36,424 nucleotides of DNA from Planctomycetota bacterium (GTDB lineage: Bacteria > Planctomycetota > Planctomycetia > Planctomycetales > Planctomycetaceae): NCBI GenBank assembly GCA_019347905.1, contig JAHWKJ010000004.1:1-36424 (forward strand), in the 5' to 3' direction. Numbering within the stretch: the stretch's first letter is position 1; every line of letters starts with the position of its first letter. Below, in pieces: positions 1-36,424 of the stretch. The notes under the pieces are model-generated. The model did not search any database, was not told the DNA's origin, and was given only the letters and a program-made list of their open reading frames with translations. A program made the position numbers and the translations under genes.

Positions 1-52
1 GAATACCGGACTGTCGATCCGGAGGTTGCGGGTTCAAGTCCCGTCGGCCTCG
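1..52 (+). tRNA. tRNA-Asp (GTC), 3' part only, truncated by window start
   Basis: Anticodon stem CCGGA/TCCGG around loop CTGTCGA gives anticodon GTC; T-arm GCGGG-TTCAAGT-CCCGT; 3' acceptor strand CGGCCTC + G; no encoded CCA. Confidence 0.85.
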
Positions 53-87
53 CTTGTTCGCAAAAAAGGCCCGTTTGTAAAGCTGTC

Positions 88-1245
88 GTGACAAAGCTGC
101 TCACCCTCTTCGCGCTCCTCGCGCTCGCCGGCTGCGGTGGCGATGCGCCCGGGCCGCAACGCGTTGCGGCCGAGGACATCGAACCGGAGCCGCTTGATCC
201 GAAGCCGTACGAGGTCGTCGACGAGCAAAATGGCGTGCGCTTCGTCACCGGCCATCACGAGGGCTGGGAGTTCATCGACGCCGACGACGGACCGGCAAGC
301 GGTCTGTGGATCAGCGAGGCCAACGGCTCGGTGATGTGGATTCAGTTCGAAAGGGGACTACGACACGGGATCGAACGACACGACTTTGGGCCCAACAGCC
401 CCTACTTGCGCCGCTTCAGTCAGTATGTTGACGGCCGCAAACACGGCCTCGAAGTCTTGGTCCGGGCGAACGGCACGTACGACACGCTGCAGTTCACCGA
501 CGGCCAGGGGCGACAGGTCCAGCAATTCGTCAGCCGTGACGGTGACGCTGCTGCGCAGGCCGCCGCACTGATGAGCGCGGCTGATGGAGAGGACTGGCTG
601 TCGGCCGATCCGGCATTACAGCTCCTGCTCACGCGTGAGTACCTCAAGGATGACCTCTCCGGTTTCAGCCACGAGGAGATCCTGAAAGTCGCCTCCAGCG
701 GCGCGGAGTACGTCAGCAGCATCTACAGCTCGCCATCGGAACGATGGCGGCCTGTCTTCGACGTGCTGGGCGATTTGGGCGACATCGTCCTCGAGAAGAT
801 CCCCGTTGCGAAACCGTACCGCGTTGTCGACCTGCAGAAGAAGGACCTGCGCTACGATCCCGAAGACGATGCGACGATCGGCGTCTGCCACCGGACCGCC
901 AACGTCATCTTTACGGGCGAGCCCAGCCGCGCGGCGATCTCCGCCGCGGCCGGTCAGGTGTACGCGGACCTGAAGGCCGAAGTGGAAAGAGTCTGCCCCA
1001 ATTGTCGTTACAAGCGTGTCGGCGTCCGGATGTGGCATCCAGACCAAGAGTACGGACGCGGCCGGGCATTACTGATCGTCTTTAGCAACGACCCGGTGGG
1101 CCCGGAGATCGCAGACTTTCACATGACGAAGTTGAACTGGCTCGACGACTTCGAAATCGCACGCAAGCGACTCCGCGGGTTTCCGGTCTCGGCCGAGACG
1201 CAGCGCGCGGTCGAGAGATACGAAGCCGAACTCCAGGAGCAATGA
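88..1245 (+). CDS. Putative lipoprotein with MORN/YwqK-like N-terminal region
   Basis: Signal peptide and lipobox MTKLLTLFALLALAGC; GLWISEANGSVMWIQFERGLRHG...YVDGRKHGLEVLV resembles MORN-type repeats; intact 385 aa ORF. Confidence 0.7.
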   Translation: MTKLLTLFALLALAGCGGDAPGPQRVAAEDIEPEPLDPKPYEVVDEQNGVRFVTGHHEGWEFIDADDGPASGLWISEANGSVMWIQFERGLRHGIERHDFGPNSPYLRRFSQYVDGRKHGLEVLVRANGTYDTLQFTDGQGRQVQQFVSRDGDAAAQAAALMSAADGEDWLSADPALQLLLTREYLKDDLSGFSHEEILKVASSGAEYVSSIYSSPSERWRPVFDVLGDLGDIVLEKIPVAKPYRVVDLQKKDLRYDPEDDATIGVCHRTANVIFTGEPSRAAISAAAGQVYADLKAEVERVCPNCRYKRVGVRMWHPDQEYGRGRALLIVFSNDPVGPEIADFHMTKLNWLDDFEIARKRLRGFPVSAETQRAVERYEAELQEQ

Positions 1246-1251
1246 CACACA

Positions 1252-1267
1252 GCCGGCGAACGCCGGC
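1252..1267. repeat. Small hairpin GCCGGCGAACGCCGGC just 3' of a stop codon
   Basis: Palindromic GCCGGC/GCCGGC arms; the same motif class occurs at 26554-26567 and 34075-34088. Confidence 0.6.
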
Positions 1268-1374
1268 CTACGATACACCGGGAGAGTTCGGGACACCGTG
1301 AGGCCCCGAAGCGTTGTTAGCGGCCCTCTCTTGAGGCCCTCGCCTTCACGCTGAGCGCTCTCTCGGTCTTACAT

Positions 1375-1419
1375 GGCCGCGCGGGAACTTTCCAAAAAGT
1401 TTCCCGCGCGGCCTTTTTT
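1375..1419 (+). terminator. Strong Rho-independent terminator
   Basis: GGCCGCGCGGGAA-ctttccaaaaagt-TTCCCGCGCGGCC followed by TTTTTT. Confidence 0.9.
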
Positions 1420-2069
1420 ACGTTTGACTTTTCGGAAGCCGCGCGCGAAGATCGCCCCCGCTCAGAAGTAAGGCGATCGGTAACTCTCTCGCTCAGCACG
1501 AAGCGCCCTCAGCGCTCACCGGCGTCCGAGACCTCCTGATCGCCGCCAGTTTGTTCGAGAACTTGCGTTTGCGGTTGTGAGGTCTGGCCCTTCGCCTTAG
1601 GCCATGAGCCGGACCGTCAGTGAGCGATCTTCTTTAGGGAGTTTCAGCGGTGCAGCTTCCACCCGGTTTGCCGCTGCGCTGTTGATTCACGGGCCGCCGC
1701 CGTGGCTGGGGTGCGCGGCGGCGTCCCGTCTCTCCCGCTCTTGAAGATGCGCCCACGGCCGCACGCACACTCGATTGCGCCTTCGCTGATCCTCACGACC
1801 GGCGGAGGCATTCCCCGCAAGGGGGGCGTGATCGTGGTTTCACGTCGGTGAACGTGCGGTAGGAGTGGCGAAGATGCCATTGGCCATCGGATTGGCGCTC
1901 AGCGTTCCTACGGAGCATCCGCACGCGGACGCCTGCACGGAGGGCGTCACGGAGGTTCCGGCGGCTGAAGATCTGTGTGAGTCCGGCGCAGGGATTGCCT
2001 GCCAGCAGGGGCCAGTGACGGCTCCGCTCACCAGGGACACGGCTGCCGGCTGGCTGTCCGCACCGACTC

Positions 2070-3437
2070 GTGGAGCCAGCTATGTCGACCTCGCCCCTGC
2101 AGCCGACCCAGCCGGGCCGGCCTACTCTCTCCCTCTTCGACCCGCACGCAGAATCACAATCACAGCCCGGTACGGCGGACCGGGGCGGGGAGACTGCGCC
2201 GCTTCCACCGCAGCTCTCCCCGCCCCAGGGCTCGACGCCGTGGCCGGCGGCCCCGCAGGCGGCCTGGAGACCCCCGCCCGATCCGCGGGCCTCGTGGACG
2301 CTCCTGGAAGTCTTCGAGCGGCTCAAGCTGCCGGAGATCAAGGACCGCCGGCAGACGACGATCGCGGAGTACTACTGCCACCTGCGGAGGTGGGCCGACT
2401 TCTGGGCCACCAGGGAAAGGATTACTTATCCTGCCCTTGCCCCGGAGCCGCGGACGGAAGGACCGCCGGGGACGGAAGGACCTGCGGTGTCGGCCATCAC
2501 GCGGGACGACCTGACGACCTTCCGCGGGTGGCTGGCAGAGCAGAAGACCCGCGGCCGGCGGTGGTCGGACCGCACGATCAAGAAGCATCTGGGCACGGTG
2601 CACGCCATTCTGCTGTGTGCCCAGGATCACCAGCTCATAGGCACGCTTCCGAAGCTCCGGGGCGGCGGCGGCTCGAAGCCAGCCCGCAAGCTGTACCTGC
2701 TCCGCGACGAGGTCTCGGCCCTGTACCTCGAGACCCGCACGGCCAGGTGGCCGGCGGACCTGTACCACCCGCCGCGGGTCTACTGGCAGTGCCTCCTGGT
2801 GTTGTGGTGGAACTACGGTCCGCGGACGCAGGAGCTGGTTCAGCTCAAGCCCGATTTCGACGCGCTCCGCATCCGCAACGTGTGGTGGCAGCGGGACAAC
2901 CCGTCGCCGGAGGGCCGCGCTTCCAACGAGTGGGGCTGGCTGTTCTACACGCCGCAGAAGCAGCGCCGCACGAAGCCGGAGCCGCTGTACCTGCCGATGA
3001 ACGAGACCATTCACCGCCACCTTCGTGCGCTCGTCGAGCCGGACGCGTCGGGCGATGCGCCGCTGTTCCCCTTTCCGCACTCACACGACGCCTTCTACGG
3101 CCAGTGGCGGAAGCTCTGCCGTGCTGCGGGTGTGCGGCCGAAGCCGGACCCGTCCACGGGGGACGCGCCGGAGTTTACGCCGAAGCATTTTCGGAAGACC
3201 GCGGCCACCTGGTTGAACCTGCACCGGCCCGGCATTGCGCAGTGGATCACCGGACACGGCGACGATCGCAGCGCCAGCGCACAGGTCGCCGTCCGCGGGA
3301 GCGGCGAATCCGGCGTGCTCGCCCGGCATTACGACAATGCCGAGAACGCGCTCATCGAGGCGCTCACCACGTACGAGCAGCCGGCCGCCTTCGCCGAAGG
3401 CCCGACTCTCGACGTGCGGCAGAAGCGGCTCTTCTGA
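2070..3437 (+). CDS. Tyrosine recombinase / phage integrase family
   Basis: Arg box NYGPRTQELVQL, box II TPKHFRKTAATWL (K at the usual HxxR histidine position), GHGDDRS, and catalytic-Tyr context LARHYDNAENALIEAL. Confidence 0.85.
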   Translation: MEPAMSTSPLQPTQPGRPTLSLFDPHAESQSQPGTADRGGETAPLPPQLSPPQGSTPWPAAPQAAWRPPPDPRASWTLLEVFERLKLPEIKDRRQTTIAEYYCHLRRWADFWATRERITYPALAPEPRTEGPPGTEGPAVSAITRDDLTTFRGWLAEQKTRGRRWSDRTIKKHLGTVHAILLCAQDHQLIGTLPKLRGGGGSKPARKLYLLRDEVSALYLETRTARWPADLYHPPRVYWQCLLVLWWNYGPRTQELVQLKPDFDALRIRNVWWQRDNPSPEGRASNEWGWLFYTPQKQRRTKPEPLYLPMNETIHRHLRALVEPDASGDAPLFPFPHSHDAFYGQWRKLCRAAGVRPKPDPSTGDAPEFTPKHFRKTAATWLNLHRPGIAQWITGHGDDRSASAQVAVRGSGESGVLARHYDNAENALIEALTTYEQPAAFAEGPTLDVRQKRLF

Positions 3438-3572
3438 ATCACCGGCCGGCGCGCGGCCCCATTGAAGCGCGCTGTTGCGTTAAGCGAAGGACAGTCGATC
3501 GCGGCGTTCGATGCGCGCGCCGCGTGTGCGACCCCCTTCCGCTTCCGCGCGTCGGCCGGCTTCTTGGTCAAC

Positions 3573-3735
3573 GATCGAGAGTCGAGAGTCGAGGGCCAGC
3601 AAGAGGACGCGGGCCCGCTGGCGTGTCGGTCGCGTGCAGACCTTATGGCGCCAGTAAGCCCGTTGCACGCTCTCAGGTCGGCCGGAGACACATCCCGTCG
3701 GCCCGCTGGCCCTCGACTCTCCGCTCTCGACTCTC
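3573..3735. repeat. Large nested (concentric) imperfect palindrome downstream of the integrase
   Basis: AGAGTCGAGGGCCAGC (3585-3600) / GCTGGCCCTCGACTCT (3705-3720); GTGTC/GACAC; GCGTGCA (3632-3638) / TGCACGC (3664-3670); CTTA-TGGCGCCA-g-TAAG; all centred near 3650-3657. Confidence 0.75.
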
Positions 3736-3918
3736 AAGCCCGACACGCAGCGACGGATCCCGCTTCGTTCCCCCAGCGAAAGGAGCGTGCACGAATCCGA
3801 CACACACATCGATGCGCGGTCTGCCTGGTGCCCTTTGTTTTTGCTGGCAGGCCGATCCCTCAAGGCAGTTCATCCGGCGGGCGGTCCGCCGGCGTCGCTG
3901 TGTTTCTTCTTCTTGGCC

Positions 3919-3943
3919 GCCGGGGGCGAGGCACGCCCCCGGC
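3919..3943 (+). promoter_or_regulatory. Leader hairpin upstream of first early gene
   Basis: GCCGGGGGCG-aggca-CGCCCCCGGC, perfect 10-bp stem about 20 nt before the 3962/3965 start. Confidence 0.5.
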
Positions 3944-3961
3944 CCGGAGCTGTGAGGTGAA

Positions 3962-4249
3962 GTGATGTTCTCGTTCTCGACCTACCGCGATCATCAAGGT
4001 GAGTTGCGCGTCTTCGCCGACATCCCCGTCTCCGCGACCCGATCAGAGCTGCTGCAGACCGTCGCTGGGTTCTTGGCTGCGGGGCTCGAATGTCACGTCG
4101 AAGATTGGGATCAGCAGACGCTCCTCGGCATGGCCCACCGCCGCGACCCGAGGGACAAGACCTACGCCCCCGAGTTGCTCGCCGCGGCCGCGGAGTACGT
4201 CGACCGCCTGTTCCCTGAGCTTGCAGCGGAGCTGGTCAATGCGCCGTGA
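3962..4249 (+). CDS. Hypothetical protein, first gene of early operon
   Basis: 95 aa ORF in a tightly packed co-directional gene string. Confidence 0.65.
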   Translation: MMFSFSTYRDHQGELRVFADIPVSATRSELLQTVAGFLAAGLECHVEDWDQQTLLGMAHRRDPRDKTYAPELLAAAAEYVDRLFPELAAELVNAP

Positions 4250-4258
4250 GGTGACCTG

Positions 4259-4414
4259 ATGGACTCGACGCATACGTTTCTGCCGCTGGCCTGGCTGGTT
4301 TTGGCGGCCTCAAACCTCTGTGGCGGGCGGCCCTCGATGTGTCGCTGCGACTTCCTGATGACGTTCCACCCGGCGCCGCGCCAATACCGCGGCTGCCTGG
4401 CCGACTGGAGATGA
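4259..4414 (+). CDS. Small hypothetical protein (51 aa), below ORF-track cutoff
   Basis: ATG at 4259, TGA at 4412-4414 overlapping the next gene's ATG (ATGA). Confidence 0.4.
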   Translation: MDSTHTFLPLAWLVLAASNLCGGRPSMCRCDFLMTFHPAPRQYRGCLADWR

Positions 4415-4851
4415 ACGTGCGAACGATCACCCTCGACGAATTTCTCTCGGAACTGAAGGCGCAGGGCGTCCCTCAAGAGCACTTCGCCTTTCGCTGCCCG
4501 ATGTGCGGCACGATTCAGTCGGCCGTCGATCTGATCGCCGCCGGGGCCGGCGCCGACTTCGACGCCGTCGAAAAGCACCTCGGCTTCTCGTGCGTCGGCC
4601 GCTGGACCGGCGCCGGAACACCCAAGGACACGATCGACGGCCGCGGCTGCAACTGGACGCTCGGCGGCCTGCTGCAAACGCACAAGCTCGAAGTCGTCAC
4701 TCCCGATGGCAAGTGCCATCCACGCTTCGAGCCGTGCACGCCGGCCCAGGCGAAGGCCCACGCCTGCCTGCCGCCGCTCGACCCCAGACCCTCAATCCCG
4801 GACAGCACGGAGGCCGAAACGTGTTTGGAATCCTCTGGTTCGCCAGCGTGA
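4411..4851 (+). CDS. VVA0879-family phage protein (Cys-containing)
   Basis: FRCPMCGTIQSAVDLIAAGAGADFDAVEKHLGFSCVGRWTGAG...GCNWTLGGLLQTHKLEVVTPDGKCHPRFEP matches the remembered family pattern; start chosen at MNVRTITLDEF inside ORF 4339-4851. Confidence 0.75.
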   Translation: MNVRTITLDEFLSELKAQGVPQEHFAFRCPMCGTIQSAVDLIAAGAGADFDAVEKHLGFSCVGRWTGAGTPKDTIDGRGCNWTLGGLLQTHKLEVVTPDGKCHPRFEPCTPAQAKAHACLPPLDPRPSIPDSTEAETCLESSGSPA

Positions 4852-5234
4852 TCGTGCTGGGCGTCACCGCCGCGAGTCGCGCGGCGCGTGGCCCTCGACC
4901 CGCGCCCAGTGTTACGTCGACGCTCGACGTTCCGGAGCCGCCACAAGCCACACCGGCGCACGCAGGCCCTCAACCTCACGTGAAGACACTCGCCGTCGTG
5001 TTGCCGGTGAAGTCGCTGGCGGAGTGTTACGCGTGCTGCGTGCCGACCTGCTTTTGCGATTCGCCGACCGGCTGCCGGGCCTGTCTGATCCATTCCGAGG
5101 GCCTGCCGCCGCGGTACCGCCGGCAGCTCATCGCCGCCCACGCCGAGGCGAAGTCGGCGGCCGAGACGATCACGATCCACCTGGGCGCGCTGGAGCAGAT
5201 CGTACGCATCGCGGCCGCGGCCCGGCTGAATTGA
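4821..5234 (+). CDS. Hypothetical membrane-anchored Cys-rich protein (GTG start)
   Basis: In-frame GTG with N-terminal TM VFGILWFASVIVLGVTAA and CYACCVPTCFCDSPTGCRAC cluster; 3' part of ORF 4503-5234. Confidence 0.6.
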   Translation: MFGILWFASVIVLGVTAASRAARGPRPAPSVTSTLDVPEPPQATPAHAGPQPHVKTLAVVLPVKSLAECYACCVPTCFCDSPTGCRACLIHSEGLPPRYRRQLIAAHAEAKSAAETITIHLGALEQIVRIAAAARLN

Positions 5235-5253
5235 AACGCAGAGACGCAGAGCC

Positions 5254-5451
5254 ATGCCAGCAATCACCGCGATTCGCACGCAGGAAGAAGTTGCCCGTAT
5301 CCTCACGGAGCGCGGCGAGCCGATCACGAAGGGCGGCGTGTTCATGGCCGAGCAGACCGCGCTGCGGAAGCTGCGCAGCCTGCTCGCCGAATTCGCTCCG
5401 GATGACTGGGTCCCAGACGAAGACGCCCAGGAGAAGCAGCGTGGCCAGTGA
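5254..5451 (+). CDS. Small HTH protein resembling sigma-70 region 4
   Basis: TQEEVARILTERGEPITKGGVFMAEQTALRKLRSLL resembles the region-4 HTH with terminal ALRKLR. Confidence 0.55.
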   Translation: MPAITAIRTQEEVARILTERGEPITKGGVFMAEQTALRKLRSLLAEFAPDDWVPDEDAQEKQRGQ

Positions 5452-5872
5452 AACCTACAAGCCGGTGCCGGTGGAAGAGGCGCGACATATCGCGGCGAGG
5501 TACTCGAAATCGATGGTCGTCATCCTCTCTTACGACCCGGCCGCGGCGCTGACCCACACCACCACCTACGGCGTCGCGCCCGAAGACAAGGAACAGGCCG
5601 CCGACGTCGGTGAAATGTGCGCGCGGCTCGTGTGCGGCGAGGGCTTCGAGCTCCGGAAGAAGTACGAGGACTATCGCTTCACCGACCAAGGCAAAAGGGC
5701 GGAGCAGATCGAAGCTCTCACGGTCGCCTGCAAGGCGGCCTGGGGCGCTCTGCGTTCGCTGCTGGCTGTCCGCGAGGGCCTGGCGGACTCGGTGATGGAA
5801 GACGTGGCCAACGCGTGCGAGCGCGCGCTGGCGCTCGCGGACAACAACCCTCAACCGTCGACCGACCCATGA
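5441..5872 (+). CDS. Hypothetical protein (GTG start)
   Basis: 3' part of ORF 4706-5872 starting at GTGGCCAGTGAAACC; overlaps the upstream stop; 143 aa. Confidence 0.6.
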   Translation: MASETYKPVPVEEARHIAARYSKSMVVILSYDPAAALTHTTTYGVAPEDKEQAADVGEMCARLVCGEGFELRKKYEDYRFTDQGKRAEQIEALTVACKAAWGALRSLLAVREGLADSVMEDVANACERALALADNNPQPSTDP

Positions 5873-6285
5873 ACCGCGAAGACCTGATGGACGGCGCACT
5901 GGAAGTCGCCGAGCGATTGCGGGAGTGCCGCGACGAGCTGCGGAGCCTGACGGCCGCCGTGCTGGTGGCGGTCTCTGTGCGGGACCTGCTGCGCGGCGAA
6001 CAGCAGACGCCGTTGGAGCGCACGCTCCAAGTCCACAGCGACGTGCTGTCGCGGCTCGGTGAGACGGGGAGCGTCACCGCGGAACCTCGGCTGCCCCCGC
6101 TGCCGGCTGACGACAGCGGCGAATCCGTCCGCGGCTGCCCCGAGTGCGGCGAGCGACTCGACCCCCACACGGGCGGCTGCACCGACTGCGGCTGGAGACC
6201 TGACGCGGAATCGGCCGAGCCGCCGCTCTCGGGCCGAACACCTGACGACGCGATCAACACGGACGAGCGATGGACACTTCGGTAA
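5869..6285 (+). CDS. Hypothetical Zn-ribbon protein
   Basis: MNREDLMDGALEVAERL...RGCPECGERLDPHTGGCTDCGWRPD; ATGA overlap with upstream stop. Confidence 0.65.
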   Translation: MNREDLMDGALEVAERLRECRDELRSLTAAVLVAVSVRDLLRGEQQTPLERTLQVHSDVLSRLGETGSVTAEPRLPPLPADDSGESVRGCPECGERLDPHTGGCTDCGWRPDAESAEPPLSGRTPDDAINTDERWTLR

Positions 6286-6299
6286 CCGTGGAGTGACGC

Positions 6300-6773
6300 A
6301 TGGCGGACTTCGTCGTCAACCTGGCAGGGCTGTCGGCCGCGGAGGCCGCGGTCCGCTACGCGCTGGAGCGCGTGGTGCACGATCCCGACTTCCGGTGGCA
6401 CATGCTGCACACGCACACGCTGCGGCTGTGCCTGATCGCCGAGGCGGAACGCCGCGGCCTGCCGGTCGAGGCCGTCGAAGCCGATCTGCAGAAGGCGATC
6501 GCCAAACGCGGGCGGCGCGACGGTGAGCCCTACGTCGTGCGGCTCGAGCGCGAACGCGACGAGCTGGAGCAGAAGCTCGCCGAGACCAAGTGCAAACGAC
6601 AGCCCAACGCCCCGGCCGTCGACGACATCCAAGCCGCAGATTTGAGTTTCTACTACAAGCGGCTCGATCACGTCCTGGGCTGGCTCAACGACCACTACCG
6701 CCACACCGCGCAGCTCCGACCCGTGGGCCGCGACGAGCTCGCCAGGCTGGCGGAAGCGATTGGAGTCCATTGA
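6300..6773 (+). CDS. Hypothetical coiled-coil protein
   Basis: 157 aa ORF; heptad-like LERERDELEQKLAETK segment. Confidence 0.65.
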   Translation: MADFVVNLAGLSAAEAAVRYALERVVHDPDFRWHMLHTHTLRLCLIAEAERRGLPVEAVEADLQKAIAKRGRRDGEPYVVRLERERDELEQKLAETKCKRQPNAPAVDDIQAADLSFYYKRLDHVLGWLNDHYRHTAQLRPVGRDELARLAEAIGVH

Positions 6774-6792
6774 TGCAAGTTCTCATCCATCC

Positions 6793-6806
6793 AACACGGA
6801 GGTGTT
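6793..6806 (+). promoter_or_regulatory. Candidate CsrA-binding hairpin over the csrA Shine-Dalgarno
   Basis: AACAC-GGAG-GTGTT two nt before the csrA ATG; GGA in loop next to the RBS, close to CsrA site consensus. Confidence 0.6.
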
Positions 6807-6807
6807 C

Positions 6808-7011
6808 ATGCTCGTGCTCTCGCGCAAGCGCGACGAATCGATTTGTATCGGAGACCAGGTCCTGGTGACCGTCGTCGACGTCGGCGGCGACAAGGTCCGC
6901 TTGGGAGTCACGGCGCCCCTCACGATCAGCGTCGACCGCCAGGAAGTGCGGGACGCGAAGCATGCGCGCGCAGCGGCGGAAGGGGGGCTGGAGGAAGGGG
7001 AGCGCGCATGA
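6808..7011 (+). CDS. csrA: CsrA/RsmA-family carbon storage regulator
   Basis: MLVLSRKRDESICIGDQVLVTVVDVGGDKVRLGVTAPLTISVDRQEV, unmistakable CsrA fold sequence. Confidence 0.95.
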   Translation: MLVLSRKRDESICIGDQVLVTVVDVGGDKVRLGVTAPLTISVDRQEVRDAKHARAAAEGGLEEGERA

Positions 7012-7301
7012 GGTCAGAGGTCAGAGGTCAGAGGTCAGAGGTCAGAGCGAAGGGCGAACTCTCGCCGGCGATCGAGGACCTCGCGCTCGAGCTGGAGGGG
7101 ATGGAATGCGTCAGGTGCAACGGGGGCGGCTGTTCTGCCTGCAACGGCATCGGCTATTTCGGCTGGAGTCCGGATGCGCCGCTCGACGTGCCGCCCGGCC
7201 CCGAACGCGTGCCCTTCCTGGCGGCCCGCTACCAGGCGGGTCGGCCGTTGTTTCACGAGGACGATCCGACCTTCGAGGATTTGCGCCGCAAGCCTCGCTG
7301 A
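7008..7301 (+). CDS. Hypothetical Zn-binding (CxxC repeat) protein with repeat-derived N-terminus
   Basis: CVRCNGGGCSACNGIGYFGW resembles DnaJ-type Zn-binding motifs; ATGA overlap with csrA; N-terminus RSEVRGQRSEVR encoded by AGGTCAG heptamers. Confidence 0.6.
   Translation: MRSEVRGQRSEVRAKGELSPAIEDLALELEGMECVRCNGGGCSACNGIGYFGWSPDAPLDVPPGPERVPFLAARYQAGRPLFHEDDPTFEDLRRKPR
7011..7045 (+). repeat. Tandem heptamer AGGTCAG x5
   Basis: Five perfect consecutive copies. Confidence 0.95.
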
Positions 7302-7318
7302 CTTCAAGGTAGGCACGG

Positions 7319-8443
7319 ATGGCCAAACAACGTCCCAGCTCCACGCCGGAAATCAACTGGAACGTGGCGTCCTTTCGCGCGGCCTGCGCGGAATGGAAGG
7401 TCAAGGGGGTGGCGGAGAGGGTGCTGCTGTTGTCGACTCTCGACGCGGCCGCGGTCGAGGAGCTCCAGCGACGTCGCGTCGTGGAGCGAGTCGAACGTGT
7501 CCGCAAGGACGCAGACGGCCGCCGCGACGCGCGGGGCCTGGTGCGCGTCGAGATCGACACGACCCAGCGTCGCCTGGCCGGCTGGCTCGATTGTGCGCCG
7601 TCGGCCCTCGATCGTGCTCTGGCACGGCTGGAGGCACTGGGACTGGCCGCACGAGGCCGCTCGTCGACTGGCACGCGAATTGAACTCCGGGTCTCGGAGC
7701 TGTTCGAACCTCCGCCGCCCCCGCGCCCCACTGGGGCATCGCTCCCGAAAGAGGCTCCGGAAGACGGTGCGGACGCCGCGCGTCTTCCGGCCAGCCAGCA
7801 GGTGGGCGCCCACTCCGAAAAGGTGGGCGCCCACTCCGAAAAGGTGGGCGCCCACTCCGAAAAAGTGGGCGCCCACCTCGAAAACACCGAGGATTTTGAT
7901 GGTGGGCGCCCACCAAGGGCGCCCACCCACGTACGTACGTGTTTTAAAGAGAAGTCTTTAAGACACGTACACGTACGTGGGGAGGGGCGCCCACCAGACG
8001 CAGGTGGGCGCGAGCGACAGCCATCCGGGTGGCGAGAAGCCTCCGACGCCGCGAGTCTTTCGAATCCTCGCGACTGTCAGCGGCTGTGGCGGATTGTGGT
8101 GGCCGCGGGCTGGCTGGCGGAGAGCGAGCAGGGCCGGCTGCGGTTCTTCGCCGCGTGCGCGTGCTGCCGTCGGGCAGAGCGGCCTAAAGCAGCACTGACG
8201 AGCCTCGTGAAGCGCCGCCGCTGGGAATTGCTCACGAACGAGGATGACGACTGGGCGCGCGAGGCGATCCGGTCGATCGACTTCCCGGCGCGACCGTCCG
8301 ACGTCGAGGACAATGTCCGGCGGATGGGCGAATCCCTGCGGCTCCCCGAGGTCGAAGACGACACCGCGCGCCTGAAGGCCGCGGCTCTGCGCCGGATGGC
8401 CGAGTCTCCGATGTTCCGCGAGTACCTGGAGGGCGGACAGTGA
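7319..8443 (+). CDS. Putative replication initiator, lambda-O-like organisation (N-terminal winged HTH, iteron-encoded linker, C-terminal domain)
   Basis: wHTH-like RRLAGWLDCAPSALDRALARLEALGLAARG; linker VGAHSEKVGAHSEKVGAHSEKVGAH from the iteron DNA; distinct C-terminal domain. Confidence 0.65.
   Translation: MAKQRPSSTPEINWNVASFRAACAEWKVKGVAERVLLLSTLDAAAVEELQRRRVVERVERVRKDADGRRDARGLVRVEIDTTQRRLAGWLDCAPSALDRALARLEALGLAARGRSSTGTRIELRVSELFEPPPPPRPTGASLPKEAPEDGADAARLPASQQVGAHSEKVGAHSEKVGAHSEKVGAHLENTEDFDGGRPPRAPTHVRTCFKEKSLRHVHVRGEGRPPDAGGRERQPSGWREASDAASLSNPRDCQRLWRIVVAAGWLAESEQGRLRFFAACACCRRAERPKAALTSLVKRRRWELLTNEDDDWAREAIRSIDFPARPSDVEDNVRRMGESLRLPEVEDDTARLKAAALRRMAESPMFREYLEGGQ
7801..7884 (+). 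repeat. Four 21-bp iterons, candidate replication origin
   Basis: GGTGGGCGCCCACTCCGAAAA at 7801-7821, 7822-7842, 7843-7863; variant AGTGGGCGCCCACCTCGAAAA at 7864-7884; each has a GTGGGCGCCCAC palindrome. Confidence 0.9.
7901..8011 (+). repeat. Degenerate iteron cores flanking an AT-rich hyphenated dyad
   Basis: GGTGGGCGCCCACC 7901-7914; GGGCGCCCACCC 7917-7928; dyad CACGTACGTACGTGTTTTAAAGA-gaag-TCTTTAAGACACGTACACGTACGTG 7928-7979; GGGCGCCCACC about 7985-7995; GGTGGGCGC about 8003-8011. Confidence 0.85.
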
Positions 8444-8724
8444 GCGTGGTGCAGCGGACACTGGCGGGCGACCGCTGGCGGCGAGCGGTCGACGAGATCT
8501 GCAGCGGCAGCGATGCCCGGGCCCAAGTACTCAAGCTCCTCCGCCGTCGGCTGGGCGACGCGCTCATGTGGTGGTACTTCGGCGGCTCGTACACCCGCGT
8601 CGTCGTCGAGGATGTGCAGGTGAGGATCGCCACGCCCGGCGTGCTTGTGCCTTTGATCCGCCGGCATTGCGTGGCGGCCCTGGCTGAGGCCGGCTGGAAC
8701 GTCAGCGTGGAGGGCGCATGGTGA
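8440..8724 (+). CDS. Hypothetical protein
   Basis: 94 aa, 4-nt overlap with 7319-8443. Confidence 0.65.
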   Translation: MSVVQRTLAGDRWRRAVDEICSGSDARAQVLKLLRRRLGDALMWWYFGGSYTRVVVEDVQVRIATPGVLVPLIRRHCVAALAEAGWNVSVEGAW

Positions 8725-9035
8725 GTGACAGGTTCAACGACTCGCGGGAGCGGGAGGAGTTCATCCGCGAGCTGAAGAGTTCATTGCCGCCGGCCGCGCG
8801 GCAGGAATTCGGCGAGATCGAGCAGTATATCCTGCTCGCGTCGCTCGTCGTGTGTGGCCTGACCCGGTACCCGCCGGTCAGTGGCGATCCGCACGGCGAG
8901 CGCTGCAGCGGCGACATGGTCTGCGACGCCTGCGGCCAAACGTACTTCAAGCACCCGATGGACTGGCGGGTGATCGGCTACGGCGACGTGCCCTTCCTCA
9001 ATGTGCTGTGCGATGGCCGGCGGGTGAAGCTATGA
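8718..9035 (+). CDS. Hypothetical protein with Cys pair
   Basis: CSGDMVCDACGQTYFKHP; overlaps its neighbours as in an operon. Confidence 0.65.
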   Translation: MVSDRFNDSREREEFIRELKSSLPPAARQEFGEIEQYILLASLVVCGLTRYPPVSGDPHGERCSGDMVCDACGQTYFKHPMDWRVIGYGDVPFLNVLCDGRRVKL

Positions 9036-9199
9036 CGCCCGAACTGATGGAACTGCTCGACCAGCTCGCGAGGCTCTCGCGGGACCAATGCGTGGATCAA
9101 CGCCTGTACGGCGTCGATCGACGCGCCGAGATCGCACTGGCGCAGGCACTCGACACTCTCAAGGAGACTGGTGATGGCGACGACAACACGGAAGCGTAA
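9032..9199 (+). CDS. Small hypothetical protein (55 aa)
   Basis: MTPELMELLDQLARLSRDQCVDQRLYGVDRRAEIALAQALDTLKE; ATGA overlap. Confidence 0.5.
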   Translation: MTPELMELLDQLARLSRDQCVDQRLYGVDRRAEIALAQALDTLKETGDGDDNTEA

Positions 9200-11321
9200 A
9201 CGCAAAGGCACGGAGAGCACGGAGACTAAGCCGGCGGCTGCCGGGCCGGCGGTCGTCGGACTCGTCAATGGCCGCAAGGCCTGGCGGTGCGACGTGTGCG
9301 GGGCCGCCTGGCCGGAAGATCGGCCGAGCTGCCTCACGGACGGCGGGAAGTGCCCGGGGATGCGGCCCGGACTGTTGCCGTTGGAACTGGCGATGCTCGC
9401 CGCGCTGGAGCCGGCGCCCGGCGAGACGCTCAAGTGGGCCGAGTTGGCGGAGCGCGGTGCGTCAGACGAAGAAATCGGCGAGTTCGTGCGGATCGTGCTG
9501 AACGCCCAGGGAGTCGGCGTTGCGTATTCCGGAGAAGGCGCGCTGTGGTGGAACGGCACGTGCATCAGCGGCGGCCGGTGGCTGAGCCTCTGGTTCGAGC
9601 CCGAGATTGGCGATCGACGCGGTGTGCACCCCGACGAACGCGATCCGGAGCCGCCGGCGGACCTCGAAGGCGACGCCGTGATCGCCGCTGTCCGCGGGCT
9701 GTTCGCAATTCCGCCGGCGGCGGCTGGCTCTCAACCCTCCAACGGACAAGCTGCAAAATCGGGGGCGAAAACATCCCGCAAAACATCCCGCGGGAAGGTG
9801 ATGGGGGCGGCGACGGTCGCGGCCGGCGCCGTGTGGCTGCCGGTCGAGCTGATCGATCCTTCGCCGTACCAGCCGCGGCGGCACTTCGACGAGGCGAAGC
9901 TCAAGAGTCTGGGCAAATCGCTTCGCGACGACGGGCAGGCCCAGGCCTGCCAGGTACGCCCGAAGCCGGACGGGCGGTACGAGCTGATCGAAGGTGAGCG
10001 CCGGCTCCGCGCGGTCAAGCTGGAGGGCCTGCCGACGCTGAAGTGCGACATCGAGGAGATCGACGACGCCACGGCCATCCGCCGCTGCGGCGCCGCGAAC
10101 CTCGAACGCGAGCAGCTCAACAAGATCGAGGAAATCCGCTGGTACCGCACGCTCCTCGATCACGGTGTCTTCCCGAAGCAGAAGGACCTGGCGAAGAAGC
10201 TCGGCATCAAGGAAGCGAGCCTGTCCAATCTGCTGCGGCTGCTCGACCTGCCGCAGGCCACGCAGGACCTCATTTCTCAAGAAAAGTTGACGGCCACGGC
10301 CGCTCGGTATCTCGTCCCATTCAAGGACCGGCCGGCCGTGCTCGATCGCGTGGCCAAGTCACTGGCCTCCTATCGGAGGCCGGCCGGCGTCGAAGACGCG
10401 AAGCACGAGATCGGCCAGGCCCTCCGCAGCGTTGCCCGTCCACTGGAGGGCTGGGGATACGCCGAACGCAAAGGCCGCCGAGACTGGATTGAGGTTGCGC
10501 TCTCGAAGACGGACCGCGACCGCGCCGATCTCGACGTCGTTGAGTTCGATCGCGAGAAGTTCGCGATGAACGTCAAGCTGTGGGAGGAACTGCAGGCCAA
10601 GGGCGAAGCCCGGCGGAAGAAGGCGCAGTCCAGCCGCGGCTCGAAGGCCGGCGGCGGCCGCGTGGTCAATGTCGACTCGGCGGCGGACGACGCGGCCGCA
10701 CGGCGCGAGAAGGTGAAGCAGAAGCGGGAGCAGTGGCAGAAGAAGCTCTACCGCTGGAAACTCCGCTGGCTCCAGGAGCGGAGCGTGGAGCGTCTCGCGC
10801 AGGCGGGCCCGGAAATCGTGCTGAAGCTGGTCGCGTTCTTCGCCCTGAGGCCTGGTCACACGGAGCGCGCCATCAGCCTGCGGTCGATCGTGACTGCTGC
10901 CGGCGGCAAGACGCCGTCGCGAAAGGCGGGCACTTGGCTCAATGAGCTCGACTCGTGGGCGGCGCTGTCGTCGATCGAGCCGAAGCAACTGCCGTCGTTG
11001 GCGGTCGAGGCGCTGAGCGTGTGGCTGCGGCATGACTTCGAGCGATCGAGTGCCGACGTGCGGCCGGCCGACATCGAGCGGATCAGCGGCGAGCTGGGGG
11101 TTGACCTCCAACGGGACTGGAAGCTCAGCCGCGACTACCTCGAACTCTACACGACCGAAAGCCTGCATGGCCTCGCGAAGGAGTGGAGCCTCGAGGGCTG
11201 GCTATTGGGCCGCCCGAAGCGTGCCGACGTGATCGACGGCATCCTCAGCGCGAACGGTCAAATCGAGAAGAAGGTGCGCTGCCCCAGGGAATTGCTGCAG
11301 CTCAAGGCGGTGCGGCTGTGA
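9171..11321 (+). CDS. ParB/Spo0J-family protein with N-terminal Zn-ribbon and long C-terminal extension
   Basis: LIDPSPYQPRRHFDEAKLKSLGKSLRDDGQAQACQVRPKPDGRYELIEGERRLRAVKLEGLPTLKC...AANLEREQLNKIEEIRWYRTLLD...QKDLAKKLGIKEASLSNLLRLLDLP is a clear ParB N-terminal domain plus HTH. Confidence 0.9.
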   Translation: MMATTTRKRKRKGTESTETKPAAAGPAVVGLVNGRKAWRCDVCGAAWPEDRPSCLTDGGKCPGMRPGLLPLELAMLAALEPAPGETLKWAELAERGASDEEIGEFVRIVLNAQGVGVAYSGEGALWWNGTCISGGRWLSLWFEPEIGDRRGVHPDERDPEPPADLEGDAVIAAVRGLFAIPPAAAGSQPSNGQAAKSGAKTSRKTSRGKVMGAATVAAGAVWLPVELIDPSPYQPRRHFDEAKLKSLGKSLRDDGQAQACQVRPKPDGRYELIEGERRLRAVKLEGLPTLKCDIEEIDDATAIRRCGAANLEREQLNKIEEIRWYRTLLDHGVFPKQKDLAKKLGIKEASLSNLLRLLDLPQATQDLISQEKLTATAARYLVPFKDRPAVLDRVAKSLASYRRPAGVEDAKHEIGQALRSVARPLEGWGYAERKGRRDWIEVALSKTDRDRADLDVVEFDREKFAMNVKLWEELQAKGEARRKKAQSSRGSKAGGGRVVNVDSAADDAAARREKVKQKREQWQKKLYRWKLRWLQERSVERLAQAGPEIVLKLVAFFALRPGHTERAISLRSIVTAAGGKTPSRKAGTWLNELDSWAALSSIEPKQLPSLAVEALSVWLRHDFERSSADVRPADIERISGELGVDLQRDWKLSRDYLELYTTESLHGLAKEWSLEGWLLGRPKRADVIDGILSANGQIEKKVRCPRELLQLKAVRL

Positions 11322-11590
11322 AGTTCCGCGAGTGGATGAATCGGCCTGTGAGCCGAATCGCCCTGACTCTGCACGTGGTGTTGTGGCTGGTGTACTGCGG
11401 CTGGATGTTGACCATGCGGGTCTACCCGCCCTTCGTCGCATCGATCTGGTCACTCGGAATGTTCGCCGCCGGCGTCGGGATCGCCGAACGCCGCGGCGCC
11501 GACGCGGCCGCGGCGATCGCCTGCATGCTGTTCCTGGTCAACGCCACCGTCATCTGCACGTGGCTGTGCATCCACTGGTGGGTCGTATGA
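11318..11590 (+). CDS. Small integral membrane protein (GTG start)
   Basis: About three hydrophobic segments; GTGA overlap with ParB stop. Confidence 0.6.
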   Translation: MKFREWMNRPVSRIALTLHVVLWLVYCGWMLTMRVYPPFVASIWSLGMFAAGVGIAERRGADAAAAIACMLFLVNATVICTWLCIHWWVV

Positions 11591-12078
11591 GCCGCTACGC
11601 CGCCGAGACCAGCGTGCCCATCGAGCGCAGCCGCGCGGAGATCGAGGGGATTCTCCGCCGCTACGGGGCCGACGGCTTCCGGTACGGCTGGGCCGACCGC
11701 GAGCAGCGGCGCGTCGAGCAGATCGAGTTCACCGTGCACGAACGGCTGATCCGCTTCACGCTCATCATGCCCAGCCAGCACGATCCCGAATTCGCCCGCA
11801 CGCCGGCCCGCGGCCATCGTCGCAGCGACAAAGACCGCATCCGCGCCTGGGACCAGGGCTGTCGCCAGCGGTGGCGCGCGCTGGCCCTGTGCATCAAAGC
11901 CAAGCTGGAAGCCGTCGAGTGCGGCATCTCGGAGTTTGAGAGCGAGTTCATGGCCCAGATCGTCGATCCCGGCAGCGGCCGCACGGTCGGCGAGATCATG
12001 CGGCCGCAGATCGCCCAGCGCTACGCCGGCATCGACGCCCGCCTCTCACTGCCCGGACTTCCGGCCCCGGAGGAATGA
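11587..12078 (+). CDS. Hypothetical phage protein
   Basis: MSRYAAETSVPIERSRAEIEGILRRYGADGFRYGWADREQRRVEQIEFTVHERLIRFTLIMP; ATGA overlap. Confidence 0.65.
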   Translation: MSRYAAETSVPIERSRAEIEGILRRYGADGFRYGWADREQRRVEQIEFTVHERLIRFTLIMPSQHDPEFARTPARGHRRSDKDRIRAWDQGCRQRWRALALCIKAKLEAVECGISEFESEFMAQIVDPGSGRTVGEIMRPQIAQRYAGIDARLSLPGLPAPEE

Positions 12079-12347
12079 TGATCTGCCCCGATTACACGGC
12101 GGAGGACGCCCGCCAGCGGTGGGGCGCTCCGGAACGCGTGGGGACGGATGCCGTCGAGCGGACGTGCCCGTGGTGCGCCTCGTGGCTGCGGAAGAAGAAC
12201 CGCTCCGAAGGGCCGTTCGCGAGAGTCGTGGAGTGCGTCAACCTGGTCTGCCCGCTGCTGCCGACGGGTGGATGTTATTGGGAGCCCTGGCCCAAAGGTT
12301 GGACGGCCGAGAACAAGGCGGCGTGGAGTCGGGGCGTCGGGCAATGA
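12075..12347 (+). CDS. Hypothetical Zn-binding protein
   Basis: CPWCASWLRKK...CVNLVCPLLPTGGC; overlapping start and stop. Confidence 0.6.
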   Translation: MMICPDYTAEDARQRWGAPERVGTDAVERTCPWCASWLRKKNRSEGPFARVVECVNLVCPLLPTGGCYWEPWPKGWTAENKAAWSRGVGQ

Positions 12348-12679
12348 CGCGTACAAAGGCGAAGCGCATCCGCGGGAAGCTCGCGTATCCGTGCAAACAC
12401 TGCACGCGGCTGTCGGTGCACCTGGTCGATCGACGGCACAAGGAGTCGCTGTGCCGGCGGTGCTTCCGCAAGTTGCGCAACGCGCTCACCCGCAGCGTCG
12501 TCGGGCTTATCGCCGGCGACGCCCGTTGCGAGCACTGCGGCCGCTCCTACACGCGCGACTTTTTCCGGAACTGGAACACGGACCAGGAGACTGTCGACCT
12601 CGCGGCGTGCGGCTGCGTCGTCTGTCGGGCGTGCGTGGAGCGCGAGTCCCCGTGTCCGCGCCAACACCGACCGGACTGA
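12344..12679 (+). CDS. Hypothetical double Zn-finger protein
   Basis: CKHC...CRRC and CEHC...CGCVVCRAC; ATGA overlap. Confidence 0.6.
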   Translation: MTRTKAKRIRGKLAYPCKHCTRLSVHLVDRRHKESLCRRCFRKLRNALTRSVVGLIAGDARCEHCGRSYTRDFFRNWNTDQETVDLAACGCVVCRACVERESPCPRQHRPD

Positions 12680-12698
12680 TCGTCCCGAGGTTTGTGTG

Positions 12699-12941
12699 AT
12701 GGATAAATACCTGCTGCGCAAACGCATCATTCGTCGGCTGCAAACGATGCGGCGCGACCTGCGGGACACGATCGCCATGAAAGAGTCGTGGAACGACAAC
12801 CGCCCCGATGAAATGCCGTTTGACGTGGGTTGGGAAAAGACGGTGCTGCGGTACGTCGAGAAGTCACTTGAGGCGTGGGCCATCGATGACATCGCGGCCG
12901 TCAACCACTGGATGGGGAAGATGAACGAGGCCACGCGATGA
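12699..12941 (+). CDS. Hypothetical protein
   Basis: 80 aa from MDKYLLRKRIIRRL. Confidence 0.6.
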   Translation: MDKYLLRKRIIRRLQTMRRDLRDTIAMKESWNDNRPDEMPFDVGWEKTVLRYVEKSLEAWAIDDIAAVNHWMGKMNEATR

Positions 12942-13132
12942 AAGTCCGGCTGCTGTTTCCGGAGTCCGATCCACGCCGCTGCGTCGTGTGTTACCGCTTC
13001 CTGCGTGGGGAGCGATCGCGCGCCCGTCGCGTCTGCTGTCGTTGTGCTGCGGAATGGGAGCGGAGCTGCTGGTGGGCGGCCGGGCGGTGGGAACGACTGA
13101 TCGACCTCGGTTGCATGGAAAGGGTGAAATGA
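12938..13132 (+). CDS. Small Cys-rich hypothetical protein
   Basis: CVVCYRFLRGERSRARRVCCRC; ATGA overlap. Confidence 0.55.
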   Translation: MKVRLLFPESDPRRCVVCYRFLRGERSRARRVCCRCAAEWERSCWWAAGRWERLIDLGCMERVK

Positions 13133-13335
13133 TTGTTGTGCGATTCCTTGTGTGGCTCGTCTTGTCGGGCGCGTGGCTGTTGGGTCTGGCGGCCATCAAC
13201 GATCTATTCGTGCTGGCCGTCGCGGCGCCGGTCGTCGTGGGTCACTACCTGGGCCTGCCGGCGCTGGTCGGGATCTTGGCGCTGGGCTTCGTCCCGCCGA
13301 TGGTGCTCGGGACCTGGCTCCTGAGGGACGACTGA
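13129..13335 (+). CDS. Small membrane protein (two TM segments)
   Basis: MIVVRFLVWLVLSGAWLLGLAAINDLFVLAVAAPVVVGHYLGLPALVGILALGFVPPMVLGTWLL; ATGA overlap. Confidence 0.55.
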   Translation: MIVVRFLVWLVLSGAWLLGLAAINDLFVLAVAAPVVVGHYLGLPALVGILALGFVPPMVLGTWLLRDD

Positions 13336-13362
13336 GCCGTTCGCCGCGATTTCCGGATTCTT

Positions 13363-13413
13363 GAAAAACATCTATAGATTTTCGTTGACGCCGACGAAAA
13401 ACATCTATAGATT
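13363..13413 (+). promoter_or_regulatory. Paired operator-like direct repeats overlapping a possible promoter
   Basis: GAAAAACATCTATAGATT at 13363-13380 and 13396-13413 (33 bp apart), each with palindrome ATCTATAGAT; TTGACG at 13385 as possible -35. Confidence 0.7.
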
Positions 13414-13451
13414 ATCCGGTGTCGCGGCTGAACGTCAGCCGCAAGCAAAGT

Positions 13452-13482
13452 GGCCCCCGCGAGGCGGCAACCTCCGGGGGCC
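13452..13482 (+). promoter_or_regulatory. Leader hairpin
   Basis: GGCCCCCG ... CGGGGGCC upstream of RBS AAAGGAG and the 13512 start. Confidence 0.5.
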
Positions 13483-13511
13483 GGCAGAACCCTACAAAGG
13501 AGAGTCCTGCA

Positions 13512-14195
13512 ATGACGAGCGTAAAGTTCTACGACCTGGTCGAAAAGTGCACGGACCGCCACGGCCTCAACCGGCTGTACGTCGCGGTGTCCGAGTGGCA
13601 CAACCGCGTCGAGTGCACGTGCGGAACCGGCCGCGTCCCGCTGGAAGCGCTCCGCGACGCGCTGTCCGTCGCGGAAGGTACTCTCGACGTGCTGCGCAAG
13701 CACGTGGCCGACGCCCACATGATGTACGACGCGCAGACGCCCGACGCAGACGGCATCCGCGCTTGTCACGCCCAGATCGCCCGGTGGGTGCAGAACAGGT
13801 TTCGCCCGTTCGCGGCGCAGCTCGACGCCAGCGCTGAGGAGTTCGAGAGCGCCCACACCGAGGCGGGCGTGAAGAGCACCTACATCGCCCACTGGGTCGA
13901 TAAGGTCGTCCCCACTCCGAGCGATTACGACGACGAGGCCTACGAGCGGCTGCCGCGGGATTGGTGGATCGATCGCATCGCCGAGGTCAGCGAGCACGGC
14001 ATCACGCTCGTGCGGGTGGCCGGATCGACAAAGCTTAAGCCGTGGAATCCCACCAAGCATCTGGTGCCGTTCTCCGAAGCCGTCACCGCGACGGACCCGG
14101 ACCTTGGCCGCCTCAGCTTTGAGGCCACCAGCGACGATGAAGCCGTCGCTCACCTGCTGGCCAGCGTCCGCGACCTGCCGCCGGCCATCGCCTGA
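13512..14195 (+). CDS. Hypothetical protein
   Basis: MTSVKFYDLVEKCTDRHGLNRLYVAVSEWHN..., good RBS AAAGGAG, 227 aa. Confidence 0.7.
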   Translation: MTSVKFYDLVEKCTDRHGLNRLYVAVSEWHNRVECTCGTGRVPLEALRDALSVAEGTLDVLRKHVADAHMMYDAQTPDADGIRACHAQIARWVQNRFRPFAAQLDASAEEFESAHTEAGVKSTYIAHWVDKVVPTPSDYDDEAYERLPRDWWIDRIAEVSEHGITLVRVAGSTKLKPWNPTKHLVPFSEAVTATDPDLGRLSFEATSDDEAVAHLLASVRDLPPAIA

Positions 14196-14297
14196 ATCAC
14201 CCACACCCGAGCCGTCGGCAACGCCCAATCAAGAGGGTGGCGGTCGTAGAGACCCACCGGCGGCGCGGGCCCTTTTTTCTCAACCGGAGACTCACCG

Positions 14298-15221
14298 ATG
14301 CCGCGCTGGTGGCCCTTCGGCAAGGAGGCCACCGGACTGACGCTGAAGGAGGCACTCGACTTGTACTTTGAATATGCGGTCGGCCTCGCGCCGCGCACGC
14401 AGCGCAACATGCGCAGCCGCATCAGCCAGTGGGAGAAGCGCGGCGGCGAAATGCGCGTCGCGCGGATCACCGAGCGGGACTTCCGCCGCTTCCGCGAGCG
14501 GTGCCTGGCCGAAGGCTTGCGAGCCTACACCATCGAGGTGACGCTCAACGCGGTCTACACCGTGCTTCGGCACTGCGGGCCGGCGTCGATTGCGCCACAC
14601 GGTCGCGGGATCCTGAAGACGATTCCCGCCAAGGGCCGGCGGCTCAAGATCGCATTCGCGCAGAAGCCGACGCCTTCGCTCGCCGATCTGTCCCGTGTCT
14701 ACGAGTTGGCGGACATGGCGTGGTATCCGCAGACGCACCTTGCGCCGGAGGTGTGGGTCCGGGGCCTGCTCGTGATCGCGTACAACACGGCACTGCGGCT
14801 GTCCGACCTCTTGCGGCTGCGCTGGGAGCATGTGCGGCTGAGCGATCAGGCGATCAAGCTCGCGGCGAAGAAGACCGGGAAGGAACAGTGGCTGCCGATC
14901 AACGCGACGCTCGCGCGGCACCTCGAAGCGCTGCGCGGAGGCGACGAGCGAGTGCTCCCGCTCGACTGCCAGCAGTTCGACCACCTCCGCCGGCAGCTCT
15001 ACACGATCTGCGATGCCGCCGGCGTGGAGCGGTTCGCACCGCAGGGGATTCGCCGGAGGTCGGCGACTGAGTACGAGCGCGTTAGCCCCGGCGCTGGTGG
15101 TCTGATTTTGGGCCACACTTTGCGCTCCATGACCTTTGCGCACTACGTCCAATCGCTCGACGTGCTGCAGCCTGCCGCCGACAAGCTGCCACAACCGGAG
15201 GCGTTCCTGAAGAAACCGTAA
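14298..15221 (+). CDS. Second tyrosine recombinase
   Basis: SAM-like N-terminus, TALRLSDLLRLRWEHV, AAKKTGKEQWLPI, box II FAPQGIRRRSATEY (Q at His position), LGHTLRSMTFAHYVQSLDVL. Confidence 0.85.
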   Translation: MPRWWPFGKEATGLTLKEALDLYFEYAVGLAPRTQRNMRSRISQWEKRGGEMRVARITERDFRRFRERCLAEGLRAYTIEVTLNAVYTVLRHCGPASIAPHGRGILKTIPAKGRRLKIAFAQKPTPSLADLSRVYELADMAWYPQTHLAPEVWVRGLLVIAYNTALRLSDLLRLRWEHVRLSDQAIKLAAKKTGKEQWLPINATLARHLEALRGGDERVLPLDCQQFDHLRRQLYTICDAAGVERFAPQGIRRRSATEYERVSPGAGGLILGHTLRSMTFAHYVQSLDVLQPAADKLPQPEAFLKKP

Positions 15222-15243
15222 ACCCGCACTCACGGAGGTGCCG

Positions 15244-15474
15244 ATGATGGCGATGGGGGACACCGCGCGCGCACGGACGGCGGAAGTGGCGCAGCTCAAT
15301 ATCTCGATCCCGGCCGATTGGCTGGATGCCTTCAAACGCGCGGCGGACGCGGCTGGCGTGCCGCTCTCGCAGTGGATTCGCGCCGCGTGCGCCGCCAAGC
15401 TGCCGGCGCAAGAACGCCGCCAGCTTTCCGACCCCACGCCCCGCGGCCGGCCGCGGAAGCCCCGCAAGAGCTGA
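15244..15474 (+). CDS. Ribbon-helix-helix-type regulator
   Basis: QLNISIPADWLDAFKRAADAAGVPLSQWIRAACAAKL; RBS CACGGAGG. Confidence 0.6.
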   Translation: MMAMGDTARARTAEVAQLNISIPADWLDAFKRAADAAGVPLSQWIRAACAAKLPAQERRQLSDPTPRGRPRKPRKS

Positions 15475-15478
15475 ATGC

Positions 15479-15685
15479 TCAGCGCTCCTTCGGCGGCCGG
15501 CCCTGGCCCCACTGCGGCATTTCGCTGAGGCCGCGCGTGTTGGCCAGCTTCTCGAGTACGGCCGTGCGGACGAAGTCGCCGAAGCTGACCTGGCCGCGTT
15601 CGCGGTCAATTCGCTCGATCCAGTCGGTCGGGAAATTGACGTTCTTCCGCACGAGCTGCGGCTGCGTAGATTTCTGCGTGGCCAT
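15479..15685 (-). CDS. Ribbon-helix-helix-type regulator, convergent to 15244-15474
   Basis: MATQKSTQPQLVRKNVNFPTDWIERIDRERGQVSFGDFVRTAVLEKLANTRGL; start inside ORF 15479-15862. Confidence 0.55.
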   Translation of the reverse strand: MATQKSTQPQLVRKNVNFPTDWIERIDRERGQVSFGDFVRTAVLEKLANTRGLSEMPQWGQGRPPKER

Positions 15686-15902
15686 CGGGGTCGACTCCAC
15701 AAAACATCGCGGTCCAATCCAGGCACGGCCGCAGGTTTTCGCCGCGGCCGGCCTCCGTGTGCATCCGGACCGGCGAGGCCGGATTGGCCGGGTCGCTGCT
15801 GAAGAGCGTCCAGCGCACCAGGCCGCCGGCGAGAATCTCGAACTCGATCCGGGTGATTTCACGAGGAACCCCGTCGGCCGTCAGTCCAGGATCGCGGGTC
15901 AT
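15606..15902 (-). CDS. Hypothetical protein overlapping the RHH gene
   Basis: 98 aa ORF MTRDPGLTADGVPREITRIEFEILAGGLVRWTLFSSDP; 80-bp out-of-frame overlap with 15479-15685. Confidence 0.4.
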   Translation of the reverse strand: MTRDPGLTADGVPREITRIEFEILAGGLVRWTLFSSDPANPASPVRMHTEAGRGENLRPCLDWTAMFCGVDPDGHAEIYAAAARAEERQFPDRLDRAN

Positions 15903-15988
15903 GTCGAATTACCTTTCGTCTCTGGTGCGACGGGCCCGCACGGCGCAGGCCCCATGGAGGTATGCCGCGATCCGCGGCCGAATTTAGG

Positions 15989-16012
15989 GCGGCGGGCAGG
16001 GCGGAAGCAGAA
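15989..16012 (+). repeat. Left copy of 24-bp perfect inverted repeat
   Basis: GCGGCGGGCAGGGCGGAAGCAGAA; reverse complement at 16623-16646. Confidence 0.9.
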
Positions 16013-16035
16013 AAAGGGGGCCATCCGTGGCCCCC
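16011..16035 (-). terminator. Intrinsic terminator after the sigma-like gene
   Basis: On minus strand GGGGGCCA-CGGA-TGGCCCCC-TTTTT. Confidence 0.8.
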
Positions 16036-16049
16036 GGCGAACCGCGGCC

Positions 16050-16547
16050 CTACACGTCAGGGAACCGCTCGCGGTAGTTGTCCTCCAGCACGTGCCGCAG
16101 TTGCGAGATCCGAGCCGGCGACAGGCCGAGTTCATCGGCCAGTTCGCTGGTGGTCGCTCCCGCGGCCAGCCGGTCGGCGACATTCAGCAGCCGTTCGGGC
16201 AATTCGCTGCGCCACTGTTCGTAGCTCAGCTTTGCCGTCACGATGGCTGCCGGATCGTCACCGGTCCGGGCCAATTCGGCCGGATCGACTGCCGCGCGGC
16301 GGTTGCCGGCCCGCTGCCGTTGCGGAGAGTCAATCGACCGTTTCGACCGCTGAAGGCGGTCACCGCTGCGGACCCGTTTGACGGCGTACCATGCAACCGT
16401 CTGAGGCGTGCCGCGCCCCGCTTGGGCGAACTCCCAAGCGAAGGCGACGCAGTCCGCGACCTTGTCAGGGTCGCGCCACTTGCGTCTCGCGTAGGCCTCC
16501 GCCTGTTGCATGCACCGCCCGACAAACGTAGTCTGACGTTCGTCCAT
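16050..16547 (-). CDS. Sigma-factor-like (ECF-type) regulator
   Basis: ARRKWRDPDKVADCVAFAWEFAQ resembles sigma region 2; LLNVADRLAAGATTSELADELGLSPARISQLRHVLEDNYRERF is a region-4-like HTH. Confidence 0.65.
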   Translation of the reverse strand: MDERQTTFVGRCMQQAEAYARRKWRDPDKVADCVAFAWEFAQAGRGTPQTVAWYAVKRVRSGDRLQRSKRSIDSPQRQRAGNRRAAVDPAELARTGDDPAAIVTAKLSYEQWRSELPERLLNVADRLAAGATTSELADELGLSPARISQLRHVLEDNYRERFPDV

Positions 16548-16589
16548 TCTTTCGTCCTCCGACAGGGGAACAGGGGATTGGACACCGGG

Positions 16590-16616
16590 CCGGCCGCGTT
16601 TACAGGACGCGGCCGG
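16590..16616 (-). promoter_or_regulatory. Leader hairpin upstream of sigma-like gene
   Basis: CCGGCCGCGT-ttacagg-ACGCGGCCGG, perfect 10-bp stem about 45 nt before the start. Confidence 0.55.
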
Positions 16617-16622
16617 TCCACC

Positions 16623-16646
16623 TTCTGCTTCCGCCCTGCCCGCCGC
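16623..16646 (-). repeat. Right copy of 24-bp perfect inverted repeat
   Basis: TTCTGCTTCCGCCCTGCCCGCCGC. Confidence 0.9.
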
Positions 16647-16776
16647 TTCGGCCGTCTCCCGCGGGAGGTCCCGCAGGCCCCGGCGAAGTCTCTTGCATTC
16701 CGCAAGGTTCGCTGGCTGCTGACAGGGTTCCGAGTTTTCAAAGATCGCTGCCGAGCGTTTGCCCGACAGACATAAT

Positions 16777-16816
16777 GATACACACCTTTATTGCGGGTGC
16801 AATAGTGATGTGTATC
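16777..16816. promoter_or_regulatory. 40-bp imperfect palindrome, operator-like
   Basis: GATACACACCTTTATTGC-gggt-GCAATAGTGATGTGTATC, 15 of 18 positions paired, AT-rich. Confidence 0.65.
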
Positions 16817-16912
16817 TTTTTCTGAAAAAGAGAGAAAAAGTCCCGGGCACAAAACGCCGGGGAAAGCAGGCATTCCGGCAGGACCAAGCGATAAAAGTCC
16901 CGGGCGCTGTGG

Positions 16913-16941
16913 GAAGCGCCGGATTGAGAATCCGGCGCTTC
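16913..16941 (-). terminator. Hairpin at end of late tail operon
   Basis: GAAGCGCCGGATT-gag-AATCCGGCGCTTC, 13-bp perfect stem touching the stop codon of 16940-18481. Confidence 0.6.
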
Positions 16942-18481
16942 AGATCGACACCCCCGCCCCGATCAGATAGGGGAAGCCGTCCGGATCGACGCGGACGGCC
17001 AGCACTTTTCCTCCGTGGTCGAAGCTCCACTCGAGCGTCCCGTCTGAGGCGTAGCGGCGGAGTTCGTTGCCGACGGCGGCGTAGAGCTGGTCGTCGGGGC
17101 CGACGTCGAGCGACGGGCACGCTACGAAGGTGCCGTCCCCTGGGACCGTGAGCGACCGGTGCCAGTCGCCCGGAGCGTTGGGAGGGCCGGGCTCGATGTC
17201 GATCGCCGGTCCGCCGGACGTCGCGGAGAGCTGGAAGGTGTTCGCCGTCGCGCCCACGACGTAGTACACCGTGAGACGTTCCAGCGGTGCGGGAGGTCCG
17301 GAGAGGCTGAGGAAGTAGATCGTGTCACCGTTCGCCAGGCCGTGCCCCGCGGAGGTGAGCGTGTCTGCGGCCGCGTCGAAGCTCGTGGCCGTGCCGCCAC
17401 TGAGCCAGCCCGTGGTAGCCTGGCTGCCCGACGCGTCGAGCTTGCGAATCTCCTGGCTGTGATCCTCGCGCCTCAAAGACCAGTAGCTGTCGCCGGCACT
17501 GTCGATCGCCACCGCGTTGATGCCGCGGTCAGCCCTCCCTAGGTCCCAGAACCGCCCGCCGCCCGGGCTCCATTTCTCGAACTTCACACCGCCACTGACG
17601 ATGTACCCCACGAACATGCTGTCTGCGGCATCAAGCCTGAGCACCCCCGGTGCCGGAAAGAGAGACGACGCGGAGACTTCGATCGGCCAGGGGGCCGCGA
17701 TGTCTTCAACGCCGGCAGCGTCGAACTTCCGCAGCACGGCATCCGAATCGAGAAATGAGCGTTCGCCGAACGTCACTACCGCATCGTCGCTGCGGACTGC
17801 CACGGCCGCGGCGTTGACGCCGGAGAACAGCGACCAGTCGGGCAGCCCCGCGGCGCTGAGCTGGCGGACCTCTTCGGCGTTGCCGGCGAGGTACACCCGG
17901 CCGGCGCTGTCGACCGCGATCGCGTTCGAGTTCACCTCCTGGCCGAAGTGCGGCTGATACCAGGCACTCGCGCCGTCGGCATCGCGCCGGCGGACGCGCT
18001 CGCTGAGCGCGACGTACACGTTGCCGGCTCGCAGCGCGATGGCGCCCAGGTCGCCGGTATCCACGACCGGCTGCGCCGGGTTCCCCGCGGCAATGTGCCG
18101 GCTCCAGAGCACACCCGGTGGACTGCCGGACGAATCGAGCTTCCGCGTGGTGCGGAACTTCAGGCCGTCGACCGCGAACCATTCGCCGCCATGCCGCTCG
18201 CCGAGCAGCACGCCGCCCAGTGGCACGTAGTGGCCGGGCACGAGCTGGTAGACGTGCTCGAACCGCGAGGGCGAGAACGTCTCGACTTCGAGCGGCGTTT
18301 CGCCGGCGACCGCCTCGAACCGCACGTCGCGGAGCTGCTCGCAGTAGTAGACCGTCGGCGCATCCGCCGGAGTCGGGTACCTCGTCCCGCCCGGCCCCGC
18401 GACGGTGCGGAAGAAGCGCCGCCGGCCGAGCTTGGCCGGGGCCTGTGATGTGTCGCGGCGAACGTCGTAATCCCGCGGCAT
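16940..18481 (-). CDS. Tail fibre/receptor-type protein: RDY N-terminus, one FCCH-like module, propeller-like repeat region
   Basis: MPRDYDVRRDTSQAPAKLGRRRFFR; repeated VAIDSAGDSYWSL/IAVDSAGRVYLAGN elements; module TSAGHGLANGDTIYFLSLSGPPAPLERLTVYYVVGATANTFQLSATSGGPAIDIEPG. Confidence 0.65.
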   Translation of the reverse strand: MPRDYDVRRDTSQAPAKLGRRRFFRTVAGPGGTRYPTPADAPTVYYCEQLRDVRFEAVAGETPLEVETFSPSRFEHVYQLVPGHYVPLGGVLLGERHGGEWFAVDGLKFRTTRKLDSSGSPPGVLWSRHIAAGNPAQPVVDTGDLGAIALRAGNVYVALSERVRRRDADGASAWYQPHFGQEVNSNAIAVDSAGRVYLAGNAEEVRQLSAAGLPDWSLFSGVNAAAVAVRSDDAVVTFGERSFLDSDAVLRKFDAAGVEDIAAPWPIEVSASSLFPAPGVLRLDAADSMFVGYIVSGGVKFEKWSPGGGRFWDLGRADRGINAVAIDSAGDSYWSLRREDHSQEIRKLDASGSQATTGWLSGGTATSFDAAADTLTSAGHGLANGDTIYFLSLSGPPAPLERLTVYYVVGATANTFQLSATSGGPAIDIEPGPPNAPGDWHRSLTVPGDGTFVACPSLDVGPDDQLYAAVGNELRRYASDGTLEWSFDHGGKVLAVRVDPDGFPYLIGAGVSI

Positions 18482-18485
18482 GTGC

Positions 18486-18512
18486 TGACCCTCAACCCTC
18501 AACCCTCAACCC
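18486..18512 (-). repeat. GAGGGTT heptamer array (minus-strand sense)
   Basis: ctgaCCCTCAACCCTCAACCCTCAACCC. Confidence 0.9.
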
Positions 18513-19319
18513 ATCCGCTGTGTACCACTGCCCGTTGTGGCGCACCGCCAGCAGCGCGGACAGCTCCGACAGGTAGTGCTCCGAAACGAGGTCGAACACG
18601 TAGTCACTGGTCGCGCGGCCCCAGGTGTGAGTGCCGCTGCCGGCGTCGGTGAGATCGATCGGCGTGCCGCCCTCGACCCGCGCAACCTGAAACGTGTCGG
18701 CCGTGGGATTGACGACGTAGTAGCTGGTGTCCGCGGCCAGGCCGCCCGGCAGCGCCGCCCCGAGCTCGGGTCCTTTCTGGAGCGCGATTCTTTGGCCGGC
18801 GGCGAGGCCGTGGGCCTCGCTGGTGAGCGTGTTCGTGGTCGCATCGGCCGTGAACTCCGAGAGCGGTCCGCGGTGAACGGCCTGAAAAATCACTCCGCCG
18901 GCGTGCGTCACTCGGAGGCGTTCGCAGAAGTAGACGCTGACCGGTTGCCCCGGTGCGGGGTAGCGGGCCCACCAGTGGACGCCGCTCCCCGCGCTGGTGA
19001 CGTCGATCGCCGGCCAGCCGGGGGCCTTCGCGAGCTGGAACGTGTCGGCCGTGGCGCCGCGCACGTAGTAGACGAGTGTGTTGAACAGTCCGCCCGGCAG
19101 CGCGTCGCTGGTCGTAAATGGCGATCGTGCGGTATCCACCATCACGTGCGCGCCGTCCGCCAGGCCATGGCCGGCGCTCGTGAACAGGTCGGTCGCCGGA
19201 TCGGCAGCGAACTCCTTCTTGGGCTCGCGGGCCGTCCGCCAGAACCAAGGCCGGTCGCCGTGCGGCGGCGCCTGCAGCTCGTCGCGGCGAACCGCGTAAT
19301 CGCGGGTTTGTTCCCTCAA
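18492..19319 (-). CDS. Tail-associated protein with two FCCH-like modules, paralogue of neighbours
   Basis: MREQTRDYAVRRDELQAPPHGDRPWFWRTA (TTG start); two DPATDLFTSAGHGLADGAH...YYVRGATADTFQLAKAPGWPAIDVTSAGSGVHW-type modules; C-term LLAVRHNGQWYTADGL. Confidence 0.65.
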   Translation of the reverse strand: MREQTRDYAVRRDELQAPPHGDRPWFWRTAREPKKEFAADPATDLFTSAGHGLADGAHVMVDTARSPFTTSDALPGGLFNTLVYYVRGATADTFQLAKAPGWPAIDVTSAGSGVHWWARYPAPGQPVSVYFCERLRVTHAGGVIFQAVHRGPLSEFTADATTNTLTSEAHGLAAGQRIALQKGPELGAALPGGLAADTSYYVVNPTADTFQVARVEGGTPIDLTDAGSGTHTWGRATSDYVFDLVSEHYLSELSALLAVRHNGQWYTADGLRVEG

Positions 19320-19328
19320 CCCTCAACC
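19312..19328 (-). repeat. GAGGGTT heptamer array
   Basis: CCCTCAACCCTCAACCC. Confidence 0.85.
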
Positions 19329-19363
19329 CCTCCCAGGGACCCAGGGACTGGGAGCCCTCAATC

Positions 19364-20173
19364 CTAAACCAAACTGAACCATCCGCCGTCGTGTCGGACG
19401 CAGGGCAGGACCGCACCGGCCGGCGGGACGTAGTCGCTCTCGAGCCTGAGGAGCTGGGCGAACTTCGTCCGGCCGAACGTCAGCGTGCCGCTGCCAGCCG
19501 TGGTGATGTCGATCGCGGCCCCGCCGGCCGAGAGCGCGAGCTGAAACGTGTCGTCGGTGCGATTGACCACGTGGTAACTTTGGCCCGCAGGCAGATCGAG
19601 GCCCGGGGACAGCGGCGCCGGGACCGTGCCTGTCGTGCCGATGGCGATCGTCTGCCCGTTCGAGAGGCCGTGTGCGATCGCCGTGAATAGGTCGGTCGCG
19701 GGATCGACGCTGAACTCCCGCACGTCGTAGCGGTGGACCTTGTAGGTCAGCTCCTGCGCGCCGACCGTCTCGGGGAAGGCGACGTCCTGGAGCATTTGAA
19801 CGAGGTTGCCGGCCGCGTTGGCGCCCTGCGGGCGGCGGATCCATTCATGGGCGCCGGTTCCGGCGTCGGTCAGGTCAATCGGCGAACCGCCGTACGACGC
19901 CGAGAGCTGGAACGTGTCGGCCGTCGCGGACACGACGTAGTACAGCACGGCCGGGTCGGCGATCAGTGGCGCGGGCGGCGTGTCGTCGGAGAAGATCCAG
20001 ACCGTCTCGCCGTTGGTCAGCGTGTGGGCCTCGCTCGTGAGGACGTTTGCGGCGTCGTCGGCGGTGAATGTCTGGCCGGCCAGGAGCTGCCAGCGGAAGA
20101 ACCGCCGTGCGGGCACGTGGGCCGGCGCCTGCAGCTCGTCGCGGCGAAGGGCGTAGTCGCGCATTTGAAGCAT
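19364..20173 (-). CDS. Tail-associated protein with two FCCH-like modules, paralogue of neighbours
   Basis: MLQMRDYALRRDELQAPAHVPARRFFRWQ; ADDAANVLTSEAHTLTNGETVW...YYVVSATADTFQLSASYGGSPIDLTDAGTGAHEW and a second module; C-term LPCVRHDGGWFSLV. Confidence 0.65.
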   Translation of the reverse strand: MLQMRDYALRRDELQAPAHVPARRFFRWQLLAGQTFTADDAANVLTSEAHTLTNGETVWIFSDDTPPAPLIADPAVLYYVVSATADTFQLSASYGGSPIDLTDAGTGAHEWIRRPQGANAAGNLVQMLQDVAFPETVGAQELTYKVHRYDVREFSVDPATDLFTAIAHGLSNGQTIAIGTTGTVPAPLSPGLDLPAGQSYHVVNRTDDTFQLALSAGGAAIDITTAGSGTLTFGRTKFAQLLRLESDYVPPAGAVLPCVRHDGGWFSLV

Positions 20174-20185
20174 GGCCGGATTTCA

Positions 20186-20256
20186 AACAGGAGCGAACGA
20201 AGGAAACGGAGAGAAATCAATTCCGGCCCTTCGTTATCTCCGTTGTCTCCTGTTCA
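20186..20256. repeat. AACAGGAG...CTCCTGTT-bounded hairpin repeat
   Basis: AACAGGAGCGAACGAAGGAAACGGAGAG ... CCCTTCGTTATCTCCGTTGTCTCCTGTT; related sequence at 32934-32996. Confidence 0.75.
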
Positions 20257-20260
20257 ATTC

Positions 20261-22363
20261 TTAAAGCGGCTCGACCACGAGGCGCGTGCTTTGCGCCTGA
20301 ATGTCCCAATGAATTTCCGTGATCTGCACGTAGCGCTTCTCGCTGGCCGCCGGGCTGTTGCGGTTGAAGCTGAGATTGCGGCCGTCGACCTTCGTGAGCA
20401 ATTGGCCAATCTTGTACGAGAAGATCAAGCCGAACAGATGGAGGTCGACTCGCACGGCGGCGGCCTCATGGTCCGCCTTGATCTTGTCCAGGTACTCCTC
20501 GATGGCGCTCTGCGTGGCGCTGCCCACAGGCACGCCGTCGGTCTGTTCGTCCGCCTCGTCCGGGTCGGGCGGGTCGCTGATGAGCACGCTCTTCAGGAGG
20601 CCGGTATCCTGCCGCTTGCGGTCGAAGAATCTGTCCGACACGTCGAGCCACAAGACCACGTCGCGCTCCTGCGGCGACGTGCTGGTGATGTCCAGCTCTT
20701 TGAAGAGCCGCTGGTCGCCGGCGACGGTGCCGGTGACCCGGATCTTGGGGACGATCGAATTGCCCACCGAATGCGGGTGATCGGCCTGCATCACATCGTC
20801 GGGCGGCGTGTCGCCGTCGAAGCGGAGGCCGAGCTGGTCGGACAAGAGCACGTAGCCGCTGCCCGGCGGCAGCTCTTTCCACGACACGCCGCCATCGTCC
20901 GACCATTCCACCAGCGGACGCCGGCGCTTGCCCTGGTCGTCGAGGGTCAAACACGCCTCGAACTTTCGGCGCCGCGGCACGTAGCCGTCGAACACCTCGA
21001 GGGCGGTGGGACCGCCCGAGGGCGTGGTCATGCCGAGATTCGGCGCCGCGCCGATTTCGCTGCGGAGGTCCGTGTAATCGCCGGCTTCCGAGACGACCCA
21101 CAACCGCCAGACGTCCTCGTTGCCCTTGTAGCTCGCACCGTCCTCCTTGTGGAGATCGTCGGCCGAGAGCTTATCATTGGCCCGGTTCACGCCGGGATCC
21201 CAGGCCGGCTTGAGCTCGATAGTGATCTCCCGCTCCTGGACGCCGCCGTAGGCCTTGATCTTATTGGCGAGGTCGACGACCGAGGTGTCGATCGCCACGA
21301 TGGGCGCGTTCGACTCGGCCAGGTCGAGCGTCTCGCCCGGCCGCTGGAAGTAGACTTCCCGCTCTTCGCCCTTGGCACGCTGGAAGATGGCGATCCGCGG
21401 CTCCAGGACGGGCGCCGGGAGCGGGTCCGGGGGCGGGTCCTCTTCGGACGGCTCGCTCATCGCCAGGTCGAGGTACCAGTCGTAGCCGTGAGGGTGGAGG
21501 AGGTCGTCGAGATAGTCCGGCAGGTACTGCCCGCGCTTGAGCGTGAGGTCCTTGGGTTTCGGCGCTTCGTCGTCGTCGATCGCGTCGGCCAGGTCCTCGG
21601 GGTTTTTGATGTGCGTTTCGTTCTTGTTCAACCAGTGGCACAGCGCCTCGATCGAATGCTTCAGCGTCCATTCCTCGGCGTCGAGGGTGTCCTGCGTGGC
21701 CCGGGCCCCGGCGGTGCGGACGCTCTCGGGATCGACCCATTTCAGGGAGTTGTCGTCCTCCTCGGTGTCCCGAAGGCGGCGGTTTGGCTCCACCACGCCA
21801 TCGATGAGCGGGTTAAACGCCGGGTCGTCCTCGATCTCCTCGATGGCGTTGTTGATCGGGTCCCAGACTCGGTAGCCGGTGAGTACGTTCCCAAACAGGA
21901 AATCCTCGACGCGGCCGGTGGCGAAGGCGTGCTCGCCGTCGTCGGGAACGATCTGCTGCGTGAACAGGGTCAAGTCACCCCAGAACAGCGGGATCTCATC
22001 GGTCGTGCGGACCTGCACACGGCGGGCGAAGCCGACCGGGATCTGCTGGTCGACGACTCTGTCGCCCGTTTTCCCGAGGTCGATCTCGAACTCGCACAGG
22101 TCCGGCTCGCTGCCGGCGCGGCGGATGATCCGCAGCGGGATCAGCCAGTCGACCTCGTCCGACTCCGTCGGTTCAGTGCCGCCATCGGGGCCCAGCCAGA
22201 CGACGATCGTTGGCGGCGCCCCGGCAGGCACGACGCTGGAGCCGCGGTTGGTGTGGGGATTGGAGGGCGTACTGGCCACGGCGGGAAGAGACGGGGTGAC
22301 GGGGTGACGGGGTGACAGGGTGACAGGGTGAAACAGCCGCTCACCGCTCCCAGGTGAGGTCAT
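20261..22363 (-). CDS. Large putative tail hub/baseplate-type protein
   Basis: 700 aa in tail-gene order; WLIPLRIIRRAGSEPDLCEFEIDLGKTGDRVVDQQIPVGFARRVQVRTTDEIPLFWGDLTLF; N-terminus partly repeat-encoded so start is uncertain. Confidence 0.6.
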   Translation of the reverse strand: MTSPGSGERLFHPVTLSPRHPVTPSLPAVASTPSNPHTNRGSSVVPAGAPPTIVVWLGPDGGTEPTESDEVDWLIPLRIIRRAGSEPDLCEFEIDLGKTGDRVVDQQIPVGFARRVQVRTTDEIPLFWGDLTLFTQQIVPDDGEHAFATGRVEDFLFGNVLTGYRVWDPINNAIEEIEDDPAFNPLIDGVVEPNRRLRDTEEDDNSLKWVDPESVRTAGARATQDTLDAEEWTLKHSIEALCHWLNKNETHIKNPEDLADAIDDDEAPKPKDLTLKRGQYLPDYLDDLLHPHGYDWYLDLAMSEPSEEDPPPDPLPAPVLEPRIAIFQRAKGEEREVYFQRPGETLDLAESNAPIVAIDTSVVDLANKIKAYGGVQEREITIELKPAWDPGVNRANDKLSADDLHKEDGASYKGNEDVWRLWVVSEAGDYTDLRSEIGAAPNLGMTTPSGGPTALEVFDGYVPRRRKFEACLTLDDQGKRRRPLVEWSDDGGVSWKELPPGSGYVLLSDQLGLRFDGDTPPDDVMQADHPHSVGNSIVPKIRVTGTVAGDQRLFKELDITSTSPQERDVVLWLDVSDRFFDRKRQDTGLLKSVLISDPPDPDEADEQTDGVPVGSATQSAIEEYLDKIKADHEAAAVRVDLHLFGLIFSYKIGQLLTKVDGRNLSFNRNSPAASEKRYVQITEIHWDIQAQSTRLVVEPL
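22292..22333. repeat. GGGGTGAC/AGGGTGAC tandem octamers
   Basis: Tandem copies of GGGGTGAC-type octamer followed by AGGGTGAC-type copies. Confidence 0.9.
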
Positions 22364-22595
22364 CGCCTAGGTTGTCGACGTGCAGTTGCCATCGGACCTT
22401 CCGCAGGTTTTTCAAGACGACGGCGGCCGCGTCGGTCATCAGGCGACGCATGACCGGCGATAGAAGGAGCTGCGGACTGGCGACGAAGATTTCCTCGACC
22501 ATCAAACAGACGTGGTCCATCTGCTCGGCGAGCTCCTTGACAAACAGCGAGTCGGCCGCGGACTCTGCGACGTGGAGGCATCTCTTCATCCTCAT
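22341..22595 (-). CDS. Hypothetical helical protein
   Basis: 84 aa; overlaps start of 20261-22363. Confidence 0.5.
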   Translation of the reverse strand: MRMKRCLHVAESAADSLFVKELAEQMDHVCLMVEEIFVASPQLLLSPVMRRLMTDAAAVVLKNLRKVRWQLHVDNLGDDLTWER

Positions 22596-22634
22596 TCTCT
22601 GTCCCCTTTGCGTGGCTTGGCGGCGTTTGTGCCT

Positions 22635-23384
22635 TCAGACGGCTCTCGAGCTGCCGCTGATCGGCGCCGGAGGGCCGGTCGCGTCCGCCGTCACACTGAC
22701 GCCCGTGAGCAGGTCCTTCGTCACCGTGCCGGCGGCGTTCTCGGCGCGGATCGTGTACGTGTAGGGGGCGGCATCCGAGAGGGCGGGCGTGTCGATTTCC
22801 GCCAGGCGGGTGCCGGCGTCGACGGTGACCGTGGCGTCCGCCGGTATTGTCGGGCCGGCTGTCCTGGTTGCGCGAAACACCGTGGGTTGAATCCCGTCCC
22901 GGTGGGGCTGATAAGCGAGGCGGAGCCTCACGATGCCGCCGGCGAGCGGCGTCTGGTCGAGCAGCGTGGCCGTGCCGAGGATCTGGTCGTTGCCGGCGCC
23001 GGTGGTGTCGATCGTCACGACCCGCGGGCGGAAGTTATCGCTCTCATTCTCGACGTCGTCGGCATAGCGGCGGACGTCGAAGACCACGTCCTGCGTGCCG
23101 GCGGCGGGGATCCAGCTCCCCGGAAGAGCCCAGTTCTGGCTGACGGCCGGATCGGCGGCCGACGTGCGGCGGGAGGTCTTGAGCACGCTCGCGGCCGCCA
23201 GGTCGTGCACGCCGCCCGTGCCCTTGATGCGGATGGGCTTCCGTCGCCGGCGCCGCGCACCGACCAGCCGGAGATTCCGATACGTCACGGGACCGGTGCC
23301 GAGCTGCGCGTAGACCGAGACCCCTTCGCCGGCGAAGGGGCGATCGTTGTAGGCGTTGCGGTGGCTGGTGATGACGCGAGGCAT
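22635..23384 (-). CDS. Hypothetical tail protein with Fn3-like C-terminus
   Basis: TPALSDAAPYTYTIRAENAAGTVTKDLLTGVSVTA resembles an Fn3 strand pattern. Confidence 0.55.
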   Translation of the reverse strand: MPRVITSHRNAYNDRPFAGEGVSVYAQLGTGPVTYRNLRLVGARRRRRKPIRIKGTGGVHDLAAASVLKTSRRTSAADPAVSQNWALPGSWIPAAGTQDVVFDVRRYADDVENESDNFRPRVVTIDTTGAGNDQILGTATLLDQTPLAGGIVRLRLAYQPHRDGIQPTVFRATRTAGPTIPADATVTVDAGTRLAEIDTPALSDAAPYTYTIRAENAAGTVTKDLLTGVSVTADATGPPAPISGSSRAV

Positions 23385-24052
23385 TATCCAATGACCACCG
23401 CGGAATGGTGCGTCGTGACGGCCACGCCGTTGACTGTGATCGTGGCCTCGACGTCGAATTGACGATCGTCAGTGAAACCGGGCGTGGCCTGCTCGCCCTC
23501 AAAGATGTCCTCTTTGAGATCGGCCGCGGCGAGCGCCTTGGAGAACAGATCGATTGCCGAGCCGTGCTCGCGGAGTGTGACGCTGGCGCTCGTCGCGGCG
23601 TCGAGCGTGTCCACGTCGATCTTGCGGCCGTTCCGCTCCAGCCAGGCTTTCACCTGCGCCGTGAGACCCGCGGTGCTCTTCACGCTCACCTCGGCCTGCA
23701 CGATCAATTCGCCCTCGCCCAGCTCGCCGAGCTGCACGATCACGTCGAGCGCGTCGGCGATCGACACATCTGCGTCGGCCGGCGCGGGGTTGGCGTAGGC
23801 CTTCAGCGTGTAGTGCTTCGCCGTCGGCGTCTTGTTGACGTTCGCCAGGTTGATCGTGGCCTGGTAGCCGGACAGGCCGGCGCCGTCCATGTCGCCGCGT
23901 TCGGTCGCGACGACGTAGGGAGTCGTCGCGCCGGCGAGGGCCTTGAACGTGTTATCGTTGAAGTCGAAGACCTGGCCCGAGTCGTTGAACAGGCGGAAGT
24001 AGACCGACTTCCCCGCCTCATGGCGGTCGAGCGTAAAGACCTGGCTGGCCAT
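23384..24052 (-). CDS. Hypothetical phage tail protein
   Basis: MASQVFTLDRHEAGKSVYFRLFNDSGQVFDFNDNTFKALAGATTPYVVATERGDMDGAGLSGYQATI. Confidence 0.6.
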   Translation of the reverse strand: MASQVFTLDRHEAGKSVYFRLFNDSGQVFDFNDNTFKALAGATTPYVVATERGDMDGAGLSGYQATINLANVNKTPTAKHYTLKAYANPAPADADVSIADALDVIVQLGELGEGELIVQAEVSVKSTAGLTAQVKAWLERNGRKIDVDTLDAATSASVTLREHGSAIDLFSKALAAADLKEDIFEGEQATPGFTDDRQFDVEATITVNGVAVTTHHSAVVIG

Positions 24053-24069
24053 CCTTGGCCTTTCGTGAG

Positions 24070-24639
24070 TTAAGCGGAGTCAGGCAGCGGCGGGATGCGC
24101 GTGGAAGCGAAGGGCGCGGCCGAGTCCGGCAGGAGCCGGCCGATCCTCGGGACGGGCGGCGGAACGGAGAAGGGCGCGACGTGTGCCGTCCGTGAGCGGT
24201 GCGGCCGGCGATCGCGATAGACGGGGCGGCCTTCGGTTGGATCGGCTGCCGGCGTTTCCAGCGGGACTGAGAACGGGGCGACGTGCGCGGTGCGTGACCG
24301 GTGCGGCCGGCGGGACGGATAAACCTGCAGGCCTTCGGGCGGCGGCGGCTCGGGCGTCTCGATCGGCGTCGCGAACGGCGCGACGTGAGCGGTCCGCGAG
24401 CGGAACGGCCGCCGCGACGGGAAGAGCTGCACGCTCTCCTCGGCGACCACCGGCGGCTCGGGCGTTTCGATCGGCGTCGCGAACGGCGCGACGTGCACCG
24501 TCCGCGAGCGGTACGGCCGCCGCTCCGGCAGGACCTGCGCGCCGGCCGGCAGCGGTTCCGCCTCGGGCGTGGCCAGTCCACCGACCGGCCACCGCCAGGG
24601 CGCCCGCTGCCGACTGCGATCGCGTTTGCGGTACTGCAC
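24070..24639 (-). CDS. Low-complexity tandem-repeat protein (RRPxRSRTAHVAPF)
   Basis: Four repeats of about 34-37 aa: RRPYRSRTVHVAPFATPIETPEPP / RRPFRSRTAHVAPFATPIETPEPP / RRPHRSRTAHVAPFSVPLETP / RRPHRSRTAHVAPFSVPPPVP. Confidence 0.6.
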   Translation of the reverse strand: MQYRKRDRSRQRAPWRWPVGGLATPEAEPLPAGAQVLPERRPYRSRTVHVAPFATPIETPEPPVVAEESVQLFPSRRPFRSRTAHVAPFATPIETPEPPPPEGLQVYPSRRPHRSRTAHVAPFSVPLETPAADPTEGRPVYRDRRPHRSRTAHVAPFSVPPPVPRIGRLLPDSAAPFASTRIPPLPDSA

Positions 24640-24644
24640 AGGAC

Positions 24645-25895
24645 CTACTCATTGAATGCGTACCACAGCGACTGGCCGGCCCGCTGGACCTCGACGCCGA
24701 AGGCTTCATCGACCGCCGCGGTGACGCCGGGAAACGTCCCGTAGTCGTGCCCGCAGATCAGGCCGCCCTTTCGAACGTGCGGCCGCCACGCGCGGATATC
24801 GGCCGAGCAGCCCACGTACGAGTGATCGGCATCGATGAACAGCACGTCGAGTGTCTCGCGAAACTCCAAAGCCGCGGCCAGCGAGCTCGTGCGGTGGACG
24901 ACCGGCGGCGGCTCGATGTGACGCGTGTTCTGAGCGAACAGCTTTTCAAGCCGGTCGGAGCCGTACTTCGCCACCATCTTCCCGGTGCGGTCGTGGGGCG
25001 TCCCAAACCAGTGATCGACGCAGTGGAGCCTGCCGCGGTGACGCATGCCCTGCCAAAGAGCGACGGCCGAATGGCCGACCCACGAGCCGATCTCGCACGC
25101 CACGAGCGGCCTGGAAAGCACGTCGCCCCACTGCGACACGAGTTTGGACAGCGCCGCCAGGTCCTCGGGGCTGGTGACCTGGTGGACGGTCTCCGGCTCC
25201 CGCGGGCTGCCGATCGTGACGGGCTTGATGTGCCCGGCCCAGCAGTCCCAGGCGGAATGCACCGGGTTGTAGCCGAGCTTCCGCTCGCAGGCCAGACGGA
25301 CGTTGCGCGTGAAGACCACGTCCTCGGTCGAGAGCTTCTCCGTGTGGGCGGCGTCCACCCACTCATAGCTGTAATAGGGCGGCTCGATCAGGCCGAAGGC
25401 GCGCGTGTCGATCATCATCAGGCCCGTGCCGATCGCACCCACCGGCCGAATGCCGCGCAGCTCGGCAGCGTCTTCGCTGGTGTACGGTCGCAGGAGCGGA
25501 CCGTCGCTCTCGTAGACCAGCGGCTGGCAGTCAGGAGGCGGCGACGAGTAGGGAGCGCCCACGATGTGGGGTCCACGATCCCAGTTGTCGACGCAGAAGC
25601 TGAGCGCCGTCGGAAACCAGCGCGGCATCGCCGCGTCGGTGTCCGGCTCCATGTCGGCGTCGATCATCACCAGGATGTCGATCTCCCGCTCCAGCGCGTA
25701 GCGGGCGGCGACGTTTCTGGCGTAATCGGTTGGGCAGCGGGCAAAGTCCTCGGTGTGGATCTTCTCCAGCCGCGCGTCGTGATAGGCTTCCAGGAACGTG
25801 CGCAGCGCCCAGCGGCGGACGCTCGAGTACTCGACGCGGCCCAGGTGCCCCGCGTAGGGGAAAAAGGCGAAGCCAATGTTGAGCTTCCGCGGCAT
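24645..25895 (-). CDS. Glycosyltransferase-like plus SAM-dependent methyltransferase fusion
   Basis: N-term ...YALEREIDILVMIDADMEPDTD (GT-A DxD-like); C-term VACEIGSWVGHSAVALWQGM...LDVLFIDADHSYVGCSADIRAWRPHVRKGGLICGHDYGTFPGV (class I MTase, Methyltransf_24-like). Confidence 0.75.
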   Translation of the reverse strand: MPRKLNIGFAFFPYAGHLGRVEYSSVRRWALRTFLEAYHDARLEKIHTEDFARCPTDYARNVAARYALEREIDILVMIDADMEPDTDAAMPRWFPTALSFCVDNWDRGPHIVGAPYSSPPPDCQPLVYESDGPLLRPYTSEDAAELRGIRPVGAIGTGLMMIDTRAFGLIEPPYYSYEWVDAAHTEKLSTEDVVFTRNVRLACERKLGYNPVHSAWDCWAGHIKPVTIGSPREPETVHQVTSPEDLAALSKLVSQWGDVLSRPLVACEIGSWVGHSAVALWQGMRHRGRLHCVDHWFGTPHDRTGKMVAKYGSDRLEKLFAQNTRHIEPPPVVHRTSSLAAALEFRETLDVLFIDADHSYVGCSADIRAWRPHVRKGGLICGHDYGTFPGVTAAVDEAFGVEVQRAGQSLWYAFNE

Positions 25896-25912
25896 CTGCT
25901 ACCATGCTCCCG

Positions 25913-26332
25913 ATGTTACGGCGAGACTTCCTCAAGCTGCTGGCAACCACGCCGCTCGCACGGCTCGTGACCGCGGATGATCCGCCGCTGTTGACCGCCG
26001 AGCCTCACTGGTTGAGCGCGAACGGAACGCGGATCGCGCCCTTCGAGGGCGTGGGGCGAGTGCACGTCCCATTGCCGCCGAGAGCTGCTGTATCTGGGGT
26101 GTGGCTGTTTCACGAACCGGTCTCAGGGTCATCGCCTCTCGACCTCCGGATTCTGCGGCCCGGTGCTCGATGGCCGATTCTCCACATGCGTTGCCACCAC
26201 ATGACGTCTATCGTCGGATGGTCGGCCGCACCGAACGAGGAAGTCAGCACGACCGATGGCATATCGGTCGTGTGGCTGGGCGACCGCCGGTTTCGATTCG
26301 CCGGCAGTATCGCCTACTCGCTGCCGTCCTGA
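25913..26332 (+). CDS. Putative Tat-exported protein on the opposite strand (moron candidate)
   Basis: MLRRDFLKLLATTPLARLVTA twin-arginine-like signal; only substantial plus-strand gene candidate inside the minus-strand tail block. Confidence 0.6.
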   Translation: MLRRDFLKLLATTPLARLVTADDPPLLTAEPHWLSANGTRIAPFEGVGRVHVPLPPRAAVSGVWLFHEPVSGSSPLDLRILRPGARWPILHMRCHHMTSIVGWSAAPNEEVSTTDGISVVWLGDRRFRFAGSIAYSLPS

Positions 26333-26508
26333 GCCTTCTCCACCAGCTTCGCATTGCAGGAGATCGAGGGCTGGTATTCGCCCTCGGGTCCGTCGAGGAC
26401 GACGTTGACGTTGCAGCCATCCTCCTGCGCGTAGACCTGGTTCAGGCGGCCGCGGAGGGTGACGACGTCGCCTTCCTGGAGCGGCTGGCCGTTGCGATCG
26501 TGAGGCAT
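26314..26508 (-). CDS. Small hypothetical protein
   Basis: MPHDRNGQPLQEGDVVTLRGRLNQVYAQEDGCNVNVVLDG; start inside ORF 26314-26715. Confidence 0.55.
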   Translation of the reverse strand: MPHDRNGQPLQEGDVVTLRGRLNQVYAQEDGCNVNVVLDGPEGEYQPSISCNAKLVEKAQDGSE

Positions 26509-26516
26509 GATGGACT

Positions 26517-26567
26517 CCGGGTTGAGGGTTGAGGGTTGAGGGTCAGAACCAAACCGGCGGACGCCGG
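26517..26567. repeat. Composite repeat: GAGGGTT array plus CCGGCGGACGCCGG hairpin
   Basis: GGGTTGAGGGTTGAGGGTTGAGGGTCAGAACCAAACCGGCGGACGCCGG; similar composite at 34030-34088. Confidence 0.75.
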
Positions 26568-26573
26568 GCCGGA

Positions 26574-27026
26574 TCACGGCTCTTCCCAGACGACGCCGTA
26601 GCTCGACGTGCCGGTGCCGACCGAGTTGCGGCAGGAAATGTTGCCCGCGCCGATGAGGACGAACTCCTCGCCGATGTCCGCGAGCCAGCGGACCACGCCG
26701 CCGTGGGCGTTCCACGATTCGCCGAACAGCGTGGTCGGAGCGGCGTCGATCGTGGGCTGCGTCGTCCAGCCGGTGGCGAAGTCGATCGCGTTGGCCCCGC
26801 TGTGCGGGTGGAGCTTGCCCGGCGTGCCGGTGGTGGCGGTGTTGCCGCCGGTCGAGCGAGCGACGCGGGTGTGCATGGCGGTCGAGGTCGTCGCCTCACC
26901 GCCAAAGTGCACCTCCTTCACCTGGGCCGACTCGCTGGAGCCGGCGACCAGCGTGAAGTTGTCATCAGTAAGTACGGGCGTGATCGACGCCCGCGTGGCC
27001 GGGAAACCGCGCATGAGAGCCTCCAT
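26574..27026 (-). CDS. Hypothetical tail-region structural protein
   Basis: 150 aa (or start at MRGFPATRASITP, 27014); positional inference. Confidence 0.5.
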   Translation of the reverse strand: MEALMRGFPATRASITPVLTDDNFTLVAGSSESAQVKEVHFGGEATTSTAMHTRVARSTGGNTATTGTPGKLHPHSGANAIDFATGWTTQPTIDAAPTTLFGESWNAHGGVVRWLADIGEEFVLIGAGNISCRNSVGTGTSSYGVVWEEP

Positions 27027-27047
27027 GCTGTGCTGGGGATTCGCCCG

Positions 27048-27353
27048 CTAGTTGGGCAGGATTCGGTAACGATACCGGCGGCGGTCGTCCCACTGGCCGG
27101 TCTTGATGGCGTGATCGATCTTGGCTTTGATGTTGCCGGTGCAGGCGCCGCCGGCCTCGTCGACCCGCTCCTGGCACGCGCGGCAGATGGGTCCGTTGCA
27201 CCGCGAGCAGCGGAACTTCGTCTCGTAATCCGCGGCCGTCGCGAGACCGCGAATGACAATCTTGATGGCCGCCCCGCAGTGCACGCAGGCGACCGTATCG
27301 AACTCCTGTTTCTCGCCGCCACAGGCGCGGGCGTCAATGAGGAGGTATCCCAT
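27048..27353 (-). CDS. Hypothetical Zn-finger protein
   Basis: CVHCGAAIKI... FRCSRCNGPICRACQERVDEAGGAC. Confidence 0.6.
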   Translation of the reverse strand: MGYLLIDARACGGEKQEFDTVACVHCGAAIKIVIRGLATAADYETKFRCSRCNGPICRACQERVDEAGGACTGNIKAKIDHAIKTGQWDDRRRYRYRILPN

Positions 27354-27362
27354 ACGCGGATT

Positions 27363-27923
27363 CTAAGGTTGAGAGATCATGCGGCGGGAGTCCAGCAGCT
27401 CATCGACGGGCGGCTTGCTGACGGTGATCAGTGGCGTGGACAGGTAGCTGCCGAGATCGATCACCGGGGAACCGGCATACTTGACTCGAAGCTCGACCGT
27501 CTGCAGGTCGGTCAGATCATCGCCGCGCAACTGCAAACAGAACTCGAACTCCACCTCGTTGCCGCTCGGAATTGTGCCGGTGCTGATCAGGCCATTCTCG
27601 TCCACCCCGCCGTTCGTCGCGTCAAATGTGCCAGCCCCGATCTGCTGAGTGGTGTGCTCCCCGTCGGTCAGGTGCGTCGAGCCAACCGATCGCACGACGC
27701 TGGATGTCGTGGTGACAAGGTTCCAAGAGGAGCCTCCGTCTGTGCTGTAAAACAGCCAGAACCCATCCGTCTCCTCTTCGAGGCCAATCTCCGTGATCAG
27801 GAAGCGGACGCGGAAATTCTCATCGACGAGCTGCGTCCAGTCGACGTCGACGGCCTCTTTCCAGGTCGCCGCGCTCTCGCTGCCGTCGTCGTTGCGCGCG
27901 CGAAACGAAGTCTGTTCGAGCAT
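27363..27923 (-). CDS. Hypothetical tail protein
   Basis: MLEQTSFRARNDDGSESAATWKEAVDVDWTQLVDENFRVRFLI; starts next to the stop of the preceding gene. Confidence 0.55.
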   Translation of the reverse strand: MLEQTSFRARNDDGSESAATWKEAVDVDWTQLVDENFRVRFLITEIGLEEETDGFWLFYSTDGGSSWNLVTTTSSVVRSVGSTHLTDGEHTTQQIGAGTFDATNGGVDENGLISTGTIPSGNEVEFEFCLQLRGDDLTDLQTVELRVKYAGSPVIDLGSYLSTPLITVSKPPVDELLDSRRMISQP

Positions 27924-27925
27924 CT

Positions 27926-28582
27926 TTAGTCCGGGAGGGTGTAGGTGAGGGTCGCGGTGCCGCCGGCGACCGAGACGCCGAAGCGGTGGCCGTCGTCGTC
28001 CAGGACGACGTCCTGGGGGTGGGTGAGCAGCTCCTGCGAAAAGGCCAGCGCCGTGCCCAGGTTGCCCGGCTCGTCGCCGGCGATCGCCGGCGGTCGATTG
28101 TCGCGGCCCGTCGGTTTGAAGTTCCACGTGCCGCTGGGCCCGCGCGGGTCCACGCGGATCGAATACTGGCGGGTGGTGTCGAACAGGATTCGTTCCAGCA
28201 GGTTTGCCGGATCGACGGCCCCGCCGGGGACCGTGCCGGCTGTGATGTCGATGAACTCCGAGTCGGCCGGCCAGGTCGAGGTCGAGAACGTCAGCTCGGC
28301 TACGTTGTAGGGCCGCAAGGGGAGAGCACTACCGTAGTCGGTGAGCCGCTCGGCCAACGCGACCGCCAGCAGCCACAGGTGTTGCGGCCACACCGACGGC
28401 TTCAACGTCGCGAGCAGCGTGCGGTCATTCGGGTTGGTGGTGACCGCGACCCGCGTCCGACCGGCGTAGAGCTGGTAGTGATAGCTCGCGACGTACGTAG
28501 AGCTGAACCGCACGAGCAGGTCGTGCGTGCCGACCCACTGCGCCTTGGTGATTCTGAGGCCGCCGAGGTACGGAGCTGCCAT
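27926..28582 (-). CDS. Hypothetical tail protein
   Basis: MAAPYLGGLRITKAQWVGTHDLLVRFSSTYVASYHYQLYAGRTRVA; in operon order downstream of the tape measure gene. Confidence 0.6.
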   Translation of the reverse strand: MAAPYLGGLRITKAQWVGTHDLLVRFSSTYVASYHYQLYAGRTRVAVTTNPNDRTLLATLKPSVWPQHLWLLAVALAERLTDYGSALPLRPYNVAELTFSTSTWPADSEFIDITAGTVPGGAVDPANLLERILFDTTRQYSIRVDPRGPSGTWNFKPTGRDNRPPAIAGDEPGNLGTALAFSQELLTHPQDVVLDDDGHRFGVSVAGGTATLTYTLPD

Positions 28583-28584
28583 GA

Positions 28585-28983
28585 CTAACTCGTTCGCTGC
28601 TGCCAGATGAGGTCCACGAAGATGCACCAGCCGTTGACGCCCGAGGCATCCTGAAACGGGCCTGGCTCCTCCTCCAGGTAGCCCTTGAACGTCGCGGCGG
28701 GATAGGGTGTGGCGACGCCGTTCAGAGTCATCGTCAGCGTGCCGGTCAAGAGGCCGATCTTCGTGTCCAGCACGTCGAGCTCCGCTTTGAGCGCCGCGTG
28801 CGAGGCGCGGCCCGTGATCATCAGGCGGCAGCGGAGGACGCGGCCGTAGTGCGAGTGGATAATATGCGATTCGCCCTTCACGCCGAACCACTTCCCGCGC
28901 ACGATCGCCACGTCCCACGACTCGCTTCTCACGAGCCCGTGCTGGTAGCCGCCGAAGGTGAATCCGTTCTGTGAAAGGGACAT
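28585..28983 (-). CDS. Hypothetical distal-tail-type protein
   Basis: MSLSQNGFTFGGYQHGLVRSESWDVAIVRGKWFG; immediately follows the tape measure gene. Confidence 0.55.
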   Translation of the reverse strand: MSLSQNGFTFGGYQHGLVRSESWDVAIVRGKWFGVKGESHIIHSHYGRVLRCRLMITGRASHAALKAELDVLDTKIGLLTGTLTMTLNGVATPYPAATFKGYLEEEPGPFQDASGVNGWCIFVDLIWQQRTS

Positions 28984-28985
28984 GG

Positions 28986-31478
28986 TCAACGGGACGATCG
29001 TGACAGTTGTTTCGCGGCGGGTTCCTTGCGGGGCGCGCCCGCGGGATTGCGCGCGGTGTTGCGGGCGATCTGCTTCAGCTCGGCGACGCCGGCGCCGCCC
29101 TCGGCCGGCGTGAGCACCGCAGGCTGCAGTCGCGCCGGCGGCGCTGCGTTGGACCGGTTGAGCCGCTCGAGCTGCTCGAGCTGCCGCTTCTGGATCTCGA
29201 CCATTTCGCGCGTCGCATCGTCCGCGGCCGGGGCGACCGGCGCGCGGAAGGCGCCGGCGTCGGGACGACGGTTGCGGAGAACCTCCCTCACTGTTGCACC
29301 GACCGCGGGATTGTTGTTGACTTTGAACTCGCCCGATTCGCCCGGATCGACGTCTCCAAACGCACCCGTCTCGCGGAAGTTCTTCAGTTCGGGGCGGTCC
29401 GTTTCCAGAATCTTCAGCGCTTCGAAGGCGATGCCGCTGTCGCCCACGACTTCCTCGCGCAAATCGCCCAGCGCCGAGCCGAAGCCGGTCTTGATGCCGA
29501 ACTTGATCGCTGCCGTTCGCACGTCGACGCCGGCGCCGCCCTCGCCGCGGGCTTTCGCCGCGGCGGCCGCCTCGTCGATCGCCGCCATCACATCCTCCGT
29601 GGTCACCTCGCCGCGCTGTTTGTCGACCTCCAGCTCCGAAACCTGCCTGCGGATCTCGGTCCGCTGCCGAGCGGCGACTCGGTGACCACGGAAGGTTTCA
29701 ACGCCCCGCGCGAACGCGCTATCTTCGTCGGCGACCCCGAGCTGCGCGGTTCGTTCGCGGAGCACATCCGTCTTCCCGAGCAGGATGTTGGCCGCGGCCA
29801 TCCCCTCTTCACCGAAGACCTTCTTGAGCACGAGGCTTTTCGATTCCTTGTCCACACCGGCGAGCGCGGCCTTGAGCTTTTCGAGCGCGGTCGGGAAATC
29901 CTCACCGACGAGGTCGACGTCTTCCGGCCTCAGCCCGATCGACTTGAGCGCTTTGACTTTTTCTTTCTCGCCGCCCGCGGTCTGCAGCCGGCTCACCACC
30001 TGCCGTTGCCCGGTCGCCGCGGTACTCGCGTCGCCCAGCTCGTCCTTCAGGAGCGAGAACGCGGAGAGCGACGTCTCCTGGCTGAGACCCGCGTTGGTGA
30101 AGACTGACTGTTGCCTGGCGAGACTCTTGAGATCGGCCAGTTCCAGCGACGTCTTCGCGAAGAGCTCGGTGACGTCGATCGCGACACTCCGCAGACCTTC
30201 CGCGTCGGCCGCTTTGCCCTGCGCCTTCAGGAAGGCCGCCGCGCCCTTGACGTCTTCTTTGTTGACCTCGGCCTTGCCAAAGGTCGCGTTGGCGGCGTTC
30301 ATCTGCAGCAGAACGTCGAGCACCTTTCCTTCCGCGACGTCCTTTTCCTCGAAGCCGCTGGAGACTGCCTGTTGCTGCAGTGCCAGACCGCCCGCCAGAT
30401 CCGTGACCGGAGTCTGCTCGATCACCTGTTGCAGCTTCGGGAGTTGCTGCTCGAATTGCGCCGGCGTCTGCCCGGACTGGATTTGCAGCCGGAGCTGGGC
30501 CTCAATCAGCTTCGTCACCGTCCCTTCGAGGCTCTGATTGAAGCGCTCGTTTTCCTGGCGGACTTTCGAGACGATCGCCTGCACGCCGAGGTAGCCGGCC
30601 GCGATGCCCGCGAGCTTCGCCGCTTGGCTCGATAGCAGCGCCCCGATCCCCCGCTGCGGCGTGAGCTGGCGCTGAAGGGCCGCGGCCTGGGCGAGCTGTT
30701 CGCGCGTGGCGCCGGCCTGCTTCAGGCGGTACAGCTCCGCCTGCTGGACGGTCATCTTCTGCGTCGCCACCTGGTCCCGCAGCGACTGGAGCGTCCGCTC
30801 GACGTTTTGGCGGATCTGTTCCTGCTTCTGTCTCTGCTGCTCTTGCTCCCCTTTCGCGGCCTGAGCCGCGGCCGTCTGCTCTTTGTGCGCGGCGACCGTC
30901 CGCTGCAGGCCGGCGGCCTGGGCGAGCTGCTCTTTCGTCGCGCCCTGTAGCTTGAGACGGTAGAGCTCCGCTTCGTCGGCGGTCATGCCCAGCATGGCCA
31001 CCTGCTGGCGCATGCCGGCCAGCGTGCCCTCGATCGCCTGCCGGATCTGTTCCTGCTTCTGCTTCTGGCGCTCCAGTTCCGCGGCCTGCTTCTGGGCGGC
31101 TGCCTCTTCGGCCGACGCCTGGGCGGCGCGCTGTTTGTGCGCGGCGACCGCCGCCTGCAGGCCCTTGACGGCGCGGAGCTGGGCCTCGCTCGCGCCCTGC
31201 GTCTTCAGCTTCAGGATCTCGACCTGGTCGGCCGAGAGTTTCTGGGCGGCGAGCTGCTGCCGCAACCGGCCGAGCGTGCCGTCGACCGCCTGGGCGACGC
31301 GGGCGCGGGCCTGCTGCTCTTTCGCCAGGCCCGCGGCGGATTCGTCGGTGGCCTTCTTCGACTCGGCCGCGAGCTTCTTGTTGGCTTCTTTGAGCTTCAC
31401 CACCTCCGAATTCAGCTTCGCCAGCGCGGCCTGAATCCGGCTGTCGTCGCTGGTAAAGGTCGTGGTGACGTTGGACAT
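28986..31478 (-). CDS. Tail tape measure protein
   Basis: 830 aa, long coiled coil, internal tandem repeats, located right after the frameshifting chaperone gene. Confidence 0.85.
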   Translation of the reverse strand: MSNVTTTFTSDDSRIQAALAKLNSEVVKLKEANKKLAAESKKATDESAAGLAKEQQARARVAQAVDGTLGRLRQQLAAQKLSADQVEILKLKTQGASEAQLRAVKGLQAAVAAHKQRAAQASAEEAAAQKQAAELERQKQKQEQIRQAIEGTLAGMRQQVAMLGMTADEAELYRLKLQGATKEQLAQAAGLQRTVAAHKEQTAAAQAAKGEQEQQRQKQEQIRQNVERTLQSLRDQVATQKMTVQQAELYRLKQAGATREQLAQAAALQRQLTPQRGIGALLSSQAAKLAGIAAGYLGVQAIVSKVRQENERFNQSLEGTVTKLIEAQLRLQIQSGQTPAQFEQQLPKLQQVIEQTPVTDLAGGLALQQQAVSSGFEEKDVAEGKVLDVLLQMNAANATFGKAEVNKEDVKGAAAFLKAQGKAADAEGLRSVAIDVTELFAKTSLELADLKSLARQQSVFTNAGLSQETSLSAFSLLKDELGDASTAATGQRQVVSRLQTAGGEKEKVKALKSIGLRPEDVDLVGEDFPTALEKLKAALAGVDKESKSLVLKKVFGEEGMAAANILLGKTDVLRERTAQLGVADEDSAFARGVETFRGHRVAARQRTEIRRQVSELEVDKQRGEVTTEDVMAAIDEAAAAAKARGEGGAGVDVRTAAIKFGIKTGFGSALGDLREEVVGDSGIAFEALKILETDRPELKNFRETGAFGDVDPGESGEFKVNNNPAVGATVREVLRNRRPDAGAFRAPVAPAADDATREMVEIQKRQLEQLERLNRSNAAPPARLQPAVLTPAEGGAGVAELKQIARNTARNPAGAPRKEPAAKQLSRSSR

Positions 31479-31489
31479 TGCGGAAGCTC

Positions 31490-31543
31490 TCAGCGGTCAG
31501 CGGTCAGCGGCTGAGAGCTGACGACTGAAAGCTGACGGCTCAG
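31490..31543. repeat. (A)GCGGTC/AGCTGAC-type heptamer cluster
   Basis: agctctcagcGGTCAGCGGTCAGCGGCTGAGAGCTGACGACTGAAAGCTGACGGCTCAGCG; includes AGCTCTCAGC/GCTGAGAGCT inverted repeat. Confidence 0.75.
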
Positions 31544-32441
31544 CGTGCATGGATGTGCGTATTGACGTGCGGCTCGTCGACGGGGATCACGGCGAGGAGC
31601 CAGAGGTCGCCGCGGCTGGGTCGGTAGTCTCGATCGAGGCCTCGTCGCCAGGCGAGCCATTCCCCGAAGCCGGGGTGGTGGGCGAAGACCCCGAGGTCGC
31701 CTGCTCCTCGTTTTTTTTTGCGGCTTCGACCAACTCCTTGACCTTGGGCAGGTCGATCGTGGATCCCAGCACCTCGATAAAGTTCTGGGTGTCGAGCAGC
31801 TCGAGCGTGGTGACTTCCAGCCGGCCCAGGCGGTAGTTGAGCGCGAGCGCTTCGAGGCACAGATCGAGCGCGGTCGCATAATCCAGTGAGCCGCCGCCCA
31901 GGAGCGCGTCGTACGTGATGGCGGACCGCTCCCAGGCCTCGCGGTACTGCTCGCGGACGACGGTGGTCAGCGACCCGGAGCGATCCCAGCCCAGCGTCTG
32001 CGGCAGGTTCGAGTCGCCGCTGGGGGCGCGCAACAGCGGGACTTCCCACGTCTGCCCGTTGAGCTCGACGCGGTAGCCCTTGATGACTTTCACCCGCGCG
32101 AGGTCGGCCGGCTTCGGCGGCTCGGCCGGGTTGAAGCCCAGGTACCAGCGCGGCCGGCCCTCGGCGTCGTCGGGGCCGGGGAGCCACGTCTGCTCCTTCG
32201 CGTAATAGCCCAATCGCCGCGGGGCCTCGCGGGAGACCGGGAGCGCACAGAGGATGACGCCGCAGCGGTCGTCCGGGCCGCGGCCGCCGAGGTCGATGGC
32301 GGAGACGTCATCGGAGAGCGAGTGGCAATCAGCGAACACATGCCCGAGGCCCAGCTCGCGCAGCCGCGCCCGGGCCAGCTCGCCGGCGGGCGAGAGCGAG
32401 TTCTTGTTGGTTTCCGGGATGAAGTAGAGAAAGGCGCTCAT
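31540..32441 (-). CDS. Tail assembly chaperone long form via -1 frameshift at A9 (31711-31719)
   Basis: Zero frame GAA GCC GCA AAA AAA AAC GAG; shift to -1 extends to KRGAGDLGVFAHHPGFGEWLAWRRGLDRDYRPSRGDLWLLAVIPVDEPHVNTHIHAR, stop at 31540. Confidence 0.7.
31587..32441 (-). CDS. Tail assembly chaperone short form (zero frame)
   Basis: 284 aa MSAFLYFIPETNKNSLSPAGELARARLRELGL...; immediately precedes the tape measure gene. Confidence 0.7.
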   Translation of the reverse strand: MSAFLYFIPETNKNSLSPAGELARARLRELGLGHVFADCHSLSDDVSAIDLGGRGPDDRCGVILCALPVSREAPRRLGYYAKEQTWLPGPDDAEGRPRWYLGFNPAEPPKPADLARVKVIKGYRVELNGQTWEVPLLRAPSGDSNLPQTLGWDRSGSLTTVVREQYREAWERSAITYDALLGGGSLDYATALDLCLEALALNYRLGRLEVTTLELLDTQNFIEVLGSTIDLPKVKELVEAAKKNEEQATSGSSPTTPASGNGSPGDEASIETTDPAAATSGSSP

Positions 32442-32444
32442 AGG

Positions 32445-32726
32445 TCAGTGCTTCAGCAGGATCCAGTGTTCCAGAATGCCGTCGAGCTTCGCGTCGATGC
32501 GCTCAACGGTGCGGTCGATCTTCTCGAGGGCCCTGCCGTTACGGTCCTCGACCCGGTCGATCCGCTCGTGCACGGTTTCGACGGCCTGCACGGAGCCGGC
32601 CTCGGTGCGCTCGAGCTGCCAGGCGCCCAGGCCCACCAGCGCGCAGGCGATCGCCGCGGCGACGCCGAGCAGCCAGCTCAGCGTGGCGGGCGATTCGAGC
32701 GTGTGCTTGACGGTCGCGAGGTTCAT
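32445..32726 (-). CDS. Small TM plus coiled-coil protein (holin-like possibility)
   Basis: LSWLLGVAAAIACALVGLGAW then VHERIDRVEDRNGRALEKIDRTVERIDAKLDGILEH. Confidence 0.55.
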   Translation of the reverse strand: MNLATVKHTLESPATLSWLLGVAAAIACALVGLGAWQLERTEAGSVQAVETVHERIDRVEDRNGRALEKIDRTVERIDAKLDGILEHWILLKH

Positions 32727-33289
32727 CGGGGGCGGCAGTATCGGATACGAGGGACGGGGTGCGCCTTCGGCTTCGGCTTCGCCGGCGGAGCCGGGTCGGC
32801 CGGCGGCTTCGGCGCTTCGACGGGCGGATCGTCCGGCTCCGCAGGTTTGCTGCAGTCGGCCTTACGACTCGCGAGATTGGCGCCAGCGGCGCGAAAAATC
32901 GTCACGCCCGGATCGGCGCAGTCGGGCGGAGGGGGAACAGGAGCTAACGAAGGGAACGGACTCGGGCAGACCGGTGGGGCTGGCTCCTGTTCAATCCGGC
33001 CGCACTGCGGCACGTCGCGACCGCAGTCACAGCCCGTGCAACAACCGCAGACGGCGGGTGTCTCCGGCACGAACACCGGGTAGCAGGTGATGCCCAGGGC
33101 AAAGCCGACGGCGATGAGCGACACCACTTCGATGAAGATCGGCGAGAGCACACGTCGCATGGACTTTTCCTGAGAAATGTTTCCGGGACAGTTGGTCTGT
33201 TTGAGCCGCATCAGCTCGCGCTCGATCCGCTTCAGCGTGCGCGCCGCGGCGGCGTCGTCGGCGGTGAACCTGATCTTGACGGCGGCCAT
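32723..33289 (-). CDS. Membrane protein with Cys cluster and Pro-rich tail; alternative start at 33160
   Basis: MRRVLSPIFIEVVSLIAVGFALGITCYPVF, CGCCTGCDCG, Pro-rich C-terminus. Confidence 0.5.
   Translation of the reverse strand: MAAVKIRFTADDAAAARTLKRIERELMRLKQTNCPGNISQEKSMRRVLSPIFIEVVSLIAVGFALGITCYPVFVPETPAVCGCCTGCDCGRDVPQCGRIEQEPAPPVCPSPFPSLAPVPPPPDCADPGVTIFRAAGANLASRKADCSKPAEPDDPPVEAPKPPADPAPPAKPKPKAHPVPRIRYCRPR
32934..32996. repeat. Second copy of GAACAGGAG...CTCCTGTTC repeat, inside a coding region
   Basis: GGAACAGGAGCTAACGAAGGGAACGGACTCGG...GGCTCCTGTTCAAT. Confidence 0.65.
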
Positions 33290-33300
33290 TTGTCAGCTCG

Positions 33301-33570
33301 TCACACCCTCGCGTCTTGGCAGGCGAGGGCGAACTCTTTCGCCTGCAGGCTCGAGAGGGCGATCGCCGCGGCCGCTTTGCTGGTCCGCTTCTTGATCGCG
33401 TACCAGCGGACCAGCTTCGCGCGCTGGTCCTGGGTGAGGTCCGCGTACCGGCGCTCCGGCTTCGCCGGCGGCGGCGGGTCCGCCGGGGCTGCCGGCATCT
33501 GCACCACCGCCGGCTCGGCCGGCTGGAACACTTTCAGCTTCGGTGTCTCCTCGGTTCGCTTCTTCGCCAT
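33301..33570 (-). CDS. Small hypothetical protein
   Basis: MAKKRTEETPKLKVFQPAEPAVVQMPAAPADPPPPAKPERRYADLTQDQRAKLVRWYA. Confidence 0.5.
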   Translation of the reverse strand: MAKKRTEETPKLKVFQPAEPAVVQMPAAPADPPPPAKPERRYADLTQDQRAKLVRWYAIKKRTSKAAAAIALSSLQAKEFALACQDARV

Positions 33571-33619
33571 GGCTGCCTCCGTCACCCCCTCACCTTGTCA
33601 CCCGGTCACCCCGTCTCTT

Positions 33620-34006
33620 CTACGGTGTCGCGTCCTGCAGCGCGTAGAACTTGAGCGTGGCCGCCGCGCCCGAGGCGTTGGTCGCGAACAGCGCCGTCAG
33701 GTCCACCGTCAGCGGGTTGGCGAAGGAACTCTCGTCGTCCCAGGTGAGGGGCGAATCCGCCTTGAGGTTGATTGTGTCGGCCGGGGCGGCGCCGCTGTTG
33801 GTCTCCAGCGTGATGTCCTGGTCGCTGGAGATGTACAGACTCTTGAGCGCGGAGACGTCGATGTTGGCCGTGAGGGCCAGGTCGGTGGAGGCGTCGGGAA
33901 TCGTCTCCTCGATCACGATCTCGCCTGAGGCGGTCACCTCGCGCGTCTGGCTGACGGGTGGGTTGGACCCCTGCTGGAATTCGCGGACAATCCGATGCGT
34001 GGGCAT
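33620..34006 (-). CDS. Hypothetical structural protein
   Basis: MPTHRIVREFQQGSNPPVSQTREVTASGEIVIEETIPDASTDLALTANIDVSALKSLYIS. Confidence 0.55.
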   Translation of the reverse strand: MPTHRIVREFQQGSNPPVSQTREVTASGEIVIEETIPDASTDLALTANIDVSALKSLYISSDQDITLETNSGAAPADTINLKADSPLTWDDESSFANPLTVDLTALFATNASGAAATLKFYALQDATP

Positions 34007-34029
34007 GGGCGACTCCGTCGCGTTGGTTG

Positions 34030-34088
34030 GTGAGGGTGGAGGGTTGAGAACCACTCCGGCGGACGCGAACCACTCCGGCGAACGCCGG
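34030..34088. repeat. Composite repeat: GAGGGTT-type plus CCGGCGAACGCCGG hairpin
   Basis: GGTGAGGGTGGAGGGTTGAGAACCACTCCGGCGGACGCGAACCACTCCGGCGAACGCCGG abutting stop codon at 34089. Confidence 0.75.
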
Positions 34089-35018
34089 TCAGACGATGTT
34101 CACGCCGCTCGACAGCGTGAGGACGTTGACGCCCGCCGCGCCCGATTGCGCGCGGGGGTAGATCTTCAGGCTGGTTTGCGCCGGGTCGCTGATGCCGCCC
34201 GAGCTGTTCTCGACGACGATCAGGCCGCCGGCGCCAGCGGGCAGGCTGATCGACGCGTGCGTTCCCCCGCCGTCGGCGACGTTGTGGCCGTCGCTGCTCT
34301 TGCGCCGCAGGTACGCGGTGAACGACGTCAACGCCGTGCCCTTGATGCCGTACGTGGCCCAGTGCTCTTCGTTGAAGCCCTTGATCGTGATCACGGGCTT
34401 GATCATGCGGATGGCGATGAACGTGTTCCAAATGTCGCTGGCATCGCCGGCTTCGATCAGCTCGACGCCGAAGTCGACGTCGAACTCCTGGACTCCGTCG
34501 AGTGTCGTGCCGTTGAGCTTCACGGGTCCCAGGCCGTAGAACTCGCTGGCCGCGGGCGTGATGCTGAGAGTCTGGCTGCCCGCTGGGACGATCGGCTCGT
34601 TGACGCCGTCGTAGGTGGGGACGGTGGCGAGCTCGCAACTGGCATTCTGCCGGTGCGACGCCTTGACCGAGCGCAGGTAGCAGAAGGCGTTCGCCATCCG
34701 CAGACGCACGTGCGCCGCGGTCGCGATCGCTTCCATGGAGCCCAGGTCCACCGCGGCTCGGTAAAACAGGTCGGTGTTGCCGGCCGAGTGATCCTTGCCC
34801 AGCAGGCCGAATTCTGCGAAGGCGGTGCCCACCTGCAACAGCCTGGCCACAACCTCGGGCTTGATCGAGCGCAGCGCGGTGAACAGCGGCTGGGGATGTC
34901 CAACCGCCATCTCGTGCATCACTTCGGCCGTCGGCGTCGGCGTGGCGTCCTCGAGCTCCGTGTAATTGTTGTTCGGGGTCGAGAGCGCACCGAGGACGAA
35001 AACTTTCGAGACGGGCAT
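34089..35018 (-). CDS. Putative major tail (tube) protein
   Basis: 309 aa, position before the chaperone/tape measure genes, beta-rich sequence MPVSKVFVLGALSTPNNNYTELEDATPTPTAEV. Confidence 0.5.
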   Translation of the reverse strand: MPVSKVFVLGALSTPNNNYTELEDATPTPTAEVMHEMAVGHPQPLFTALRSIKPEVVARLLQVGTAFAEFGLLGKDHSAGNTDLFYRAAVDLGSMEAIATAAHVRLRMANAFCYLRSVKASHRQNASCELATVPTYDGVNEPIVPAGSQTLSITPAASEFYGLGPVKLNGTTLDGVQEFDVDFGVELIEAGDASDIWNTFIAIRMIKPVITIKGFNEEHWATYGIKGTALTSFTAYLRRKSSDGHNVADGGGTHASISLPAGAGGLIVVENSSGGISDPAQTSLKIYPRAQSGAAGVNVLTLSSGVNIV

Positions 35019-35093
35019 GGGGAAGCGTCCTTGCTTCGGTTTAGGGCGTGCCGAGCGGCGTGCCGCAGACCGGCAGTGCCGGCCGCCGGGTGC

Positions 35094-35714
35094 CTATGAG
35101 GTTTTTGCGGCGCGGTACTCGTTGAACAGTTTCGTGGCGGTTTCGTTCAGCTTCTCGCTCAGCTCGCGGGCCTCGTCGTCGGTCACGCGCGTCACCTCGG
35201 AGTGCTTGTCCGGCTGGTTGCTGGCGTGGGGCCGGAACGTGATATAGCGCGGGCCGGTCATCTGAATCGTGACCCGCGTCGGAAACGCGCGCACGCTGCC
35301 GAAGTTGGTCAGCGTTTCCTGCAGGAAGCCGGTGAAGACCAAGTCGGTGTTGCGTTTGACGGCCTTCCCGCGCGCGTAGAGCGCGGCCTTCTTCTGTTGC
35401 CACTTCCGCGTGCGGGGCTGGTAGCCGTAGCGGCTCGCGGCCCCGCGGGTGAAGTGTCGGGGCAGCATCTTCGAATGCCACAGCGCCCCCATCTCTTCGT
35501 GCGCCTGGCGCATCGAGTCCCGCCAGACGCGGATCGAAATGTCCGCCGGCCGCTCCTCGCGGAGTGTGATCTTGATGGGGATTCCCGGCACAGCGGCCTC
35601 CACTGCAACTGAAGAAACACGCGGCGCGCCCGCGCACGGCCTCGTGGCGAGGATCGAGACGCCGGCGGTGATCGCCGCCAGAGTGAGAAACCACCAGACC
35701 GTGCCGCGCCGCAT
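35094..35714 (-). CDS. Putative tail/head completion protein with N-terminal signal-like hydrophobic segment
   Basis: MRRGTVWWFLTLAAITAGVSILATRPCAGAP then basic region RYGYQPRTRKWQQKKAALYARGKAVKRNTDLVFTG...PRYITFRP resembling gp10-type proteins. Confidence 0.5.
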   Translation of the reverse strand: MRRGTVWWFLTLAAITAGVSILATRPCAGAPRVSSVAVEAAVPGIPIKITLREERPADISIRVWRDSMRQAHEEMGALWHSKMLPRHFTRGAASRYGYQPRTRKWQQKKAALYARGKAVKRNTDLVFTGFLQETLTNFGSVRAFPTRVTIQMTGPRYITFRPHASNQPDKHSEVTRVTDDEARELSEKLNETATKLFNEYRAAKTS

Positions 35715-35745
35715 GATTCCGTCTCCGTTCACCCCGTCTCTTCGA

Positions 35746-36255
35746 TCACGCCCAGCCCCAGTCGACGCGAAACACCGTCGTCCAATAGGCGGTCGAATCC
35801 GGCTGCGCGGCGACGTGCCGCGGGTGCGTGATCGCCGCTTCCATTTCCTGGTCGATCTCGACGATCGACAGCTTGTCGCTTTCGCCGGCCTGGGCGGCCA
35901 GGTCCTGGATGACGGCGCCGACCCAGTTCTCAAAATCCGTCTGCGATTCCTGCACGTCGTTCGGGAACCGGTCTTTGTCCTGCAGGATCAGGTAACACGA
36001 GCCGGCCGGCTGCAGGTGATTGAGCGCGCCGCCGGCGAACTTCTTGAAGCGCAACCGCCCCGACTCGCACACGGCCAGCGGCCGCGTGACTTGGAACGTC
36101 GTGCTCTCGTCGACCTCCAGGTGTGGGTGATGAATGAATTCCCGGGCCGCTGTACTGTCGGCCGCCCCGACCCGCGTTTGAAAGCTCGAACTGCCCGCGA
36201 CGAGGTCGACGAGCTTCTGCAGGTTCTTGCTGATCGGGCCGGAGGCAACGGGCAC
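35746..36255 (-). CDS. Putative tail terminator/completion protein
   Basis: 169 aa ...YLILQDKDRFPNDVQESQTDFENWVGAVIQDL...; position upstream of the presumed tail tube gene. Confidence 0.45.
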   Translation of the reverse strand: MPVASGPISKNLQKLVDLVAGSSSFQTRVGAADSTAAREFIHHPHLEVDESTTFQVTRPLAVCESGRLRFKKFAGGALNHLQPAGSCYLILQDKDRFPNDVQESQTDFENWVGAVIQDLAAQAGESDKLSIVEIDQEMEAAITHPRHVAAQPDSTAYWTTVFRVDWGWA

Positions 36256-36269
36256 GTTGTAAGGCTTTC

Positions 36270-36300
36270 AACCACGAATGGCACGAATTACACGAATGGC
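36270..36300. repeat. CACGAAT-type nonamer repeats
   Basis: ACCACGAATGGCACGAATTACACGAATGGC. Confidence 0.8.
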
Positions 36301-36312
36301 TTTGTCACCCCG

Positions 36313-36424
36313 TTACCCCCTCAGCCCATCTCTTCCTCCCCGCTGGGTCTGTCTCGCTCCCACCTGCCAGTCGATCGAGCGTTCGAAGCGGATGAGCCAC
36401 GCGGCCGCGTCCTCTTCGAGGATG
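36313..36424 (-). CDS. C-terminal fragment of a CDS running off the window
   Basis: Minus frame ILEEDAAAWLIRFERSIDWQVGARQTQRGGRDGLRG* ending at TAA (36313-36315). Confidence 0.5.
   Translation of the reverse strand, partial: ILEEDAAAWLIRFERSIDWQVGARQTQRGGRDGLRG

Follow-up and report, generated by a model that had tools for sequence, protein, structure and literature searches.

A candidate in-gene replication origin within a putative initiator gene of a planctomycete prophage-like element

The window analysed here, a 36,424-nucleotide stretch of a planctomycete contig, contains an open reading frame (ORF) of 374 aa (7319-8443, plus strand) in which a cluster of palindromic repeats and an AT-rich dyad are embedded in the coding sequence. 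Why should such an array lie inside a gene? The repeats could be bound by the encoded protein, bound by a different protein, regulate the gene that contains them, or simply reflect a repetitive peptide. A preliminary description of this DNA favored the first of these, proposing that the ORF is a replication initiator gene with its origin built in, as in phage lambda.

Repeats and an AT-rich dyad inside ORF 7319-8443

The palindrome GTGGGCGCCCAC occurs in five full copies at 7802-7913 within the ORF, four of them spaced exactly 21 bp. These four define an iteron array on the plus strand (7800-7884) of 21-bp units with one palindrome apiece, unique within the 6.18-Mb assembly and comprising three perfect copies of AGGTGGGCGCCCACTCCGAAA (7800-7862) and a variant fourth (7863-7884), just as first described. 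To these we add the fifth full palindrome (7902-7913, within 7901-7914, plus strand), at which the reading frame of the repeat changes. The partial cores reported around the dyad were also recovered on the plus strand, with GGGCGCCCACC at its left edge (7917-7928) and two cores on its right side (7985-7996 and 8000-8011, together 7985-8011). The dyad itself, CACGTACGTACGTGTTTTAAAGA-GAAG-TCTTTAAGACACGTACACGTACGTG, spans 52 nt (7928-7979, not assigned to a strand), is capable of forming a hairpin or cruciform, and is the proposed unwinding element.

An 11-mer of the iteron is present in eight copies inside 250 bp, the top cluster of the 36 kb, with a runner-up of four; dinucleotide-shuffled versions of the ORF likewise contained at most four copies, versus the eight observed. 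Across the 6.18-Mb assembly, GGTGGGCGCCCAC is confined to the array in ORF 7319-8443, with no copies of the 13-mer elsewhere, and a search with GGTGGGCGCCCAC revealed no second iteron array. The dyad region, earlier called the most AT-rich patch nearby, contains the 40-mer with the highest AT content in the ORF, and a 50-mer over the dyad is 60% AT, ranking third for AT in a contig that is roughly one third AT. As single-stranded DNA, 7915-7990 folds at -30.6 kcal/mol (z = -8.9), a value matched by none of 200 shuffles. The cumulative GC-skew minimum, at 5144 and about 2.7 kb upstream of the iterons, is confounded by gene direction and uninformative. We conclude that both the iterons and the dyad are genuine features with strong statistical support, and that they are restricted to this gene.

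Initiators often autoregulate, and the strong hairpin, judging from the DNA fold, would form in mRNA too. The gene might thus use the repeats as an operator for autoregulation and the dyad to attenuate or terminate transcription, with the true origin elsewhere. However, an operator deep within its own coding sequence would be unusual, no U-tract follows the dyad stem, an Rfam search found no RNA match, and the AT-rich block and its position match the origins of lambda and SPP1 (PMC7466680, PMC6316719). We consider a purely regulatory role improbable, and favor an origin as the function of the array.

The candidate initiator and its homologs

The protein encoded by ORF 7319-8443 is a candidate O-like replication initiator, with a winged helix-turn-helix (wHTH)-like region at approximately aa 70-130, a linker at approximately aa 135-232, and a helical C-terminal domain at approximately aa 235-330. 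Its wHTH-like region gave a weak match to HTH_Crp_2 (E 2.5e-4) that fell short of the cut-off; Pfam yielded no above-cut-off match for the protein and no Rep_3 domain. An AF2 model of the N-terminal domain was too poor for use (pLDDT 51). Among homologs, the N-terminal regions match HTH_36 in 10 of 17 cases by Pfam and RepA_N in one of 17 (E 2.8e-4), and they match PHROG families annotated as 'replication initiation', 'O-like', and 'DnaD-like helicase loader'. The C-terminal domain is modeled by AF2 as eight helices with a core pLDDT of 82; it has no relative in Pfam or PDB sequences, and the model matched no PDB or BFVD fold (best E > 1). No helicase or P-like loader was recognized beside the initiator gene, the genes at 8440-8724 and 8718-9035 matching no loader family; a loader of unrecognized type is possible there.

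A profile search with the C-terminal domain identified 35 places in 28 of the 348 genomes of the class; within the family the domain occurs in 21 of 170 genomes, with a few others elsewhere in the phylum, and two of the loci come from Schlesneria MAGs. Searches with back-translated patterns found no close relative of the window protein in genome or viral contigs and, for three homologs, no relative in viral contigs; 50,697 phage records likewise contained no relative. The homologs fall into two architectures: subtype a, with a single wHTH, a linker, and the C-terminal domain, and subtype b, with a longer N-terminal region. We analyzed 19 subtype-a genes, including that of the window, all of which have the order wHTH, linker, all-helical C-terminal domain.

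Eleven of these 19 genes carry a linker repeat of 4-11 copies, with nine unrelated words among them. The iteron GGTCAAWTTGACC is common to L020, L042, and L037, and the others are GGACCGGTCC in L022, ACCGGGGCCA in L039, GGGGCGACA in L035, GGGGGCGCACC in L043, CGGAAACCCACTTCCG in L076, CACGACAAATTGTCGTG in L078, TGTCAGCCCTGACA in L084, and that of the window. Shuffle controls reached at most three copies (four for the window), with L076, L078, and L084 counted without shuffles. Weaker arrays of two or three copies are present in L034, L041, L017, L077, and L085, and no clear iteron array was seen in the subtype-a genes L032, L040, and L080. Spacings of 20-24 bp recur in many of the arrays. The words are mostly palindromic, and the AT-rich minimum of the gene usually comes after the array. 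Thus, the expectation that iteron position would be kept while iteron sequence changes holds in 11 of the 19 single-wHTH homologs, window included.

In 16 of 19 subtype-a genes, and in 8 of 16 iteron-less subtype-b genes, the lowest-GC 40-mer lies 44-162 nt ahead of the C-terminal domain. At the AT minimum, a significant dyad (z at or below about -2.4) was found in 9 of the 19 subtype-a genes and in none of 12 subtype-b genes, so the cruciform-type dyad noted in the window recurs. In the subtype-b genes tested, repeat counts never exceeded those of their own shuffles and no iterons were detected. Members of subtype b (L018, L019, L023-L031, L036, and L038) often have a linker motif resembling 'NQKPAxxG'.

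These comparisons bear on whether DNA or peptide is repeated. The 21-bp period had been said to coincide with a codon-level repeat of the peptide VGAHSEK, and homolog linkers are of low complexity, as expected if a protein-level repeat in a disordered linker came first and the DNA repeat were incidental or a slippage expansion. The coincidence holds for the first four copies, which are in frame at period 21 and read VGAH, but not for the later ones: the fifth copy and the partial cores use the two remaining frames and read GRPP or RAPT. The repeat word also occupies all three frames in L022, L039, and L084, the last with a period of 20. Since copies of the iteron word fall in each of the three frames, it is the DNA that is repeated and not the peptide, and the repetition in the peptide is a by-product. 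When the linker of the window was randomly recoded with synonymous codons, a mean of 0.57 copies of GGGCGCCC remained, with a maximum of 4, versus 7 observed. Together with the palindromic nature of most words and the AT-rich block that usually follows the arrays, these results make a peptide-level origin of the repeat extremely unlikely, and we favor repetition of the DNA itself.

The element and the protein that reads the iterons

The contig is prophage-like, with a minus-strand tail block that includes a PF10145 tape-measure protein and a plus-strand early block that encodes a tyrosine integrase, CsrA, the initiator candidate, and a ParB-like protein. The sole terminase match in the assembly is on a different, small contig, and the element may be divided among contigs. 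The early block lies between two tyrosine-recombinase-like genes, 2070-3437 (a weak Pfam match) and 14298-15221. Among 50-mers of the contig, AT content is highest at 13364-13413, upstream of the integrase, where direct copies of AAACATCTATAGATT surround a TTTCGTTGACGCCGACGAAA dyad; this is a possible att site or operator. Perfect heptamer tandem repeats, some at gene boundaries of the element, occur at 7010-7047 (GAGGTCA, 5.4 copies), 18488-18512 (ACCCTCA, 3.6 copies), and 26519-26543 (GGGTTGA, 3.6 copies). In the tail region, the minus-strand ORF 24070-24639 contains a degenerate 102-bp tandem repeat (24167-24519) encoding RRPHRSRTAHVAPF peptide repeats, and the tail-block protein of 24645-25895 has a C-terminal Methyltransf_24 domain and an N-terminal part that is possibly glycosyltransferase-like.

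Directly upstream of the initiator gene is a csrA gene (6808-7011, plus strand; PF02599, E 1e-19). Six homologous loci (L049, L050, L053, L055, L059, and L062) likewise have a CsrA gene close to the initiator or upstream of it, which suggests a conserved regulatory link between CsrA and the initiator. The ParB-like gene (9171-11321, plus strand; 716 aa; PF02195 and PF17762) belongs, as its downstream member, to an early module conserved in some elements (L049, L050, L053, L059, and L060).

Since parS sites are palindromic, the repeats might instead be a parS-like centromere for this ParB-like protein, which has ParB_N and HTH domains and is encoded about 1.2 kb downstream of the array; the initiator-ParB gene pair is kept in five further loci. 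The sequence of the site, however, does not track ParB. L020 and L042 share the iteron GGTCAAWTTGACC, yet their ParBs are 24% identical, which is the background level and no closer than other pairs, and iterons are present in L043 (in L055) and L035 (in L054) with no ParB detected within about 9 kb. Moreover, no ParA partner was recognizable among the early genes scanned, and an AT-rich dyad adjoining the array suits an origin better than a centromere. We therefore disfavor a ParB/parS centromere, which we regard as quite unlikely, and return to the initiator as the candidate reader of the iterons.

The initiators of L020 and L042 have a common recognition-helix motif, RSRNTxRxYI, and the half-site GGTCAA recurs in L020, L042, and L037, whose recognition helices are related. 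L075 and L084, which belong to one genome, similarly have the motif CSPRNCxRxIR and the half-site TGTCA in common, and differ in their centers and copy number. The related initiator gene at approximately 975-1870 of L075 has frame breaks in its linker and a shorter TGTCACCGGTGACA array, and is probably decaying. In a permutation test, wHTH similarity correlated with iteron similarity (r = 0.35, 45 of 5000 permutations), a correlation probably driven largely by one close pair. L034 and L035 are a partial exception, both having GGGGCGACA despite low overall wHTH identity. As a comparison of sequences, the tracking of iteron similarity by wHTH similarity is suggestive only.

The origin reading and known replication systems

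Taken together, we think it very likely that ORF 7319-8443 encodes the initiator (replisome organizer) of a temperate planctomycete phage or integrated element and that the DNA encoding its linker is an O-type in-gene origin. From this layout we infer iteron binding, strand opening, helicase recruitment, and origin activity as follows. The N-terminal wHTH would bind, probably as a dimer, the palindromic iterons (7800-7914) and the half-cores flanking the dyad. With sites two helical turns apart in the arrays, the bound protein would assemble along a single face of the DNA into a nucleoprotein complex, which could strain and open the adjoining AT-rich dyad (7928-7979). The role of the C-terminal helical domain would then be to recruit host DnaB as the replicative helicase, directly or by way of a loader. 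A bolder version, which we offer as speculation and judge rather unlikely, is that the helicase or primase enters at the hairpin itself, rather than simply at a melted AT tract, and that the new C-terminal domain recognizes this entry site, which would make this an undescribed initiator family with changeable iterons and an extrudable AT-rich hairpin.

Three features seem not to have been described before: this family of initiators, the domain at their C-terminus, and the strong dyad often present next to the iterons. We found no description of an in-gene origin in planctomycete elements in the literature, a search of open-licence full text that is weak evidence that none exists. If the reading is correct, origins and initiators would be identified for planctomycete mobile elements, and their compact cis-plus-trans replicons of about 1.1 kb would be potential vectors. 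The homologs would also form a natural series of initiators in which layout is fixed and DNA specificity changes. The linker and the binding sites have to be encoded in the same DNA, so joint change of a protein and its own embedded target becomes testable.

In iteron plasmids, the iterons usually lie outside coding sequence. The RepA/Rep_3 systems resemble the window in having initiator-specific, helix-phased iterons beside an AT-rich region, but theirs are mostly direct repeats that bind monomers (PMC5043065), and no Rep_3 domain was found in ORF 7319-8443. The rep-ori regions of phage-inducible chromosomal islands (PICIs) also place iterons and an AT-rich melting region beside the initiator gene; there, however, the origin is 3' of rep and two iteron sets flank the AT region (PMC6092414). 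In the Bacillus phage SPP1, oriL sits inside gene 38, with direct repeats bound by the SPP1 initiator and an AT-rich unwinding element within the initiator gene (PMC6316719). Unlike the planctomycete assembly, in which one array was seen, SPP1 carries an additional origin (oriR) and encodes both a loader and a helicase.

The lambda origin occupies a central part of gene O and consists of iterons with dyad symmetry (18 bp in lambda) and an AT-rich tract, followed by the C-terminal domain (PMC7466680, PMC6022878). We ran lambda gene O (J02459) through the same pipeline as a positive control. Its annotated iterons were mid-gene, with starts 20-24 bp apart and a GC minimum just 3' of iteron 4. Our strict repeat count scored lambda O at three copies, so the four-copy threshold is conservative. 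ORF 7319-8443 shares the design, with dyad-symmetric iterons in mid-gene and an AT-rich block directly 3' of them and before the C-terminal domain, and its order of wHTH-like region, iterons, AT-rich block, and C-terminal domain matches that of the control, in support of the lambda-like origin first proposed. It differs from lambda in its unrelated iteron sequence, in an AT block that is a strong dyad where the lambda tract is not (z -0.1 by the same measure), and in its neighbors, which are ParB and CsrA with no P-like loader recognized adjacent. The proposal that this origin was built independently fared less clearly: hhalign of the N- and C-terminal profiles against lambda O gave probabilities below 1%, with no detectable similarity of either domain, but the N-termini of homologs match O-like PHROGs, so that a distant common ancestor for the N-terminal domain is possible. 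The layout is thus known from lambda and SPP1, and what is new is its planctomycete setting and how widely the iterons have turned over while their position stayed fixed.
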